Source of the DNA: Acidicapsa dinghuensis
GTDB lineage: Bacteria; Acidobacteriota; Terriglobia; Terriglobales; Acidobacteriaceae
DNA: 64,000 nt
Reading direction: 5' to 3'
Assembly: GCF_025685685.1 (NCBI RefSeq)
Contig: NZ_JAGSYH010000001.1
Location: 186,001 to 250,000 of the forward strand
The position numbers and the translations under genes were made by a program. Shown here one piece after another: positions 1 to 64,000 of this stretch. How positions within the stretch are numbered: the first letter of the stretch is position 1; every line of letters begins with the position of its first letter. The notes beneath the pieces were generated by a model. It saw only the letters and a list, made by a program, of their open reading frames with translations, did not search any database and was not told the DNA's origin.

Positions 1-2
1 CC

Positions 3-1889
3 ATCCATGAAGGAACCAACCAAGGCGGCACCTTCAACTTCAACGCCGACACCACCGGCACCACCAGCACGGCCCTCTGCCCTGCGGGTTGCCCTGGTGA
101 TCCGATGGCCAGCTTCTATCTGGGCGCCGTCGGCGGCGCCTCAGTGACGTACTACAACGTGCATGCGGAATATCCACGGCAGGACGGTTACGCCGCGCAC
201 ATTGGCGACTCATGGCGCATCAATCCCCGGCTTACGCTGGATTACAGCCTGCGCTGGGACTACATTCAGCCATTCCGGGAAAAGTTCGACAATCTCTCGT
301 TCTTCGATCCGTTGGGCGCGAATCCGGATGCGGTGACAACAAGCGGCACCCAGCTTGCCGGGCGTTTGGCATTTGCCGGCACCAAGTGGGGCGCGGCGAG
401 CTACGGCGCCGACTTTCCGGAAATGGCGCACCACAACAATCTGGCTCCGCGCGTCGGTTTCTCTTATGCGGTTAACGATAAGACCGTCGTGCGCGCCGGT
501 TACGGCATTTACTTCGGCCAGGCGTTCTACCCGGGCTGGGGTGGCGGCATGAGCCAGGATGGATTCAACAAATATCTGAACCTGAGCGAATCGCCCAGCG
601 GCTCCTTCAAAGTACCGGCTCTGTACCTCAATAACGGTATCTCTGCTGGACAGACTGGGTCGACGGCGAGCAACATTAACTCCGGCTTCGACAACGGAAC
701 AAGCCCATCGTTGTATCGTCCTTTAGACGGAAACAAGAGGCCGTATTCGTCCCAGTGGAACCTGACAATCGAGCATCAGTTGCCTCACAACTTCTATGCC
801 TCCGTTTCCTACGTAGGTACGAAGGGGACGCACCTGCCGTCGGCTCTCAGCCCACTGAACGTACTCAACCCGAATAATCCGGCAATCTTTGCACTCGGCA
901 GCGACCTGAACGTAAGCTACACCGCCGCCGATGGTCCAGCGACCTTTGCCAAGGATGGTATAGCCGTTCCCTACGTAGGCTGGGCAACCCAGATGACAGG
1001 TTGCTCGCCGACGATTCAGCAGGCACTGCTGCCATATCCGCAGTATTGCGGTGACCTGCAGGGCGATAACGAGGGACACGCGAACTCCATCTTCAACTCT
1101 TTCCAGGGGAAGATCGAGCGTCACATCAACAACGGCCTGTACCTGCTGGGCTCGATTACCCTTGCGAAGCTCTACACCAATGGCACCTTTTCAACGCAGG
1201 GGAACTCAGGTGGTTCTGGCAACACTTCGGCGTTCTCTCCCTATAACCCCGGGCGTGCCTGGGCCATCGCTCCGGATAACGTTCCGATCACCGGATCGCT
1301 CGCTGTGGTGTACGATCTGCCGTTCGGCACCGGCAAGCAGCTCCTGAACGGAGGCGGCGCGATGAACAAACTGGCAAGTGGGTGGCAAATTAGCCCAATC
1401 TACCGGTACGAGTTCGGAACACCGTTCTCGTTCAGCTCATCGACTTGCACCACGTCCACTGTCGCAGGTTCCTTCCGCGAAGGTTGCGTACCGGGCGTCG
1501 TCCCAGGGCAGCCGACGCAGCCACACGGACGGGATGGATTCAATCCAGCACATGCGTCGAACTACCTCAACGCCGCGGCCTTTGAAAACCAAAGCGCCTT
1601 CACCGCCTTCGGATACACGGGCTATGGGAAGGGGGTCTCGACCGTCTATGGACCCTCTTATCAAGACCTGGATGTGTCCTTCACCAAAAACACGAAGATC
1701 ACCGAAAGGCTGAACTTCAAGTTCTCGTCAAACTTCTTCAATGCTCTCAACTATCACGCACTGATTTCGCAAGGAAACGGCCCCGGTGGTGCGTTTGTCA
1801 CAGATGTAGCCAACCCGGCCTTTGGAACCTGGAATGGCGACGCATCGACGCCGCGTACGATCCAGTTCGCGGGACGGTTTGAATTCTAA
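3..1889 (+). CDS. TonB-dependent receptor, Oar-like (C-terminal part)
   Basis: The reading frame is already open at the left window edge, so the gene begins outside; 628 residues are visible. The sequence is that of the outer-membrane beta-barrel of the large Oar-like TonB-dependent receptors that are expanded in Acidobacteriota: repeated alternating aromatic strands, a GYGIYFGQ-type strand, a YSSQWNLTIEHQLP strand and a C-terminal strand ending in ...FAGRFEF with a terminal Phe, the usual signal for outer-membrane insertion. The N-terminal carboxypeptidase-regulatory-like domain and plug are not in the window. Such receptors import or bind oligosaccharides, siderophores or peptides; the substrate cannot be told here. 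A strong terminator follows the stop codon. Confidence 0.9.
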   Translation: MHEGTNQGGTFNFNADTTGTTSTALCPAGCPGDPMASFYLGAVGGASVTYYNVHAEYPRQDGYAAHIGDSWRINPRLTLDYSLRWDYIQPFREKFDNLSFFDPLGANPDAVTTSGTQLAGRLAFAGTKWGAASYGADFPEMAHHNNLAPRVGFSYAVNDKTVVRAGYGIYFGQAFYPGWGGGMSQDGFNKYLNLSESPSGSFKVPALYLNNGISAGQTGSTASNINSGFDNGTSPSLYRPLDGNKRPYSSQWNLTIEHQLPHNFYASVSYVGTKGTHLPSALSPLNVLNPNNPAIFALGSDLNVSYTAADGPATFAKDGIAVPYVGWATQMTGCSPTIQQALLPYPQYCGDLQGDNEGHANSIFNSFQGKIERHINNGLYLLGSITLAKLYTNGTFSTQGNSGGSGNTSAFSPYNPGRAWAIAPDNVPITGSLAVVYDLPFGTGKQLLNGGGAMNKLASGWQISPIYRYEFGTPFSFSSSTCTTSTVAGSFREGCVPGVVPGQPTQPHGRDGFNPAHASNYLNAAAFENQSAFTAFGYTGYGKGVSTVYGPSYQDLDVSFTKNTKITERLNFKFSSNFFNALNYHALISQGNGPGGAFVTDVANPAFGTWNGDASTPRTIQFAGRFEF

Positions 1890-1920
1890 GCTGGCCGTTA
1901 ACTTTAGCGCATCACTTACA

Positions 1921-1956
1921 CGCCATCAGGCTGGTTTCAGCCTGATGGCGTTGTTT
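1921..1956 (+). terminator. Rho-independent terminator after the TonB receptor
   Basis: A perfect 13-bp inverted repeat (CGCCATCAGGCTG / CAGCCTGATGGCG) with a GTTT loop is followed by TTGTTT. It lies 32 bp after the receptor stop codon and ends that transcript. Confidence 0.88.
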
Positions 1957-2014
1957 CATCGGGCAGATGTACGGCAGCCGTAGATTGCGATCCTGCAGAA
2001 GCGGCACCGGAAGA

Positions 2015-3001
2015 CTATGGTGTGGAAGCATGCGGGCGAAGCTTCTGATAAGTTGCTGCTTCGTCTAGTGCTGCTTGCTGTTGGCCGAGCTTGTGATAGA
2101 TGCGGGCGAGGACCAGATGCGGCTCCGGGTAGGCCGGATTCAAACGAATTGCTTCGCGAAGTTCAGCAACGGCATTATCCAATTGACCGAGACCTTCAAG
2201 AAGAGTGCCAAGCTGGAAGTGTGCTGGCGCGAGTGACGGATCAAGACGAAGCGCTTCACGTAGATTGGCCTCGGCATCTTTAGGCTGATCGAGGAATTGC
2301 TGCACGATCGCTAGATTCAGATAGGGCCAAGGAGAAGGATGTTGCGAGCTGCGGTCAAGCTCGATGGCTTTCTTATAGTTCTCGATAGCCAGTGCGTTCT
2401 GATTCTTGTAGTAGTAACAGAGGCCGAGATTGTCGTAGGCCCGGGCCATAGAAGAATCCAGCTCAATGGCATGCTGAAAGTAATGGATCGCTTCCTCGTA
2501 CTGATGAGCATCGTAATCGACGCGGCCAAGCCAATAAGGAAACAGAGCATTGCGCGGGTCTTGCTGCGACAACGACTCGAGCTCAGGACGCGCCCAATCC
2601 GAATGAGAGAGGCGGATGTAGCTCATCGCCAGAGAGAAGCGAAGGTTGGGGTTGAGCGGAGCAATTGCGTTAGATTTTTTCCAGGCGATAGCGGCGTTCA
2701 AATAATCCTGATCGACAAAATAAACTACACCAGCAAATGCGAGCATGCGCCCGGCAGAAGCCGAATGTGGATCGCGGTCAATCTCAGCGAGCAGAATTTT
2801 TTCCGCTGTAGGATAGTTGTGTGCGTCTATAGCCTGCTTAAGCTCAGCGGCGCGCGGAGTGGGCAGTCCAAGCGAGGCAATGGCAGAAAGACGCGGCGTG
2901 GCATCCTCGGTTGCTTGTGCAGAGGCATTAGATGGCGATGCGAATTCAATAAATGCGAGAGCCAGCAGCGGTGCCAGCAACAATGCACTCCGAGAGGTCA
3001 T
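2015..3001 (-). CDS. secreted TPR-repeat protein
   Basis: 328 residues from the chosen ATG. The open frame extends 36 codons further upstream, but only the start at 3001 gives a clean signal peptide (MTSRSALLLAPLLALAFIEF...ASAQA). After it come at least six tetratricopeptide repeats (about residues 55-325), with typical alanine/tyrosine patterns such as ARAYDNLGLCYYYKNQNALAIENYKKAIELD-like units. TPR solenoids mediate protein-protein contacts; no catalytic domain is visible, so the protein is probably a periplasmic or outer-membrane-associated scaffold. It is divergent from another secreted TPR gene, with only 31 bp between the two start codons, so at least one promoter must lie inside the neighbouring coding region. 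Confidence 0.82.
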   Translation of the reverse strand: MTSRSALLLAPLLALAFIEFASPSNASAQATEDATPRLSAIASLGLPTPRAAELKQAIDAHNYPTAEKILLAEIDRDPHSASAGRMLAFAGVVYFVDQDYLNAAIAWKKSNAIAPLNPNLRFSLAMSYIRLSHSDWARPELESLSQQDPRNALFPYWLGRVDYDAHQYEEAIHYFQHAIELDSSMARAYDNLGLCYYYKNQNALAIENYKKAIELDRSSQHPSPWPYLNLAIVQQFLDQPKDAEANLREALRLDPSLAPAHFQLGTLLEGLGQLDNAVAELREAIRLNPAYPEPHLVLARIYHKLGQQQAALDEAATYQKLRPHASTP

Positions 3002-3032
3002 GAGGATCAGTATAGTGGAGAGCTTTATAGCA

Positions 3033-4670
3033 ATGGCCCGTCGTAGCCTATGGCTTAGCGCGCAGTGTAGGTCGTTCCTGCTGGTGCTTGTCGGCTTCGT
3101 GTCGTTCACTGCCGCTGCGCAACAGAGCGGAGATGCGTACCGGCAGAGCGTGCTGGCTATTCAGCAGCAGATCGACGCGGGCGACCTTGAAGGCGCGCGC
3201 TCAGCAGTTGTGCAGGCGGAAAAGCAATATCCAAACAATGGCGGTCTTGAAAACCTGTTGGGTGTGATCGAGGCTCAGCATGGGCATTTGACTGCTGCGC
3301 GGCAGGCATTTTTGGCAGCTGTGCGCCATGATCCGCGGCTGGTTGGCGCATACATGAATTTAAGCCGTTTGGATATGCAAACAGCTGCAAAGGACGCGAC
3401 AGCCCGCGCCGAGGCCCTGCGCATGAGCGAGAGAGTAGTGCAGATGGATACTGCGAATGACGAAGCGCATTATCAGATCGCTACGATTCTTGCATGGGAA
3501 AAGAACTACGCACGCTCGCTTGCGGAGCTTGAGCGACTGAGTCCCCAGGCACAGACCGCCATTGGCGCGCAGGCGCTTATCTGCGAAGACCATGCCGCAC
3601 TTGGACATCGCGAGGCTACAGACAGAGCCGCACATATGCTGGCGTCCAATACTGACCTTACCGAAGAAGACGCCAATCCCTGCGTGTCTGCACTACGTGC
3701 TGCACATCGCGCGGTCTTGATCGAGGAGTTGTTGTCCTCTGCAGCGGAGAGGCACCCGCTGTCACCTGCGGGGCTGCGAATGCTGGGTCTGGCGCAGGAG
3801 GCGGATGGGAAACTCGGCCAGGCGCGAGCCACGCTCGAAAAAGCATTTACCGCAGATAGTACTTCTGTCGAGATTCTGATCGACCTGACTCGCGTGGCTA
3901 AAGCCGCCGGCGATAACCAGGGAGCTTTGGGGTACCTGGCGCATGCGCGCGATCTGCGACCCACGGACGCGACGCTCCCATACGAGTTTGGCGTCATATG
4001 CCTGCGTATGGGTTTGTATGCCGAAGCGCGCAAAGCAATCGGCGCAGCTCTCGAAATTGAACCAGACAATCCCGATTACAACCACGGAATGGGCCTTGTG
4101 GTGTCCTTTTCTGAAGATCCTGGACAGGCCATGCCTTATCTACTGAAGTACCACACACTGCGGCCGCAGGATCCAAACGGACTGTTGGCGCTAGGTGATG
4201 CTTCTTTTCGCGCCAAGGATTACGACACAGCGCTGACGTGGCTCAGGCAGGCTGTCGTGCACCCGGCTACGGCCGCAGAAGCGCACTACTATCTTGGGCG
4301 AATCGCCCGCCTGCAGGGCAATATCAGCGAAGCAACCGGCGAGCTCAAGGACTCACTGCAGTTGCTTCCGAACCAGGCAAGCGTTTTGGCTGAGCTGGGG
4401 CAGATCGCGGTGAGCAAAGGAGACAACACAGAAGCTTCGACATATCTTGATCGTGCAGTAAAACTCGATCCGGATAACTACGCCGGCAATTACGGTCTGC
4501 TGCTGTTGTACGCCCGCACTCGCGATCCACGCCTGGAACAACAGTCAAAGCGATTCGACGAAGTGAAGAACAAGAAAGATGAGCGTGACGTGGAGATGAT
4601 GCGCTCGCTTGAAATCAGCCGCGATGGAAAACCGAACAGCTCAAAGAGCCAACAAAAACCCAACCAGTGA
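3033..4670 (+). CDS. secreted TPR-repeat protein (long)
   Basis: 545 residues from ATG 3033. The open frame reaches back to 2817, but that part is antisense to the neighbouring TPR gene. Starting at 3033 gives a good signal peptide (RRSLWLSA...SFLLVLVGFVSFTAAAQQ). ATG 3000 is a second candidate that would add 11 residues and overlap the divergent start. The mature protein consists almost entirely of TPR units (about residues 35-510) and ends in a charged Lys/Glu/Ser-rich tail. Function unknown beyond protein binding. The 3' end abuts a decayed reading frame and a terminator that may serve both. Confidence 0.8.
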   Translation: MARRSLWLSAQCRSFLLVLVGFVSFTAAAQQSGDAYRQSVLAIQQQIDAGDLEGARSAVVQAEKQYPNNGGLENLLGVIEAQHGHLTAARQAFLAAVRHDPRLVGAYMNLSRLDMQTAAKDATARAEALRMSERVVQMDTANDEAHYQIATILAWEKNYARSLAELERLSPQAQTAIGAQALICEDHAALGHREATDRAAHMLASNTDLTEEDANPCVSALRAAHRAVLIEELLSSAAERHPLSPAGLRMLGLAQEADGKLGQARATLEKAFTADSTSVEILIDLTRVAKAAGDNQGALGYLAHARDLRPTDATLPYEFGVICLRMGLYAEARKAIGAALEIEPDNPDYNHGMGLVVSFSEDPGQAMPYLLKYHTLRPQDPNGLLALGDASFRAKDYDTALTWLRQAVVHPATAAEAHYYLGRIARLQGNISEATGELKDSLQLLPNQASVLAELGQIAVSKGDNTEASTYLDRAVKLDPDNYAGNYGLLLLYARTRDPRLEQQSKRFDEVKNKKDERDVEMMRSLEISRDGKPNSSKSQQKPNQ

Positions 4671-4954
4671 AGTCTACTCACGCCCAAGAATGTGGATCGG
4701 AAAACCATGGAGCATATGCTTTTCGGAAAGGCTCTTTCCGTTCGTTTCCGGGAACATCTCGCTCCTCCACAAGCGTCCCCGAGCTGAAAGAGCGAAAGAT
4801 CGACGGAGACAATATCACATTCGTCGAAGCTTTGGATATGAGCGGAGATGAAGTTCGCATTGTCTACGCGGGAAAAATCGATGGTGACAACATTGAATTC
4901 ACTCGCAAGGTGTGAGATTTCGCGACGGAAAAACTAGCCTCGAAACGTATCAAA
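4667..4954 (+). pseudogene. decayed small conserved protein with in-frame stop
   Basis: The frame from 4781 reads ELKERKIDGDNITF, then SGDEVRIVYAGKIDGDNIEF and TRKV, a TGA stop (4913-4915), then in the same frame DFATEKLASKRIK. In the small beta-rich acidobacterial family with DG(K/N)-IDGD-I-F repeats that I know, the end reads TRKVGDF-T--L-AKRIK, so the TGA sits where a GGA glycine codon is expected (one substitution). The N-terminal half is not recognisable: residues encoded by 4667-4780 do not look like the family. I read this as a 5'-truncated gene with a nonsense mutation. Stop-codon readthrough is possible but unsupported. Confidence 0.6.
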
Positions 4955-4959
4955 TCAGA

Positions 4960-4990
4960 GCCGGCTTCCGCTGCAAGCCGGCGATTTTCC
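4960..4990 (+). terminator. terminator-like hairpin
   Basis: GCCGGCTT / AAGCCGGC, a perfect 8-bp stem with a 7-nt loop, is followed by GATTTTCCTAT. It lies downstream of the long TPR gene and the decayed frame. The T-run is short. Confidence 0.6.
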
Positions 4991-5015
4991 TATAACAACC
5001 AACGGGTTCTGGCAT

Positions 5016-5630
5016 TTACAAGAGCACGCCAAGGCCATGGCTCTCTTGGTAGTTATAGAACCGCTTTCCTGTAGCGCGCGCAATCTCTCGCACCGCCTGC
5101 TTTACTTGCGGAAAAGACTGGGTGTCATGGAACAGTGTGCAGTGTGAGTGCTGCGCACTCCACAGACCGCAAGCATAGGTGTCGGCAAAGGTGTGGACGA
5201 TGTCTACGTGGATCAGGTCAAAGTTCCTGACTTCGTTTCGGATGTAGTCCCGATAGTCGCTGCGCACCAGAGAGATGTTTGGATAGACGGAGAGCCGCTC
5301 CTGCGTCAACTCGAAGATGTTTGACTTGTTGACGGTGTGTTTATCGCCTTCAAAGGTATCGACACCGATGACGTGGTCAAAAAACGAGGAGAGGGCCACA
5401 GTCGAATAGCCATACTCAACTCCAAATTCCAGACAAAGCCGGGTTTTCAGCCGAAAGCGTTGAAAGATGTCGGCAAGTATAGATGGAATACCTTCCCAGG
5501 CGGAAGGAACCGGAAGATGTCTCGATGGGGAACGACGATCAACCGGAACATAAGGTTCGATGGGAACTTTGGGTTTGCTCAGGCCGCGCACAACGGATTT
5601 CCAATGGTCGTATTCCATTGCCAGGGACAT
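5016..5630 (-). CDS. class I SAM-dependent methyltransferase
   Basis: 204 residues. A Rossmann methyltransferase core is visible: motif I as LCLEFGVEYGYSTVAL (residues 65-80), the acidic end of strand 2 as GVDTFEGD (89-96), and NFDLIHVDIVHTFADTYACG (about 135-155) carrying the metal/acidic loop seen in the Methyltransf_24 group. The next strand has LFHDTQSFPQVKQAV, also typical of that group. Members methylate small molecules or sugars, and the substrate cannot be inferred here. A glycosyltransferase and a radical-SAM gene lie upstream on the same strand, which suggests glycan or secondary-metabolite work, but the 490-bp gap argues against a single operon. Start chosen at ATG 5630 with AGAG 5 nt upstream. 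Confidence 0.72.
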   Translation of the reverse strand: MSLAMEYDHWKSVVRGLSKPKVPIEPYVPVDRRSPSRHLPVPSAWEGIPSILADIFQRFRLKTRLCLEFGVEYGYSTVALSSFFDHVIGVDTFEGDKHTVNKSNIFELTQERLSVYPNISLVRSDYRDYIRNEVRNFDLIHVDIVHTFADTYACGLWSAQHSHCTLFHDTQSFPQVKQAVREIARATGKRFYNYQESHGLGVLL

Positions 5631-6123
5631 AGATCTCTTTTCCGGAACTTAATTCGCGGTTGGGGAGAAAAAGTATGTGCAGACTGGGCCAGTCTTTTAA
5701 CCGTGCCGCGCCGGAATATCCGGCAGATGGCGTGGTGTTCTTCTATGAGCCACAAGCTGCTCAACAGTGCTTAGATCGGAAGCGCTTTGATCAGCGGTGA
5801 AAATCCGCTTGAATAGGCGTTTCGGCAACGTCTGCCATTCCGATGCATCTAAGCCAATCTTCCACGCAGAAGAGAGGATTGTGGCGGTCCAAATAGCCCA
5901 GAGAAATAGGTCAGTACCAGATTGGAATCTCTCCACCAAAATGGGAGAAGCGATATCGTTGGCACTGATGATTGCAGGTCTTATAACACCGAAAATCTAA
6001 GACGCGATACAGCGAACTTAGCCAGAGTGGAGTGCATGCTCACAGCAAAAAAGTGCATAAGTTGAGAGAAATGTCTGACCCCGGATCGAAACTGGAAGTT
6101 CGATTCAATACCGGTAAGGAAAT
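5631..6123. other. intergenic, no supported gene
   Basis: Short frames on both strands (for example 80 codons on the minus strand at 5697-5939) show no family resemblance, no convincing ribosome site and no signal peptide. A small perfect hairpin GCCGGA-ata-TCCGGC lies at 5708-5722 and an imperfect one around 6082-6105. I see nothing else. Confidence 0.5.
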
Positions 6124-7125
6124 TTATGCGGGCCGGACGCTGACCACCTCTATCGGCTTTTGCCTCGCCCGAATCAAGCCGACACCGACACCGGAAAACT
6201 GAGCGAAAGCTCGTGCGATTAGCACAAATGGAGCAAGGATGCCGACTACAGGATCTTTACGAAAGGCCCGGGCCGCGAAAGGAATAGTACTGAGAAGAAA
6301 GGCACCCAAAACAATTGGTGAAAAAAGTGCAGAACGACGGATTGCGTCCGTCAGAACGGCTGCCAGCAGCGCTGGCGGAAACAGCAATTGCAGCTTCATG
6401 ATCTGTGGAGTATGACTATCCTTCACCGCTTTGGCCGGATTTTTACGGACGGCAAGCACGCGCCAGAAAGCAAATTTGTATTTCTTCTTTAAATATTTGC
6501 CGAACGAGTTAGGATGCGTGTGATACACAATCGCATCAGGCGCAAATAGCATGACCCACCCGCGCGCGGACATACGGTAAGAGAGTTCGATATCTTCCGC
6601 ACACGCCACCGGAAAAGACGTATCGTAGCCATTCATCGCAAGAAAGTTGTCACGGCGAAATGCGGCCGAGTATGTATCGATGAAGTCGATAGATGGCAGC
6701 ATCGCCATCAGGCGATATCGGTCTTCATATTCGATCTGCACAAATCGAGCCGCAAGCTCACGCTGTTTTGAGCGATAAATACCCTTCGCACCCACAACCT
6801 TTGGATCACGAAACGGTGCAATCATCGATTCGATCCAGTCAGACACCGGAACGCAGTCATCATCGGTGAAGAGCACAATCTCACCTTTTGCTTCGCGTGC
6901 TCCGAGATTGCGTGCGGTCGCAGGTCCAGCGTTTTGCTGCCGGAGAAGGCGCACGCGGGGGAATTGTTGCACTACCCCTGCGGTGTCGTCTGTTGAGCCA
7001 TCATCGACAATCAGTATTTCGAAGCTATTCGTTGTGGATTGATGCAGCAGCGCATCGATACAGTGAGAAATTCTGGAAGCGCCGTTAAAGGTAGGAATGA
7101 TGACAGATATGAACTGGTCTGGAAT
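6124..7125 (-). CDS. glycosyltransferase family 2 (start codon unusual)
   Basis: A GT-A glycosyltransferase transferring a sugar from a nucleotide-sugar donor, probably to a cell-surface glycan. The N-terminal nucleotide-binding strand reads SVIIPTFNG, followed by ILIVDDGSTDDT, then NAGPATARNLG and the metal-binding LFTDDDC. The acceptor-side EDIELSYRM motif and two or three C-terminal hydrophobic segments (about residues 235-300) also fit membrane-associated GT2 enzymes. The first standard start in frame is GTG at 6972, which would delete the whole first strand and the DDGS motif. Upstream of it the frame is intact to a TGA at 7138-7140, with no ATG, GTG or TTG. I therefore give the start as ATT at 7125 (333 residues). 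A lost start or a nonsense mutation in a longer gene is equally possible. Confidence 0.72.
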   Translation of the reverse strand: MPDQFISVIIPTFNGASRISHCIDALLHQSTTNSFEILIVDDGSTDDTAGVVQQFPRVRLLRQQNAGPATARNLGAREAKGEIVLFTDDDCVPVSDWIESMIAPFRDPKVVGAKGIYRSKQRELAARFVQIEYEDRYRLMAMLPSIDFIDTYSAAFRRDNFLAMNGYDTSFPVACAEDIELSYRMSARGWVMLFAPDAIVYHTHPNSFGKYLKKKYKFAFWRVLAVRKNPAKAVKDSHTPQIMKLQLLFPPALLAAVLTDAIRRSALFSPIVLGAFLLSTIPFAARAFRKDPVVGILAPFVLIARAFAQFSGVGVGLIRARQKPIEVVSVRPA

Positions 7126-7250
7126 GGCGCACCCCGTTCAAGCAGAGAGAAGAAATCTTGATGAAGAATACAAGCTCAATGCCACCAATGTCTGGGGCAC
7201 CAAACGCTGGGTGGCATGCTCAGAAGCGAGCAGGTCATTTTGACCTTGCA

Positions 7251-8777
7251 TTAGGCTGCTACTTCGCCCTGTTTTGCAGTGACGTCTGTCTTCTTGTGCT
7301 GACTGCCTCGCAGCAAATATTTCGACAACGTGATAAATCCCTTCAGATTTCGTTGCAATTCGCGCCGGTCCTTCAGAGATTGCTTCAGCTTGTATGCAAG
7401 ATACGATGGAGCGAGATAAAAGCTGCGCCGCGCCCGATCACAGAAACTGACCAGTTGTTCATGCGTGATATTTGGCAGTGTCACAACGCTGTTGTGAAGT
7501 CCATCTTTCGTGAGCCACGCATTCCAATCTTCAATCTGAATATATTCGCGCTTCTTAGCTTCCTGGTAGGCTACTGTGCCGGGATAAACCATAATGGGGA
7601 AAAATTGCGCAGTATCGGGGCGCAGCTTCTTAGCAAAATTAAGCGTTTTCTCCATGCTGGCCGGGGTCTCATTTAAATTGCCTACCATGAAGCAGCCATG
7701 CACCATGATGCCGGCATCTTGGCATCGCCTGACGAACCTATGCGCCTCGTCGTGATATTTTGAGTCGCGCCGGTCATCATTATTTTTGTGCATGCCCTTG
7801 ATGACTTCCACGTCGCCGCTTTCGAAGCCAACGCAGAAGAGCCGCGCTCCTGCTTTGTGAACCGTCGAGAGAAACTCAACATCTGAGCCGATATCGGCGC
7901 GGCAATTGGCGTCGAACGGCAACTTGTTTCCGCGCCGGATAAGCTCATTTGCAAGCTCGAGAGTACGCGGCTTGCTCACGATGAATGTATCGTCTTCGAG
8001 CATGACGGTCTTGACTTCGGGCATTTCGCGTGCGACAAACTCAAACTCGTCGGCAACGTTGCTCACTGATCGATAACGCATCGTGTGACCGCTGAAGGTT
8101 TGCGGGTACACGCAGAAGGAGCAATGATAAGGGCAACCACGGCTCGTGTCGAATACGACCAGAGGCCAGAGGGAGTGCCCGTAAAAGTAGTCTGGAGTGT
8201 GCAGAAATCGTTTATAGACCTCGCTTACAAACGGCAATTCGTCGAGATTATGGATCGCTTCCCGTTGCTTATTGTGAACGACCTCTCCCGTTGCGGAGCG
8301 ACGCCACACCAGCCCGTCAACATCCGACAGATCTGCCCCACAGGCTTTGGCTTCCAGCCAGTCGCGCACAGTGTATTCATATTCGCGGATCGCAACTGCC
8401 TGCAGGGAATTGGACATGGCAAGGGTTTCCCTCGGGAGTGAGGAAACATGGCGGCCAACCATTAACACATGCAAATTAGGGCGCGCTGCAACTAGCTGTT
8501 CTATGACATGAACGTCATTGATAATGCTTGGCGTGGAAGTATCGCAGACCACTGCCTCGATATTCTTGGCCGCAATGCGATCAAGCACAGTTTGGACGGA
8601 GTATTCAGCCGCGGGTGCATCGACCAGGTCAACTTCGTGACCATTTTTGATAGCAACTCCTGCAGCCGTTGCGAGCCATTTCGGATAGTAAAGAGTCCCA
8701 CTCTTGGTCACTGCCGGGCTGCGCTGTTCTCGCGAAAACCGGGGATGAAACGGAGGATTCAGGAAGAGCACGCGCAT
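7251..8777 (-). CDS. B12-binding-domain radical SAM protein
   Basis: 508 residues. The N-terminus (1-145) has the cobalamin-binding-like Rossmann layout (MRVLFLNPPFHPRFS, ...VDLVDAPA...VVCDTSTPSI). The radical-SAM core follows, with the 4Fe-4S cysteines in RGCPYHCSFC (Cys215, Cys219, Cys222), then ...MLEDDTFIV and FCVGFESGD. This is the layout of the P-methylase / HpnJ-like B12-radical SAM group, which does methylations or C-C bond chemistry on lipids and natural products. It is not clearly HpnJ or HpnP. The gene is upstream of, and co-directional with, the glycosyltransferase. A GGAGG lies 9 nt before the ATG inside a small GGAC/GTCC hairpin. Confidence 0.85.
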   Translation of the reverse strand: MRVLFLNPPFHPRFSREQRSPAVTKSGTLYYPKWLATAAGVAIKNGHEVDLVDAPAAEYSVQTVLDRIAAKNIEAVVCDTSTPSIINDVHVIEQLVAARPNLHVLMVGRHVSSLPRETLAMSNSLQAVAIREYEYTVRDWLEAKACGADLSDVDGLVWRRSATGEVVHNKQREAIHNLDELPFVSEVYKRFLHTPDYFYGHSLWPLVVFDTSRGCPYHCSFCVYPQTFSGHTMRYRSVSNVADEFEFVAREMPEVKTVMLEDDTFIVSKPRTLELANELIRRGNKLPFDANCRADIGSDVEFLSTVHKAGARLFCVGFESGDVEVIKGMHKNNDDRRDSKYHDEAHRFVRRCQDAGIMVHGCFMVGNLNETPASMEKTLNFAKKLRPDTAQFFPIMVYPGTVAYQEAKKREYIQIEDWNAWLTKDGLHNSVVTLPNITHEQLVSFCDRARRSFYLAPSYLAYKLKQSLKDRRELQRNLKGFITLSKYLLRGSQHKKTDVTAKQGEVAA

Positions 8778-9294
8778 CGAGTCGGACCTCCAAGTCCTTT
8801 GGGAAGAATATCAAACAATGATAGGTAAAACCGTGCAAGTTCTGGTCAATTCGAAACAGAAGTTATGAGATCTTTGTGAAATTGAAAACGGTATCCTCTA
8901 CGTTAATTATGCAGTTAACAAGATGTCGTTATCAAGCAACGAGTGTCAAAGGAAACTTGAACGAAAAAACGTTGTTAGTTTACGCATTCCGTCAAATTGG
9001 CACTCGAACCAAATTGTTAACAATGTGCAGAGTGCCCAAATCGCAATGGGTTGGACGAATCATCCCGGAAAACGAAATCGTCTTCCTTCTGAAACAGGTG
9101 CATATCAAGTCCTTTGCGGATCTCCGGTACCCAAATAGGAAACATGTGCCATGAAGAAAGGCAGCCCTGCGTTGATTTTGACTCAATAGCCGTAACCGCG
9201 TTGTTCTGACGGCATCTGTATTCCTCTCGCTCATCGCTGCTACGGAACATGTATCACTGGATTGCGATCTGGATACGCCGGATCTTTGATAATC
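8778..9294. other. intergenic, degenerate sequence
   Basis: About 500 bp with only short overlapping frames (8876-9154 plus, 9017-9250 minus) that I cannot relate to any family. It adjoins the decayed amidohydrolase and probably belongs to the same decaying segment. The first 100 bp must hold the promoter of the radical-SAM gene. Confidence 0.5.
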
Positions 9295-9591
9295 TGACCC
9301 GCCCTTCATCACAAAGTTAACGTGATACATGATGGTAATGTCCTTGAGCGGATTGCCGGTGACGGCGACGATATCGGCAATCCGGCCGGTCGACGGTTCC
9401 GACCTGCTTCTCTTTACTGAACATGGTTGCCGCATTGACGGTTGCGGCTTGCAGAGCGCCCAACGTTGTCATGCTACCTGCAACAAGCGCACCAAATCGC
9501 GAGATTCGGACTCATCAACATCGTCGTTATCAACACCGTATGCAATTTTTATGTGATGAGCGAGAGCGAGTTTGAAGGCCGGCCTATGCCA
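9295..9591 (-). pseudogene. amidohydrolase (imidazolonepropionase-like) remnant, frameshifted
   Basis: Three minus-strand frames join into the C-terminus of a metal-dependent amidohydrolase. Around 9576-9474: FKLALAHHIKIAYGVD ... DLVRLLQVA. From 9472 in another frame: MTTLGALQAATVNAATMF, then SKEKQVGTVD. From about 9387 in a third frame: GRIADIVAVTGNPLKDI, then HVNFVMKGG. This order (HH-KIA-G-D, ALQAAT-NAA, G-IADIVAV-GNPL-DI, V-FVMKGG) is the diagnostic end of prolidase/imidazolonepropionase-like amidohydrolases. Two single-base shifts, near 9473 and near 9390, break it, and the N-terminal two thirds is absent. A signal-peptide-like stretch (about 9590-9690, minus) may be a remnant of the N-terminus joined by an internal deletion. 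Confidence 0.78.
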
Positions 9592-9820
9592 ACCAGGATC
9601 GCAGCTGTCGGTTCAGCGCCGGATTGAGCGGTTTGGGCAATAGAAGCGGATGAAAAACAGAGTTTTGTAACGGAAAGTACACAGGCAAAACCTGCCCAGT
9701 GCGAGAAGCAGTCGGCAAAGATTCACGATGGAAAGGACGTTAGCATGCACAGCCGGGCGAGGCCAGGTTCCCGGCATGCGCCGCACATCCAGAAGAATTC
9801 GTTTTTAGTGCTATGGCAGA

Positions 9821-10285
9821 TTACTCGTGGACTTTGACCACCAGGTAGTTGAAGACGTTGCCTTTGGGGATGAGAAGTTGATGGGGAACACCGGCTGGGA
9901 TGTGGACGAAGTCGCCCGGACCGAGCTTGCGCGAGACACCGTTCTGAATAGACTTGCCGAGAGTTTCGCCATTCGCTTTGGTCGTAGGATCGACGACCGT
10001 CCCGCCAGTGATAAGAGTGGCGTAACCCGAAGCGACATAGAAGACATCGGCAAAATGCGCGTGGACCTCCGCGCCTCCGTTGGCAGTGCGGGTTGAGACG
10101 CGCATGTCATGATTGCCATAGTCCGCAAGCACGCTTCCGCCGGAGCCTTTCTGGTTGGCTTGCAGCAGGGCTTGGGCAAATTGATGTTTGATCTGATCGG
10201 CGGAGAAAACGTCAACGGACTTGGGCGATTGAGCGGTTGCAGCAGTAGCTGCGAAAGCAAGCAGGGTGGCGATGATTCGTTTCAT
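9821..10285 (-). CDS. secreted cupin-domain protein
   Basis: 154 residues with an N-terminal signal peptide (MKRIIATLLAFAATAATAQ). A single cupin barrel follows. Motif 1 appears as GGAEVHAHFADVFYVASG (about 68-85) with His residues that could bind metal, and motif 2 as GPGDFVHIPAGVPHQLLI (about 121-138). The small beta-barrel binds a metal and could be an isomerase, dioxygenase or binding protein; the substrate is unknown. It lies divergently, 70 bp from the DUF4126 membrane gene, and is unlinked in direction to it. Confidence 0.82.
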   Translation of the reverse strand: MKRIIATLLAFAATAATAQSPKSVDVFSADQIKHQFAQALLQANQKGSGGSVLADYGNHDMRVSTRTANGGAEVHAHFADVFYVASGYATLITGGTVVDPTTKANGETLGKSIQNGVSRKLGPGDFVHIPAGVPHQLLIPKGNVFNYLVVKVHE

Positions 10286-10355
10286 GGGTGTCTCGCAAAA
10301 GATTTTTGTGCCGGAAGAATAGTAGCGGATTGTGCCGAGGCTGTGTCTTCTTTGA

Positions 10356-11009
10356 GTGAACCTGCCGGTCTATACTGCCTGCGTGCGATCGACTGGATTT
10401 TCTCTCTTGGCGCTTCCGGGGCAGGGGCCCGTCGCGATACTGGTGGCGATTTCGTTTGCCGCGGGGTTGAACGTTTACGCTACCGTTGCGACGCTGGGTT
10501 TGCTCGGGCACACGCATTGGCTGGAGCTGCCGCCTTCACTCAGCCTGCTTACGAACTGGTGGATGATCGGTGCAAGCTCAGTCTTATTTGGTGTGGAGTT
10601 TTTTGCCGATAAAGTCCCGGCTTTCGATCTGGTTTGGAACGCGCTGCATACATTTATTCGCGTGCCTGTCGCGGCTCTGCTGGCATATCAGGCATCGAGC
10701 GGACTTTCTCCGCTGGAGCAGGCTGCGGCTGCGGCAATCGGTGGGACGATAGCGTTCGCCGCACACGGAGGCAAAACTGCAGCGCGAGCGGCTGTTACTC
10801 CATCGCCAGAGCCATTTTCCAATGCGGCGCTGAGCACGGCAGAGGATGTGTGTGCGGTGGGGTTGACATGGCTTGCAACCGTGCATCCCTATTTAGCAGG
10901 CGGAATAGCGCTGGCGCTGGTTGTGGGTGTTGTCCTGATGATGCGGTTTGTGTGGAAGGCGCTAAGAAGGCTGTTCCGCGGCGCGGAGCGAGTGGTGGAA
11001 CAAACATAG
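10356..11009 (+). CDS. DUF4126 family membrane protein
   Basis: 217 residues if started at GTG 10356; GTG 10383 is an alternative giving 208 residues, and neither has a clear ribosome site. Several hydrophobic segments are visible: LVAISFAAGLNVYATVATLGLLG near the N-terminus, LLTNWWMIGASSVLFGVEFFADKVPAFD, a long Ala-rich segment and LAGGIALALVVGVVLMMRFVWKALRRL at the end. The GLNVYATV...LPP...FFADKVPAFD...W pattern is that of DUF4126 inner-membrane proteins, whose function is not established. It is convergent with the tannase gene. Confidence 0.8.
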   Translation: MNLPVYTACVRSTGFSLLALPGQGPVAILVAISFAAGLNVYATVATLGLLGHTHWLELPPSLSLLTNWWMIGASSVLFGVEFFADKVPAFDLVWNALHTFIRVPVAALLAYQASSGLSPLEQAAAAAIGGTIAFAAHGGKTAARAAVTPSPEPFSNAALSTAEDVCAVGLTWLATVHPYLAGGIALALVVGVVLMMRFVWKALRRLFRGAERVVEQT

Positions 11010-11064
11010 AAATGTGAGGCACAGCTGAAGAATTTCCAGGCTTTGCACCTCACGCTTCTTTCAA

Positions 11065-12630
11065 TTATGGCGCTGCACAGGTAAAGCTGGTTGCTTCATT
11101 GGTGTTGCCCGTGCCTTTGTAAGCCGCAATGGTGGGATACGCACAGAGCGGACGCGTGGCCTTGACCGTGTGATCGTCGTTATAGCTGGCAGCTACAATG
11201 CCTGAGGGCGCTGTGCCGCTCTCCACCCAAAGCTCAAGCGCATCGAAGATCCCGTGCCCCTGGGCCGGTATCCCAAACTGGCCGAAAAGATTTGGCCCAG
11301 GCCCGCCAGCACAGTGCTCCACGCCGGGAAGCATGTAAAGGCGAACAAAGCTTGCGGTCTTCTGTTCACCAACGGTCTTCTGGACGTTCTCGTAGTAGTC
11401 AATGGTATTCCACGGCGAGACCGCCGGGTCGTTCCAGCCGTGATACAGAATAAGCTTGCCTCCATGAGCGGCAAAAGGTGCGAGGTTGGGATCGGTGGAG
11501 TCGAGATCAGGGCCGCCCTTTGCAATGGACTGCGCAAGTGATTCATCGACGCTGGCGGTCACCGGGTCCCAGTTGGGATTGCCGGTGATTATGTAGCGGA
11601 AGTAGCTCTGGATGTAGTGCGATCCGGAACCTGAGCCAGGACCGGTGCCTACAACCCATTGTCCCCAACCCTCTTCATCGCCTGGCACATAGCCGGGAAA
11701 GATCGAATTGCCGTGGCTGTCTTTGCCGCCAGAATAGTACGCATTCAGAGCGTCGATCTGTGGCTGCGTCAGGCAGTCGTTGGAGTCGGCGCCTTTGCAG
11801 AGCAGAACAGATGTGTCGAAGTGGCAGTGCGGCGGGTCGCTGACGATACCGTCCTTAAGATTGTCGACGCTGCCTGCCGGTGTGTCGCAAGCAGCGAGTG
11901 AGGCGCGCTCGATGGCGGGCAGCTTGGCCGCGGGGATATAGCTGGCCGGATCTTTGAGCGTGCGGTGGGCTATATCGACGCCAGACGCCAGCATATGCGA
12001 CCAGTTGTTAGCGGGCGCGCCGGCGAGGATACCGTCGTAATCGTCAGGAAAGCGCTGAGCCTCCATGAGGGCTTCGCGGCCGCCGTCTGAGCAGGAGTCG
12101 AAATATGCCTTTGTGGCAGGCTTGGAGTAGTAGGCCTGGATGAGCGCTTTGGTACGTTCCGCAGTGACGTGTACGGAGCGCCAGCCGAAGTCTTTGACTT
12201 TTTCTGGATGGTGAAGGGACCACGACGCATCTTCACCGCCGGCTCGGTGACCAGCGTCGGAGCCAGAGACGGCAAAACCTTTCTGCACATACGCTGCAAG
12301 CTCGTTGTACCAGATGGAACCGGCGAAGCCTCCGTTGCCCGCGCCGACATAGCGGCCATTCCATTTCGCCGGCAGCCATATCTCGAACTGTATGTCCGAG
12401 TCAGCGGATGGATGGAAGCTACCCGTAACGCGGCAAAAGGCCGGAAGATCGGCGAATGGCTTGTCTTTCGCTGGATCTGCGTCGGGCGGCAGAAATGTGC
12501 CACCGGTGACGTCTTCTGCCGACGCAATCGCGGTTTCCGGCAGATGAACGGATTTGAGCGAAGCGCAATTGGCAGCATGAAGCATGGGTGCAGAGATGGC
12601 GAAGAGCGTGACGGCGAGGAGGAGTTTCAT
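11065..12630 (-). CDS. tannase / feruloyl esterase family protein
   Basis: 521 residues from ATG 12630, which opens a signal peptide (MKLLLAVTLFAISAPMLHA); the frame extends 14 codons further upstream without one. The alpha/beta-hydrolase carries the tannase-family nucleophile in FDSCSDGGREAL (Ser181), flanked by the Cys that forms the catalytic-site disulfide. The oxyanion/lid part is WNGRYVGAGNGGFAGSI, the Asp region is LILYHGWNDPAVSPW, and the partner Cys and catalytic His lie in MLPGVEHCAGGPG. Members cleave galloyl or feruloyl esters of plant polyphenols outside the cytoplasm. An AhpD-like protein, a metabolite:proton symporter and a GH28 pectinase lie upstream on the same strand, consistent with plant-debris use. 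Confidence 0.9.
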   Translation of the reverse strand: MKLLLAVTLFAISAPMLHAANCASLKSVHLPETAIASAEDVTGGTFLPPDADPAKDKPFADLPAFCRVTGSFHPSADSDIQFEIWLPAKWNGRYVGAGNGGFAGSIWYNELAAYVQKGFAVSGSDAGHRAGGEDASWSLHHPEKVKDFGWRSVHVTAERTKALIQAYYSKPATKAYFDSCSDGGREALMEAQRFPDDYDGILAGAPANNWSHMLASGVDIAHRTLKDPASYIPAAKLPAIERASLAACDTPAGSVDNLKDGIVSDPPHCHFDTSVLLCKGADSNDCLTQPQIDALNAYYSGGKDSHGNSIFPGYVPGDEEGWGQWVVGTGPGSGSGSHYIQSYFRYIITGNPNWDPVTASVDESLAQSIAKGGPDLDSTDPNLAPFAAHGGKLILYHGWNDPAVSPWNTIDYYENVQKTVGEQKTASFVRLYMLPGVEHCAGGPGPNLFGQFGIPAQGHGIFDALELWVESGTAPSGIVAASYNDDHTVKATRPLCAYPTIAAYKGTGNTNEATSFTCAAP

Positions 12631-12700
12631 CAGTGGTCCCCTTGAGCAAATCTGATACCGAAATGTGGCCACGACTCCGCCACTGTGCAGCGATTTGATG

Positions 12701-13108
12701 TTATTCGATCAGGAACACGGGGTCGATGGGGATTTGCAGGGTCGTTGCGATGGAGTTGGTCTGGGAAGCCAGGGCGAGGATGGCATTCAACTCAGCGTGC
12801 TGAGCTTCGGTCATGCCCTTGGCACGTGCAGCAGCAGTGTGCGAATGGATGCAATAACCGCAGTTGTTGGCGCTGGAGACGGCGATGTAGATCATCTCTT
12901 TGGTCAGCGGGTCGAGCGCCGAGGGCGCGATCATGACCTGCTTGATTGTGTTCCAGGTGCGCTCCAGCAGATCGGGCTGGTTGGCAAGCGCACGCCAGAA
13001 ATTGTTGATGAAATCAGATTTTCGCGTGGCGCGGATATCGGCGAAGACAGCTGCTACCCGTGAGTTCGTTGCAGCTTCTTCGTCGGTCCAGAGGTGTGCA
13101 GTGGACAT
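12701..13108 (-). CDS. carboxymuconolactone decarboxylase / AhpD-like protein
   Basis: 135 residues from ATG 13108, with AGGAG 5 nt upstream; the open frame continues upstream without support. All-alpha AhpD-like fold with the redox motif NNCGYCIHSHTAAARAKG (CxxC plus His two positions on), and KEMIYIAVSSANNCGYC is typical of the carboxymuconolactone decarboxylase family. These proteins act as alkylhydroperoxidase partners or as aromatic-ring-cleavage decarboxylases. The two cysteines favour the peroxidase/reductase type. Same strand as the tannase (70 bp apart) and the MHS transporter, so it may be co-transcribed. Confidence 0.86.
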   Translation of the reverse strand: MSTAHLWTDEEAATNSRVAAVFADIRATRKSDFINNFWRALANQPDLLERTWNTIKQVMIAPSALDPLTKEMIYIAVSSANNCGYCIHSHTAAARAKGMTEAQHAELNAILALASQTNSIATTLQIPIDPVFLIE

Positions 13109-13212
13109 GGAACTCCTTTGCTGTGACGGAACGATGATGGCGGATGAACCCAAAACCAGGCAATGAGGTGGATGCAAATCGCCTGAATTAGGTATGCGTA
13201 GCTGTCAACATC

Positions 13213-14496
13213 TTAGAGCGCGGCATCTTTGGTCTCGCGGATCATGAGCAGTCCCAGCAAAGTTAGCAGCGCTGATGCACTAAGGTAGTAACCGACCCAT
13301 GCCAGACCCCAATGCTGGGCAAGCCATGTAGCAGCGTACGGGGCCAGTGAAGCTCCAAGAATGCCTGCCGTGCTGAATGCGATAGAGCTGCCGGTATAAC
13401 GCACGCTGGTAGCGAAGAGTTCAGAAACGACCGTGCCCAACGGGCCGTAGGTGATGCCCATCAGCGACAGCCCAAGTACCATCATCGCTGTAGCTCCAAG
13501 GGTGCCCGCGCTAAACAGCGGCGCAAGCACGAGTCCGAAGAGAGCGATAGCGATGGTGACGCCAATCATCACAGGCCGTCGTCCGCGCTCGGCTAGCCGC
13601 GCAGCGAGCGGAATCGTAGCTGCAAAGAAGAGCATGCCGATGAGCTGAATGATCAGGAACGTTCCGCGCGAATAGTGAAGTGCGCTGGTGCCCCATGAAA
13701 GCGCAAAGACTGTCATCAAGTAGAAAAGGACGAAGGTGCAGATGCAGACCAGCGTCCCCGCAACGAGCGCCATGAAATTATGGCGGAAGACTGACCAGAG
13801 AGGAACGCCCGTAGGGCGGTGTTGCTCGATCGACTTCTGGAAGACGGGTGTTTCGGTAATCGTGAGGCGGACGTAAAGGCCGAGCAGCACCAGCACGGCG
13901 CTGGCAAGAAAGGGCAGACGCCAGCCGAAGTAAAAGAATTGGTGGTCCGTAAGCACGTCAGACAAAAGGAGGAAGATGCCTCCGGAAAGCAGGAATCCGA
14001 TAGGCGCGCCTAACTGCGGAAACATGCCGTAAAGAGCGCGTTTATGAGGCGGCGCGTTTTCGACAGCAAGCAACACGGCGCCGCCCCATTCGCCGCCGAG
14101 CCCGATGCCTTGACCAAAGCGGCACAGCGCCAGCAACAGCGGTGCAGCAATGCCGATGGCCTGGTAAGAAGGCAGGATGCCGATGATGAAGGTGGAGAAA
14201 CCCATCGTTGAGAGCGCGACAACCAAGGTACGCTTGCGTCCGATGCGATCACCAAAATGCCCAAAGAGTGCCGAGCCGATGGGCCGCGCAAGGAAAGCTA
14301 TACCGAAGGTTGCGAGCGAGGCGAGTGTGCTGGTGGCCGGATCGCTGGTGGGGAAGAACAGCTTAGGGAAGACCAGAACAGCGGCAGTGGCGTAGATGTA
14401 GAAGTCAAAAAACTCAACGGTGGTGCCGACTAGGCTGGCGAAAAGCACCTGGCGCGGGGTGTTGATGGGCTTGCTCGTAGTCTGATTGGAGATCAT
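13213..14496 (-). CDS. MFS transporter, metabolite:H+ symporter (MHS) family
   Basis: 427 residues with twelve predicted membrane segments. The N-terminus GTTVEFFDFYIYATAAVLVFPKLFFP and the loop 2-3 signature FGHFGDRIGRKRTLV are typical of the MHS (ShiA/ProP/KgtP-like) family, as is LCRFGQGIGLGGEWGGAVLLAVENAP. These inner-membrane carriers import organic acids, shikimate, betaine or aromatic acids with protons. Between the tannase/AhpD genes and the GH28 gene on one strand, it could import an acid released from plant material such as gallate, but that is inference from position. Confidence 0.88.
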   Translation of the reverse strand: MISNQTTSKPINTPRQVLFASLVGTTVEFFDFYIYATAAVLVFPKLFFPTSDPATSTLASLATFGIAFLARPIGSALFGHFGDRIGRKRTLVVALSTMGFSTFIIGILPSYQAIGIAAPLLLALCRFGQGIGLGGEWGGAVLLAVENAPPHKRALYGMFPQLGAPIGFLLSGGIFLLLSDVLTDHQFFYFGWRLPFLASAVLVLLGLYVRLTITETPVFQKSIEQHRPTGVPLWSVFRHNFMALVAGTLVCICTFVLFYLMTVFALSWGTSALHYSRGTFLIIQLIGMLFFAATIPLAARLAERGRRPVMIGVTIAIALFGLVLAPLFSAGTLGATAMMVLGLSLMGITYGPLGTVVSELFATSVRYTGSSIAFSTAGILGASLAPYAATWLAQHWGLAWVGYYLSASALLTLLGLLMIRETKDAAL

Positions 14497-14557
14497 GGCT
14501 TGAGTTTGAGTTTATGAGATGCTCCAGGACGAGCATAAGGCGCAGACACAGCGTCGT

Positions 14558-14599
14558 TCACACCAATCTTTCCCATGAGGCACGGAAAGATTGGTGTGA
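14558..14599. repeat. perfect 16-bp inverted repeat between GH28 and MHS genes
   Basis: TCACACCAATCTTTCC (14558-14573) and its exact reverse complement (14584-14599) are separated by 10 bp. It lies 17 bp beyond the GH28 stop and 61 bp before the MHS start codon, both minus strand. There is no T-run on either side, so it is not a classic terminator. It could be an RNA-stabilising hairpin that uncouples expression of the two genes, or an operator. Confidence 0.75.
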
Positions 14600-14615
14600 T
14601 ACCGATAAGGCTGAG

Positions 14616-16289
14616 CTAGAGAATCCCGTCGAAACTCGACGAGGTGAAGTCCGCCGCCGCCCTGCTCCAGCCGATGCGCAAATCTTTCGCCTGGCGCATG
14701 GCGAAATTGCCCGCCGCCGCTCCTGGTCCCGAGGGTTTAGGCGCAGTGATGGCAAAAAAGTCAGCGCGGTCCACATCTTCAAGGTAGAAGGCAGGACGCG
14801 GATCAGGTGCAATGGTGGCTAATTCAACGTGACTCATCTCAAGATGCTTCACATGGCGCAGGAAGAACCCATGACTCGGCGTTGCGCCGAACATGTTGGG
14901 CTCGGGATACTTGGTCTCGTTCTCCGCGGGATTGATTTGCACGGATTCCGCAGGCGCGCCACCCGCGGATTCAATGAAAATATTTGAAAGCTTCACATCT
15001 TCGATGGCGTAGCCGGGAATGCCCACAAGAAGCGAGCCATTGCGCGACGGTGCATTGTGGCACTCAAGATTACTGATGAGCACCCGCCGCAGCGTCCCCA
15101 CCTTTGTGCTTTCCTTCGGACCGCGCAGCCGCGCTCCCAGACGCAGAAAGATCGGGCACGCCGAGAGGTCGCGCATCGTGATGTTGGTGATTGCGATGTC
15201 CTCAAAGAGAGCGCCATCGACTGTTTCCAGCGCAAGCCCCTGGCAGCCTTCAAAGACGCAGTTCGAAACAGTGGTGTTGATGAAGCCACCGTTGGACTCG
15301 GTGCCGAACTTGATGCGGCCAGTGCGGGAGACATGTTCTTCAGGGGCGAATTTTTTGAATGTACCGTCAAGCAGCGTGCCGAGTTGATACTGGCCGGTGA
15401 CGTAGCAGTTCGTGATCGTGAGATTGCGCGTGGGCCGCGCGTACCCGAGCGCATAACTGGATTTCGGACAAATGCCGTCGTCCCAAGGCGAGTTGACGGC
15501 GCAGTTGGAGACGCGGACATTCTGGCAGCAGTCAATGTCCATCCCGTCGCGGTCGGTGTCGATGGTAAGGCCGTCAATGATGAGGTTATCGACTCCCGTA
15601 AGCAGCAGCCCGAAGTGGCCGCCTTTCAGGATCGAAAAATCAGCGAGAGTAACATTGCGGCAGTTCTTGAGCGCGATGGCTTTATTGCCCACGCCTGCCT
15701 GCTCGGCAACGAAAAACACAACGTTGCCTTTGGGATTACGGCCATTCGATAGCCCCCGGCCCCAGACGAGACCAGGCCCGGTAATGCTGATGTCGTGCAG
15801 ATTCTCGCCCCAGATCAGCGAATTATGCCAGTGGTTGTGGCCGTAGTCCTGGTATGGCTCCCATGGGTCGTTTGGCTCGGCTGCATCGTATGTACCGCCG
15901 TTGTAGCCAGTCTTATCGCCGGACTTGGGCGAGTCGGCGGCAAGGATGATCGAGCCCTGCTGCAGCAGCAGATGAACGTTGCTCTTGAGATGAATGGAAA
16001 AAGTCAGGTAACTTCCTGCGGGAAAGAGCACAGTACCGCCGCCCGAAGCGAATGCCTGATCGATAGCGCGATTGATGGCGTCGGTATCGAGCGTTTTGCC
16101 GTCGCCCTTCGCACCAAAGTTGCGTACATCAAAGATGCCGGCCGTTCCGGTAAATCCAGTACGATTTGGCGCTTCTCCTTCAGAATGGTAAAGCTGTGAC
16201 GCAAGACCGGCAGCTGGAAAACCGGCAGCGGCAAGGCCAAAGCTGCTGGTTCGGAGAAAGTTACGGCGGGGAAGATCAATAGGCGGCAT
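14616..16289 (-). CDS. glycoside hydrolase family 28 (polygalacturonase-like), Tat-exported
   Basis: 557 residues from ATG 16289, preceded by GGAGAGGA about 9 nt upstream. A twin-arginine signal (PRRNFLRTSSFGLAAAGFPAAG) points to folded export. The mature part is a right-handed beta-helix beginning FDVRNFGAKGDGKTLDTDAINRAI, as in GH28. Active-site regions fit the family: DTDRDGMDIDCCQNV, PWDDGICPKS (paired Asp) and RTGRIKFGTES (the RIK motif). It probably hydrolyses galacturonan or rhamnogalacturonan side chains. The 5' end is divergent from the metY leader region, with about 90 bp between the ATG and the leader -35 box. Confidence 0.9.
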   Translation of the reverse strand: MPPIDLPRRNFLRTSSFGLAAAGFPAAGLASQLYHSEGEAPNRTGFTGTAGIFDVRNFGAKGDGKTLDTDAINRAIDQAFASGGGTVLFPAGSYLTFSIHLKSNVHLLLQQGSIILAADSPKSGDKTGYNGGTYDAAEPNDPWEPYQDYGHNHWHNSLIWGENLHDISITGPGLVWGRGLSNGRNPKGNVVFFVAEQAGVGNKAIALKNCRNVTLADFSILKGGHFGLLLTGVDNLIIDGLTIDTDRDGMDIDCCQNVRVSNCAVNSPWDDGICPKSSYALGYARPTRNLTITNCYVTGQYQLGTLLDGTFKKFAPEEHVSRTGRIKFGTESNGGFINTTVSNCVFEGCQGLALETVDGALFEDIAITNITMRDLSACPIFLRLGARLRGPKESTKVGTLRRVLISNLECHNAPSRNGSLLVGIPGYAIEDVKLSNIFIESAGGAPAESVQINPAENETKYPEPNMFGATPSHGFFLRHVKHLEMSHVELATIAPDPRPAFYLEDVDRADFFAITAPKPSGPGAAAGNFAMRQAKDLRIGWSRAAADFTSSSFDGIL

Positions 16290-16377
16290 CGTTGAACAGG
16301 TCCTCTCCTCAGGCGGATTCATCGTAACATCCGGAGTTGAAGGGCAGAGGCTGGCGCACGAGACTGTATCGCTGCTG

Positions 16378-16406
16378 TTGACTTAACAAGGGGGTATACA
16401 GATACT
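16378..16406 (+). promoter_or_regulatory. predicted sigma-70-type promoter of the metY leader
   Basis: TTGACT (16378-16383), a 17-bp spacer, then GATACT (16401-16406). Transcription would start at about 16412-16414, on or next to the ATG of the Cys-rich short ORF. TATACA at 16395-16400 looks better as a -10 box but is only 11 bp from TTGACT. Confidence 0.5.
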
Positions 16407-16413
16407 GAGAAAG

Positions 16414-16512
16414 ATGTCTTTTCTGCGCCAAACCGGAGATACCGTGTGCATGTGCTGCACGTGTATGTGCGGGGGATCCGTGCCTTTGGCTCAGAAGCGG
16501 CGCATGCGATAA
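16414..16512 (+). CDS. Cys/Met-rich leader peptide upstream of metY (predicted attenuator ORF)
   Basis: A 32-codon ORF: ATG at 16414, TAA at 16510-16512. It starts MSFLRQTGDT, then has the core VCMCCTCMCGG, and ends with the basic tail QKRRMR. Codons 12-19 contain five Cys and two Met, far above chance. The ORF ends 20 bp before a strong intrinsic terminator, which precedes metY (homocysteine synthesis from O-acetylhomoserine and sulfide) by 75 bp. Position, composition and terminator match amino-acid attenuation leaders (compare the trp and his leaders). Cys-rich leader ORFs that control sulfur genes are described in mycobacteria; I know of no described case in this phylum. Ribosome stalling at scarce Cys-tRNA would prevent termination. 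A weak GAGAAAG precedes the ATG, or the mRNA may be leaderless. No competing antiterminator is obvious by eye. Confidence 0.68.
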   Translation: MSFLRQTGDTVCMCCTCMCGGSVPLAQKRRMR

Positions 16513-16532
16513 GCGCAAACGGTTTGAGACAA

Positions 16533-16570
16533 ACGGCCCGGGTCTAAATGGACTCGGGCCGTTTTGCTTT
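16533..16570 (+). terminator. intrinsic terminator / attenuator before metY
   Basis: A 13-bp stem (ACGGCCCGGGTCT at 16533-16545 against GGACTCGGGCCGT at 16550-16562, with two G-U pairs in RNA) and an AAAT loop, followed by TTTTGCTTTT. A smaller hairpin GTTTG-aga-CAAAC (16522-16534) overlaps the base of the stem and could compete with it. No gene ends here on the plus strand other than the 32-codon leader ORF, so its job must be to end the leader transcript. Confidence 0.85.
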
Positions 16571-16636
16571 TAGCGGCGGCAGAGCTAGCATGGCTGGCGT
16601 GCCAGGATTATTGGGAAACATGAGATGAGGAGATGA

Positions 16637-19266
<2,630 letters not shown>

Positions 19267-19372
19267 ACCACTCGTTGCCGGAGAGCGCCAGCCGGGCGCG
19301 TTTCGAGCACATTAGATCTCCGTGAATTCCCGTGCGCCGTGAGGCCGAAATGTAAAGTGTTCGATTCGTGGC

Positions 19373-19401
19373 TTGTCACATGGTGCGCGTGTTTCTATAA
19401 T
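19373..19401 (+). promoter_or_regulatory. strong predicted sigma-70-type promoter
   Basis: TTGTCA (19373-19378), 17-bp spacer, perfect TATAAT (19396-19401). It points to the secreted protein gene at 19536 and predicts a 5' untranslated region of about 125 nt. Confidence 0.7.
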
Positions 19402-19535
19402 CCCCACATCGCCGCAAGGAAGGCAGGACCTGATCTTGCTCACCATGGAAAATCGTCTTCTGGACTTGCCAGGGGAGATGGCCCGATGCGGTTGATTGCT
19501 ATTAGCAGGATTTCTCGATCTCCCAGGAGCACTGA

Positions 19536-20888
19536 ATGAAGAAGGTTTTTCTCGCATCCCTGTTCGCGACCGCGACGACTTCCGCACTGCTGAGTGCAGG
19601 GGTCATGACGGTCGCGGCGCCTACTGCCTTTGCCCAGGCAGCCCAAGGTTCCTCTGACCAGATCACAATTAAAGATCCTGCGGAGTTCAACGCATATCAG
19701 AACGCCATCACGCAGACCAGTCCTGCGGCCAAGGCTTCGGCATGTGAGTCGTTTCTGCAGCAGTATCCACAAAGCATAGTGAAAAAGACGGTTCTGGAGC
19801 AGCTCGTTCAGGCCGACGCTCAGATTCCCAACAATACCGACAAGACGATTGACGCTGCACAGCGTCTGTTGCAACTTGAGCCCAACAATCTCGAATCCAT
19901 CTATTTGATTGCTCTGCTCAAGAAGCAGCAGGCTGCGGCCAATCCAGGCCAGGCTGCGCAGTTGCTCGATGATGCTGCGGCGATGGCAAGCAAAGGCCTT
20001 GCCGCAACCAAGCCTGCCGATGTGCAGCAGGACGGGTGGGACAAACAAACCGCCGCGACATTCCCTGTGTTCTACTCCATCCTCTCGAACGACCAGCTCT
20101 ACTCGAAGAAGGATCTCAAGGCAGCCGTCGATGCTTTCCGCACAGAGCTGGAGTGGATGGCCAAGAATAACCCGGATCTGACCAAGGTCCCGCCGGGGTT
20201 GAACGATACGCTGCTGCTGGGCCAGACCTACACCCAGCTCACGCCTCCCGACATGATCAACGGCGTCTGGTTCCTGACCCGCGCCGAGAACTTCGCGCCA
20301 GCCAACTTTAAGCCGCAGATCGACAAGCAGGCCCGCTACTGGTACAAGCGCTACCACGGCAAGGAAGACAGCTTTGAGGCCGTGCTCGCCGCTTCAGCCA
20401 ACTCGGTCTTCCCGCCGGACGGGTTCACGATTGCCCCGGCTCCCACGCCTAAAGACATTGCCGATGGCGTCGTGGCCAGCACACCCGATCTGACGACTCT
20501 TGCCCTGCAGGATAAGGAATACATCCTCGCCAACGCTTCCAAGGACAACGCGGATAAGCTCTGGGCGACGCTGAAGGATCAGGTTGCGCAGATTCCGGGC
20601 ACCATAATGTCGGTGAGCGATGACGGCACGCAGGTCAAGATCGCTGTAACCGATGATGCGAAGGCCGACAAGAAGCCTGACTTCACCATCAACCTGAAAA
20701 AGCCTCTGACGGCTGCGGAGAAAACAAAGCTGGCTGTGGGAACCGATGAGACGAATCTGATCGGCACCTTTGATTCCTATACGCAGAATCCGGAAGAAAT
20801 CATCATGCGCGACGGTGAATTGCAGGGCGAAAAGAAGACACCGGCGCATAAGCCCTCCGCGGCACACCACCGTTCTTCTTCCAACTAA
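19536..20888 (+). CDS. secreted conserved protein, TPR-like
   Basis: 450 residues. The signal peptide is MKKVFLASLFATATTSALL...TAFAQA. Residues 45-250 are helical with TPR-like pairs (NAITQTSPAAKASACESFLQQYPQSIVKKTVLEQLVQAD, then RLLQLEPNNLESIYLIALLKKQQ). The C-terminal 130 residues look like a small beta domain (IMSVSDDGTQVKIAVTD), and the tail is Lys/His/Ser-rich. This type of protein is recurrent in Acidobacteriaceae, but I know of no function. A ribosome site CAGGAG precedes the ATG. It has its own strong promoter and its own terminator, so it is a monocistronic and probably well-expressed gene. Confidence 0.78.
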   Translation: MKKVFLASLFATATTSALLSAGVMTVAAPTAFAQAAQGSSDQITIKDPAEFNAYQNAITQTSPAAKASACESFLQQYPQSIVKKTVLEQLVQADAQIPNNTDKTIDAAQRLLQLEPNNLESIYLIALLKKQQAAANPGQAAQLLDDAAAMASKGLAATKPADVQQDGWDKQTAATFPVFYSILSNDQLYSKKDLKAAVDAFRTELEWMAKNNPDLTKVPPGLNDTLLLGQTYTQLTPPDMINGVWFLTRAENFAPANFKPQIDKQARYWYKRYHGKEDSFEAVLAASANSVFPPDGFTIAPAPTPKDIADGVVASTPDLTTLALQDKEYILANASKDNADKLWATLKDQVAQIPGTIMSVSDDGTQVKIAVTDDAKADKKPDFTINLKKPLTAAEKTKLAVGTDETNLIGTFDSYTQNPEEIIMRDGELQGEKKTPAHKPSAAHHRSSSN

Positions 20889-20913
20889 AACTGTTGCATC
20901 AGGAGAGTACGAG

Positions 20914-20948
20914 AAACAGCGCATCCCTTGTGGATGCGCTGTTTTGTT
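20914..20948 (+). terminator. Rho-independent terminator
   Basis: Perfect 13-bp stem AAACAGCGCATCC / GGATGCGCTGTTT with a 5-nt loop, followed by TTGTTT. It ends the gene at 19536-20888. Confidence 0.9.
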
Positions 20949-21009
20949 TGCTCAGGCTGTATGCCTTTAACCATGGCGTGCGGATTACGGATGGTAAGCT
21001 GATGTCAAG

Positions 21010-21870
21010 ATGAGAATTCCCCCATTCCGATCGCGTTTCCTCGTGATTGCGTCGATTCTCGTTACCTCTGGGCTGATCGTGCGTGGGCAAAGCCCTTCCA
21101 GCACATCGTCTCAATCCCCGCTGGGCATCACAGTCAAGCAACTGGACAACAAACCGGTAGCGACAATTTTCCCAGCAGACGACAAATCGACCGCCAGGAC
21201 GCAACTTGAGTTTCTGACGCCTGACCAGATGACAGCCGCGGATCGCCAGTTGGCAGAACAAAGTCAGGGTGAAATTGCGCGCCGCGCTGCATTCCAGGGC
21301 TTCAACCTGGCGGAAGGCAGCGGCTGGGGCTACGAGCAGGCAGTCTGTCCCGTGTTCCCGAACCACCTCATCCTTGACTACAGCCGAATCGACGGTCGCG
21401 GAGACGTCACGTTATTCTCCGTTGCGATTCCTCGCGGAGAAGGGCACATCCGCGTAATTCCAGTGTGGCGTCGAAGTTACTCCCTCTGGACACCATCCTC
21501 CTCCAATGCCATCACGCTGAACGACTTCAATCACATGGTCTTGGAAGGCGGCTCGGGACTCTCTCCGGACTGGCTGACGCTGGGGCTCTGCTACGCTGCG
21601 CTGGCTGGCGGACATGTGCGTGCCGCGCTCGTTTCAGAAGTTCCGGATCAATTCCCGCTGTATCCACCCGCACAACTGAATCTCGCAAAAGACGGCACGG
21701 CAAGGGTTGAGTTCACCGATGTAACGCCTGGCGTTCGCGCAATGGAATGGAAGCTGGACTTTACCCGCACGGGGCGCTTGCAGAAAGTGAAGCACGATCA
21801 TGTGGACGGAATTGTGGCGCGGCCTGTAGCAGGCGCGCCTGTTGATTTGTCGAAAGCCGCTGCAAATTAG
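21010..21870 (+). CDS. secreted protein of unknown function
   Basis: 286 residues with a signal peptide (RSRFLVIASILVTSGLIVRGQ). The mature protein has no repeats or membrane segments. A recognisable block is EGSGWGYEQAVCPVFPNHLILDY followed by RIIPVWRRSYSLWTP-like strands, so it is probably beta-rich. I recognise it only as a recurrent acidobacterial orphan type. It sits alone between a terminator and a convergent protease gene. Confidence 0.72.
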   Translation: MRIPPFRSRFLVIASILVTSGLIVRGQSPSSTSSQSPLGITVKQLDNKPVATIFPADDKSTARTQLEFLTPDQMTAADRQLAEQSQGEIARRAAFQGFNLAEGSGWGYEQAVCPVFPNHLILDYSRIDGRGDVTLFSVAIPRGEGHIRVIPVWRRSYSLWTPSSSNAITLNDFNHMVLEGGSGLSPDWLTLGLCYAALAGGHVRAALVSEVPDQFPLYPPAQLNLAKDGTARVEFTDVTPGVRAMEWKLDFTRTGRLQKVKHDHVDGIVARPVAGAPVDLSKAAAN

Positions 21871-21939
21871 CCTCAGAAAAAAATTAAGTACACATTAAGC
21901 AAAGCGCGTGACGGCACCGAATCGGCCATCACTCTTCCA

Positions 21940-23028
21940 TTACTGAGACAGGAAGAGATCCCGGATCGCGTTGCCGGGAAACGGCGTTGAAGTAATCGTG
22001 AGCGCAAAGATCACCATTGCAAATACTGCAAGCATCTTCCGTCCGGCTCCCGGTGGAGCGTCGCCAAGAACGCGTGGATGGCGCATGGCCGGGATCAGAA
22101 GAATGATCCCCCAGACAGCCCATCCAACCCAGCAGTACCAAGCCGCAACAAGCAGCACAACCGGCAATACCCGGCTCACAATGCGGTGCAGGTGCGGCGA
22201 GATGGCGTACAAAATGTGCCCTCCGTCTAGCTGGCCGCAAGGGATGAGATTGAGCGAAGTAATGAACAAACCAATCCATGCCGCAAGAAGAATCGGGTGA
22301 CAGACCGCAGGATCGACCGAAACATTCGCGTGTACCCGATGGGCCAAAAAAAGATGCTCCATCATGGACCGCAATAGCTCCAGGGAAGATGGCGGGCTGA
22401 AGTTGACGATCTCCATCGATGAGTGAACGTAAGAAGTGACGTGGCCAAGCGAGAGACTCATTCCTATCATGGCCGCTGCAATCGAAACCACGTATCCGGC
22501 AATTGGCCCCCAGACACCGATATCGATAAGCACGCGGCGATCTGGAATCCGTCCACGGAGACGGATGATAGCCCCCAGCGTGCCGCTTAACGTAGGCGCC
22601 GGCAGAACCCACGGCAGGGTGCAATCGACGGAATGCAAACGGCAGGCGATGTAATGGCCAAATTCGTGAGTAAGCAGAATAGAGAGCAGCGCTACTGAAA
22701 AAGGCCACCCCAGCAGGAATCGAGCAGGGCTCTGCAACAGCCATGGCCATGGCCACAAATCGGATTCATGCGCAACGAGCGGCAGGCCATCGTGATAGTT
22801 CTGCATGAACCGGGCGCCAATCCCCGTTGTCGTGATGATGCTCAGCAAAAGCAGCACGGTGGGAATCCCAAAGGTGCGCCATCGGGGTGCTCGTATTTCA
22901 GGCATGAAGAATCTGGAGGGGTGATTCAATACAGACAATCTGGCTGCGGTCAGCGATGTGCCAGTTTGGCTCGGTTCGGGCGGCCGAAACGACGTCGTGA
23001 ATCGTTTCGCCGCCGCAGAGATTAACAA
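21940..23028 (-). CDS. site-2 protease family (M50) membrane metallopeptidase
   Basis: 362 residues if started at TTG 23028; ATG 22905 is an alternative (321 residues). An intramembrane zinc protease: the zinc motif HEFGH (121-125) lies in LLSILLTHEFGHYIACRL, and the third ligand is in LNLIPCGQLDGGHILYAI. At least six hydrophobic segments surround them. The arrangement resembles the EGY1/plant-type and bacterial soluble-loop S2P proteins with no PDZ domain. Its substrate, perhaps a membrane-bound regulator, is unknown; no sigma/anti-sigma pair is adjacent. HU lies just upstream on the same strand, 42 bp away. Confidence 0.88.
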   Translation of the reverse strand: MLISAAAKRFTTSFRPPEPSQTGTSLTAARLSVLNHPSRFFMPEIRAPRWRTFGIPTVLLLLSIITTTGIGARFMQNYHDGLPLVAHESDLWPWPWLLQSPARFLLGWPFSVALLSILLTHEFGHYIACRLHSVDCTLPWVLPAPTLSGTLGAIIRLRGRIPDRRVLIDIGVWGPIAGYVVSIAAAMIGMSLSLGHVTSYVHSSMEIVNFSPPSSLELLRSMMEHLFLAHRVHANVSVDPAVCHPILLAAWIGLFITSLNLIPCGQLDGGHILYAISPHLHRIVSRVLPVVLLVAAWYCWVGWAVWGIILLIPAMRHPRVLGDAPPGAGRKMLAVFAMVIFALTITSTPFPGNAIRDLFLSQ

Positions 23029-23070
23029 ACACTACAGCACGTGGGTGGAAGAACCTCACTAGGAAGTGCT

Positions 23071-23358
23071 CTAGGAATGCGGTGTGTCGGTATGCAACGC
23101 GTGCAGTTCCTTGCCCGGCTTAAAACGAACGGCCTTGCCCGGCGCAATGCTCACTTCAGTACCGGTGCGCGGATTGCGGCCAATGCCGGTCTTTCGTGGC
23201 CTGACGCTGAAGACGCCAAAACCGCGCAACTCGATTCGATCACCTGCAGCCAGCGCTTGTTTCAGCCCTTCGAATACCGTGTCCACTGCCGCTTCTGCCT
23301 TTGCGCGCGGCAAACCGGTCCGCTCGATGACATGATGCACGATATCCTGCTTGATCAA
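23071..23358 (-). CDS. HU/IHF family DNA-binding protein
   Basis: 95 residues, the usual size. The histone-like fold is clear: [61 protein letters not shown], with the DNA-intercalating Pro in the IGRNPRTG arm and ...[15 protein letters not shown] at the end. It bends and compacts DNA as a dimer. The arm sequence alone does not separate HU from IHF subunits. It may be transcribed into the protease gene downstream. Confidence 0.94.
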
Positions 23359-23648
23359 AGTCGTCGCCTTTCGATCGGAAGATTGAGGCCTCGATGGAAG
23401 CAGCCACTGGCGAGATGCTATTGGGAGCCAGGGCCGTTGTCAATCCGGGCCTACTCCAATACCATAAACAATTTGAAGCACTTCGGTCCCATTCTTCTGG
23501 AAAATGCGGCATATTTGCTGGCTACAGTTCCGGTCGCCATAGGGTAAGGTGTGGAGAGATGCAATCCGGTCGGCAGTCAGAGCCCACCGGTGGTGCACAA
23601 CATATCGAGGCTGATGCAAAACAGCCTGACGAGAGGAAACAGCAAAGC

Positions 23649-24203
23649 ATGTCGATAATGAGTGATCGTTGGATTCGGGAACAGGCTCTGACACATGGAA
23701 TGATTGAGCCTTTTAGCGAGAAACAGGTCCGTGAGGGCGTCATCTCTTACGGATTATCCTCCTATGGATATGATTTGCGCGTCTCGGACGAGTTCAAGAT
23801 CTTTACCAATGTCAACAATGCCATCATCGATCCGAAGAGCTTCGATGAGCGTTCGTTCGTGAGTGTGCAGGCCGAGTCGGTCATCGTGCCCCCAAATTCC
23901 TTTGCCCTCGCCCGGTCGGTGGAGTACTTCCGGATCCCGCGGGATGTGATCAGCGTCTGCGTGGGTAAATCCACCTATGCGCGCTGCGGAATCATCGTGA
24001 ATGTAACCCCCTTCGAGCCGGAATGGGAAGGCTACGTAACGTTGGAGATTTCCAATACGACTCCATTGCCCGCAAAGGTCTATGCCAACGAGGGGCTGTG
24101 CCAGATTCTTTTCTTCCGCGGCGATGAGCCCTGCGAGGTCAGTTACGCGGACCGCAAGGGCAAATACCAGAAACAACATGGAATTGTGCTTCCGCGCCTT
24201 TGA
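23649..24203 (+). CDS. dcd: dCTP deaminase
   Basis: 184 residues from ATG 23649, with AGAGGAAA 11 nt upstream; the open frame extends back to 23394 but that part overlaps regulatory DNA and has no family similarity. The enzyme deaminates dCTP to dUTP for dTMP synthesis. Signature segments: [53 protein letters not shown] (substrate-binding Ser/Arg and the catalytic Glu), and [13 protein letters not shown]. Length fits the monofunctional enzyme; I cannot exclude the bifunctional dUTP-forming variant. Confidence 0.95.
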
Positions 24204-24228
24204 GCGTCAATTTCCCGTTAACACAGAC

Positions 24229-24272
24229 CGGTCAGATGTCGATTCCAAATATGTGGGATTGGCATCTGACCG
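24229..24272 (+). repeat. long hairpin just after dcd
   Basis: CGGTCAGATG / CATCTGACCG (10-bp perfect arms) extends inward through eight more pairs (three of them G-U) to an AAATATGT loop. It begins 25 bp after the dcd stop codon. No T-run follows, so it is either an mRNA 3'-end stabiliser or part of a factor-dependent terminator. Confidence 0.6.
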
Positions 24273-24591
24273 AAGATCGGGTCTGCTGTGAGCATCGATA
24301 AACAATCTTCGCAGATGGTTCCTTCGTGCTTTGGCGGGCATGGATTACAGGTATGTAGTTTGATTCGTGTTCTTCCCGAAAAGAGGCGAATTAACTTCGA
24401 TTTGACGTGTCGAAGTATAACGTCGATATTATTTGTTAAATACATCATTTGATATTTAGCCGGAATCGGGTTGTGAAAGAACACGGGGCTATCTGAATTT
24501 TCCTGTTCCCACCATCTCCATTCGATTGGACAAATATCTCAACATAGGAAATGTGTGTCTTATGTGTTTCGTGCCAGGGGGCTAACGCATT
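24273..24591. other. intergenic upstream of LuxR-type regulator, no gene
   Basis: The stretch is AT-richer than its surroundings (notably 24410-24470). Only short unsupported frames occur. It probably carries the regulator's promoter and upstream sites. Confidence 0.5.
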
Positions 24592-24623
24592 TTCCGAATT
24601 GCAGTAGACCGGGTAATTCGGAA
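24592..24623. promoter_or_regulatory. inverted repeat upstream of LuxR-type regulator
   Basis: TTCCGAATT (24592-24600) and AATTCGGAA (24615-24623), perfect 9-bp arms with 14 bp between them, 54 bp before the regulator's ATG. The half-sites are about two helical turns apart centre to centre, as expected for a dimeric DNA-binding protein. It could be an autoregulatory site. Confidence 0.4.
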
Positions 24624-24677
24624 GATGCCTTGATGACGAAGCGCAGGACAACAAATGGCTGACCTCGGGGGCTGGTC

Positions 24678-25379
24678 ATGCATTGGAAGTTAAGGGAAGT
24701 TACTGCGCGCATTGGAGTGGTGTCGAGGGAGCCAATACGGCTAGCGGGACTGGAAACAGTTTTCGAGAAGATTCCGTCGATCGAATTGGTGAACGCTACG
24801 CTCCATGAACTGCTCGCGGATAGCAGTCTGGGCTATATCATTCTCGACCTGAGTGATCATGATGGATGGATCGATATGCAGCAAATGGTTCGCAGCATGC
24901 GTCCGGATATCCGGCAGATCGTTCTTGGGCCCGGTGTAGGCGATGAGATGATTCTGCGATCCATCATGGCTGGTGCGCGAGCTTTTTTGCACTCCAGTTC
25001 AGGTGCCTTCGCAGTGCGGCGCGCCGTGGAGTCGGTGATCCAGGGCACGATCTGGGCTCCCCGCCGTGTTCTCTCGCTTCTGGCTGATAAATATCTGAAC
25101 CAGCAGCAATTAGCCACATCCCCGGCAACTCCGCTCAGCCCGAGAGAAAAGCAAGTGCTGGATCTCATCATGACGGCTCGCTCTAACCGAGAAATTGCAG
25201 ATGAACTGGGGATCGAGGAGCGCACCGTCAAGGCTTATGTAGCAAGCCTGTTGCGCAAGACAGGAGCCGAGAACCGGGTCTCGCTTTCGATACAGAAAAT
25301 GCAGGAATCGATGCGAAGTCAACGCGCAGTTTCCGGCTGGAACTCTGCGATATCGAACGCGCCCTGGGAGACTCCGTGA
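24678..25379 (+). CDS. LuxR/NarL-type transcription regulator with degenerate receiver domain
   Basis: 233 residues. The N-terminal 120 residues have the receiver layout (ARIGVVSREPIRLAGLETVFE ... GYIILDLSDHDGW ... IVLGPGVGDEM), but the acidic pair that normally binds Mg2+ near the N-terminus is replaced (VSREP), so phosphorylation in the usual way is doubtful even though an Asp remains in LDLSDHDG. The C-terminal LuxR helix-turn-helix is canonical: LSPREKQVLDLIMTARSNREIADELGIEERTVKAYVASLLRKTG (about 151-195). No histidine kinase is adjacent, so it is an orphan regulator. Targets unknown. Confidence 0.86.
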   Translation: MHWKLREVTARIGVVSREPIRLAGLETVFEKIPSIELVNATLHELLADSSLGYIILDLSDHDGWIDMQQMVRSMRPDIRQIVLGPGVGDEMILRSIMAGARAFLHSSSGAFAVRRAVESVIQGTIWAPRRVLSLLADKYLNQQQLATSPATPLSPREKQVLDLIMTARSNREIADELGIEERTVKAYVASLLRKTGAENRVSLSIQKMQESMRSQRAVSGWNSAISNAPWETP

Positions 25380-26254
25380 TCGCAGGTCCACGATCGACGG
25401 AAGTTTCTTATGGTAATTAGCATCAATTAATAAGTTTTGACCCACTCATCGTTCTTACACTCTCAACTTTAGGTTCAAGAAGAGGGAACCTGCGAATTAC
25501 CCTCGCGCCCTCTGGGCCTATTGTGCCTGTGTTTAGGTTCACGTAGAAACTTAAGGATCATCGCCCAGCATATATCCCATCCATTCTGCGTTTCCATGGA
25601 ACGAGTAGGAGACCGCGGAAGCCCGACCGAAGCGTCAAGCCTCGTTCAAACTTCATTGTCCAAGTATCTTCTAAGGTTCTTTTGGAGTACGCACTTAGAT
25701 TTCATGCTTTAGAACACATGATTTATATGTCATGTAATCATTCATAAAATAGCTCTAATTACCGATATGAGTTACTTCAAGACATTGCACGTTGGTTATG
25801 TTGTTGCATTCTCGGACACTGGTGACAATGTTTACAGTAACAACGCAGATCTGGGGAAAGGACTTCTGCTGAGTGCTGACTCGTCAGCATTCTGTTGAAG
25901 TCCTCTTTTTTGCTCAAAGCTGAGTGCACAGACCAGGCTGGTGCGTCCTGGCTCATCGCGCGGACCGGCCATGTCTGCGGCATCAGCTGTGTATAGATTT
26001 GGTCCATTGCTTTCTCCCACAGCGACTTTCCGGTAAGGAATGCGTCAGCGATGTAGGCTGGCGTGGGTTGACGCCCTTGGTGCGCAGTCACGCCGGATTG
26101 CCCGGGAATTCAACGGAATTCGTCCCCGGCGTTTGTAAAGTCAAATAGGGTTGCAAATTGAGTACCTGAGCCCGGTTTTGAGAATGGACTCAGGATGAAA
26201 GCAAAGTATTTGCAAAACGGGCCCCAAGAGGCCCCGGATATAAGGAGAAAGATG
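25380..26254. other. long intergenic region with an orphan terminator
   Basis: About 875 bp without a supported protein gene. 25380-25790 is AT-rich with small inverted repeats (for example ACATGA...TCATGT near 25718-25737). A strong plus-strand terminator lies at 25859-25911 although no gene ends within 480 bp upstream. A 104-codon minus-strand frame (25777-26091) overlaps that hairpin and has no recognisable family. A GC-rich hairpin (CCGGGAATT...AATTCGTCCCCGG) lies near 26101-26132. Confidence 0.55.
25859..25911 (+). terminator. orphan intrinsic terminator, possible small-RNA 3' end
   Basis: AGGACTTC (25859-25866) pairs with GAAGTCCT (25897-25904), enclosing an inner TGCTGA / TCAGCA stem, and the outer arm is followed by C and six T. 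This is a full Rho-independent signal on the plus strand. The nearest upstream plus-strand gene stops at 25379, so an unannotated transcript, perhaps starting around 25700-25800, may end here. Confidence 0.65.
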
Positions 26255-26959
26255 ATGAAGAAATGGATTTCCGCAGCTCTGCTATTCTGCATGGGGATTT
26301 GGGCTTGCGCGCCCGCTGCCAACGCGGCCTCGAGCCGGGAAGATCTTCAGGATCGGATTGATGCCGCCAAAGTTGTGCTGGACGAGATTTTGAAGACGCC
26401 TGACAACGGTATCCCGATGAATATTTTGAAGATGGCGACTTGTGTGGCCGTAATTCCAAGCCTGAAAAAGGGAGCTTTCCTCATCGGAGCAGAATACGGG
26501 CAGGGTGTGGTCACCTGCCGAACCGGACATGGCTGGAGTGGGCCAGTATTCATTCGTCTCGCGGGCGGTTCCTTTGGCTTCCAGGCTGGCGGACAGGCGA
26601 CAGATCTGGTGCTGGTTGCAGTGAACGACCACGGATTTCAGGATCTGCTCAAGAGCAAATTTAAGCTCGGCGGAGATGTGGCAGCGACGGCCGGACCGGT
26701 CGGACGAAACTCACAGGCAGCCACCGATTGGAAGCTCAATGCCGAATTGCTGACCTATTCGCGCAGCAAGGGATTGTTTGCAGGAATTGACCTGAACGGC
26801 GCTACCGTCAGCCAGAATGTCGCTGATACCGGCGTGTACTACGGCCAGAGCTACGGATTCCGCACCATTCTTCGCGGGGACGTGGCCGTGCCGCAAGGCG
26901 CTCAGAATTTTGTCCGCACCATAGCCCATGCCTTCGTGGACGCAAAGACGAATTATTAG
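26255..26959 (+). CDS. SYLF-domain lipid-binding protein, secreted
   Basis: 234 residues from ATG 26255 (AGGAG 7 nt upstream; ATG 26252 is adjacent). Signal peptide MKKWISAALLFCMGIWACAPAANA. The rest is one SYLF (DUF500/Ysc84) domain: ...LDEILKTPDNGIPMNILKMATCVAVIPSLKKGAFLIGAEYGQGVVTCR..., then WSGPVFIRLAGGSFGFQAGGQATDLVLVA and ADTGVYYGQSYGFRTIL. SYLF domains bind lipids in eukaryotes; the bacterial exported forms are of unknown role, probably at the envelope. Confidence 0.88.
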   Translation: MKKWISAALLFCMGIWACAPAANAASSREDLQDRIDAAKVVLDEILKTPDNGIPMNILKMATCVAVIPSLKKGAFLIGAEYGQGVVTCRTGHGWSGPVFIRLAGGSFGFQAGGQATDLVLVAVNDHGFQDLLKSKFKLGGDVAATAGPVGRNSQAATDWKLNAELLTYSRSKGLFAGIDLNGATVSQNVADTGVYYGQSYGFRTILRGDVAVPQGAQNFVRTIAHAFVDAKTNY

Positions 26960-27031
26960 CCTCTATCGCATTCCTGGCGAGGATCGGATCGGCCATTCGC
27001 AACAGGGTACCGAACGGTATACTGAAGGCCT

Positions 27032-27694
27032 GTGACCGAACACATCCTCGCCAGCATTGTGCAGTTCGTCATCTGGACGATCTCATCCACCGGGTACGCG
27101 GGTGTCGCTCTTCTGATGGGGATCGAATCCGCTTGTATTCCACTGCCATCGGAAGTCATCATGCCGTTTGCCGGATACCTGGTTTCGACCGGAAGATTTG
27201 GCGGTGGCGATGCCATCATGGGATTGGTCTGGGTAGCGACTGCCGGCGCCATTGGCTGCAACCTCGGCTCCGTGATCGCCTATTGGATCGGCGCGTGGGG
27301 TGGCCGTCCGCTGGTTCTCCGCTATGGCAAATACGTCCTGATGAGTCCGCATGATCTGGACCGGATGCATGCCTACTTCGAGAAATACGGCTCGATCACG
27401 GTATTGATTGGCAGATTGCTGCCAGTAGTGCGGACGTTCATTGCCTTTCCCGCTGGAATCGCCAGGATGCCGCAGTTACGCTTTCACATTTATACTTTCG
27501 TCGGTTCGTGGCCATGGTGCTTTGCGTTGGCTTATGTTGGAAAGCAGCTAGGCGACCGATGGAATACTGATCCCCGCTTTCACGAGTGGTTTCACCGTTT
27601 CCATCTGTTTGTGGAACTGGCGCTCGTTGCGGGGATTGTCTGGTTTGTCTGGACGCACTGGAAAAAGCGCGGACAAGCTCTTAACGAAGCTTAG
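27032..27694 (+). CDS. DedA family membrane protein
   Basis: 220 residues from a GTG start. The DedA/VTT fold is clear: an amphipathic re-entrant N-terminal part with GIESACIPLPSEVIMPFAGYL, then GSVIAYWIGAWGG, the conserved FEKYGSITVLIGRLLPVVRTFIAFPAGIARM (Arg residues and Pro needed in the family), and hydrophobic C-terminal segments. DedA proteins are inner-membrane phospholipid flippases/scramblases, some acting on undecaprenyl phosphate. A short hairpin with T5 follows. Confidence 0.9.
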   Translation: MTEHILASIVQFVIWTISSTGYAGVALLMGIESACIPLPSEVIMPFAGYLVSTGRFGGGDAIMGLVWVATAGAIGCNLGSVIAYWIGAWGGRPLVLRYGKYVLMSPHDLDRMHAYFEKYGSITVLIGRLLPVVRTFIAFPAGIARMPQLRFHIYTFVGSWPWCFALAYVGKQLGDRWNTDPRFHEWFHRFHLFVELALVAGIVWFVWTHWKKRGQALNEA

Positions 27695-27717
27695 ACTCGA
27701 CGCATAGACGGCCTGCC

Positions 27718-27735
27718 ACAGCGCGGGCTGTTTTT
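27718..27735 (+). terminator. short terminator-like hairpin after the DedA gene
   Basis: ACAGC-gcgg-GCTGT, a 5-bp stem directly followed by T4. It is weak, and it lies between the DedA gene and ino1. Confidence 0.4.
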
Positions 27736-27791
27736 GCGTGTGCCAGATCAGGGCACTGCAGTCTGAAGAAGTAGTAGAAGGGAAGGTAGAC

Positions 27792-29129
27792 ATGGCAGTA
27801 GAAGCACAAGGCGGCCAGAAGACCGCCGGCATCAAGCCAGCAACGGGCAAGCTGGGAATTATGGTTGTTGGCATGGGCGCCGTTGCGACCACGCTCATCG
27901 CTGGAGTAGAGGCAGTTCGGCGCGGTCTGGCAAAGCCCATCGGATCACTGACCCAGATGGGCACAATCCGGCTTGGAAAGCGCACCGACGGCAATTCGCC
28001 GTTGATTAAGGATTTCGTGCCCCTTGCCAGCCTCGACGACATCGTCTTCACAGGCTGGGATATCTTCGACGACAACGTCTACGAAGCAGCGGCTCACGCC
28101 AAGGTACTGGACCACGACCATCTCCAGCAGATTCGCCCCTTTCTTGAGGCCATCCAGCCCATGCCAGCCGTCTTCGATCAGCATTATGTCAAGCGCCTCA
28201 ATGGTACGCGCGTCAAGAAGGGCAAGCACAAGTGCGATCTCGCCCAGCAGGTCATAGCTGACATCCAGAATTTCCAAAAGACCGTCGATCGCGTCGTCGT
28301 CCTCTGGGCTGGCTCGACTGAAATCTACCTGGAGCCGACCGAAGTTCACCAGTCGATTGCCGCCTTCGAAAAGGGAATGGTCGATAACGATCCCTCCATC
28401 GCGCCCTCGCAGATCTACGCCTATGCCGCTCTCAAGTGCGGAGTGCCATTCGCCAACGGCGCACCCAATCTTACCGTCGATCTGCCCTGCATGGTTGAGC
28501 TCTCCCGACAGAACTCAGCTCCCATCACCGGCAAAGACTTCAAGACCGGCCAGACCTTCATGAAAACCGTCCTTGCTCCGGCCTTCAAGGCAAGAATGCT
28601 CGGCGTCTCCGGCTGGTACTCAACCAATATTCTCGGCAATCGCGACGGCGAAGTGCTCGATGACCCTGAGAGCTTCAAAACCAAGGAAGAGTCCAAGCTC
28701 GGCGTGCTCGACTACATCCTGCAGCCCGAGCTTTATCCCGACCTTTACAAGGACATCTATCATAAGGTCCGCATCAACTACTACCCACCCCGCGGCGACA
28801 ACAAAGAAGGCTGGGATAACATCGATATCTTCGGCTGGCTAGGCTATCCCATGCAGATCAAGGTCGACTTCCTCTGCCGCGACTCTATCCTCGCCGCTCC
28901 CATCGCGCTCGACCTTGTCCTGTTCCTTGATCTCGCCAAGCGAACTCCGCAGCTCGCCAACATCGGCATCCAGGAGTGGCTCAGCTTCTATTGGAAGAGC
29001 CCGCAAACCGCTCCCGGTCTCTATCCCGAGCATGATCTCTTTATTCAGCTCATGAAGCTCAAGAACACCCTGCGCCACATCATGGGTGAAGACCTGATAA
29101 CGCACCTCGGCCTCGAATACTACGACTAG
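27792..29129 (+). CDS. ino1: myo-inositol-1-phosphate synthase
   Basis: 445 residues from ATG 27792, preceded by a purine-rich GAAGGGAAGGTAG. It converts glucose 6-phosphate to inositol 1-phosphate with NAD+. Recognisable segments: the NAD-binding GKLGIMVVGMGAVATTLIAGVEA, VVLWAGSTEIY, FANGAPNLTVDLPCMVEL, KDFKTGQTFMKTVLAPAFKARMLGVSGWYSTNILGNRDG, and LQPELYPDLYKDIYHKVRINYYPPRGD...WDNIDIFGWLGYPMQIKVDFLCRDSILAAPI with the catalytic lysines and Asp. The length fits bacterial and archaeal enzymes with the long C-terminal domain. The product feeds inositol phospholipids or compatible solutes; no other pathway gene is adjacent. Confidence 0.94.
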   Translation: MAVEAQGGQKTAGIKPATGKLGIMVVGMGAVATTLIAGVEAVRRGLAKPIGSLTQMGTIRLGKRTDGNSPLIKDFVPLASLDDIVFTGWDIFDDNVYEAAAHAKVLDHDHLQQIRPFLEAIQPMPAVFDQHYVKRLNGTRVKKGKHKCDLAQQVIADIQNFQKTVDRVVVLWAGSTEIYLEPTEVHQSIAAFEKGMVDNDPSIAPSQIYAYAALKCGVPFANGAPNLTVDLPCMVELSRQNSAPITGKDFKTGQTFMKTVLAPAFKARMLGVSGWYSTNILGNRDGEVLDDPESFKTKEESKLGVLDYILQPELYPDLYKDIYHKVRINYYPPRGDNKEGWDNIDIFGWLGYPMQIKVDFLCRDSILAAPIALDLVLFLDLAKRTPQLANIGIQEWLSFYWKSPQTAPGLYPEHDLFIQLMKLKNTLRHIMGEDLITHLGLEYYD

Positions 29130-29158
29130 CCGAACCGGCACAAAACTAGCGCAATTCG

Positions 29159-29189
29159 CAGAGGCCCTCAACTATACAGAGGGCCTCTG
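29159..29189. terminator. bidirectional hairpin between convergent genes
   Basis: CAGAGGCCCTC / GAGGGCCTCTG, perfect 11-bp stem, 9-nt loop. It lies between the converging ino1 and GH63-like genes. There is no T-run. Confidence 0.6.
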
Positions 29190-29214
29190 TGACATGCGAC
29201 GTTCCAGGCCGTGC

Positions 29215-31224
29215 TCACTTACCCGTCGTTTGCTCCAGGTACTCAACAAACCCCAGCAGCGCGCCCCAGTGATAAAACCGGTCGCTGCTCCCAACATCAT
29301 CCCCCGTCCCAAGTACGGCGTTGTAGTTCTCGTGAACGTGCCCCTTCTCAGTCCACTCCTTCAGAAATAGCGCATACGACTTCTCAGCAAACTCCCGTCG
29401 CACCTTAGGCACGTCGTAGTTCTCCAGTCCCAGATACACCAGATAATTCATCGGCCCCCAAATCCGTCCGCGCCAGTAGTTCTGATCTCTGAATGCGGCA
29501 TCATTCCGCGCTATCGACGGAATCACCCACTCACCCCAGAACTCATCCGTATTCAGCAGATGCTTGTCCACCATCTTCTGTGCCTGTTGCGGCGTCGCTG
29601 CATGAGCCAGCATAGGATAGAAATTGGTCGGCGACAGTCGGCTGCTCATCTTCCCCGTATGCAGGTCCTTGTTCTCAAAAATCCCCGCATCCCCATTCCA
29701 TAGCGCCTGCAACTTTGCGCGATAGTGCCCGCTCCTCTCGCGCAGCTCCCGCGCCTCGGCGTCCTTGTGCAGGGCATCCGCAATCTTCGCCAGCGCCTCG
29801 CAATCAGCAATGTACATACTCATCAGGCCCACATCGGCAAACTCAAGCAGATGCGTCCGCTCGTCGTACACCGCATCGTCATACATCGGACTGTTATCCA
29901 GCCCGGACTCCAGAATCGCTCCCGCCCGCGTCCCGCGCGAATCGTCATCGAAGTTTCCCGGCAGATTCTTACCATCGCTGCCCCAGGTCAGATACCCATC
30001 CACATCGCGATGCTGTGCCCACCACCGATTCCACTTCAGCAACTGTGGAAACGTCTGCTCTAGAAACCACAGATCGCCAAACTTGCGATACAGCCCCAGC
30101 ACAGTGATCGCCCCCACCGGAGGCTCGGACCGGTCATAGCTCTTCCAGTTGCCAGCCCGCGCGTAGTTCGGCACAAAGCCCTCGCGCGTCGACTCACGCA
30201 GCGTCTCCACCGCATCGGCATAGGCCAGATCGCGGTTGCCAATCGAAGCCATCGTCGCAGCAAAAAACGTGTCCCAGTCAAAAATCACATACCCACCCCA
30301 GTTCACGCTCCATACCCGGCTCACCGGAGAAACCACGTGTCCCTTCTCCGGCTCATAAATCGTGTCCCACCCCAGCGTCGTCTCGATTGCGTCCTCTAAC
30401 GGCTGTGTCGTTTTGTCGCCAGCCAGAGACTGCTCGTACTTTACCCGCGCGCCTTCCACCACAGCCTGCGCCTCAGCCACGCTAAGAGCCTTGCCCGTCG
30501 TCACCGCTACCGGCTCCGTAAAATCTGTAGCAAAGTAAGGCCCCGTAATCGGTGAAATGTTCAGAACACGTGGGGAGAGGGAACTGCCATCATCCCGCGA
30601 GCATGTGCAGTAGATAGGCACCTCGCCCGCCGCCGACCGTGCAATCATCCCGCTTCCTGCGCCATGGTTTTCCGTGAACGAAACCGTACCCTCGCGATTC
30701 CACAGATAATCAACCGAGAAAATGATCGTAGGTGCCAGCGCTGCCTTCGTCTGTGACGCCAGCGGAGTCGCCAGCAGCACCAGATCTTTGCCGTCATGCG
30801 CACTCTGTACGCGCCAAGCATGCCCCATCCACATAACGCGCAGATCGGTATAACTCCCATCCCACGCATGAGGCCCAGGCTTCACCTGTTCGGCAGAGTT
30901 GCCGAAGCGTCCAATCAAAGTATCCGCCAACAGAGCATCGCCAGACTCAGTCGAGTTGTGCTTTATGCTCACATGAATCGCCAGTCCCTGCGGCAGCAGC
31001 ACATGCGTCGTAACGCTGTTCGCGTCCCACGTATTCCATCCCTGCGCCAGATGTCGCTGCACCTCTTTATATTGCGCAGAGAGCACGAAAGGCTCATACG
31101 TATCCGTAGCGCTAGGCTTAGCCGATTGAGTAAACGCATTCGCGCAGCACACAAGTACAGATAGAAAAAGCGCAACGCAACAGCGCATCGTCAGCTCTTT
31201 GGAATGGAGAATGGAGTGATTCAT
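29215..31224 (-). CDS. secreted GH63-like / MGH1-type glycoside hydrolase
   Basis: 669 residues from ATG 31224 (GGATGAG about 7 nt upstream); ATG 31188 is an alternative, and both give a signal peptide (MRCCVALFLSVLVCCANAF). The N-terminal 300 residues are a beta-sandwich. The C-terminal 370 form an (alpha/alpha)6 barrel with VNWGGYVIFDWDTFFAATMAS (the FDWDTFF motif holds the likely acid), FVPNYA, NYWRGRIWGPMNYLVYLGL and KGHVHENYNAVLGTG (Glu likely base). This is the arrangement of GH63 mannosylglycerate-hydrolase/alpha-glucosidase relatives. The substrate is probably an alpha-linked oligosaccharide. Exported, and alone in its transcription unit. Confidence 0.85.
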   Translation of the reverse strand: MNHSILHSKELTMRCCVALFLSVLVCCANAFTQSAKPSATDTYEPFVLSAQYKEVQRHLAQGWNTWDANSVTTHVLLPQGLAIHVSIKHNSTESGDALLADTLIGRFGNSAEQVKPGPHAWDGSYTDLRVMWMGHAWRVQSAHDGKDLVLLATPLASQTKAALAPTIIFSVDYLWNREGTVSFTENHGAGSGMIARSAAGEVPIYCTCSRDDGSSLSPRVLNISPITGPYFATDFTEPVAVTTGKALSVAEAQAVVEGARVKYEQSLAGDKTTQPLEDAIETTLGWDTIYEPEKGHVVSPVSRVWSVNWGGYVIFDWDTFFAATMASIGNRDLAYADAVETLRESTREGFVPNYARAGNWKSYDRSEPPVGAITVLGLYRKFGDLWFLEQTFPQLLKWNRWWAQHRDVDGYLTWGSDGKNLPGNFDDDSRGTRAGAILESGLDNSPMYDDAVYDERTHLLEFADVGLMSMYIADCEALAKIADALHKDAEARELRERSGHYRAKLQALWNGDAGIFENKDLHTGKMSSRLSPTNFYPMLAHAATPQQAQKMVDKHLLNTDEFWGEWVIPSIARNDAAFRDQNYWRGRIWGPMNYLVYLGLENYDVPKVRREFAEKSYALFLKEWTEKGHVHENYNAVLGTGDDVGSSDRFYHWGALLGFVEYLEQTTGK

Positions 31225-31459
31225 TTGCGTCTCATCCTTGAAAAGAGCCAGTGTATATCGGCCCGACAATGTCCCCGCGCCATTCTCGCAAAGTTGAGGA
31301 TTCAATCTGCATGTCAAATGTGAGAGCGCAAGCTTGCCAATCATGTGACTATGGTTATCATCCAATCTCCTAAATTTAGATAGTTGACTTTGCAGAGGAG
31401 ATATACTTTGCTCTTCGCGGTTCATGACTTTAATTCAGCTTTCAAAAGGACTAAAGAAT

Positions 31460-31930
31460 ATGAATATACGAACTGGCAACTTCAACGGCACCCTGATAAC
31501 ACAGGGAAATGTTTCTGGTTTAGACCTTTCACACTCAGACGGATATATAGATCAGACAGACTCCATTTACATAATGAAATCCAAGGCCCAAAAACACATG
31601 GCAACATCGAGTAACCCACTCCAGTACGCAGGACACGGTGCTCATTCTCATGTTGTTCTCGATGACGAAGAGCAATCTCGATACTTCATTACCGCAGTAT
31701 TTGAAGCTTTTCGAAAGGCGGCTATCCAGTGTGTTACTCAACAAAATTCCCGTTTATGGGTATGTGTTGAATTTGACAATGTAGAGATAGTTAATTTAGT
31801 GAGTAAACGCTATCAAGGACAACAATGGGTAGGTATAGGAAATTATCAAACCATGGAAATTGGCGCTGCCGTAAGCCTGGATTTAAACGGCTACACATTT
31901 GTTTTCAATCATGGTCCTCTTGTTAGATGA
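31460..31930 (+). CDS. hypothetical protein, AT-rich orphan
   Basis: 156 residues from ATG 31460 (AAAGGA about 10 nt upstream); ATG 31424 adds 12. No signal peptide. The first part, MNIRTGNFNGTLITQGNVSG, resembles a short beta-repeat. A GHGAHSHVVLDDEEQSRYFITAVFEAF block and an ending VGIGNYQTMEIGAAVSLDLNGYTF follow. I do not recognise it. The gene and its flanks are clearly AT-richer than the window average, with different codon use (AAT, TTT, ATA), which suggests recent acquisition. Confidence 0.55.
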   Translation: MNIRTGNFNGTLITQGNVSGLDLSHSDGYIDQTDSIYIMKSKAQKHMATSSNPLQYAGHGAHSHVVLDDEEQSRYFITAVFEAFRKAAIQCVTQQNSRLWVCVEFDNVEIVNLVSKRYQGQQWVGIGNYQTMEIGAAVSLDLNGYTFVFNHGPLVR

Positions 31931-32233
31931 ATATCTGATTCACACTTTTTGCGGCTGGATTGCGCTGTGCCCCATCTTTTCTGCGTTCTTTACAGAAAGT
32001 GTGGGATAACGGCTGCTCATACCATCACAAGCCCGCTTCGTGCGACACACAACCAACGATACAGTGTGCCGTTAGTTGTTAGAGATACGGGTGTAACTAT
32101 GCACTAAAAATCCTCTGGAGAGCAAGCACAACCTGAAGAGATATTGTCTGTGCAGGTAAACGCATGACTGACTTTTACAAATCTTAAGGATAAGTCTGGG
32201 ATTTGGTTCTCCCATTCCCTTTAGAATTTGTGC
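31931..32233. other. intergenic, no gene seen
   Basis: About 300 bp, AT-rich, with no supported frame and no strong repeat. The A/T-rich end (32160-32230) is likely to hold the promoter of the small basic protein. Confidence 0.5.
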
Positions 32234-32440
32234 ATGAACATAGATCAGATAATTACCGCCCTTGAAGCGGAACGCGAACGCATTGATGCTGCACTAAAAC
32301 TGCTAAAGGGCGAACTCCCTCAATCTGTGACCTTGACTCCGACAGGTAAAATTCGGAAGAAGCGCAATCTGACGCCTGAAGGCAGAGCACGAATTGCAGC
32401 AGCGGTGAAAAGGCGATGGGCAGCCCAGAAGAAGAAATAA
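32234..32440 (+). CDS. small basic coiled-coil protein (DNA-binding-like)
   Basis: 68 residues from ATG 32234; the in-frame TTG two codons earlier is unlikely. The N-terminus MNIDQIITALEAERERIDAALKLLKGE is a coiled-coil helix. A linker and the basic tail (KIRKKRNLTPEGRARIAAAVKRRWAAQKKK) end in the ARxRIAAAxKRRWAxxK pattern common in small acidobacterial proteins, similar to AT-hook/NUMOD-like or histone-H1-like tails. A nucleoid or DNA-associated role is inference. Confidence 0.72.
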   Translation: MNIDQIITALEAERERIDAALKLLKGELPQSVTLTPTGKIRKKRNLTPEGRARIAAAVKRRWAAQKKK

Positions 32441-32803
32441 AGCCTGTCTGACTAATCTCCGGCCGATTGTATTTGGACGTTTACCATTCAACAAAAGCTG
32501 GACGCCTGCGATTCGAAGACATGGCGTAATTAGAGTTCAGCCTCGGCCGCGAGCAACGACGCTCCAGCATCCCGTTTTAGATAAGGAAACATAAAGGCCG
32601 TGAGTGGTTGCTCTTCTGCTGGCATGTCTGATGAAGACACGCCATGTTGGTGCACATCTCTACCGATGATCTGTAGGCACTCTACGCAGGCAGGGAAGGC
32701 ATCGCACCAAAGATGATCGAATAGTTGGATCGTGTTGTGCACACGTACGATGGCTTTTCTCTGTGTATCTATAAGCCTTTACATTTCGAAAATAGAGCGC
32801 TTA

Positions 32804-32895
32804 TGGCGGAGAGTGAGGGATTCGAACCCCCGATACCCATAAAGGTATGGCTGATTTCGAGTCAGCTGCATTCAACCGGGCTCTGCCAACTCTCC
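32804..32895 (-). tRNA. tRNA-Ser (CGA)
   Basis: The minus strand reads GGAGAGT (acceptor) ... CTGA-CTCGAAA-TCAG (anticodon arm, anticodon CGA) ... a long variable arm (ATACC...GGTAT) ... GGGGGTTCGAATCCC (T arm) ... ACTCTCC G CCA. The 7-bp acceptor pairs perfectly and CCA is encoded. The long variable arm and anticodon identify a serine tRNA reading UCG. Confidence 0.95.
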
Positions 32896-33410
32896 GCATC
32901 TTAGAGGGCAGGTGATCTACACGAGTTTACCATCGCTTAGCTCCTCAGTCCAAACCGCGCAAGCGTTCGTCCTCGCTCCGATTCTGCATATCAAATCCAC
33001 AGCGCATTCACGACGATAAAGACATCAAGGCAACCCCCTTCAGCGCTGTAAGAAAAAGAGCCCGGCAATTCATTGCGGCTATCCGTGCTTTGTGCAGGAA
33101 AAAGCAATCATCATGCCTTGACATGAAATAGCCACATACAACCATCCGTGTAAACATCGTCACTTCTATGAAGTAGCTATTTTCGATCCGACCACGAGTC
33201 AGAGGATCTCGGCGATTAAACAGCCGCAGCCACAACTTTTCTCGTGAAATTGGTGTCAAAACAACAAGGTATGTGCACCTGTGCGGAAGTAGTTCACAGA
33301 CTCTACCTGTTTTTCGCTAATGACGATATTGATTTTATCTTCCGTCAGAGCCGGCACAGGCACAAGCCGCACCGGCTTTGTTTTATTTGCCTTTTCAACG
33401 GAGAAATCGA
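32896..33410. other. intergenic between tRNA-Ser and secreted protein gene
   Basis: About 515 bp. Short minus-strand frames (for example 33008-33259) lack any support. Near the right end a hairpin AAGCCG-cac-CGGCTT (33364-33378) is followed by TGTTTTATTT, a possible small terminator or attenuator 25 bp before the start codon of the next gene. The promoter of the tRNA must lie just right of 32895. Confidence 0.5.
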
Positions 33411-34496
33411 ATGATGTTTTTTCCCCGAGGCTCCATTATCCGGTCTGTGATCTATACAGTATGCTTGGCGTTAGTTTCGGCCGCCGGATCAAAGGCATTC
33501 GGGCAAGCCGCACTCCTGATGGAGCAGCCCTACGGGGTTTTCGGCACGCTCAATCCAACTGGTCACGCCGCGCTCTATCTGGCGCGCGCGTGCGCTGATT
33601 CTCCAGTTCATCTGCGCCTCTGCACACCAGGCGAATACGGTGTTGTCATCAGCCGCTACAAAGGCCTCAACGGATACGACTGGGTTGCCATTCCGCTCAT
33701 CCCATATCTCTATTCCGTCGAAAATCTTCCAGACGTACCGGATCGCGCCGATCAGGAAACCGTAAATCGCCTGCGCAATCACTACCGCGAAACCGTACTC
33801 GGTTCTTTCGGGGAAAATCTGCCTCCTGGTGGATTTTTCAACGGAGGTTGGACGGAGCTCGTCGGCACAGCCTACGACCGGCGTACCTACGCCTTTCGCT
33901 TCAATACTACGCTGGAGCAGGATGAATCCCTCATTGAGGAGTTGAATGCCCGTCCCAATAGATCGCATTTCAATATCCTCTACAACAACTGTGCCGACTT
34001 CGACCGATTCATCCTCAACCACTACTTTCCGCATCAGTTCAAGCGGTCCATCTTTCCCGACGCCGGCATCACCACGCCAAAGCACATAACCTATGTGCTC
34101 GTGAAATACGGCAAGCATCATTCTGAAGCAGGCTTGACCATCGTCGAGATACCGCAGATTCCCGGCTTCCGCCATGAAAGCCGGTCCATCCACGGCGTAG
34201 CCGAAACCCTGGTCACGAATGGATATGTCATCCCCGTCGTCATCCTGAATCCGTATATAGCAGCCGGAATTGCCGCAGACTATCTCATTCGTGGGCGATA
34301 CAACCTGATTCCCAAAAATCCCCCAACAGCCGACCCCGCCAACCTCACAGCACTTGTTAATCCTCCCATTCCTTCATTGACAGGTGCTGGGTGGCAATCT
34401 GAAAATTCGTTTGGATCTGCAGAGATGAAAGTATCGCTCCAAGATGGAGCTGCTGCCGTCCCTGTGCATCTTTCAGAGACTCCCGACGAGCCCTAG
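33411..34496 (+). CDS. exported protein with papain-like (NNCAD) motif, DUF4105-like
   Basis: 361 residues from ATG 33411 (CGGAGAA 5 nt upstream). Signal peptide or anchor: RSVIYTVCLALVSAAGSKAFGQ. The mature part contains NPTGHAALYLARAC (candidate catalytic His; about 45-60) and, 110 residues later, SHFNILYNNCADFDRFILNHYFP (candidate catalytic Cys). His first and Cys later, with an NNCAD/F motif, is the pattern of permuted NlpC/P60 or DUF4105 papain-like proteins that hydrolyse or transfer amide/acyl bonds, so I propose an envelope hydrolase or acyltransferase. A C-terminal hydrophobic segment (YIAAGIAADYLI) may anchor it. Unlike NlpC/P60 endopeptidases it has no SH3 or peptidoglycan-binding domain. 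Confidence 0.6.
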   Translation: MMFFPRGSIIRSVIYTVCLALVSAAGSKAFGQAALLMEQPYGVFGTLNPTGHAALYLARACADSPVHLRLCTPGEYGVVISRYKGLNGYDWVAIPLIPYLYSVENLPDVPDRADQETVNRLRNHYRETVLGSFGENLPPGGFFNGGWTELVGTAYDRRTYAFRFNTTLEQDESLIEELNARPNRSHFNILYNNCADFDRFILNHYFPHQFKRSIFPDAGITTPKHITYVLVKYGKHHSEAGLTIVEIPQIPGFRHESRSIHGVAETLVTNGYVIPVVILNPYIAAGIAADYLIRGRYNLIPKNPPTADPANLTALVNPPIPSLTGAGWQSENSFGSAEMKVSLQDGAAAVPVHLSETPDEP

Positions 34497-34539
34497 CAGT
34501 CTGCCCATCGGCACAACACGCGGATCAGGTTGAGGGAAC

Positions 34540-34986
34540 ATGTCCGAGCAAAAACCACAAAGCTTTCGCAATCATTCCAGGTTCGACCCTTGGTTCCACG
34601 GCTTAGGCGGTGTTCTGCTGTTGGTGAACCTGATCACACTGATTGTTTTTCTCGTTTTGCACGTGCGAACTGAGCCTCTGCTTTCCACCTGGATGCTGAG
34701 CGCATTCGGTATCTTCAGCATCGCGCTCTTCAAATCCCGGCTCTACCCATTGAAAGCGCAAGACCGTCTTATCCGCCTCGAAGAGCGTCTGAGGCTAGAC
34801 GCTCTTCTCCCGGATTCACTGCGTAAGCGTATCCCTGAGCTATCCGAAGATCAGCTCATCGGCCTGCGCTTCGCTTCTGATGAAGAACTGGCTTCTCTGG
34901 TGGAAACGACGCTCGATAAGAATCTGGATCGCAAGCAGATTAAAGAGCGCATACAGCACTGGCGTCCCGACAACTTCCGTGTCTGA
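34540..34986 (+). CDS. DUF6526-like small membrane protein
   Basis: 148 residues. The pattern FRNHSRFDPWFHG, two membrane segments (GVLLLVNLITLIVFLVLHV and LSTWMLSAFGIFSIALF), RLYPLKAQDRLIRLEERLRL and a soluble helical tail (QLIGLRFASDEELASLVE) is that of the DUF6526 family. Both ends are probably cytoplasmic. Function unknown. Convergent with the ABC-F gene, with only 8 bp between. Confidence 0.82.
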   Translation: MSEQKPQSFRNHSRFDPWFHGLGGVLLLVNLITLIVFLVLHVRTEPLLSTWMLSAFGIFSIALFKSRLYPLKAQDRLIRLEERLRLDALLPDSLRKRIPELSEDQLIGLRFASDEELASLVETTLDKNLDRKQIKERIQHWRPDNFRV

Positions 34987-34994
34987 GCGGAGAT

Positions 34995-36590
34995 TTATTT
35001 CTTCTCCGCCCACTCCTCGTACGGTCCCTTGTGGTCTTCGATTTCGCCGTGCTCAAAGTTCCATAGCCGCGTTCCCACCTCTTCGATCAGATCCTGATCG
35101 TGCGTCACCAGGAACACCGTCCCCTCATACCGCTGCAGTGCAATATTCAGCGCATTGATCGATTCAAGATCGAGGTGATTGGTAGGCTCATCCAGCACCA
35201 GAATGTTCGGCTTCAGCAGCATCAGTTTGCAGAAGAGCAGCCGCGCCGATTCGCCGCCTGAGAGCGCCTTGGTCGGCTTCAGTCCTTCTTCACCGCGGAA
35301 GAGCATCTGTCCCAGCAGCCCGCGAATCTCCTCCAGCGTTACCTTCGGATCCCACTGATGCAGCCATTCATTGACCGTGAGCCCCGGCTCGATCAGACCC
35401 GTCACGTCCTGAGGAAAATACCCGATCTGCGCCTCGTGACCCCACTTTACCACGCCGCCGTCGAGCGAAAAGTCTTTCTCGGCCACATCCTTCGAGCCGG
35501 TCAGCAGGCTCTTCAGCATCGTCGTCTTGCCCACGCCGTTGCGCCCCATCAGACAAACCTTCTCGCCGCGCATCACCGCGCCACTGAAACCCTTGATGAC
35601 CGTCTGATCGCCGTAAGCCTTCGCCAGCCCTTCAAACTCCAGCACGTGCTTGCCGCTCGGCCGTAGCTGATCGAACTTGATAAACGGGCGCTGAATATTC
35701 GACCGCGCCAGCTCAGCCGTCTGCAGCCGCTCTACTTCCTTCTTGCGGCTCGTTACCTGCGTCGAACGAGTACCGGCTGCAAACCGCGAGATAAACTCAT
35801 TCAACTGTGCAATCTTCTTTTCGCGCTGCTCGTTTTGAGATTCCAGCCGCGAACGAATCTGAGTCTTCGCCACCACCATCTCGTCATAACCGCCGGTATA
35901 AACGATGATGGTTTGATAATCGATGTCCGCCGTATGCGTTGTCACCGCATTCAAAAAATGGCGGTCATGCGAGATCGTAATCAGCGTCCCCTGAAATCCA
36001 ACTAGGAACTCGCGCAGCCAGTGAATCGATTCGAGATCGAGATGGTTCGTGGGCTCGTCCAGCAGTAGTGCGTCCGGCTTGCCAAACAGTGCCTGCGCCA
36101 GCAACACGCGCACCTTCTGTCCGCCCTGCAACTCACCCATCTTGCGTTCATGCAGTTCATCGGAAATATCCAGCCCTTGCATCAGTACCGCGGCATCGCT
36201 CTCGGCCGTGTACCCATCCTCATCGCCGATCACGCCTTCGAGCTCGCCCAGCCGCATGCCATCCTCATCGGTCAGCTCCGGCTTCTCATAAATACGATCT
36301 CGCTCCTCAAGCGCTTTCCACAGCGGGGCATTGCCCATGATCACCGTGTCGATCACCCGAAACGCATCGAACTGGAACTGATCCTGCCGCAGCACGCCCA
36401 GTTTGCGCGGCCTTACTACGGAGCCCTTTTGCGCTTCAAGCTCGCCCGTCAGCACCTTCATAAACGTCGACTTTCCGGCACCATTCGGCCCCGTAAGTCC
36501 ATACCGCCGTCCCGGCGTAAACGTCACGCTCACGTCTTCAAACAGAATCTTCGAACCGTAACGCATTGACACACTGCTAACGCTGATCAT
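34995..36590 (-). CDS. ABC-F family ribosome-associated ATPase (YbiT-like)
   Basis: 531 residues from ATG 36590; the open frame starts earlier at 36653 without support. Two fused ATP-binding cassettes and no membrane domain. First: Walker A GPNGAGKST, signature LQGGQKVRVLLAQAL, Walker B LLLDEPTNHLDLESI. Second: Walker A GRNGVGKTT, signature LSGGESARLLFCKL, Walker B ILVLDEPTNHLDLESI. The inter-domain linker (QNEQREKKIAQLNEFISRFAAG) reaches the ribosomal P/E site in ABC-F proteins. Length and start (MISVSSVSMRYG) match the YbiT subgroup. It acts on stalled translation, possibly with an antibiotic-protection effect. Confidence 0.93.
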   Translation of the reverse strand: MISVSSVSMRYGSKILFEDVSVTFTPGRRYGLTGPNGAGKSTFMKVLTGELEAQKGSVVRPRKLGVLRQDQFQFDAFRVIDTVIMGNAPLWKALEERDRIYEKPELTDEDGMRLGELEGVIGDEDGYTAESDAAVLMQGLDISDELHERKMGELQGGQKVRVLLAQALFGKPDALLLDEPTNHLDLESIHWLREFLVGFQGTLITISHDRHFLNAVTTHTADIDYQTIIVYTGGYDEMVVAKTQIRSRLESQNEQREKKIAQLNEFISRFAAGTRSTQVTSRKKEVERLQTAELARSNIQRPFIKFDQLRPSGKHVLEFEGLAKAYGDQTVIKGFSGAVMRGEKVCLMGRNGVGKTTMLKSLLTGSKDVAEKDFSLDGGVVKWGHEAQIGYFPQDVTGLIEPGLTVNEWLHQWDPKVTLEEIRGLLGQMLFRGEEGLKPTKALSGGESARLLFCKLMLLKPNILVLDEPTNHLDLESINALNIALQRYEGTVFLVTHDQDLIEEVGTRLWNFEHGEIEDHKGPYEEWAEKK

Positions 36591-37013
36591 CTGCTCCCAA
36601 TCCTCAGCCGCGCACTCCAAGCGGCAAGCCTTGCGCCACACAACAGGGAACACCCGCCGGGCGTCTTGTTTCTAAAATTGTTGAAGTTGGTTCGGGCACG
36701 CCAGCCGGGCCGCCCAACAAGAGCTTCTACTCTCCCAGTGTCTCATATTCATCGCTGTCCATTTGTCAGAGCCACCCTCCAGCTATGTCTTCAGTGCCTA
36801 CCCGCCCGCAGGCTCAGAGATTTACGAGATTTCTGAAAAGTAAATTCAATGTCAACAGTAGAATCAAGGGTTTTAGATAAAGTAAATATTCGTAAAAACA
36901 ATTTAACATGAAGAAAATATTTATTTTACTCCGCCAATAATCTGTAACATACAATGAATTGGCATTAGACGACAGCCCCTCAAATCCACTGCAAGACCGG
37001 TTACATTAGAGGG
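36591..37013. other. intergenic with an AT-rich patch
   Basis: About 420 bp between divergent genes. 36838-36935 is strongly AT-rich and holds TAAATATT...AATATTTA inverted arms (around 36879-36928). It probably carries both promoters. No gene is seen. Confidence 0.5.
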
Positions 37014-38408
37014 ATGCCCAAGGCCGTCGAGCGCATAGAGAGCCATATCTGGAGAAGGGAACTGGCCGAGCTCACAAAGCTCGCCGTTCCCGTCGTCCTG
37101 AGCGAACTCGGCTGGATGGCGCAAGGTGTCGTGGACACCATCATGGTAGGCCGCCTCGGTCCTGCGGCCATCGGTGCAGTTGCCGTGGGTAACGCCGTCT
37201 TCTACACCCCGTCGCTCTTCGGCGTCGGCCTGCAGCTCGGCCTCGACACTCTCGTTTCTCAGGCCCAGGGTCGTAAAGACTACGACGAATGCCATCGCTG
37301 GCTCGCCCAGGGCATCTATCTCGCTATCTTTATCACGCCGCCGCTCATGATCCTCGCAGCTTTGGCGAGCTTCGCCTTCGTCCGCGTCGGCATCACTCCC
37401 TCAGTAGCCATCCCCGGAGCAGCCTATCTCCGCGTTCTGGTATGGAGCCTCTTTCCGCTGCTGGTTTATTCCGCTGCCCGCCGATACCTGCAGGGCGTCG
37501 GCGAGGTACGCGTCATCACGCTCGTCTATGTCGCCGCCAACCTGCTCAACTGGGGAGGGAACTGGGTCCTCATCTACGGTCATTGGGGCTTTCCAGCCAT
37601 GGGTGTCCGAGGCTCGGCTCTCTCCACCGTCATCGCTCGCATTTCCATGGGCGTATTCCTCATGCTCTTCGCCTGGCGCTATGAGCGTAAGCGCGGCCAT
37701 CCGCTTTTCAAGCATTGGGCAAGACCACAAATTGATCGAATTAAACAGCTTTGCCGCTTAGGTTTACCAGCTGCAGGGCAGATTCTTCTTGAAGTAGGAG
37801 CGTGGAATACAGCCACTCTCTCTGCCGGTTGGCTTTCACCCGTTGCCGTAGCCACCCATCAGATCGCTATCAACTACGCAAGCATCACCTACATGGTCCC
37901 GCTCGGTATTTCTGCGGCAGCGGCGGTAAGCGTCGGCCATGCCATCGGTGCTGGAGACGAAGCCAAAGCTCGCCGCGCTGGCTGGTTTTGCCTTGGCCTC
38001 GGAACCGCATTCATGTTGTTAGCTGCGGTTGTCTTTGTTGTTGCGCCGAAACCGCTCATCGAGCTTTTCACCAACGACCCTCGAGTTCTCGCCGTCGGCC
38101 CCAGCCTGCTTTGGATCGCCGCCGCCTTCCAGATCTTCGATGGCATCCAGACCGTGTGCACCGGAGCCCTCCGGGGCCTGGGTGAAACCCGCACCCCCAT
38201 GATCGCCAATTTCATCGGTTACTGGATCCTTGGCCTGCCGCTCGGACTAATCCTCTGCTTTGTTCTCAAGTGGGGTATCTACGGCACCTGGATCGGGCTC
38301 ACCCTCGCGCTGATCATAATCTCACTGCTTCTCTTGCGCCGCTGGCGCCATTCATCATCTCGCTTGAATCTGGCCTCGGCCAGCTCGGAAGCCCTGGAAA
38401 CACTCTGA
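37014..38408 (+). CDS. MATE family efflux transporter (NorM-like)
   Basis: 464 residues with twelve predicted membrane segments. N-terminal half: ELTKLAVPVVLSELGWMAQGVVDTIMVGRLGPAAIGAVAVGNAVFY, the MATE signature with the Asp in VDT. Second half: GLPAAGQILLEVGAWNTATLSAGWL and VATHQIAINYASITYMVPLGISAAAAVSVGHAIGAGDE. It exports cationic drugs or metabolites in exchange for Na+ or H+. No regulator is adjacent. Convergent with the next gene, 2 bp apart. Confidence 0.93.
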   Translation: MPKAVERIESHIWRRELAELTKLAVPVVLSELGWMAQGVVDTIMVGRLGPAAIGAVAVGNAVFYTPSLFGVGLQLGLDTLVSQAQGRKDYDECHRWLAQGIYLAIFITPPLMILAALASFAFVRVGITPSVAIPGAAYLRVLVWSLFPLLVYSAARRYLQGVGEVRVITLVYVAANLLNWGGNWVLIYGHWGFPAMGVRGSALSTVIARISMGVFLMLFAWRYERKRGHPLFKHWARPQIDRIKQLCRLGLPAAGQILLEVGAWNTATLSAGWLSPVAVATHQIAINYASITYMVPLGISAAAAVSVGHAIGAGDEAKARRAGWFCLGLGTAFMLLAAVVFVVAPKPLIELFTNDPRVLAVGPSLLWIAAAFQIFDGIQTVCTGALRGLGETRTPMIANFIGYWILGLPLGLILCFVLKWGIYGTWIGLTLALIIISLLLLRRWRHSSSRLNLASASSEALETL

Positions 38409-38410
38409 AC

Positions 38411-38959
38411 TCAGCGCTGGCTGATCTTTCCAGCCACTACCTGCGCATTGAACTCCTGAGACCGCCCGCGCGGAACTGAAAGATAATTCCATTTTTCGCG
38501 CGCTAAATGCTTGGCTATAAAAACGATCTGTCCGCAGTGATACGGATAGTGCGCCAATTGTCGATTCACCGCTTGCATCACCGAATGCGCCTCGCTTCGG
38601 ATCATGACAGTACGGGCTAAATCGGCCTCCGTCAGCCCATTAAGCGCTTCAAACAGCGTCCCCCATCCCCGCTCCCATAGAGCCATCAACCCCTCCCGGT
38701 TAGCTGGAGGCACTTCGAATTCCGAGTCCCGGTCGCGCCACGGCTTCTCACCATCGGTTGTCAGGAAATCCGTCCACCGCGACAGCATGTTCCCAGCCAT
38801 GTGCTTTACGATGATCGCGATTGAATTTGATTCCTCGTCAAGCGCAACCGCAAGTTGCTCCTCCGATACCTGTGTCATCGCAGCTTCCGCAAGCTTCTTG
38901 TAGCGCTGAAAAACGCCGATCGCGTCCTCAAGAAACGAGGTCGTAAATTTCAATGTCAT
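38411..38959 (-). CDS. DUF1572 (DinB-like) protein
   Basis: 182 residues from ATG 38959; ATG 38986 gives nine more residues and is equally possible. DinB/YfiT-like four-helix fold with candidate metal-binding histidines: IIVKHMAGNMLSRWTDFLTTDGEKPWRDRDSEF and HYPYHCGQIVFIAKHLAREKW. This is the DUF1572 pattern. These proteins are linked to thiol-transferase chemistry in characterised DinB-like relatives; the function here is unknown. Confidence 0.85.
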   Translation of the reverse strand: MTLKFTTSFLEDAIGVFQRYKKLAEAAMTQVSEEQLAVALDEESNSIAIIVKHMAGNMLSRWTDFLTTDGEKPWRDRDSEFEVPPANREGLMALWERGWGTLFEALNGLTEADLARTVMIRSEAHSVMQAVNRQLAHYPYHCGQIVFIAKHLAREKWNYLSVPRGRSQEFNAQVVAGKISQR

Positions 38960-39070
38960 GCTCCCCACCTCCCCATGCAGCGGCATAGCGCTTAGATCGA
39001 ACAGACGCCGCAATGAACCTCAAATGGTAGCGAATCCTGGGAAGGGAAGCAGCATAATGCGGGAATTCAG

Positions 39071-39889
39071 CTAGCTCGCGGCATGCATCAGATCGTCTTC
39101 AGCCTGGTGCAGAGATACGTCGGCGGACAACTCTTTGAACTTCGTCTTCACGTCGTCTTCGTTCTCAGAAATGCTCTTGAAAAGCAGGGCCCGCCCTTGA
39201 ATATGAACATGCGTCTCGGTAATCTGCCATTCGTTCCCGCCGGTTTTGCGCCGCTCAACATCAAACGTCCCTCCGGCCTTCAGGCCGCCCAGGAGTCCGC
39301 CAAGAAACTTCACATCACGAATCATCTTGCCTTTCAGGCTCACGATGCGGTGTTCAGCCATATCCACCACCATGTCGCCCTCCATCGCTGCAAAAACTCG
39401 CGATTCCCAGTCCGGAGGATGGAACTGGGGATTCGGTTTGAAATGCAGCGTAATATTCCCATCCGCCTCGTCAGTCTTGGTCCAGACAAAAGCTTGCGGC
39501 AGCAACTTCAGCAACTCCGTAGCCTGTGCGTCATCATGCTGCTCATTCTTGCGCTGCTTGGCGACCTGATCTGGGTCTTGCGAAAAGCTGTCCATTGACT
39601 TGCGCTGCTGGGTCTCGGGCACCTTCTGGCCGTTCTGTTCGACAACCCGCTTGAGATTTCCGTGAGCCGTCTCGGCCACCCATTGAGAAACCGCCTTGTC
39701 GGGCTTTTTATCCACTTCAAAGTAAAGCCAGTGTGTGTGATCGTTCCGGTCCGCGGTCAACTCGGTGGCAACAGCCTGTTGTACGATCGTGTGCGAATTT
39801 CCTTCATCCCCCATCGCCTGCCCCGTACGGGGCACACCTGACAAGCAGAGGATGCCCAACACGCAGTGGAGATAAGGTCGACCAGGCAT
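39071..39889 (-). CDS. secreted protein of unknown function
   Basis: 272 residues from ATG 39889 (the frame also has a GTG/ATG at 39904). Signal peptide-like start (RPYLHCVLGILCLSGVPRTGQA). Mature part: TADRNDHTHWLYFEVDKKPDKAVSQWVAETAHGNLKRV, a Gln/Lys-rich helical segment, then ITLHFKPNPQFHPPDWESRVFAAMEGDMVVDMAEHRIVSLKGKMIRDVKFLGGLLGG and GGTFDVERRKTGGNEWQITETHVHIQGRALLFKSI. The second half looks like LolA/LolB- or OstA-like lipoprotein-carrier beta-sheets, but that is only a visual impression. Recurrent in Acidobacteriota to my knowledge, without assigned role. Confidence 0.7.
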   Translation of the reverse strand: MPGRPYLHCVLGILCLSGVPRTGQAMGDEGNSHTIVQQAVATELTADRNDHTHWLYFEVDKKPDKAVSQWVAETAHGNLKRVVEQNGQKVPETQQRKSMDSFSQDPDQVAKQRKNEQHDDAQATELLKLLPQAFVWTKTDEADGNITLHFKPNPQFHPPDWESRVFAAMEGDMVVDMAEHRIVSLKGKMIRDVKFLGGLLGGLKAGGTFDVERRKTGGNEWQITETHVHIQGRALLFKSISENEDDVKTKFKELSADVSLHQAEDDLMHAAS

Positions 39890-39904
39890 CAAATTTTTAA
39901 CCAC

Positions 39905-40248
39905 CTCTGTAGCTTTTGAACAACCCCGCTATTCGTGAGATGCAGGTGCCAGATAACAGTGAAATGATTCGTGTTCTGATTTAGACAGCCTGATATCACA
40001 GAACTTAATGGATCGAGACAATAGCCAATTGAGAGCCTGTTCTTCTGTTTTAACGTGTTCGAAACAACGGCACGGGCGGCTGTCAAGAACTCCTCAGCGA
40101 GAGTACTTTGGGCTCCTTGTGCTTTGAAGCTCCGCACGATAAAGTCGAAGATGTAGTTCTTTAATTCTTAAATGCGTCCTAAATGGATTTGGAGGCAGAT
40201 TTGATGCTCCCGAAAAAGGGCTTAAGCAGGTTGAGGAGGAGCTCCTGA
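39905..40248. other. intergenic, no supported gene
   Basis: 344 bp. An 82-codon minus-strand frame (39889-40137) overlaps the start of the previous gene and is not recognisable. The right end holds AGGAGGAG before the acyltransferase start. Confidence 0.45.
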
Positions 40249-41397
40249 ATGCGTATTAGGGAGCTCGATGGATTGCGCGGAATTGCTGTGCTGGCTGTTC
40301 TACTCAATCATTACCTTCCCTGGGCGCCTATTACCGGATCCAATTACGGTTGGCTAGGTGTCGATTTATTCTTCATTTTGTCGGGTTTCTTGATCACCAG
40401 CATATTGCTTGATCTACGATCCAAGCCACATTATTTCAGAGTCTTCTACAGTAGGCGCGCACTTCGTATCTTTCCTCCATATTTGATCGGTCTGGCGATC
40501 TATATCACTTACAGCATGATTTCAGGGTTGCATGGAACCTGGGACCTCTGGCTGCAATATGTCTTCTATTACACCAGCCTGTTTCTTGGGCAGCCTAAAG
40601 CCTTAATGGCCGTGCCGCCTGTCATTCCGAGAGCTGTCGGTGCCGGCCTCGCTGTTTTGTGGACGTTGTCTGTCGAAGAGATCTTCTACACGATCTGGGC
40701 GCCGATCGTGCGTTATTTGAGAAAACCGGGCCTGATGCTGACGATAGCCCTGATGATCCTGTTGCCGCCGTTCTTGCGGTGGCATTTTCACACGCCAAAA
40801 TTTCCAGAGATCTTTACCTTCTACTGCCGAATGGACGGATTGGCTTATGGGGCAGTAGTTGCTTTTCTTGTCCGGCTGCGCAATCGCAATCTTAAAGACT
40901 GGGGAGCAAAAGACGCATTCTTCAACTGGGCGGCTCTGATTATCCCGGCAATCAGCGTCATATATTGGGTCGCTTTGCATGGAAACCAGTCTTCGGCCTG
41001 GATAACATCTCCGGGGTTGGTTCTGGCCGACGTCTCTTTTGCGTTGATTACCTTTTACCTCATTCGCTTCGCTGGAAGTGATCGCCTGTCAGTTAGGACT
41101 TTTCGAATGAGCTGGCTAAGATCGGTTGGCATGGTGAGTTATAGTCTCTATTTATTCAATTATCCGGTACGATTCCTCACCGCCGATTGGGTAGCTACTC
41201 TGCATCTATCTACCCGATTCGCAGCCGTGTTAGCGGTTGTAATCGGCATTCCCATCAGTTTAGCGATCGCATACGGCCTTTGGTATGGTGTCGAGCGACA
41301 TATTCTTCGCATGAAGGACAAGATTGTCCCGGCAGGTACTTCTCATGCCCAAATGCGTACTGGAACGGCTCTCATGGATGAGGTCACGACGGCATGA
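40249..41397 (+). CDS. acyltransferase family 3 (OafA/NodX-like) membrane protein
   Basis: 382 residues with about ten membrane segments. The N-terminus RELDGLRGIAVLAVLLNHYLPW contains the conserved catalytic His, and GVDLFFILSGFLITSILLD and FYSRRALRIFPPYLIGL follow; WTLSVEEIFYTIWAPI is the second family motif. Such proteins O-acetylate or O-acylate sugars on lipopolysaccharide, exopolysaccharide or antibiotics from cytoplasmic acyl-CoA. A glycosyltransferase gene overlaps by 4 bp (ATGA), so the pair is one operon acting on the same glycan. Confidence 0.92.
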   Translation: MRIRELDGLRGIAVLAVLLNHYLPWAPITGSNYGWLGVDLFFILSGFLITSILLDLRSKPHYFRVFYSRRALRIFPPYLIGLAIYITYSMISGLHGTWDLWLQYVFYYTSLFLGQPKALMAVPPVIPRAVGAGLAVLWTLSVEEIFYTIWAPIVRYLRKPGLMLTIALMILLPPFLRWHFHTPKFPEIFTFYCRMDGLAYGAVVAFLVRLRNRNLKDWGAKDAFFNWAALIIPAISVIYWVALHGNQSSAWITSPGLVLADVSFALITFYLIRFAGSDRLSVRTFRMSWLRSVGMVSYSLYLFNYPVRFLTADWVATLHLSTRFAAVLAVVIGIPISLAIAYGLWYGVERHILRMKDKIVPAGTSHAQMRTGTALMDEVTTA

Positions 41398-42356
41398 ACA
41401 TTCCAGCGGTCTCGATCGTGATTCCAACCCGCGGACGCCCTGACTCACTGCTACGTTGTGTCGAGCGCCTCGATGCAAGCGCAGATTACGAAATCATCAT
41501 CAGTGACGATGGTGACGCCGATGAAACCCGCCGAGTGATCGATGGCGTCGGCTTCAAGGCGGCCGTCGTTCAGGGGCCTAAAAAGGGACCTGCCGCTAAT
41601 CGCAACTTCGGTGCAGCACATGCGGTTGGAGAACTGCTTATCTTTTTGGATGACGATTGTATTCCGGACGCGGGTCTGATCGACAGCTACCTGGCCGCGT
41701 CCTTTAGGACCCCGGAAGTATCTGTATTTGAAGGCAGAATTTCCGCGACTGGACGGATGCGCGGCTTCGCAGATGTCGTACCCGAGAACGAGGACGGCGG
41801 CCATCTTTGGTCTTGTAATTTTGCAATCCGCCGCAGCCTGTTCAACGAAATCGGGGGATTCGACGAGCGATTTCGATTTGCTGCAAACGAAGATATGGAT
41901 CTGTATTTGAGGGCCTTGAAATTCTCTCCGGTCATGTTTCTTCGCGACGCCCGGGTTTATCACCCTTGGGAGCGTAGAGCCGGCGCGAAGCCACTGCGAC
42001 ATAAAGGGTTTTCCACCCTGCTGTTCATGAACATTTATCCGGAGGGAACGCACCTTTATCGTTCATTTCGCTTGCTGCAAGTCGCTGCCCGAACTGTGGT
42101 TTACGGTGTACCGCAGCATATACGAGAAAGGGCACTGGCCGATCCCGTTCATTTATTTAGAAGAATCGGCTACGACCTCAAATTGGCCGCAATCGTGTTG
42201 TTCTGGAATTGGAGACGAACGATTGCACCAATTCTTTTTCAACCGTGCTGTGAAACTTGCCATGAAATGATGCGAGATGTTGCAGAACCGCAGCAGGAAT
42301 GGACAACTACAAGCAAAGCGGGCTTGGGTGGTGGATTATTAGATCATGTCCGATAA
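41394..42356 (+). CDS. glycosyltransferase family 2
   Basis: 320 residues. GT-A fold: AVSIVIPTRGRPDSLLRCVERL, IIISDDGDADETRRV, GPAANRNFGAAHAVGELLIFLDDDCIPDAGLI (metal-binding DDD), WSCNFAIRRSLFNEIGGFDERF and ANEDMDLYLRALK (catalytic ED region). A hydrophobic C-terminal part suggests membrane association. Coupled by a 4-bp overlap to the acyltransferase, so it probably builds the glycan that the acyltransferase decorates. Sugar donor unknown. Confidence 0.92.
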   Translation: MNIPAVSIVIPTRGRPDSLLRCVERLDASADYEIIISDDGDADETRRVIDGVGFKAAVVQGPKKGPAANRNFGAAHAVGELLIFLDDDCIPDAGLIDSYLAASFRTPEVSVFEGRISATGRMRGFADVVPENEDGGHLWSCNFAIRRSLFNEIGGFDERFRFAANEDMDLYLRALKFSPVMFLRDARVYHPWERRAGAKPLRHKGFSTLLFMNIYPEGTHLYRSFRLLQVAARTVVYGVPQHIRERALADPVHLFRRIGYDLKLAAIVLFWNWRRTIAPILFQPCCETCHEMMRDVAEPQQEWTTTSKAGLGGGLLDHVR

Positions 42357-42466
42357 CAGATATTCTGTAAACCAAACATCGATATAAAAGCGCCTTCGCC
42401 TAACCCCCTATTCCTTCTATCTCTTCCCTTGTGTTCCTTCACTCATGAGGTGAAAAAACACACAGC

Positions 42467-42955
42467 TCACATCTTGTAGCGTCCGAGGTCTTCGTCATTG
42501 AGTCCCTCAAGCCATTTGCGCAGGTCCTCGTTGCTGGGGCCTTCCATGGATGACGGCGGAGTCAATCTCGCTGCTGCCAACACCTGCTCCGAGACATAAA
42601 TCGGACAATCTGCCCGCAGCGCCAGTGCGATTGCATCGGAAGGTCGTGCGTCCACGGTGACTACCTCGCCGTTCTGAGTCAACCACAGAACAGCGTAAAA
42701 TGTATCATCTCTAAGCTCTGTAATAACAACACGATCCAGGTGGGCATTCAAGTTTTGTATTAGATTTCGCGCCAGATCATGGGTCATTGGTCGAGGACCG
42801 ACCTCTTTATTGATCTCCACTGCGATCGCGTTCACCTCATAGATGCCGACCCAGATCGGCATCACAGCATCCGAGGTCACATCCTTCAGCACCACGATGG
42901 GCATATTCGTATTCGGATCCATCATCCACCCGCGTACCCGAACTTCCACGTCCAT
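42467..42955 (-). CDS. bifunctional nuclease family protein (DUF151)
   Basis: 162 residues. MDVEVRVRGWMMDPNTNMPIVVLKDV, then MPIWVGIYEVNAIAVEINKEVGPRPMTHDLARNLI, VVITELRDDTFYAVLWL and VDARPSDAIALALRADCPIYVSEQVL form the complete DUF151 signature. Plant members have RNase/DNase activity, and bacterial ones are poorly characterised. It lies 10 bp after miaB on the same strand, an arrangement common in this phylum and suggestive of a shared RNA-related role. Confidence 0.92.
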   Translation of the reverse strand: MDVEVRVRGWMMDPNTNMPIVVLKDVTSDAVMPIWVGIYEVNAIAVEINKEVGPRPMTHDLARNLIQNLNAHLDRVVITELRDDTFYAVLWLTQNGEVVTVDARPSDAIALALRADCPIYVSEQVLAAARLTPPSSMEGPSNEDLRKWLEGLNDEDLGRYKM

Positions 42956-42965
42956 GCCACACCTC

Positions 42966-44285
42966 CTATACCGCTTCTCCCGCCAGGCTATTGGGAAAGG
43001 TCTTGGTTACTTTCACCCGGGCATAGCTGCCAGGCGCTGGCGCAATCGGTGAAGCCGTCGTGAAGTTTACCGGCTTATTCTGCGAACTGCGCCCAGTCAC
43101 CTGCCCTCGCGTCGGATTCATTCCCTCAACCATCACTTCAAGGGTTTCCCCTAAGTGTTTGTCATAATTTACTCTCTGAATCTCGCGCTGCCGATCCAAC
43201 AGTACCTGAAGCCGCAGCGATTTTTCCGCCTCCGAAATCGAATCGATCATCACCAGCGCCGGAGTATTAGGCCGTGGCGAATACTTGAAGCCGAAGACTC
43301 CGTCGTATTGAACCTCGTTGAGCAATTCGACGGTCTCCTCAAACTCCGCTGGCGTCTCTCCTGGAAACCCGACGATGATGTCCGTCGTAATCGAAATCTT
43401 CCGCCGCGCTGACTTCATCCATGCGATCCGCTCCAGATACCAATCCCGCGTATACTCCCGTGCCATCGCCCGCAGCACGCGCGAGGAGCCGGACTGCACC
43501 GGCAGATGCACGTGATCGCACAGCGTATCGTAAGCGTCGATTGCCTCGACAATATCCTTGGTAAAGTCCCGCGGATGACTGGTCGTAAACCGCACCCGCC
43601 GGATACCCGGAACCTGCCCAACCGCGGCCAGCAGCTCGGCAAAGCTGAGCTTGCCGCTCGAGTCTTTGTAGCTGTTTACGTTTTGGCCCAGCAATTGGAT
43701 CTCGGTATACCCAAGGTCCGCTATCCGCTTTGCCTCTTCCAGAACCGAGTCCGATCCCCTGCTGCGTTCCTTGCCGCGCGTATACGGAACCACGCAGTAA
43801 GCGCAGAACTTGTCGCAACCTTCAATGATGGTAATGTATCCCCGATACGGATTCTGCCGCGAAGTGAACTCCGTCTCAAACGTCTCGTCCGTCTGCCGGT
43901 CATCCAGACCAGTAATCCGAGACTCCCCTGCTTCCAGCCGCGCAATCATCTCCGGCAGCTTGCGATACGAGGCCGAGCCTGCCACGAGCGAGACATAGGG
44001 TGCCTTTTCGAAGATGCGCTCGCCCTCTTGCTGCGCCACGCAGCCGATCACAGCAAAGCGTTTGCCTGATTTGTAAAACTTCTTGTAATCGTTCAGCCGA
44101 TGAAAGACCTTCTGCTCCGCCTTATCGCGGATCGAACAGGTGTTGTACACCAGCAGGTCAGCCTCAGCTTCATCCTGCACCTGGGCATATCCTTGCTGCT
44201 CCAGCGTTCCGATCACTTTTTCGGAATCGTGCGCATTCATCTGGCAGCCGAAGGTCTCGATATAGAAAGTTTTTCCGGTCGCCAT
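42966..44285 (-). CDS. miaB: tRNA-2-methylthio-N6-dimethylallyladenosine synthase
   Basis: 439 residues from ATG 44285 (the open frame extends 16 codons upstream). Radical-SAM methylthiotransferase that adds the 2-methylthio group to i6A37 of tRNA. N-terminal MTTase domain: FYIETFGCQMNAHDSEKV, YNTCSIRDKAEQK and IGCVAQQEG provide the auxiliary cluster cysteines. The radical-SAM cysteines are in GCDKFCAYCVVPYTRGKE. The C-terminal TRAM domain includes EVMVEGMNPTRGQVTGRSSQNKPVNF. Size and N-terminus match MiaB rather than MtaB or RimO. Confidence 0.95.
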   Translation of the reverse strand: MATGKTFYIETFGCQMNAHDSEKVIGTLEQQGYAQVQDEAEADLLVYNTCSIRDKAEQKVFHRLNDYKKFYKSGKRFAVIGCVAQQEGERIFEKAPYVSLVAGSASYRKLPEMIARLEAGESRITGLDDRQTDETFETEFTSRQNPYRGYITIIEGCDKFCAYCVVPYTRGKERSRGSDSVLEEAKRIADLGYTEIQLLGQNVNSYKDSSGKLSFAELLAAVGQVPGIRRVRFTTSHPRDFTKDIVEAIDAYDTLCDHVHLPVQSGSSRVLRAMAREYTRDWYLERIAWMKSARRKISITTDIIVGFPGETPAEFEETVELLNEVQYDGVFGFKYSPRPNTPALVMIDSISEAEKSLRLQVLLDRQREIQRVNYDKHLGETLEVMVEGMNPTRGQVTGRSSQNKPVNFTTASPIAPAPGSYARVKVTKTFPNSLAGEAV

Positions 44286-44379
44286 AGTTCTCAAGTATAC
44301 CGCCGTCGAGCATATCCGTTGTCCAAGGGCCACATCTCTTATTCTTGTCCTGTACCAGTCCTAACTAGGGAAACAACCC

Positions 44380-45450
44380 ATGCAGAACCAGATTCTCGAA
44401 CTGCTCTCCGCGCGGCGAGGACATTTCCTGTTCGAGTCAGGACATCACGGCAGCCTCTGGCTCTATCTCGAACTGCTTTGCTTGCAACCGGCACGCATTC
44501 GCCCCCTGGCCCAAGCCCTTGCCGCACGACTCGCCAATTTGGAGTTCGACTACATTTGTGGTCCGTTCGTTGAAGGTGCGTTTATCGCGCTGACGATCGC
44601 CGAGGAGTTGGGCAAGGAATTCCTCTACACAGAGCGGCACGCACAGCCATCCGCGGACGGGCTATTTCCAGCGGGCCATCACCTTCCTGATCAGTTACGC
44701 GCGCGCGTCCGAAATAAACGAATTGCGATCATCAACGATGTCACCAACGCCGGTTCTGCGGTTCGCGGAACATACAACCATCTTGAATCCTGTGGCTCTC
44801 AAGTCATTGCGATTGGTTCCCTTGTGGTGCTGGGCTCTGCAGCGTCCGACTTCGCCGCCTCCAAAGGCATTCCTCTCGAAACTCTCGCAGCGATCCCCAA
44901 CGACATCTGGCCCCATCGTCCTGTCCCTACTGCGCTTCCGGTGCCGCGCTGGAAGATCCGGGCGGATTTCGCGAAGCTCTTAGCTGAGCCAGTTGCAATC
45001 AATGCGCTACTGTTGCGGCAGCGGCATATCCGTCCTCAGATAAGCAATCAACGCCCGCATCTGCTCCTCAGTAAATCTCCCGGCAAAGCTAGGCATCTTC
45101 CCTTTTCCCGCCAGCACGGTTTGTGCCACACTCTGATCCGTCGCAACCGCCCGGCTCGGCATTTTCCCCTTGCGCATCACTCCTTGCAGCTTCGGCGGAG
45201 GAGGTTTCAGCCCCAGATCATTATCCTCATGACAATGCGCGCATCGCACCACATAGAGATGCTGCCCTTCCGCCTGCTCCGGCGTGAGTTCAGGCTGTCT
45301 GCGGCAACCCACCGCAACAAGTACAAAGGCAGCAAAGATCGAGAGTCCTGCTGCCCGTCTCCAACGCAATTCCCTTCCCGTATGGAAAAACCCCAAGGCT
45401 CAAGCTTCCTTTTTTGTGTCAGCAAACTTACTTTGCGTCAGCAAACTTAG
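44380..45450 (+). CDS. orotate-phosphoribosyltransferase-like protein, 3' end overlapping antisense cytochrome c
   Basis: The frame is open for 356 codons but only about the first 205-215 look like protein of this family: RRGHFLFESGHHGSLWLYLEL, YICGPFVEGAFIALTIAEELGKEFLYTER, and the PRPP loop IAIINDVTNAGSAVRGTYNHLES (about residues 115-137). The residues after about 45005 are Arg/His/Gln/Ser-rich and are the mirror image of the cytochrome c gene on the other strand. So either the protein carries a low-complexity extension or its true stop was lost; a +1 frame would stop at TAA near 45046. It probably transfers phosphoribose to a pyrimidine-like base; no pyr gene is adjacent. Confidence 0.7.
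   Translation: MQNQILELLSARRGHFLFESGHHGSLWLYLELLCLQPARIRPLAQALAARLANLEFDYICGPFVEGAFIALTIAEELGKEFLYTERHAQPSADGLFPAGHHLPDQLRARVRNKRIAIINDVTNAGSAVRGTYNHLESCGSQVIAIGSLVVLGSAASDFAASKGIPLETLAAIPNDIWPHRPVPTALPVPRWKIRADFAKLLAEPVAINALLLRQRHIRPQISNQRPHLLLSKSPGKARHLPFSRQHGLCHTLIRRNRPARHFPLAHHSLQLRRRRFQPQIIILMTMRASHHIEMLPFRLLRREFRLSAATHRNKYKGSKDRESCCPSPTQFPSRMEKPQGSSFLFCVSKLTLRQQT
45007..45396 (-). CDS. c-type cytochrome, membrane-attached
   Basis: 129 residues. The N-terminus (RRAAGLSIFAAFVLVAVGCRR) is a signal sequence with a possible lipidation Cys31. One heme site CAHCH (52-56) and an axial Met in LAGKGKMPSFAGRFTEEQMRALIAYLRT complete a class I cytochrome c. It is an electron carrier on the periplasmic side. 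The whole gene lies antisense inside the open 3' part of the phosphoribosyltransferase frame, but its own family features are complete, so this strand is real. Confidence 0.9.
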   Translation of the reverse strand: MGFFHTGRELRWRRAAGLSIFAAFVLVAVGCRRQPELTPEQAEGQHLYVVRCAHCHEDNDLGLKPPPPKLQGVMRKGKMPSRAVATDQSVAQTVLAGKGKMPSFAGRFTEEQMRALIAYLRTDMPLPQQ

Positions 45451-46186
45451 CGCTCACGCCATCCCAGTCAATCACTGAAAAATAAGCCTTCACGTAATCA
45501 GGCCTCTTGTTCTTGTACTTCAGATAGTATGAGTGTTCCCATACGTCGATGCCCAGCACCGGCTTGTGCCCTACCGTCAGCGGACTATCCTGATTCGGAG
45601 TAGTCTGAATCTCCAATTCCCCACCAGGCATCAGCACCAGCCACGCCCATCCACTGCCGAAAACTCCAGTAGCTGCAGCCGTCAGTTTCTCCTGAAAGCT
45701 CGAAAAGCTGCCGAACTTAGCATCAATCACCTTCGCCAGCTCTCCCTTCGGACCCGCACCTGCGCTCCCACTCTTCGCCAGCGTCGTCCACCAGAAAGAA
45801 TGATTGGCATGGCCTCCGCCGTTGTTGCGAACAGCATTCAGAATCGCCATCGGCATCGCATCCAGATTTGCCACCAGATCGTATACAGATCGGCTCGCCA
45901 GATCGGGATATCCCGCAACAGCCGCATTCAACTTGTCCACATACGATTGATGGTGCTTGTCGTGATGCAAATGCATTGTCTCCGCGTCGAAGTAAGGCTC
46001 CAGAGCGTCGTAGGAATACGGCAACGCGGGCAGCGTGAATGGTCCGGACGGAGCGGGCATAGGAGTCGCCTGTCCCTCAGCTTCCATACCAGACAGCCGG
46101 CTAGTCATTGCGGAGCTGTTCTTTGCGCCAAGAATCAACACGCTCATCGCGCCCATCATCTCTTTCAATGCCAATCTGCGATTCAT
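45428..46186 (-). CDS. Fe/Mn superoxide dismutase, exported
   Basis: 252 residues from ATG 46186. About 45 residues precede the catalytic domain: MNRRLALKEMMGAMSVLILGAKNSSA is a twin-arginine-like signal. The domain begins FTLPALPYSYDALEPYFDAETMHLHHDKHHQSYVDKLNAA, then GGGHANHSFWW, and DVWEHSYYLKYKNKRPDYV, with three His and one Asp metal ligands present. It removes superoxide, here probably outside the cytoplasm. The neighbouring cytochrome c is also periplasmic and on the same strand, 31 bp downstream, so the two may be co-transcribed. GSGWAWLV is compatible with either metal. Confidence 0.93.
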   Translation of the reverse strand: MNRRLALKEMMGAMSVLILGAKNSSAMTSRLSGMEAEGQATPMPAPSGPFTLPALPYSYDALEPYFDAETMHLHHDKHHQSYVDKLNAAVAGYPDLASRSVYDLVANLDAMPMAILNAVRNNGGGHANHSFWWTTLAKSGSAGAGPKGELAKVIDAKFGSFSSFQEKLTAAATGVFGSGWAWLVLMPGGELEIQTTPNQDSPLTVGHKPVLGIDVWEHSYYLKYKNKRPDYVKAYFSVIDWDGVSAKFADAK

Positions 46187-46325
46187 CACCCCAATATCTC
46201 CTGGTGTAGTAAGTGGAATCTGATTCCTATGAGGCCGCACACGCAGCACAGTGAGCGCACTGCACGCGCTTCATTTGCAGAGGGTCATAAACAGGAATAC
46301 ACGCACCTTATCGTAAGCTGAAAAT

Positions 46326-47327
46326 ATGCAGTTGCCCACCCTGCCCGAGATCGAGGCAGCGCAATCCATCGTATATCGCGCCATGCCGCCCACCCCGCAG
46401 TATTCCTGGCCGCTGCTCAATCAGCGTCTAAGCGCAGGTGCTTCCGGCAACGGTCCTATCGAGGCATGGATCAAGCATGAAAATCACTCACCCGTAGGCG
46501 CATTCAAGATTCGCGGCGCCTTGGTATATGCGGCGTGGCTTCGCGAAAACCATCCCAATCTCACTACTGTCGTAGCAGCCACTCGCGGCAACCATGGTCA
46601 GGGTGTGGCTTTCGCGGCGCACAACTACGGCCTTCGCACCGTCATTGTCGTTCCCCACGGCAACAGCAAAGAGAAAAACCTGGCAATGCAGGCTCAAGGC
46701 GCCGAGCTCATAGAACACGGCAGCGACTTCCAGGCCTCGCTCGAGTTCGCCCGCGACCTCGCGTCGAGCCCAGCAAATTCCGGCACGCATGCCTTTGTTG
46801 AATCCTTCCATCCTCGGCTAGTTATGGGCACAGCCACGTACGCGCTCGAATTCTTCCGTGGTGTTCCTCCGCTCGACATCATCTATGTCCCCATCGGCCT
46901 TGGCTCTTCTATTTGCGGTGTCTCTGCAGTACGCAACGCGCTTGGCCTGAAAACTGAGATCGTCGGCGTTGTGGCCAGCCAATCTCCCTCGTATGCACTT
47001 TCCTTCGCGCAGCATCAGATCGTTGAGGCTCCCTCCCGCACTCAGATAGCAGACGGCCTCGCCTGCCGCATCCCAAACAGGCTCGCTATGGAGATTATTT
47101 GGGACAACGTAGCCCGCATCATTGAGGTCAGCGACGAGGAAATTGCGCATGCGATGCGCGCTTGCTATCACGACACTCATAATCTTGCCGAAGGTGCTGC
47201 AGCCGCGGCTCTTGCCGGTGCATTACGCGAGGGCGTGCAAAGCGCAGGCAAACGCATCGGCATCGTCCTCACCGGCGCCAATATTGATTCCGATCTATTC
47301 ACCAGCATTTTGGGATCGTCCCTATGA
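46326..47327 (+). CDS. threonine/serine dehydratase-like PLP enzyme
   Basis: 333 residues, fold type II. The PLP lysine is in NHSPVGAFKIRGALVYAAWL, the phosphate-binding loop in VPIGLGSSICGVSAVRNALG and the substrate loop in AATRGNHGQGVAFAAHNYG. The C-terminal LTGANIDSDLF closes the cofactor site. There is no regulatory ACT domain, so it resembles the catabolic TdcB type that deaminates threonine to 2-oxobutyrate or serine to pyruvate, or a hydroxyaspartate dehydratase. The thioesterase gene starts inside its stop codon (ATGA), so the two are coupled. Confidence 0.9.
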   Translation: MQLPTLPEIEAAQSIVYRAMPPTPQYSWPLLNQRLSAGASGNGPIEAWIKHENHSPVGAFKIRGALVYAAWLRENHPNLTTVVAATRGNHGQGVAFAAHNYGLRTVIVVPHGNSKEKNLAMQAQGAELIEHGSDFQASLEFARDLASSPANSGTHAFVESFHPRLVMGTATYALEFFRGVPPLDIIYVPIGLGSSICGVSAVRNALGLKTEIVGVVASQSPSYALSFAQHQIVEAPSRTQIADGLACRIPNRLAMEIIWDNVARIIEVSDEEIAHAMRACYHDTHNLAEGAAAAALAGALREGVQSAGKRIGIVLTGANIDSDLFTSILGSSL

Positions 47328-47806
47328 CGCAAACAGCCAATCATTCGAACAATCAGCAGGAAACCACGCCTCTCTATCATGGAGCGCAGAATCACTGTTT
47401 TGGCTGCGGCACTGGCAATCCTGTTGGACTGCACCTCACTTTTTCCGTAGCCCCCGATGGAGCCGTTCTTTGTGATGCTATTGTCTCGAGCAACTATGAG
47501 GGCCCTCCCGGCTGCCTGCACGGCGGCATCATCGCAACGCTGCTCGATGAAGCGATGAGCAAGGCCAATCGCGCCGGTGGCGTTACTGCGATGACCCGTC
47601 AGATGCAAATTGAGTATCTTCGCCCCGTCCCGTCTGAAAGCCCCATTCGCATCACTGGCCGGGTAATCCGCAGCGAAGGCCGTAAGCACTGGACAGAGGC
47701 TTCCATTCAAAACGGTGATGGAACAAAGCTCGCTGCCGCTTCAGCGTTATTCATAGCTGTCCGTCAAAGCCTCCCGGCAGGTAACTCGTTCAATTCTCAA
47801 GAGTAA
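47324..47806 (+). CDS. PaaI-type hotdog thioesterase
   Basis: 160 residues. NHCFGCGTGNPVGLHLTF, then NYEGPPGCLHGGIIATLLDEAMSKANRAGG (the HGG-x-LDE-M helix with catalytic Asp/Glu), and TRQMQIEYLRPVPSESPIRITGRVI are diagnostic of the hotdog-fold PaaI/DUF4442 group. It hydrolyses an acyl-CoA. Translationally coupled to the dehydratase, so it may act on a CoA ester derived from the same catabolic route. Confidence 0.9.
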   Translation: MTQTANHSNNQQETTPLYHGAQNHCFGCGTGNPVGLHLTFSVAPDGAVLCDAIVSSNYEGPPGCLHGGIIATLLDEAMSKANRAGGVTAMTRQMQIEYLRPVPSESPIRITGRVIRSEGRKHWTEASIQNGDGTKLAAASALFIAVRQSLPAGNSFNSQE

Positions 47807-48268
47807 TCAGCATCAGCTTACGGTCGAGCCATCGGCTATCCCCCAAATGCGGGCTGTATCAGCAACCCTTGCGGGATATCCCTTGAGGCGCAAATCATTG
47901 AATCTAATCACGAGGTGGCATTACAGCAAGAGCCGCTTTGGTAGCCGTAGATGGGGAAAGTGTAAGCCTCTGCTCTTTCGTCAGCCCGGATACGGAAAAT
48001 ACCAGAGCTGCGCCAGGCACGTACTTTAGGAGGGTGCGTCCTTTCCACTCGTTTTTACGATCGGCATTGCTGTAAAAATGTCCATCCAAAGCGAAGGCAA
48101 GAATCTACCGCCTAGGGTCAACTTGGATAACTCGACTGCAGGAAGTGAACATTTACCCGCTACACTCAGGATTAGTTAGAAATAAGAGCCTCGATAGTGA
48201 AATTAGAAGATGCTACCGATGCACCTGCGTGATACGGCTTCCCTGCTGCCGTAACCCGAAAGGACAAC
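47807..48268. other. intergenic upstream of the VPEID-CTERM gene
   Basis: 460 bp. Short frames (for example 47904-48089 minus) carry no family resemblance. AAAGGA lies 6-8 nt before the 48269 start. Nothing else is seen. Confidence 0.45.
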
Positions 48269-48550
48269 ATGAAGAACCTTATTAAAATTTCAGTCCTGGC
48301 CTTGGCGTTTCTCGCAGGTGCAAATCGGTACGCTCAGGCTGATCCATCGTTGAACGGCGGTTCATATCATCAGATGACACCGACCCCGAAGACTCCGCAC
48401 ATCAACAACGCTGACCCGGAAGGACCACGCCCAAGAACTCCAAATGTGGCTCCTGAGATCGATCCCGGTTTGGCGTGGAGCGGTGTAGCGCTGCTTGCTG
48501 GCTCCCTTGCAATTATGGGCAGCCGTCGCAAGAAGGCTGCAAGCCTGTAG
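48269..48550 (+). CDS. VPEID-CTERM sorting-signal protein (exosortase E substrate)
   Basis: 93 residues. Signal peptide MKNLIKISVLALAFLAGANRYAQA, then a Pro/Thr-rich, low-complexity middle (MTPTPKTPHINNADPEGPRPRTP). It ends in a tripartite sorting signal: the motif APEIDPG (residues about 62-68), a hydrophobic segment (LAWSGVALLAGSLAIMG) and SRRKK. The adjacent gene encodes exosortase E fused to a protease. Sorting enzymes of this class cleave at such motifs and move the protein to the cell surface or matrix. The mature protein would be only about 40 residues of Pro-rich polypeptide, probably modified or a structural surface component. Confidence 0.85.
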   Translation: MKNLIKISVLALAFLAGANRYAQADPSLNGGSYHQMTPTPKTPHINNADPEGPRPRTPNVAPEIDPGLAWSGVALLAGSLAIMGSRRKKAASL

Positions 48551-48658
48551 GCGGTCCTTTGACGGGCGGCTTCGGTCGCCCGCTTCTCTGGCGGCATACT
48601 CAGGAAAGCCTCATCCCAGGGATTTGCTGTCAGAATCCGGAATGGAATCCGTGTTTCT

Positions 48659-50353
48659 TTGAGATCGATCTCAGCCAACACGTCGCCTCAACATCCGGCT
48701 GTTGTTGCCGAGCTTTCCTCGCCTGCTCAATCATTCTTCTCCACGTTATTAAGCCGTTTCATGCTTCTGGGAGCATGCGTCGCGCTCGATGTGGCCGTCC
48801 TGGCATACATTCCCCACAACTTCGCTCTACTAGGCCCACTCGCGCCCATAGGCATCGTGGCTTTTGCAGCATTTGTCGGACTGGGTTTCTCCTGGCTTAA
48901 AGAGCAGCAGACTCCACTTCCCTTCTCCATCTCGCTCTTCACTGTCCATGCCGCTTGCATTGTTGCTGTATCGTCTGCAAACTACAATGCATCCCAGACA
49001 TCGCACTCCAGCATCAATGCACTACTGCAGCTCGCGGCGCTCCGCGTCGTTCTTGTCGTGGGCCTTGCCATGCTCGCTCTGGCATGCATCCCTCTGAGCG
49101 CGTGGACTCAAACACTTCGCAGCACACGATGGCTGGGCGCTCAGGCACTCGTAGCCGGCGTTCTTGCCTGGTGCCTGCGCTTTCCCGCACAGTCACTCTG
49201 GAGCCCGGAATCGAGCCTGCCCGGCCGCTTGCTTCAGGCGCTCACCTTCCATAGCGTTGCACCGTTGCTCAATGCCATGCTGCCCGGCGTCACCATCGAT
49301 CCACAGCAATTTATCGTTGGAACCGGCCGCTTCGCCGTGACCATCGCAGAACAATGCTCCGGCCTCGAAGGCCTCGGCCTGGTGCTCATCTTCACCACCC
49401 TGTGGCTCTGGTATTTTCGCAAGGAGATGCGCTTCCCGCGTGCGCTCCTGCTCGTCCCCTGCGCACTCATCAGCGTCTGGATACTGAATATCTTCCGCAT
49501 CGCCGCATTGGTCGTCATCGGAAATGCAGGGCATCCCGAAATCGCCATGGAAGGCTTCCATTCTCAAGCTGGATGGATAGCCTTTACCCTTGTCGCGCTT
49601 GCCTTTTCCGTCTCGGCACGTAGAATCCGCTGGTTCCAGCGCCCTGGCGCCATCTCTGCTTCCGGCTCAGCATCTTCTGAATCCCTCGCCTCAATCAATG
49701 AAAGCGGCGAGTCGCCAGCCATCGCTGCCTACCTGATGCCCTTTCTCGCGATCCTGGCGGCTTCATTCATCTCCCGCGCTGCGTCGGGCTCCTTCGAGTG
49801 GCTCTATCCTCTGCGATTTGTAGCTGCCGCATTAGCCTTATGGCACTATCGCAACGACCTGAAACAGATCAACTGGAGATTCAGCCTCACTGCCCCTCTG
49901 GCTGGCGTAGTCGTCTTCGCCCTTGGATTAGCTGCTTCGCATATCCTGCAACCAGCCGGGCCTTCCCCACTCGCTAATTCCCTCGCAACGCTGTCTCCCG
50001 AAGCACGGATCACATGGATTGTCTTCCGCATAGCCGCTGCCGTGATCACGATTCCAGTCGCGGAGGAACTGGCATTCCGTGGCTACCTCACGCGCCGCCT
50101 CATTCGCTTCTCCGATTCCGACTTCGACCAAAAACCATTCAGCGCTATCACGCCGCTCTCGATACTTCTTTCCTCTGCTGTATACGGACTCATGTTCGGA
50201 CGCCTCTGGCCTCTTGGCCTGCTCTCCGGCGTTGTCTTCGCAGTCCTCGCTAAATGGAAGTCCAGGCTCGGCGACGCAGTGATTGCTCACATAACCAGCG
50301 GTCTTCTGCTCGCTCTTTGGATTCTCGCCACCGGCAACTGGTCCCTTCTGTAG
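48659..50353 (+). CDS. xrtE: exosortase E fused to CPBP-type intramembrane protease
   Basis: 564 residues from a TTG start (no ATG or GTG fits upstream; the next ATG is inside the first membrane segment). N-terminal half: exosortase with catalytic Cys233 in AEQCSGLEG, Arg280 in NIFRIAAL and His301 in EGFHSQAGW, embedded in about eight membrane segments. C-terminal third: CPBP/CAAX-protease-like domain with VAEELAFRGYL (Glu469, Glu470, Arg474) and GDAVIAHITSG. The second CPBP motif, usually with a His, reads YGLMFGRLW here, so that His appears to be Phe. It processes the VPEID-CTERM protein encoded 108 bp upstream, forming a dedicated two-gene system. Confidence 0.9.
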   Translation: MRSISANTSPQHPAVVAELSSPAQSFFSTLLSRFMLLGACVALDVAVLAYIPHNFALLGPLAPIGIVAFAAFVGLGFSWLKEQQTPLPFSISLFTVHAACIVAVSSANYNASQTSHSSINALLQLAALRVVLVVGLAMLALACIPLSAWTQTLRSTRWLGAQALVAGVLAWCLRFPAQSLWSPESSLPGRLLQALTFHSVAPLLNAMLPGVTIDPQQFIVGTGRFAVTIAEQCSGLEGLGLVLIFTTLWLWYFRKEMRFPRALLLVPCALISVWILNIFRIAALVVIGNAGHPEIAMEGFHSQAGWIAFTLVALAFSVSARRIRWFQRPGAISASGSASSESLASINESGESPAIAAYLMPFLAILAASFISRAASGSFEWLYPLRFVAAALALWHYRNDLKQINWRFSLTAPLAGVVVFALGLAASHILQPAGPSPLANSLATLSPEARITWIVFRIAAAVITIPVAEELAFRGYLTRRLIRFSDSDFDQKPFSAITPLSILLSSAVYGLMFGRLWPLGLLSGVVFAVLAKWKSRLGDAVIAHITSGLLLALWILATGNWSLL

Positions 50354-50463
50354 ACAAACATCGCTGAAACCGCGCCGCTTACGTTTGCTTTTCAGGAACA
50401 CTCACCGCAAGCCTGTTCCGGCAGGAGCCAATTTCCTCAGCCCTACCCTCGATAATCAAAGAG

Positions 50464-52611
50464 ATGTCTGCCGCGGCAACACTCCCCGATCCCTCCGGTT
50501 CTGATTCCTCTGATTCTGACCCCTCCGAATTCCGAGGCTCTCTCACCGCTCTCTTGCTGCAGGCATTTGGATTCCCCTCATTCCGCGCGAATCAGGAAGC
50601 AGTCTGCCGCGCCGCCATCGACGGCCACGATCTGCTGCTCGTCATGCCCACCGGCTCGGGCAAATCCCTCTGCTATCAACTCCCCGCCATCGCCCGCGGA
50701 GGCACCGCCCTTGTCGTCAGCCCGCTCATCGCCCTGATGGAAGACCAGTGCGCCAAACTTACTGCGCAGGGCTTCCGCGTCGCGCGCATCCACTCCGGTC
50801 TCGACCGCTCCGTGAGCCGCCAGGCCTGCATTGACTACCTCAACGGTGGGATTCAGTTCCTCTTCATCGCCCCCGAGCGCCTTCGCGTCCCCGGCTTCCC
50901 TGAGATGCTCGCCAAACGCAAGCCCTCGCTCATCGCCATCGATGAAGCACACTGCATCAGCCAATGGGGACACGACTTCCGCCCTGACTACCGCATGCTG
51001 GGCCAATACCTGCCTGCCCTGCGGCCCGCTCCCGTCCTCGCTCTTACAGCAACCGCTACACCCACAGTGCAGCGCGACATTCTCACCCAGCTAGGCCTGC
51101 AGAACGCCCGCAAATTCATCCACGGTTTTCGCCGCAGCAATCTCGCCATTGAAGTCACGGAAGTTCCCCAACCCATGCGCGGCGACAAAATCGCGGAGCT
51201 GCTCACCAATCCATCGCATCGCCCAGCCATCGTCTACGCCCCCGCTCGCAAGCGCGCAGAAGAACTCGCTGCGCAACTTAACCATCTCTTCCCAACCGCC
51301 GCATATCACGCTGGCTTGCCAGCCGAGATCCGCGACAGCGTGCAACAAAGCTTTCTCTCCGGCAAACTCCAGTGCGTAGTCGCCACCATCGCCTTCGGCA
51401 TGGGTATCGACAAGGCCAATGTGCGCACCGTCATTCACGCGGCGTTGCCCTCAACCATCGAAGGCTACTACCAGGAGATCGGCCGCGCAGGTCGCGACGG
51501 CAATCCAAGTCGCGCCATCCTTATGCACAGCTACGCCGACATCCGTACCCACGACTTCTTCCTCAAGCGTGACTACCCTCCCATCGACATCGTGCAGAAA
51601 GTCTTCAACTCCCTCGGCAATGAGCCGCAGCCGCTCGACGATCTGCGAGCCGCCCTCGCTGCCCAGGTCGATGATGAAACCTTCTCCATCGCCGTCGAAA
51701 AGCTCTTCATCCACGGCGGAGCGCAGGTCGATTTCAACAACAACGCCACACGCGGCCACGCCAACTGGAGCGCTCCCTACAATCGCCAGTCCGATCACCG
51801 CCGCAGCCAGCTCGATCTCGTCCAGCGCTACGTCGATGGCCACGAGTGCCGCATGGCCGCGCTCGTCCAACACTTCGGTGACACCGCCGATGGCCGCACC
51901 CGCTGCGGTATCTGCGACTTTTGCAACCCTTCGGCCACATCGCTCCAGCAGCATCGCACCGCGACATCCTCTGAACTCCGCAACCTGCGCGAAATCCTCG
52001 ACAGCCTGCGCAGCACGCAAGGCAAATCCACAGGCCGCTTACAGAAAGAACTATCCGCCAACCTCACCCGTAAGGAACTGGACGTTTATCTCTCCGTACT
52101 TTCGCGCGCCGGCATCATCACCGTTGAAGACGCAGAGTGGATCAAGGACGGCGAAACCATCCTCTTCCGCAAAGCCGCACTCACCGCTTACGGGGAAGAA
52201 TCCGGCGAAGCGGAACTATGCAAGCTCCTGATGCCCGGCAACCCCGCCAGCAACCTGGCTACCGATGCAAAATCAACCCGCAAAAGCAGATCATCGAAAG
52301 ATTCCAGCCTCTTCGCTACCGAAAGCCCAGCCAAACGCGCACCTTCGAAGAAACCAGATCAAGACTCCGCGGAATCTATCGAGCTGACTCCCGCGGCTCA
52401 GCAGCTTGAGCAAGCCCTCAAAGCCTGGCGAACCTCCGTTGCAAAAAAACTCGGCATGCCGCCCTTCGTAGTTCTTCACGACCGCACTCTGCGCGCCATC
52501 GCCCAAGCATGCCCAACCACTCCCAATGAACTGCAAGATATCCCCGGCATGGGGCCGACCAAGCTAGACAAGTATGGCCATCAGATTCTCAGTCTTTGCC
52601 GCGAAGCCTAG
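50464..52611 (+). CDS. recQ: ATP-dependent DNA helicase RecQ
   Basis: 715 residues. The helicase core shows motif 0 (FGFPSFRANQEAVCRA), I (MPTGSGKSLCYQLPA), II (AIDEAHCISQWGHDFRPDYR), IV-VI (TIAFGMGIDKANVRTVIHAALP, YYQEIGRAGRDG). The zinc-binding region has the cysteines ...CRMAALVQHF...TRCGICDFC, although the first Cys of the set is separated as usual in this subgroup. A winged-helix part follows, then a C-terminal HRDC domain (about 640-710) ending IPGMGPTKLDKYGHQIL. It unwinds DNA during repair and recombination. Between WH and HRDC is a Ser/Lys-rich linker of about 60 residues. ATG start at 50464. Confidence 0.95.
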   Translation: MSAAATLPDPSGSDSSDSDPSEFRGSLTALLLQAFGFPSFRANQEAVCRAAIDGHDLLLVMPTGSGKSLCYQLPAIARGGTALVVSPLIALMEDQCAKLTAQGFRVARIHSGLDRSVSRQACIDYLNGGIQFLFIAPERLRVPGFPEMLAKRKPSLIAIDEAHCISQWGHDFRPDYRMLGQYLPALRPAPVLALTATATPTVQRDILTQLGLQNARKFIHGFRRSNLAIEVTEVPQPMRGDKIAELLTNPSHRPAIVYAPARKRAEELAAQLNHLFPTAAYHAGLPAEIRDSVQQSFLSGKLQCVVATIAFGMGIDKANVRTVIHAALPSTIEGYYQEIGRAGRDGNPSRAILMHSYADIRTHDFFLKRDYPPIDIVQKVFNSLGNEPQPLDDLRAALAAQVDDETFSIAVEKLFIHGGAQVDFNNNATRGHANWSAPYNRQSDHRRSQLDLVQRYVDGHECRMAALVQHFGDTADGRTRCGICDFCNPSATSLQQHRTATSSELRNLREILDSLRSTQGKSTGRLQKELSANLTRKELDVYLSVLSRAGIITVEDAEWIKDGETILFRKAALTAYGEESGEAELCKLLMPGNPASNLATDAKSTRKSRSSKDSSLFATESPAKRAPSKKPDQDSAESIELTPAAQQLEQALKAWRTSVAKKLGMPPFVVLHDRTLRAIAQACPTTPNELQDIPGMGPTKLDKYGHQILSLCREA

Positions 52612-52709
52612 ATGGCTGGCTCTCCTCCCAACTTGCATTGACACGATTCTTCTAGCTCGAACACTTTGTTTAGAGATAGCGTGTGCCGCTGGTTGGAAAG
52701 GAGAGTCTT

Positions 52710-53381
52710 ATGCCGCGAAAACTCCATTTCATTCGAACATCTGCTCCCCAAGTTTGCCTTGCCGTGCTATCCACTGCCATGTTCTGTCAGACGCACGTCA
52801 GTAGTACGCCGGTAGGCCGTTGGGTTGCAGAGCATCCTTCTCAAGGAGGTGTCGGTTCCTGGTGGGATTTTCGTCCTGACGGCACCTTGACCGAATATGT
52901 AGGAGCGATAGTGACAGTCCCTGTGACTCGATCCGGTGACACACTGATTTTGCCGGCCGGCACAAACGGTGCGCCACCCAGCAAGCTTCAATTCACGGTA
53001 AAGGGCGATGCCCTGGTGCTGAGCGCCAGTGGAACAGAGTCGAGTTTTACTCGCATTGGGCCAGCAATTTCCGCAACGGACCCGCTCCTGGGCAAATGGA
53101 AGCTGGATCGTCCTAAAGTTCCTAGCCCCAACGCACGGCTGGCTGCACTTGAGGAAGCTCAATCAAAGGGTATCTATAGCTTCAACGCTGATGGCACCGA
53201 AAGTGTACGGATCCCTTTCACATCCCTCGATGGCACGTGGAATGCCGACACGCATGCATTTAAACTATCAGGCCGGGACGTAGCATATTCCTTCTTTCTC
53301 TCTGAAGGAAAGCTCGTGCTTGGGCAACCGCCCGATAACAAAACTACCGATACCTATCTTCCTGATCCACTGTTTCGTTAG
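52710..53381 (+). CDS. secreted protein of unknown function, beta-rich
   Basis: 223 residues from ATG 52710 (AAAGGAGAG 5 nt upstream; the frame starts 9 codons earlier). N-terminal signal-like stretch (APQVCLAVLSTAMFCQ). Two similar lipocalin-like modules are visible: PVGRWVAEHPSQGGVGSWWDFRPDGTLTEYVGAIVTVPV... with FTVKGDALVLSASG, and LLGKWKLDRP...GIYSFNADGTESVRIPF with LSEGKLVLG. The G-W...F-DGT...L pattern is common in secreted acidobacterial DUFs. No catalytic residues are evident. Confidence 0.75.
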   Translation: MPRKLHFIRTSAPQVCLAVLSTAMFCQTHVSSTPVGRWVAEHPSQGGVGSWWDFRPDGTLTEYVGAIVTVPVTRSGDTLILPAGTNGAPPSKLQFTVKGDALVLSASGTESSFTRIGPAISATDPLLGKWKLDRPKVPSPNARLAALEEAQSKGIYSFNADGTESVRIPFTSLDGTWNADTHAFKLSGRDVAYSFFLSEGKLVLGQPPDNKTTDTYLPDPLFR

Positions 53382-53424
53382 AGGTGGCTGCGCAATCAAA
53401 TAGCCACCTCGTTGAAACTGATCA

Positions 53425-55560
53425 CTATCTTTGCGCAGGTGAGCTTTGCAACTCCGGCCCTATCCGGTTGGAATAACGAAAGCCCTCACGTCGGTCGTCA
53501 TCAATTGTCCAGAACATCGCGCCGATCAGTGCTGGATATCCGCGTGGCTCACGCAATCTGTACTTAGCATCTGCGGGCATCTTGCCCGTCACCAGATATC
53601 GCATCGCCTCATCCACCACCTCAGGCGTGTTGTAGTCTGTCAGAAATCCAACCGCCACCTTATCCGCCGGAAGCCCCGGAAAGAACTCGCCCTTCTTCCC
53701 ACCCGGATAGAACCCGCGCAGCAAAAGCTCCGTCATAGCTGCGTGATAATCCACCGAGTTCGACTCATAAATCTCCCCATCCAGCCCATCCATCGGAGGC
53801 GTGTTGTAGTCCTGCACATCCACAAACGTGAGTATGTCCTTCAATCCCCAGATCAGCGGCAGATACGACCCGAACTGCCCGCCATACGTCGCATACCCCC
53901 CCGGAATCTGCGAACCCTCCGGCACCAGGCTGATCTTGAACCCCGGCCCAAACTTCTCACGCAACTCCCGCAACCCGGCAATCAGGTTCACCACCGACGG
54001 CGTAGTCGGATGCTTGAAATCCGTGTCCCCCGGATCGAGCGCCAGTGACGGTGTCTCAAAGTCGATATCCACACCCTCAAACCCATACTCTGAAATCACC
54101 GCCGCCACCGACGACACAAATCCCGGAATCTCGCTCGCCTTGTTGAGCTTGAAATACTGCCCCCCGCCGCCCAGCGAAATCATCACCGTCTTGCCCTGGC
54201 TCTTGAGCAGCGCAATATCCGCCTTCAGCTCATCCGGAGCAATCCCCGGCGGCGGCTCATAGCGCAGCACCCCATCCGGCGCATGCGGATCAGGCGAAGC
54301 AAACGCCGCCAGAATCACATCCCACTGCGGCGAAACATCCTTCAACCGGAACGGCTCCGACCCTTCGCCAAATCGCGACCCAGTCCAATACCCGATCAGC
54401 TTATGCTCGTTCCCCGCCCCGCTCTGGGGCAGCGCGCTCGCAGTCTCAGCTCTTGTCGCCTCTCGCTCTCGCCGATTCATGCACGGCTCCGCGGGAGATT
54501 TCAGCGCCGCCGTATCAGGAAAACTGAATGTCCCCGAGACAACCACCCCATTCAGATACCAGTGCAAGAGAGCCACGTTCTGCAGATGATATGCAAACCC
54601 TCCTGCTTTTACCGTGAAAGCCGGCGAAGCCGGAAACCCGTTCTTCGCATTCGTATTCGTCGGCTCAAGCAGAAAGTAGTTCGTCCCCACACCTGAGCCG
54701 CCACACTTCTCGTCCTGCTCCCCCATACGCCACGGCGGAAAGAAATTTCCCGGCGCATCCTGCGTCTTGAAGTAATACCGCGGATCATGCTTCGGATCGT
54801 TGAAATACTCGCCTAACTGCTGCGTCAACGGCTGTACATCGCGGTCCGTCACAATCGCCGGAGCATTTGCAATATACGTCCCCAGCACAAATGAATCGCC
54901 CGTCGCCCAGTCAATCCCATGCGTGCCCCACGTGCAGCACACCGTCGCATCCGCATCCGCAAAGTACGTCGTGTTATGTGTGAACGCGACGATCAGCTTG
55001 CCCGCCGTCCACGGAATCTGCCGGAAGAGATCCTTCTGCACATACTCCGAATCCACCACCGCAAACGCCCCGCCATTCTTCCGCGAATGCAGCAGATACC
55101 CATTCCCCGCCGGAATATCGATGGTGATCGGCTGTACCTCCGGCTTCTCCAGCACCGTGTGCCCAACCGCTCCCTGCGGAAACGTCGCATGCAGCAGCGC
55201 ATCGCCATATTGCATCGGCGCGCTACCGCCCAGAGCAACAGGCTTGAAGATCGGCGACTCGAGCACGCGCGCCACATCCGCCTCGGCACTCATCCGCTCG
55301 CTGTGCCCTTCAAACGTGAGCGTGATAGGCACCAGCAGCACCGGAACCGTCGTCGTCCCCGCCACCGCCGGATCATGCCCCGCCATCGTGTAAGCATTCC
55401 CGCCCAGCGTCCGTTGAAAGGTAGGAACCGTTCCCTGCGCCCACACACGCGGCACAAGCAGCAGCAAAACACAAAACCAGAGCAGTCGAATCTTCGTCGC
55501 CAAAGTCACGCAACCTAAAGTGGAATCAAAACAGTTCGTATCGCATTCTTTCACGTCCAC
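53425..55560 (-). CDS. secreted GH18 glycoside hydrolase with large N-terminal domain
   Basis: 711 residues if started at GTG 55560; GTG 55509 gives 694 and begins just before the signal peptide (KIRLLWFCVLLLLVPRVWAQ). Residues about 25-360 form a separate domain without known family: VPVLLVPITLTFEGH..., TVCCTWGTHGIDWATGDSFVLGTYIANAP. Residues about 385-700 are a GH18 TIM barrel: KLIGYWTGSRFGEGSEPF, KTVMISLGGGGQYF, the catalytic FEGVDIDFE (Glu at the end) and VQDYN, GAMFWTIDDD. It hydrolyses chitin-like or N-glycan-core beta-1,4-GlcNAc links. The N-terminal domain resembles stand-alone acidobacterial secreted proteins, so this looks like a fusion. Confidence 0.88.
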   Translation of the reverse strand: MDVKECDTNCFDSTLGCVTLATKIRLLWFCVLLLLVPRVWAQGTVPTFQRTLGGNAYTMAGHDPAVAGTTTVPVLLVPITLTFEGHSERMSAEADVARVLESPIFKPVALGGSAPMQYGDALLHATFPQGAVGHTVLEKPEVQPITIDIPAGNGYLLHSRKNGGAFAVVDSEYVQKDLFRQIPWTAGKLIVAFTHNTTYFADADATVCCTWGTHGIDWATGDSFVLGTYIANAPAIVTDRDVQPLTQQLGEYFNDPKHDPRYYFKTQDAPGNFFPPWRMGEQDEKCGGSGVGTNYFLLEPTNTNAKNGFPASPAFTVKAGGFAYHLQNVALLHWYLNGVVVSGTFSFPDTAALKSPAEPCMNRREREATRAETASALPQSGAGNEHKLIGYWTGSRFGEGSEPFRLKDVSPQWDVILAAFASPDPHAPDGVLRYEPPPGIAPDELKADIALLKSQGKTVMISLGGGGQYFKLNKASEIPGFVSSVAAVISEYGFEGVDIDFETPSLALDPGDTDFKHPTTPSVVNLIAGLRELREKFGPGFKISLVPEGSQIPGGYATYGGQFGSYLPLIWGLKDILTFVDVQDYNTPPMDGLDGEIYESNSVDYHAAMTELLLRGFYPGGKKGEFFPGLPADKVAVGFLTDYNTPEVVDEAMRYLVTGKMPADAKYRLREPRGYPALIGAMFWTIDDDRREGFRYSNRIGPELQSSPAQR

Positions 55561-55589
55561 TCAGGGAGTCGATAATCCAACGCCGTTCC

Positions 55590-56690
55590 TCAGTGACCGG
55601 CATGCCCTTCGCCTGCCTCAGCGGCAAACACCATGTGCCGAGCGAGAAAAGGCAGCACCTCGGTATAAACACGCCCATCCGCACCCCAGTTACCCGATCC
55701 CCACAACCCGTCGTACTCCTCTGCCTCATGCGCAATGCCGTATTCATTGAGCTTGCGGCTGTAGTCCTGGGCAGCATAGACATGGTCCTGAAGTCCATCA
55801 TTCCGATCCCAATCGAACTTGAAGCCACGCAGTGATTTCAGGTTCTCCGCATAGCGCGGAATCATCGCCTCCAGAAAGAAGTGCTCCCGTAAACGCTGTG
55901 TCATTGCGGCATCCACCACATACTTGTCCCCGTCCTTACGTGCCTGCAGATCGATATAAAGCGGCGGCTTATTCACATCCGGCAAATGCGCCTGATAAAT
56001 GCCAATGAATATCTGATTGAAGCCGCCCTTGCGCACATCGTCCAGCGACTTAGCATTGGCCAGAGCATCCCAATCGGGACGGGTATACATCGGCAGCAAT
56101 CCCCATCCTGTCCCCACCGGATGCAGCGCATACACCGTCCCAAAGATCTTCGGATAAATCATGGCGAAGCGAATCGCCCCATATCCTCCCATGAAATCGC
56201 CCACAATGCCCCGTGAATCACGATTCGCCAACGTGCGGAAATTTGCGTCCACATACGGCACCAGCTCCTTCACCATGAAGTCTTCCCAGTTCCCTGTCAC
56301 CGGCGAGTTCACATACCAGGAGCATCCCAGCGGAGTAGCCATATCCGGCACTACCACGATGAACTTCCCTATTTCCCCCGCCGCAATCGCCTTGTCAAAC
56401 AACTGCGCGGCATGTTCATGGTCAAACACAGCCCGATAGCTTCCAAACGGAGCCGGCAGGTAATAAATCACGGGATAGCGTGCATCGCCCGCTGCATAGC
56501 CCGGCGGCAGATACACGGCAAAGCGCCGATCCGGACTCGTCCCAATCTTGTTTCCCGCAAAGTGGATTGAGTGAATCTCGCGGTCGACTACAGTTCCCTG
56601 CTCGGTTTCATGCCCCGCATTTTGCCCCTGCACCTGCAGAACACCAGTCGCTACCGCTAGACACACCAATCCTGTCCACGCCATGCGCAT
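55590..56690 (-). CDS. secreted esterase-D-fold protein lacking the catalytic Ser (probable pseudoenzyme)
   Basis: 366 residues from ATG 56690, chosen because GGAGGTGAG lies just upstream (the frame begins 5 codons earlier). Signal peptide: MAWTGLVCLAVATGVLQVQG. Alpha/beta-hydrolase of the enterochelin-esterase / esterase D group: RFAVYLPPGYAAGDARYPVIYYLPAPFGSY, IVVVPDM, PYVDANFRTLANRDSRGIVGDFMGGYGAI. In this family the elbow reads G-x-S-M-G-G; here it is GDFMGG, with Phe (codon TTC) in the Ser position. The usual C-terminal His (G-H-x-W region) also reads DGLWGSGNWG. So the triad appears lost although the fold and export signal are intact. It lies beside the GH18 gene on the same strand. Confidence 0.78.
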   Translation of the reverse strand: MRMAWTGLVCLAVATGVLQVQGQNAGHETEQGTVVDREIHSIHFAGNKIGTSPDRRFAVYLPPGYAAGDARYPVIYYLPAPFGSYRAVFDHEHAAQLFDKAIAAGEIGKFIVVVPDMATPLGCSWYVNSPVTGNWEDFMVKELVPYVDANFRTLANRDSRGIVGDFMGGYGAIRFAMIYPKIFGTVYALHPVGTGWGLLPMYTRPDWDALANAKSLDDVRKGGFNQIFIGIYQAHLPDVNKPPLYIDLQARKDGDKYVVDAAMTQRLREHFFLEAMIPRYAENLKSLRGFKFDWDRNDGLQDHVYAAQDYSRKLNEYGIAHEAEEYDGLWGSGNWGADGRVYTEVLPFLARHMVFAAEAGEGHAGH

Positions 56691-56717
56691 GCTTCTCACC
56701 TCCATTTGTCTTTTGCT

Positions 56718-57410
56718 TTATTGCAAGTCTGTTTTACGCGCACTCGTCGCCAGATACCACGCTGGCCACAACAGCACGCAAAGAGTGAGTAACGTTATCC
56801 GCCATTGCGCCAAGGCCAGCGCAGTCAGGAATACCGCTATTCCTGTTTGCACCTTCCAGCCGCCATGCCCCCTCCGCAATCCAACCGCTATTCCGCACAT
56901 CGCAGGTACAAGAAAGAGCAGCAGACACCACGGCGAAAGAACCTCGGTCCTGAACCGCGAAAGACAAAAGCAGCACGGAATCAAACACAGCAGCGCACTC
57001 GTCCACAACGTTCTTCGCGAAAGCAGCGCCACCGTTTGCCCGCCGCACCACGCCACGCCTGCCATTAAAAGCGCTTGCTCCAGAAACGTAAGAACACCAC
57101 CAACCAGATCCGGATGTAAGCCTCCGCCATGCAATACTCCGCGAAATGCCCAAGCCACACTCACTGAAGCGCCCAACAAAACAAAGCTCGAGGGCAGCGC
57201 CAGCCCCAATCCCACCGCCCACGGCTGCCACCGTCGCCACAACTCAACCTCGCGCCTGACTCTCAGCCAGATCACCGCGCGCAGGGCCTTCCATCCACTG
57301 GCATCGGTCTCCATCAGATCGCCCAATACAGCCTCGCGCTCCGAAGCAGGAAGGAGCAAAGCCGCAGCCTCCGCCGCGCTCCACATGGGGTCCACAATCA
57401 CCGTAGCCAT
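56718..57410 (-). CDS. membrane protein coupled to a PadR regulator
   Basis: 230 residues from ATG 57410 (GGGAGG 7 nt upstream, inside the end of the PadR gene; the two overlap by 13 bp). The N-terminal 60 residues are soluble and helical (AAEAAALLLPASEREAVLGDLMETDA), as in the transporter-associated PadR-linked proteins of Acidobacteriota. Five hydrophobic segments follow, among them LGLALPSSFVLLGASVSVAWAF and SPWCLLLFLVPAMCGIAVGL. Function unknown. Such PadR-linked membrane proteins are often inferred to be part of envelope-stress or efflux units. Confidence 0.75.
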   Translation of the reverse strand: MATVIVDPMWSAAEAAALLLPASEREAVLGDLMETDASGWKALRAVIWLRVRREVELWRRWQPWAVGLGLALPSSFVLLGASVSVAWAFRGVLHGGGLHPDLVGGVLTFLEQALLMAGVAWCGGQTVALLSRRTLWTSALLCLIPCCFCLSRFRTEVLSPWCLLLFLVPAMCGIAVGLRRGHGGWKVQTGIAVFLTALALAQWRITLLTLCVLLWPAWYLATSARKTDLQ

Positions 57411-57745
57411 GCAATCGCCTCCCGCACCACAGTCCGGTTCGAAACCCACGACGCCCCACGGCTGATCCGTGTCACTGTCTCGTAGAACTCCTTCGCCGCC
57501 GTCTCACCTGCCGCGGTCAGCCGAACCATTCGCTTCGCACGTCCACCGCGTTCGGCCGTCGCCTCGCCCATCCAGCTCGTAATGAGCCCCTTGCCTTCGA
57601 GCCGGTCAATCGTCGTATAAAGAGCGCCAATAGAGCAGACCCGTCCCGTCGCCTCTTCAATTCCGGCGCGGATCGCCGCCCCATACGCTTCCTCACCCAG
57701 ACTCGCAGCCGCCGTCAAAATCAGATATTCAAATTCGCCGATCAT
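57398..57745 (-). CDS. PadR family transcription regulator
   Basis: 115 residues. Winged-helix pattern: EFEYLILTAAASLGEEAYGAAIRAGIEEATGRVCSIGALYTTIDRLEGKGLITSWMGEATAERGGRAKRMVRLTAAGETAAKEF. Typical PadR size and the wing RGGRAKR...LT-AG are present. It presumably represses its own operon, which contains the downstream membrane protein (13-bp overlap). An AT-rich stretch with ATTGTGATAATAATGAG lies 25-45 bp before the start and may hold the operator. Confidence 0.9.
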   Translation of the reverse strand: MIGEFEYLILTAAASLGEEAYGAAIRAGIEEATGRVCSIGALYTTIDRLEGKGLITSWMGEATAERGGRAKRMVRLTAAGETAAKEFYETVTRISRGASWVSNRTVVREAIAWLR

Positions 57746-57843
57746 CTCTACCCAATCCCATTAGAACTACATTGTGATAATAATGAGAAGATCTGTCAAT
57801 CCTCTTTTGAATTCCCCGACAGAAACGCCTCCTCAGCGCCTGC

Positions 57844-57880
57844 AAAAGTAAAAGGCCCACCCCATCGGGGCAGGCCTTCT
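57844..57880 (-). terminator. Rho-independent terminator of azoR
   Basis: On the minus strand: AAGGCC-TG-CCCC-GAT-GGGG-TG-GGCCTT, followed by TTACTTTT. It starts 22 bp after the azoR stop. Confidence 0.75.
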
Positions 57881-57902
57881 CCATCACATCTTCTAACGAA
57901 GC

Positions 57903-58529
57903 TTATGCAGCAATCACCGCATCCCTTACCTGCTCAAGCACGGGCTTCAGCAGCGTCTCGCGGTCAATCGCGCCAGTCATCAACTTTGCCGTTCCTCCGG
58001 CAGTTAAGAACTTCACATCTGTCACGCCAATAAAACCAAGAATAGTCTTCAGGTACGGCTCAACGAAATTGTATGTGCTCATCGACGAACCCGCGTCGTA
58101 CACACCACCGGTCGCTATCAGAACTACCGCCTTCTTCCCCCGTAACAACCCAACCGGCCCCGCCGCGCCATAGGAAAATGTGCTTCCGGAGCGCAACACC
58201 TGATCGATCCAAAGCTTCAATGTGCCGGGGATCGTGAAGTTATGCATCGCCACGCCAATGACATATTCGTCTGCCTGCTCAAGTTCGCGAATCAGTTCAT
58301 CTGAAACCGCCAGTGTCGCCGTCTGTTCTGCGCTGCGTGAGCCCTCCGGTGTAAACGAAGAAAATATCCACGAAGCATCCAGCGGCTTCAATTCGGTCGC
58401 CGCCAGATCCCGATAGATCACCTCACCATCCGGGTGCGCCGCCGTCCAGGTCTTCACGAACTCACGCCCAAGTTCGCGGGTTATCGAGGTTTCCAAAGGA
58501 CTTGAGTCAACATGCAGAAGCGTAGCCAT
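57903..58529 (-). CDS. azoR: FMN-dependent NADH-azoreductase
   Basis: 208 residues, flavodoxin-like. N-terminus ATLLHVDSSPLETSITRELGREFVKTW (FMN phosphate loop), then YVIGVAMHNFTIPGTLKLWIDQVLRSGSTFSY (the conserved MxNFxIPxxLKxWID motif) and VLIATGGVYDAGSSMSTYNFVEPYLKTILGFIGV. It reduces quinones and azo compounds with NADH. Divergent from a TetR regulator; two palindromes lie between them, which suggests repression by that regulator and induction by an aromatic or electrophilic ligand. SD AAGGAGAT precedes the ATG. Confidence 0.94.
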   Translation of the reverse strand: MATLLHVDSSPLETSITRELGREFVKTWTAAHPDGEVIYRDLAATELKPLDASWIFSSFTPEGSRSAEQTATLAVSDELIRELEQADEYVIGVAMHNFTIPGTLKLWIDQVLRSGSTFSYGAAGPVGLLRGKKAVVLIATGGVYDAGSSMSTYNFVEPYLKTILGFIGVTDVKFLTAGGTAKLMTGAIDRETLLKPVLEQVRDAVIAA

Positions 58530-58554
58530 AGCAGAATCTCCTTAACCGATGAAA

Positions 58555-58568
58555 GTTGCTTAAGCAAC
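58555..58568. promoter_or_regulatory. palindrome 1 in the azoR-tetR region (candidate operator)
   Basis: GTTGCTTAAGCAAC, a perfect 14-bp palindrome 26 bp from the azoR start codon. Likely a regulator site; it is distinct in sequence from palindrome 2. Confidence 0.55.
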
Positions 58569-58577
58569 AATCGTCGT

Positions 58578-58599
58578 ACATCCGTTAGACAACGGATGT
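58578..58599. promoter_or_regulatory. palindrome 2 in the azoR-tetR region (candidate TetR operator)
   Basis: ACATCCGTT-agac-AACGGATGT, perfect 9-bp arms, 22 bp overall, 49 bp from the tetR start. Size and geometry fit a TetR-family operator controlling both divergent genes. Confidence 0.6.
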
Positions 58600-58647
58600 C
58601 GTTTAAGGATGCAGATTTTTCTCTGCTACCCTCATCTAAAGAAAGTC

Positions 58648-59277
58648 ATGCCTGTTTCCGATTGCGAAGTCCGCGACCCGCGCATCCGCCGTACCCGTCA
58701 GCTCCTTCAAGGAGCGCTTCGCACTTTACTGCAAACAAAGAGCTTCGAAGACATTTCAGTGCAGGACATCGCTGAAGCCGCCACCGTTAACCGTGCCACC
58801 TTCTACGACCACTACACCGACAAATTTGCGCTTTTCGATGCTCTGATAGCTGGCGGATTCCACCAGCTTCTCTTCAGCCGCAACGTTACCTTCGATGGCA
58901 GTTGCCCCTCGGCAGCCCATGCCGTCATCCAGGCCACCTGCGACTACCTCGCTCAGATTCGCGAAGAACATCCCGATTGCACTGGAAAAAACGCCTTCGA
59001 GCCTCTCATGGATGCCGCGATCACCTCAGCCATTCGCCGCGTTCTGCGAGGAAGATCACAAAAACAGGCAGCGCCTCTTTCCGAGATGGCCATTACTGCC
59101 GCAAGCTGGGCAATCTACGGCGCCGCCCGCGAGTGGTCCATCACTCTCAACAGGATGCCGGTCGCCGCAATAGTGCCCCGTATTCTCGAACTGGTTTCCT
59201 CGATGTTGCAGCAATTGGAGAACGAGCCTTGTGCCACTGGTCCAATCAGCGCATCACAGAACTCCACCATAGCCTGA
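58648..59277 (+). CDS. TetR/AcrR family transcription regulator
   Basis: 209 residues from ATG 58648; the frame starts earlier at 58609. The N-terminal helix-turn-helix is clear: RIRRTRQLLQGALRTLLQTKSFEDISVQDIAEAATVNRATFYDHYTDKFALFDALIAGGFHQLL (about 10-75). The C-terminal ligand domain is variable. Divergent from azoR and followed 33 bp later by an SDR gene, so it probably regulates both, using the palindromes between it and azoR. Confidence 0.9.
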   Translation: MPVSDCEVRDPRIRRTRQLLQGALRTLLQTKSFEDISVQDIAEAATVNRATFYDHYTDKFALFDALIAGGFHQLLFSRNVTFDGSCPSAAHAVIQATCDYLAQIREEHPDCTGKNAFEPLMDAAITSAIRRVLRGRSQKQAAPLSEMAITAASWAIYGAAREWSITLNRMPVAAIVPRILELVSSMLQQLENEPCATGPISASQNSTIA

Positions 59278-59310
59278 AATCAAAAATCTCAAGCACAGGA
59301 AGTAGCCGGC

Positions 59311-60054
59311 ATGGGTCGCCTTGAAGGCAAAATAGCCGTCATCACCGGAGGCAACAGCGGTATCGGCCTCGCCACCGCAAAACGCTTCGTCGCAGAAGGC
59401 GCATTCGTCTTCATTACTGGCCGCCGTCAATCCGAACTCGATAAAGCCGCAGCCGAGATTGGAAACAACATTACTGCGGTCCGGGGCGACGTCTCCGACC
59501 TCCAGGATCTAGACCGTCTCTATGCAACCGTGAAAGAGACCAAGGGCGGCATCGACATCCTCTTCGCCAACGCCGGCATCCTCGAGCCGATTCCTACGGC
59601 CCATGTCACACCCGAACACTATGACCGCGTCTTCGATATCAACGCGCGCGGCGTTTATTTCACGGTACAGAAAGCATTGCCGTTGCTGCGGGACAACGCA
59701 TCCATCATCGTCAACGGCTCCGGCGCATGGACACGCGGCATCCCCATCTACAGCACTTACGCCGCAACCAAGGCAGCCCTGCGCTCCTTCGTCCGCACCT
59801 GGACCGCTGAACTTGCCCCGCGAGGCATTCGATCCAACATCATCAGCCCCGGTCCCATAGATACGCCGATTCACGGCGTTTTTCCGCCAGAGCGTCACCC
59901 AGCTCACAACGACCAGCTTCTGCAGATGATCCCCATGCACCGCATCGGACAACCTGAAGAGATCGCCGACGCAGCGTTATTCCTCGCTTCCGACGAGAGC
60001 CGCTACATCTCCGGAATAGACTTGCCTGTAGACGGCGGCCTCAACTCCGTATAA
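59311..60054 (+). CDS. SDR family NAD(P)-dependent oxidoreductase
   Basis: 247 residues, classical SDR. Cofactor motif GGNSGIGLATAKRF (TGxxxGIG), NAG in LFANAGIL, and the catalytic Ser in SIIVNGSGAW (NGS), Tyr-x3-Lys in YSTYAATKAAL, C-terminal SRYISGIDLPVDGG. The dinucleotide-binding residues TGRRQSEL suggest NADP. Co-directional with the TetR gene (33 bp; AGGAAG before the ATG), so likely an operon under the same control. Substrate unknown, probably a carbonyl compound. Confidence 0.93.
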   Translation: MGRLEGKIAVITGGNSGIGLATAKRFVAEGAFVFITGRRQSELDKAAAEIGNNITAVRGDVSDLQDLDRLYATVKETKGGIDILFANAGILEPIPTAHVTPEHYDRVFDINARGVYFTVQKALPLLRDNASIIVNGSGAWTRGIPIYSTYAATKAALRSFVRTWTAELAPRGIRSNIISPGPIDTPIHGVFPPERHPAHNDQLLQMIPMHRIGQPEEIADAALFLASDESRYISGIDLPVDGGLNSV

Positions 60055-60076
60055 ACAATCGTGCGCTATTTTTCCG

Positions 60077-62524
60077 CTATCGCTGATTGTCCAACGGCGA
60101 ATCGACAGGATGTAGCGTCGGAGCACTCTTCACTCCAGCCTTCCGCTTTCGCTTCACCGGCGGCGCAGAGCTCGGCGGATTCTTCTTCCCATTCGCGCGC
60201 TTTCCGTTCCCATTCCCGTTCGCTTCAATCACCCCACGCATCCAGTACTCGCCATTGGAGTCAACCTCAATGCCATGCACCTCGCGCTCGAACCCAGGGA
60301 AGCGCTTGCCAAACTCCTCCAGCGCCAGAATCAGCTTGATCACCGGCGAATCCGGCCCACCCAATCGCTCACCCGGCATGCACACCGGAATCCCCGGTGG
60401 ATATGGCACCAGCATTACACCCGCAATGCGCCCTGCCATCTCCGTGAACTTCACCTTCTCCGTGCCATTGCGCAGCAGCTTCTGGTACGTCTGTGCCGGA
60501 GTCAGTATCTCCTCGGTATTCAGCTCACAAGCCGCAGCTTCCAGCGCCGACAACCGCAGCTCCACCATCGCCGCATGCATCTCGTCGCTCAGCTCCTTCA
60601 GCGTCATGTTTCTGTATCGCGACGGATACTTCGCCACCAGATCCGGCAGCGCCTCGCTCAACGTCGCCTCAGTGTCATAGAGCCGCTTGAACTCGAACAA
60701 ATTCTCCAGCAGCGAACCCCACTTGCCCTTCGAAGTTCCCACCGAAAACAGCACCAGCACCGTGTAATCGCCGGTGCGCGCAATCTCCACGCGCCGCGCA
60801 TCCAAAAACTCCGTAAGAATCGCCGCCGGAATACCCCAATCCGTAATCACGCCCTGCGCATTCACACCCGGAGTCAGGATCGTGACCTTCGTCGGATCGA
60901 GCATGCAATACTCGTCCGCCACATCCTCGTCGTTGTACCCGTGCCAGTCCTCGCCCGGTTTCAGCGTCCAGCAGCTCGGTGTATTCGCCAGCAACTCATC
61001 TGGAGCATTCTCAAAAATGTACGTCTCACCATCCGACGGATCAATCACCCGGTCCGGCTGGAATAACCGGAAGAACCAGCCATCGCCCTCGTCATAAATC
61101 CTCAGCCGGTGCGCAATCGACGACATCGCCTTGCGGAAGCTGATCGCGTCAGAGATCGTCTCTTCCATCAAAGTCGGCCCAGCGGGTTCATCCATCATCG
61201 CCGCCGCCACATCCAGTGAAGCAATCAGCGGATAAAACGGCGAAGTCGTCCCATGCATCATGAACGCTTCATTGAACTGGTCAAAATCCAGCGGCGCCCT
61301 CGGACTCAGCTTCACATGCACCATCGAAGCCATCGAAAATGCCGCCAGCATCTTGTGCGTCGACTGCGTCGAAAAGATCGCAGGCCGCTCCGGCATCTCA
61401 TCCGGCACATCCATCGCAAACCGCCCGCGATACATCGGATGAAACTTCGCATACGCATACCACGCCTCATCGAAATGAATGCGCGACACGCTCGGCGCGA
61501 GTGCCGTCACCACCTTGTTCACGTCGTAGCACAACCCGTCATACGTCGAGTTGGTCACTGCCGCATACTGTGGCTCCTGTGACATCGCCCCCGCCGTAAA
61601 CGGGCTCTTCGCAATCAGCTCCGCAATCGCTTCCTTGCTGAACCGCTTCAGCGGCACCAGCCCAATCATCCCGTATCCATTGCGCGTCGGCGTCAGATAC
61701 ACCGGCCTCGCCCCCGTCACCGTCAGCGAGTGGCAGATCGATTTGTGGCAATTCGCATCCACAATCACCAGGTCGTCCTGCCCGATCACCCCATGACCCA
61801 CGATCTGGTTCGAAGTCGAAGACCCACCAAGCACATAAAACGTCCAGTCAGCCCCGAAGATGCGTGCAGCATTTCGCTCACTCTCTCCCGGCGGCCCCAC
61901 ATGATCCAGCCACGACCCCAGCGGCGAAGTCGAAATACCCAAATCCGACCGCATGATGTTTTCACCAAAAAACCGGTGAAACTCCATACCCACCGGATGC
62001 TTCAGATACGCCACGCCGCCCATGTGCCCCGGCGCATCCCAACTGTAAGCGCCCTCGTCGTTGTACTCTTTCAACGCCTTAAAGTACGGAGGCAGCAACT
62101 GCGCCTCATACCGCTCTACGGCAAAGTCCACGCGGTTGGCAATAAACTCCGGCGTATCGCCAAACAGGTGAATGTACTCATGCACCTGCCGCACCACCTC
62201 CAGCGGCAACTCACTCACAAGCGTGCGGTCGGCAATCAGGAAGATCGGCACCTTCTTGTTCCGGTGGCGCACCTCGCGGATGATCGTCAGCGCCGCGCGC
62301 TCATCAAACTGGCTCTCCCCTTCCAGATCCCAGTCCAGCAGTATCGCCGAGTGCGAAGGGTCGCTCTTCACCAGCGACAAGCCATCCTCCGGCGTCGCTG
62401 TGCGAACCACCTCATACCCCTCTTTGCTGATTGCATCTACCAGCCGTCCCATAGCCCGGTCCGAAACCGAATCCGTACCGCCCACTTCGCTGGCAATCAG
62501 CAGCACCCAGTTGCCTTCGTCCAT
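60077..62524 (-). CDS. Orn/Lys/Arg decarboxylase (arginine-decarboxylase type) with N-terminal receiver-like domain
   Basis: 815 residues from ATG 62524 (AGGTGGA close upstream; ATG 62545 adds 7). Residues 1-130 resemble a response-regulator-like wing domain (WVLLIASEVG..., AILLDWDLEG..., VPIFLIADRTLV), as in the acid-inducible decarboxylases. The fold-I PLP core has DAPGHMGGVAYLKHP, FYVLGGSSTSNQIVGHGVI, VDANCHKSICHSL, IHFDEAWYAYAKFHPMY and the PLP lysine in FSTQSTHKMLAAFSMASM. The C-terminal domain has PYPPGIPVCMPGE. It makes a polyamine precursor (agmatine or cadaverine/putrescine), releasing CO2 and raising pH. An insertion-rich C-terminus ends in a Lys-rich tail. No antiporter is adjacent, so acid resistance or polyamine supply are both possible. 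Confidence 0.9.
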   Translation of the reverse strand: MDEGNWVLLIASEVGGTDSVSDRAMGRLVDAISKEGYEVVRTATPEDGLSLVKSDPSHSAILLDWDLEGESQFDERAALTIIREVRHRNKKVPIFLIADRTLVSELPLEVVRQVHEYIHLFGDTPEFIANRVDFAVERYEAQLLPPYFKALKEYNDEGAYSWDAPGHMGGVAYLKHPVGMEFHRFFGENIMRSDLGISTSPLGSWLDHVGPPGESERNAARIFGADWTFYVLGGSSTSNQIVGHGVIGQDDLVIVDANCHKSICHSLTVTGARPVYLTPTRNGYGMIGLVPLKRFSKEAIAELIAKSPFTAGAMSQEPQYAAVTNSTYDGLCYDVNKVVTALAPSVSRIHFDEAWYAYAKFHPMYRGRFAMDVPDEMPERPAIFSTQSTHKMLAAFSMASMVHVKLSPRAPLDFDQFNEAFMMHGTTSPFYPLIASLDVAAAMMDEPAGPTLMEETISDAISFRKAMSSIAHRLRIYDEGDGWFFRLFQPDRVIDPSDGETYIFENAPDELLANTPSCWTLKPGEDWHGYNDEDVADEYCMLDPTKVTILTPGVNAQGVITDWGIPAAILTEFLDARRVEIARTGDYTVLVLFSVGTSKGKWGSLLENLFEFKRLYDTEATLSEALPDLVAKYPSRYRNMTLKELSDEMHAAMVELRLSALEAAACELNTEEILTPAQTYQKLLRNGTEKVKFTEMAGRIAGVMLVPYPPGIPVCMPGERLGGPDSPVIKLILALEEFGKRFPGFEREVHGIEVDSNGEYWMRGVIEANGNGNGKRANGKKNPPSSAPPVKRKRKAGVKSAPTLHPVDSPLDNQR

Positions 62525-62743
62525 TCCACCTCGCCTGAAACTCATATTCTGCCCAAAGAAAAACGGTCACGTCTTTTTGACGGACCGCTCTCTATCCTAC
62601 AACCGTTTCGCCGCCCTGTTCGGATATGAGTACCCGAGATCGCCAAATTCATCTCATTGCAAAATCGGCTTCGGAAGCCAGTTCAGAGAAGTGACTTAAA
62701 AATGCGAGTTATACTGGCGCAAAACCATCCGCTTTGAGGACTT

Positions 62744-64000
62744 GTGTTCGCTAAACATAGCTCTATCTTGTCGCGCAATTGGATTGTTCCCGTCGTAGTT
62801 TTGCTGCTTGCCCTGACGATTTCTCTCTGTGGTTGCGGCGGAGGCGGAGGTGGAAATGTCTCAAACCCGCAGCAGCAGGTCGTTGCGGCTCCATCCGTCG
62901 CACCTGCTGGTGGTACTTTCAAATACGCCCAGACCGTCACCATGACAGATATCACCTCTGGCGCGACGATCTATTACACGTTGGACGGCTCTACACCGAC
63001 AGCTGCGTCCACGAAATATACCGCGCCGGTCAGCGTTTCGACTACGCTGAATTTGAACGCTATAGCAGTTTCGGGAGGCGTTAGCAGCGGCGTAGTCAAT
63101 CAGTTCTTTACCATTAACACAATTACAGGAATCATCAGCACCGTGGCTGGCGATGGTCACACAGCCTACAATGGCGACGGCATTAAGGCTATCGCTGCAG
63201 GGATGGTTCCTATAGGCGCTGCGGCGGACGCGAAGGGCAACTTCTACATTGTGGACGCCGAGAATGAACGAATCCGGATGGTTGACACCTCCGGCGCGAT
63301 CACGACGGTTGCAGGCAACGGGAACGCCAGCTTCAGCGGAGATGGAGGACCGGCGACCGACGCCGAGCTAAACGAGCCTTCTGGCGTGGCTGTGGATGCA
63401 GGCGGCGATCTGTACATTGCTGACTTCAGCAACAACCGCATCCGCAAAGTTACGCCGGATGGAGTCATCTCTACCGTTGCAGGCGATGGACAATTCTCCT
63501 ATGACGGCGACGGCGGACAGGCCATCGACGCTGGCATTGGAACTCCAAGCGCGGTCGCTGTCGACGGCAGCGGTAATCTTTACATCGCAGACTTTAACAA
63601 TTCCAACATTCGCAAGGTAACTCCAGCAGGAGTAATAACCACCGTTGCCGGAGGCAACATGGCCGGATACAGCGGCGATGGCGGCCCTGCTACCAGTGCG
63701 CAGATAAATGGTCCAGTTGGAGTTGCCATTGATAACGCAGGCAATCTTTATATTTCGGATTTAGGTAACGTTTGCATTCGCATGGTGAATACTGCCGGAA
63801 TTATCTCAACCATATCGCAACCGTACGACGGTATCGAACACCCGATCGGGATTGCGGTGGATAATCTGGGCGGCCTGCTTTACATCGCCGACAACTACCT
63901 GAATCGTGTGCTGGTAAGGACTCCAGACGGAGTTTATTCCACCGTTGCCGGCGACGGCGAGGCTGAAGATGGTAGTGATTCCGAGAAAGCGGAACTCTCA
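62744..64000 (+). CDS. NHL-repeat lipoprotein with chitobiase-like domain (5' part)
   Basis: The frame is open to the right window edge (419 codons visible, the last complete). GTG start 62744. Lipoprotein signal: WIVPVVVLLLALTISLCGC, with a lipobox Cys. Residues about 45-115 form a CHB_HEX_C-type domain (AGGTFKYAQTVTMTDITSGATIYYTLDGSTPTAASTKYTAPV...). NHL/beta-propeller repeats follow from about residue 130, each with VAGDG-x-GDGG-A, ...EPSGVAVDAGGDLYIADFSNNRIRKVTPDGVISTVAG. At least five repeats are seen. The propeller is probably a surface protein-binding or sugar-binding platform, a very common type in Acidobacteriota. Confidence 0.9.
   Translation, partial: MFAKHSSILSRNWIVPVVVLLLALTISLCGCGGGGGGNVSNPQQQVVAAPSVAPAGGTFKYAQTVTMTDITSGATIYYTLDGSTPTAASTKYTAPVSVSTTLNLNAIAVSGGVSSGVVNQFFTINTITGIISTVAGDGHTAYNGDGIKAIAAGMVPIGAAADAKGNFYIVDAENERIRMVDTSGAITTVAGNGNASFSGDGGPATDAELNEPSGVAVDAGGDLYIADFSNNRIRKVTPDGVISTVAGDGQFSYDGDGGQAIDAGIGTPSAVAVDGSGNLYIADFNNSNIRKVTPAGVITTVAGGNMAGYSGDGGPATSAQINGPVGVAIDNAGNLYISDLGNVCIRMVNTAGIISTISQPYDGIEHPIGIAVDNLGGLLYIADNYLNRVLVRTPDGVYSTVAGDGEAEDGSDSEKAELS

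Follow-up and report, generated by a model that had tools for sequence, protein, structure and literature searches.

A leader ORF rich in Met and Cys codons upstream of metY-metX in Acidicapsa dinghuensis, a probable ribosome-mediated transcription attenuator

How is the expression of metY-metX, the genes for homocysteine formation, controlled in Acidicapsa dinghuensis, where a short open reading frame (ORF) rich in Cys and Met codons and a hairpin terminator separate the promoter from the first gene? In bacteria, SAM riboswitches, T-boxes or repressors are the usual explanations of methionine control. A sequence-only reading of the window, i.e., the whole stretch of 64,000 nucleotides analysed here, located on contig C9 of a genome of 6.17 Mb, had proposed a transcription attenuator. 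With corrections, this proposal was well supported by conservation, frame-specific selection and a covarying terminator and antiterminator. The metY-metX leader is very probably a ribosome-mediated transcription attenuator that senses the supply of Met and Cys. The locus comprises the following parts:

14616..16322, leftward: rhamnogalacturonidase-like gene, the left neighbour
16378..16406, plus strand: sigma-70-like promoter, -35 box TTGACT (16378-16383), spacer of 17 nt, -10 box GATACT (16401-16406)
16414..16512, plus strand: leader peptide ORF of 32 codons, MSFLRQTGDTVCMCCTCMCGGSVPLAQKRRMR
16447..16470, plus strand: putative control codons C-M-C-C-T-C-M-C, based on frame-specific pN/pS
16474..16484, plus strand: segment 2, coding, directly 3' of the control codons, pairs with the terminator 5' arm
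16474..16545, plus strand: predicted antiterminator, a single long imperfect hairpin with a coding 5' arm, based on folding and covariation
16531..16564, plus strand: intrinsic terminator hairpin of 15 pairs, 5' arm 16531-16545, 3' arm 16550-16564
16565..16571, plus strand: T-rich terminator tail TGCTTTT
16637..17965, plus strand: metY, O-acetylhomoserine sulfhydrylase / homocysteine synthase, the controlled gene (NCBIfam NF006096, above cut-off)
17962..19266, plus strand: metX, homoserine O-acetyltransferase (NF001209 above cut-off, TIGR01392 below its own)

Translation bore out the 32-codon ORF, in which the nine-codon stretch VCMCCTCMC (16444-16470) contains five Cys and two Met, and the NCBIfam matches agreed with the proposed identity and order of metY and metX, which overlap by 4 nt. 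The terminator read after the ORF was present, but its size and position had to be corrected: it has 15 pairs at 16531-16564, not a 13-bp stem beginning at 16533. The stem begins 18 nt past the leader stop codon. The start of metY had been placed 75 bp past the terminator; the actual distance is 65 nt from the terminator tail, and approximately 124 nt from the leader stop. An assignment of the terminator to the left-hand gene was rejected, as this gene runs the opposite way. In a promoter scan of 16250-16750, the combination TTGACT-17-GATACT was the sole promoter-like site, with 0.2 expected in shuffles; the first base of its -35 box, 16378, coincides with the start of the region delimited in the sequence-only reading. 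The scan revealed no promoter-like site downstream of 16570, to 16750, thus a transcription start of metY in this stretch was not supported. No Rfam family reached the threshold at the leader. The sole Rfam match in the window was a tRNA gene of 89 bases (32807-32895, minus strand).

MetY homologues were present in 100 of 100 relatives, many of them distant paralogues. At E <= 1e-170, homologues were found in 123 of 398 genomes of the family; from the set of upstream regions, G140, G425 and G436 were excluded as partial. Removal of L112 (125 bases) and L122 (runs of N) left 121 metY loci, including two from other families of the class (L030, L031) and a second homologue in one genome (L124). 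A leader was assigned in 110 of the 121 loci, in 100 by script together with a downstream hairpin (weak in L035) and in ten by hand. Nine of the latter showed a terminator-like hairpin by eye, the tenth (L012) is cut by the contig end; the leader assignment is doubtful in L015 and L077. This count supersedes that of a first terminator script (leader and terminator in 97 of 119 loci with hairpin). Eleven of the 121 loci had no leader directly before metY (L021, L023, L030, L031, L086, L089, L091, L092, L102, L105, L124). L021 has a homoserine dehydrogenase gene ahead of metY, and it is this gene that a leader with the run MAMCMHIC precedes (L245, same contig); L102 has a similar putative leader frame just before metY. 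The ORF and its Met and Cys codons were thus kept in relatives, and the lack of conservation that would have spoken against an attenuator was not observed.

The wider sample consisted of the best 80 of 588 relatives from a named collection. A leader ORF was detected in 26 of these 80, all Acidobacteriota by title (L133-L155, L164, L169, L190) and several of them the same organisms as in the family set; for L137 the script found no terminator. Carriers included Acidobacteriaceae MAGs and Terracidiphilus gabretensis, according to the taxonomy file now Occallatibacter gabretensis, Acidobacteriaceae, Terriglobales. Among the remaining 54 were the Acidobacteriota L171, L202 (truncated) and L212, and three loci that passed a loose ORF threshold, L163 as well as L182 and L186, the last two without a terminator. 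In the Gemmatimonadales MAG L163, metY is preceded by a short ORF containing MAMCRSHC and by a strong terminator rich in GC; the system may extend beyond Acidobacteriota. A model built on family sequences (R1), which says little about leaders of other sequence elsewhere, was run on 199 genomes of the phylum and gave matches at E <= 1e-6 in nine, each of them a member of the window's family. Not all of these matches were metY leaders: G256 and G278 had them before hisG, G027 before a reductase, and the match in G182 covers little beyond the terminator.

A sigma-70-like promoter was located by script in 88 of the 110 leader loci. The -10 box ended 6, 7 or 8 nt before an in-frame ATG in 12, 55 and 5 loci, respectively (72 of 110), and 9-12 nt before it in the other 16 of the 88. 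The usual distance between -10 box and transcription start is about 7 nt; with this spacing, the leader mRNA is predicted to start within 0-2 bases of the AUG, in the window at approximately 16413-16414. Judged by the position of the promoters, the mRNA is probably leaderless. A single subgroup of the window genus (L008, L014, L016-L020) carries a tRNA gene a short distance 5' of the leader promoter.

The leader ORFs were picked by their Met/Cys content, and the shuffle control is the sole correction for that choice. The combination of an ORF holding five or more Met/Cys in 9 codons with a terminator within 95 nt was present in 85 of 121 real regions, in 2 of 121 reverse complements and in none of 605 dinucleotide shuffles; for the ORF alone, the respective counts were 92, 5 and 1. 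A chance origin was rejected on the basis of both controls. The run contained 5.8 Met plus Cys per nine codons in frame vs 2.5 and 0.2 in the other frames, with use of both Cys codons (TGC 142, TGT 115). pN/pS ratios were determined in 49 loci that passed a permissive filter on the core and the C-terminus. For codons one to five of the core, the ratio was 0.35 in frame, compared with 1.53 and 0.87 for the two other frames. No constraint was seen in the ten codons that precede the core (1.15). The twelve C-terminal codons, which are part of the RNA structure as well, had a value of 0.61. The pattern of synonymous substitution that had been suggested as a check was thus observed in the core, and on these alignments no frame of the Met/Cys run other than its own is under selection. 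Selection thus concerns the codons of the run and not the residues ahead of it, a pattern that fits an attenuator but not a functional peptide. A scan of the window for residue-rich short ORFs with a terminator yielded eight other ORFs, Arg-, Ser- or Leu-rich, which were judged not credible.

The conserved terminator was recovered with RNAalifold from 105 sequences; 7 of 10 consensus pairs had changes on both sides. The alternative antiterminator pairing sought in the same region exists as well, between segment 2 and the 5' arm of the terminator, and covaries with the terminator. The helix score was 20.15 for native pairs vs 15.35 with arms of other loci that deviate from the native arm at three or more positions, and the native arm was better in 95 of 105 rows; in three control regions the native advantage was 0.27, -0.81 and 0.21. 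A first duplex test gave -16.6 kcal/mol for native, -14.4 for swapped and -13.3 for shuffled partners, with the native better in 73 of 100. It was weaker than the helix-score test, which compared only differing arms. Sliding the register on the alignment separated poorly, with mean pairs of 6.78 for the chosen register vs 6.64 and 5.46 one column off. In a ranking of alignment columns by pairing excess, terminator pairs came first and third and two pairs of segment 2 with the arm fourth and eighth, the latter not in the exact register of the window. This ranking was not used as proof, because unrelated pairs also rank high, probably due to shared ancestry.

Before the 3' arm of the terminator is made, the window RNA between the last codon of the run and the last base of the 5' arm folds into one long hairpin (MFE -31.6 kcal/mol), with the leader stop codon (16510-16512) in the apical loop. 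The folding was extended to 94 loci with a script-found terminator and suitable length. The antiterminator had a mean of -32.7 kcal/mol and a mean z of -2.5, with z < -2 in 63 loci. The stop codon was enclosed by at least 8 pairs in all 94, and in 89 the terminator arm formed pairs with leader codons 5' of the stop; in the other five, including L098, the arm was not paired as predicted. The whole antiterminator was a better description than the hairpin at the stop codon alone, which enclosed the stop in 93 of 96 loci with a mean z of -1.27. Once the 3' arm is present, the terminator of the window is the stronger structure (-45.9 vs -36.6 kcal/mol for the antiterminator), thus the outcome must be kinetic. 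In attenuators, the full-length terminator usually wins and the order of folding decides. A pairing of the Met/Cys codons with segment 2 (1:2) looked good by eye in several loci. It was dropped from the model, as swapped partners paired equally (14.95 native vs 14.58 swapped, 54 of 105 rows).

From these structures we infer the following course. Transcription would begin at or beside the leader AUG, as predicted from the promoter, and a ribosome would load at the 5' end and translate the leader behind the RNA polymerase. If charged Met- or Cys-tRNA is scarce, the ribosome would stall in the run of Met and Cys codons, the end of which borders on segment 2. The stretch between the beginning of segment 2 and the end of the terminator 5' arm could then fold as the antiterminator, and readthrough would allow transcription of metY-metX; covariation backs the pairing, and its formation in the stalled state is presumed. 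If both are plentiful, the reading ribosome would pass the coding segment 2, reach the stop inside the hairpin and disrupt the antiterminator, the terminator at 16531-16564 would form and transcription would end before metY. The charging of tRNA would thus be the quantity sensed. A third, sequestering hairpin (1:2) is unnecessary for this course and was not supported. A gap of 3-6 nt separates the last control codons from segment 2, part of which would thus be covered during a stall on these codons. Only stalls on earlier control codons leave segment 2 free, which is a weakness of the model.

Which amino acids are read was deduced from the composition of the run. The mean content per nine codons was 4.1 Cys and 3.1 Met in the window genus (14 loci) and 2.1 Cys and 3.6 Met outside of it (93 loci), with L012, L015 and L077 omitted from the averages. 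No row was without Met, four rows were without Cys, thus Met is the constant signal at metY. Control by 'Cys (and perhaps Met)', as first proposed, should read 'Met and Cys'.

Leaders of this type were not restricted to metY. R1 matched at E <= 0.01 in 214 of 300 family genomes, in many weakly or over the terminator part, and twenty places besides the known metY leaders were read. Met/Cys or Cys leaders preceded uroporphyrinogen-III methyltransferase and cysD (L244), cysD (L249), a NIR_SIR protein (L260) and a TauE-type exporter (L252); a leader with the run PCCCCLCIC preceded cysK (L251). Further leaders were situated before homoserine dehydrogenase (L245) and before a nitrite/sulfite-reductase-like protein (L254), for which the reductase matches were below and CobG above cut-off. 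L259 was another metY. In L248, an ABC permease is encoded approximately 1 kb downstream of the leader, and in L253 the leader is followed by a gene without assigned identity and a hexapeptide transferase. The gene downstream is likewise without assigned identity at L243, L247 and L257, with a doubtful leader in the last.

Leaders before genes of the NIR_SIR family (sulfite/nitrite reductases) were obtained in 12 of 24 loci with a looser threshold and in 9 of 24 with a stricter Cys-only threshold. The nine had a mean of 4.2 Cys and 0.3 Met, a ratio favoured by the Cys-only threshold, and shuffles were run for metY only. The window genome's own NIR_SIR copies (L320, L335) had no such leader. 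Of 30 loci examined for leaders within 1.5 kb of cysD/cysH, two had one, and both belong to a different family of the order; the window genus had none. A His leader was located upstream of hisG in L256, and L258 and L261 look alike. Upstream of HisG, His leaders with terminators were counted in 17 of 19 loci, a raw count, as the shuffles cover metY. The terminator arm paired as in the metY leaders in 16 of 17 folded His leaders, with L305 as the exception. The window genome itself (L300, G000:C11) has a His-rich leader with terminator, MQTHRHHRHHHHHGTTMPADCYGLN, with the run HRHHRHHHH, 628 nt upstream of a HisG match at 53327-53809. In L262, a Tyr-rich leader (MHSYYAYYYASD) and a terminator lie directly before phenylalanine 4-monooxygenase, the tyrosine-making enzyme.

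The leader residue matches the product of the genes downstream, with Met/Cys or Cys at sulfur genes, His at hisG and Tyr at phenylalanine hydroxylase. Among the arguments for a sensing of codon supply, this match is the strongest. It bears directly on the view that the leader is a ligand- or protein-binding RNA, e.g., a new SAM or methionine riboswitch, with an incidental short ORF. Riboswitches of the types SAM-I (L160, L170, L172) and SAM-IV (L191) indeed occupied the position upstream of metY in 4 of 20 loci scanned outside the family, and they share this position in some other phyla. However, Rfam matches above threshold were lacking near the leader of the window and confined to tRNAs in the 29 loci L003-L031, the Met/Cys run is selected in its reading frame, and the run turns into His before hisG and Tyr before phenylalanine hydroxylase. 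Unlike in SAM riboswitches and T-boxes, the sensor appears to be a translated ORF, and we consider a binding RNA very improbable. The nascent peptide itself might sense metals or oxidation or arrest the ribosome, independent of codon supply; alternating Cys/Met runs could bind soft metals. This explanation has just as little probability, since the ten residues before the run are not conserved, the run itself varies (CCMCMCMC, MAMCMCM, MSMRMPMC) and the leader residues track the downstream pathway.

An attenuation at the level of translation or linked to Rho has a slightly better standing, but is still unlikely. In this case, the leader would act on metY via ribosome traffic and the terminator would be secondary. 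The closest precedents, the leaderless Cys- or Met-rich leaders of mycobacteria (PMC4633059) and metL of S. lividans (PMC8079986), argue for it, the latter being reported to lack a typical terminator. In the metY loci, however, a covarying terminator and a mutually exclusive, covarying antiterminator sit between leader and metY, and the two ORFs do not overlap, given the distance between leader stop and metY start. Ribosome-mediated transcription attenuation is thus the preferred explanation.

Attenuators of the trp/his/thr/leu/ilv type combine a short ORF containing a run of the regulated residue, an intrinsic terminator, a mutually exclusive antiterminator and a biosynthetic operon. The metY leader resembles them in its residue-run ORF, its terminator, an antiterminator sharing one arm with it and the biosynthetic operon. 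It differs in the residues, Met and Cys, in the probably leaderless start, in its occurrence in Acidobacteriota and in a single long antiterminator that holds the leader stop, with the 1:2 hairpin not supported. Polycysteine leaderless short ORFs of mycobacteria were reportedly described by Canestrari in 2020, and we know of no clear intrinsic terminator in the mycobacterial polycysteine leaders. The metY leader is, like these, a Cys-rich short ORF before sulfur genes, and it is predicted to be leaderless. Unlike these, it has an intrinsic terminator and a covarying antiterminator, would read Met too and is followed by genes for homocysteine formation. The mycobacterial Cys-rich leaders were proposed as the first case of cysteine-directed attenuation (Shell 2015, PMC4633059). 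In S. lividans, the leaderless ORF metL of 29 residues, ending in ARCMCRRMCAF, precedes the import operon metNIQ. It was proposed as a methionine-dependent attenuator with unclear termination, a typical Rho-independent terminator being missing (PMC8079986). A methionine leader as such thus has a precedent. Both metL and the metY leader are short ORFs with Met and Cys codons, leaderless in S. lividans and by prediction here; unlike metL, which belongs to Actinobacteria and to an import operon and for which we know of no described antiterminator, the metY leader has both terminator and antiterminator. Premature 5' terminators were predicted in Acidobacteria and left uncharacterised in an earlier survey (Naville and Gautheret 2010, PMC2965389). 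In searches of open-access papers, judged largely by titles and the openings of abstracts, we found no attenuator with an assigned function in Acidobacteria, most subscription papers being outside that scope.

We tentatively suggest, with a confidence somewhat short of an even chance, that Acidobacteriaceae use a distinct two-state leaderless attenuation as a general amino-acid control. The control codons would abut a single antiterminator holding the stop, the ribosome would be the only switch, and the design would be reused with Met/Cys, Cys, His and Tyr. It would include a methionine leader that is the first to have a terminator and an antiterminator both defined and covarying, at a place where some other phyla have a SAM riboswitch. 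A Met/Cys leader across the family, with terminator and antiterminator covarying, would place methionine firmly among the residues that ribosome-mediated attenuation reads. It would also fill part of the gap of 2010, when attenuators of Acidobacteria were almost without assigned functions (PMC2965389). In plain words, a mini-gene of Cys and Met codons with an RNA stop signal very probably turns on the methionine genes of these soil Acidobacteria under shortage.

A leader of this kind can also give a clue to what an adjacent gene of unassigned role produces. In L246, a Met/Cys leader is followed by a gene without NCBIfam (E 1e-20) or Pfam (E 1e-8) match and then by an LLM-type monooxygenase, the best matches of which, SfnG and SsuD, were below cut-off in a sequence cut by the fetched edge. 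L250 and L255 resemble L246. The leader hints at a role of the unmatched gene in sulfur supply.
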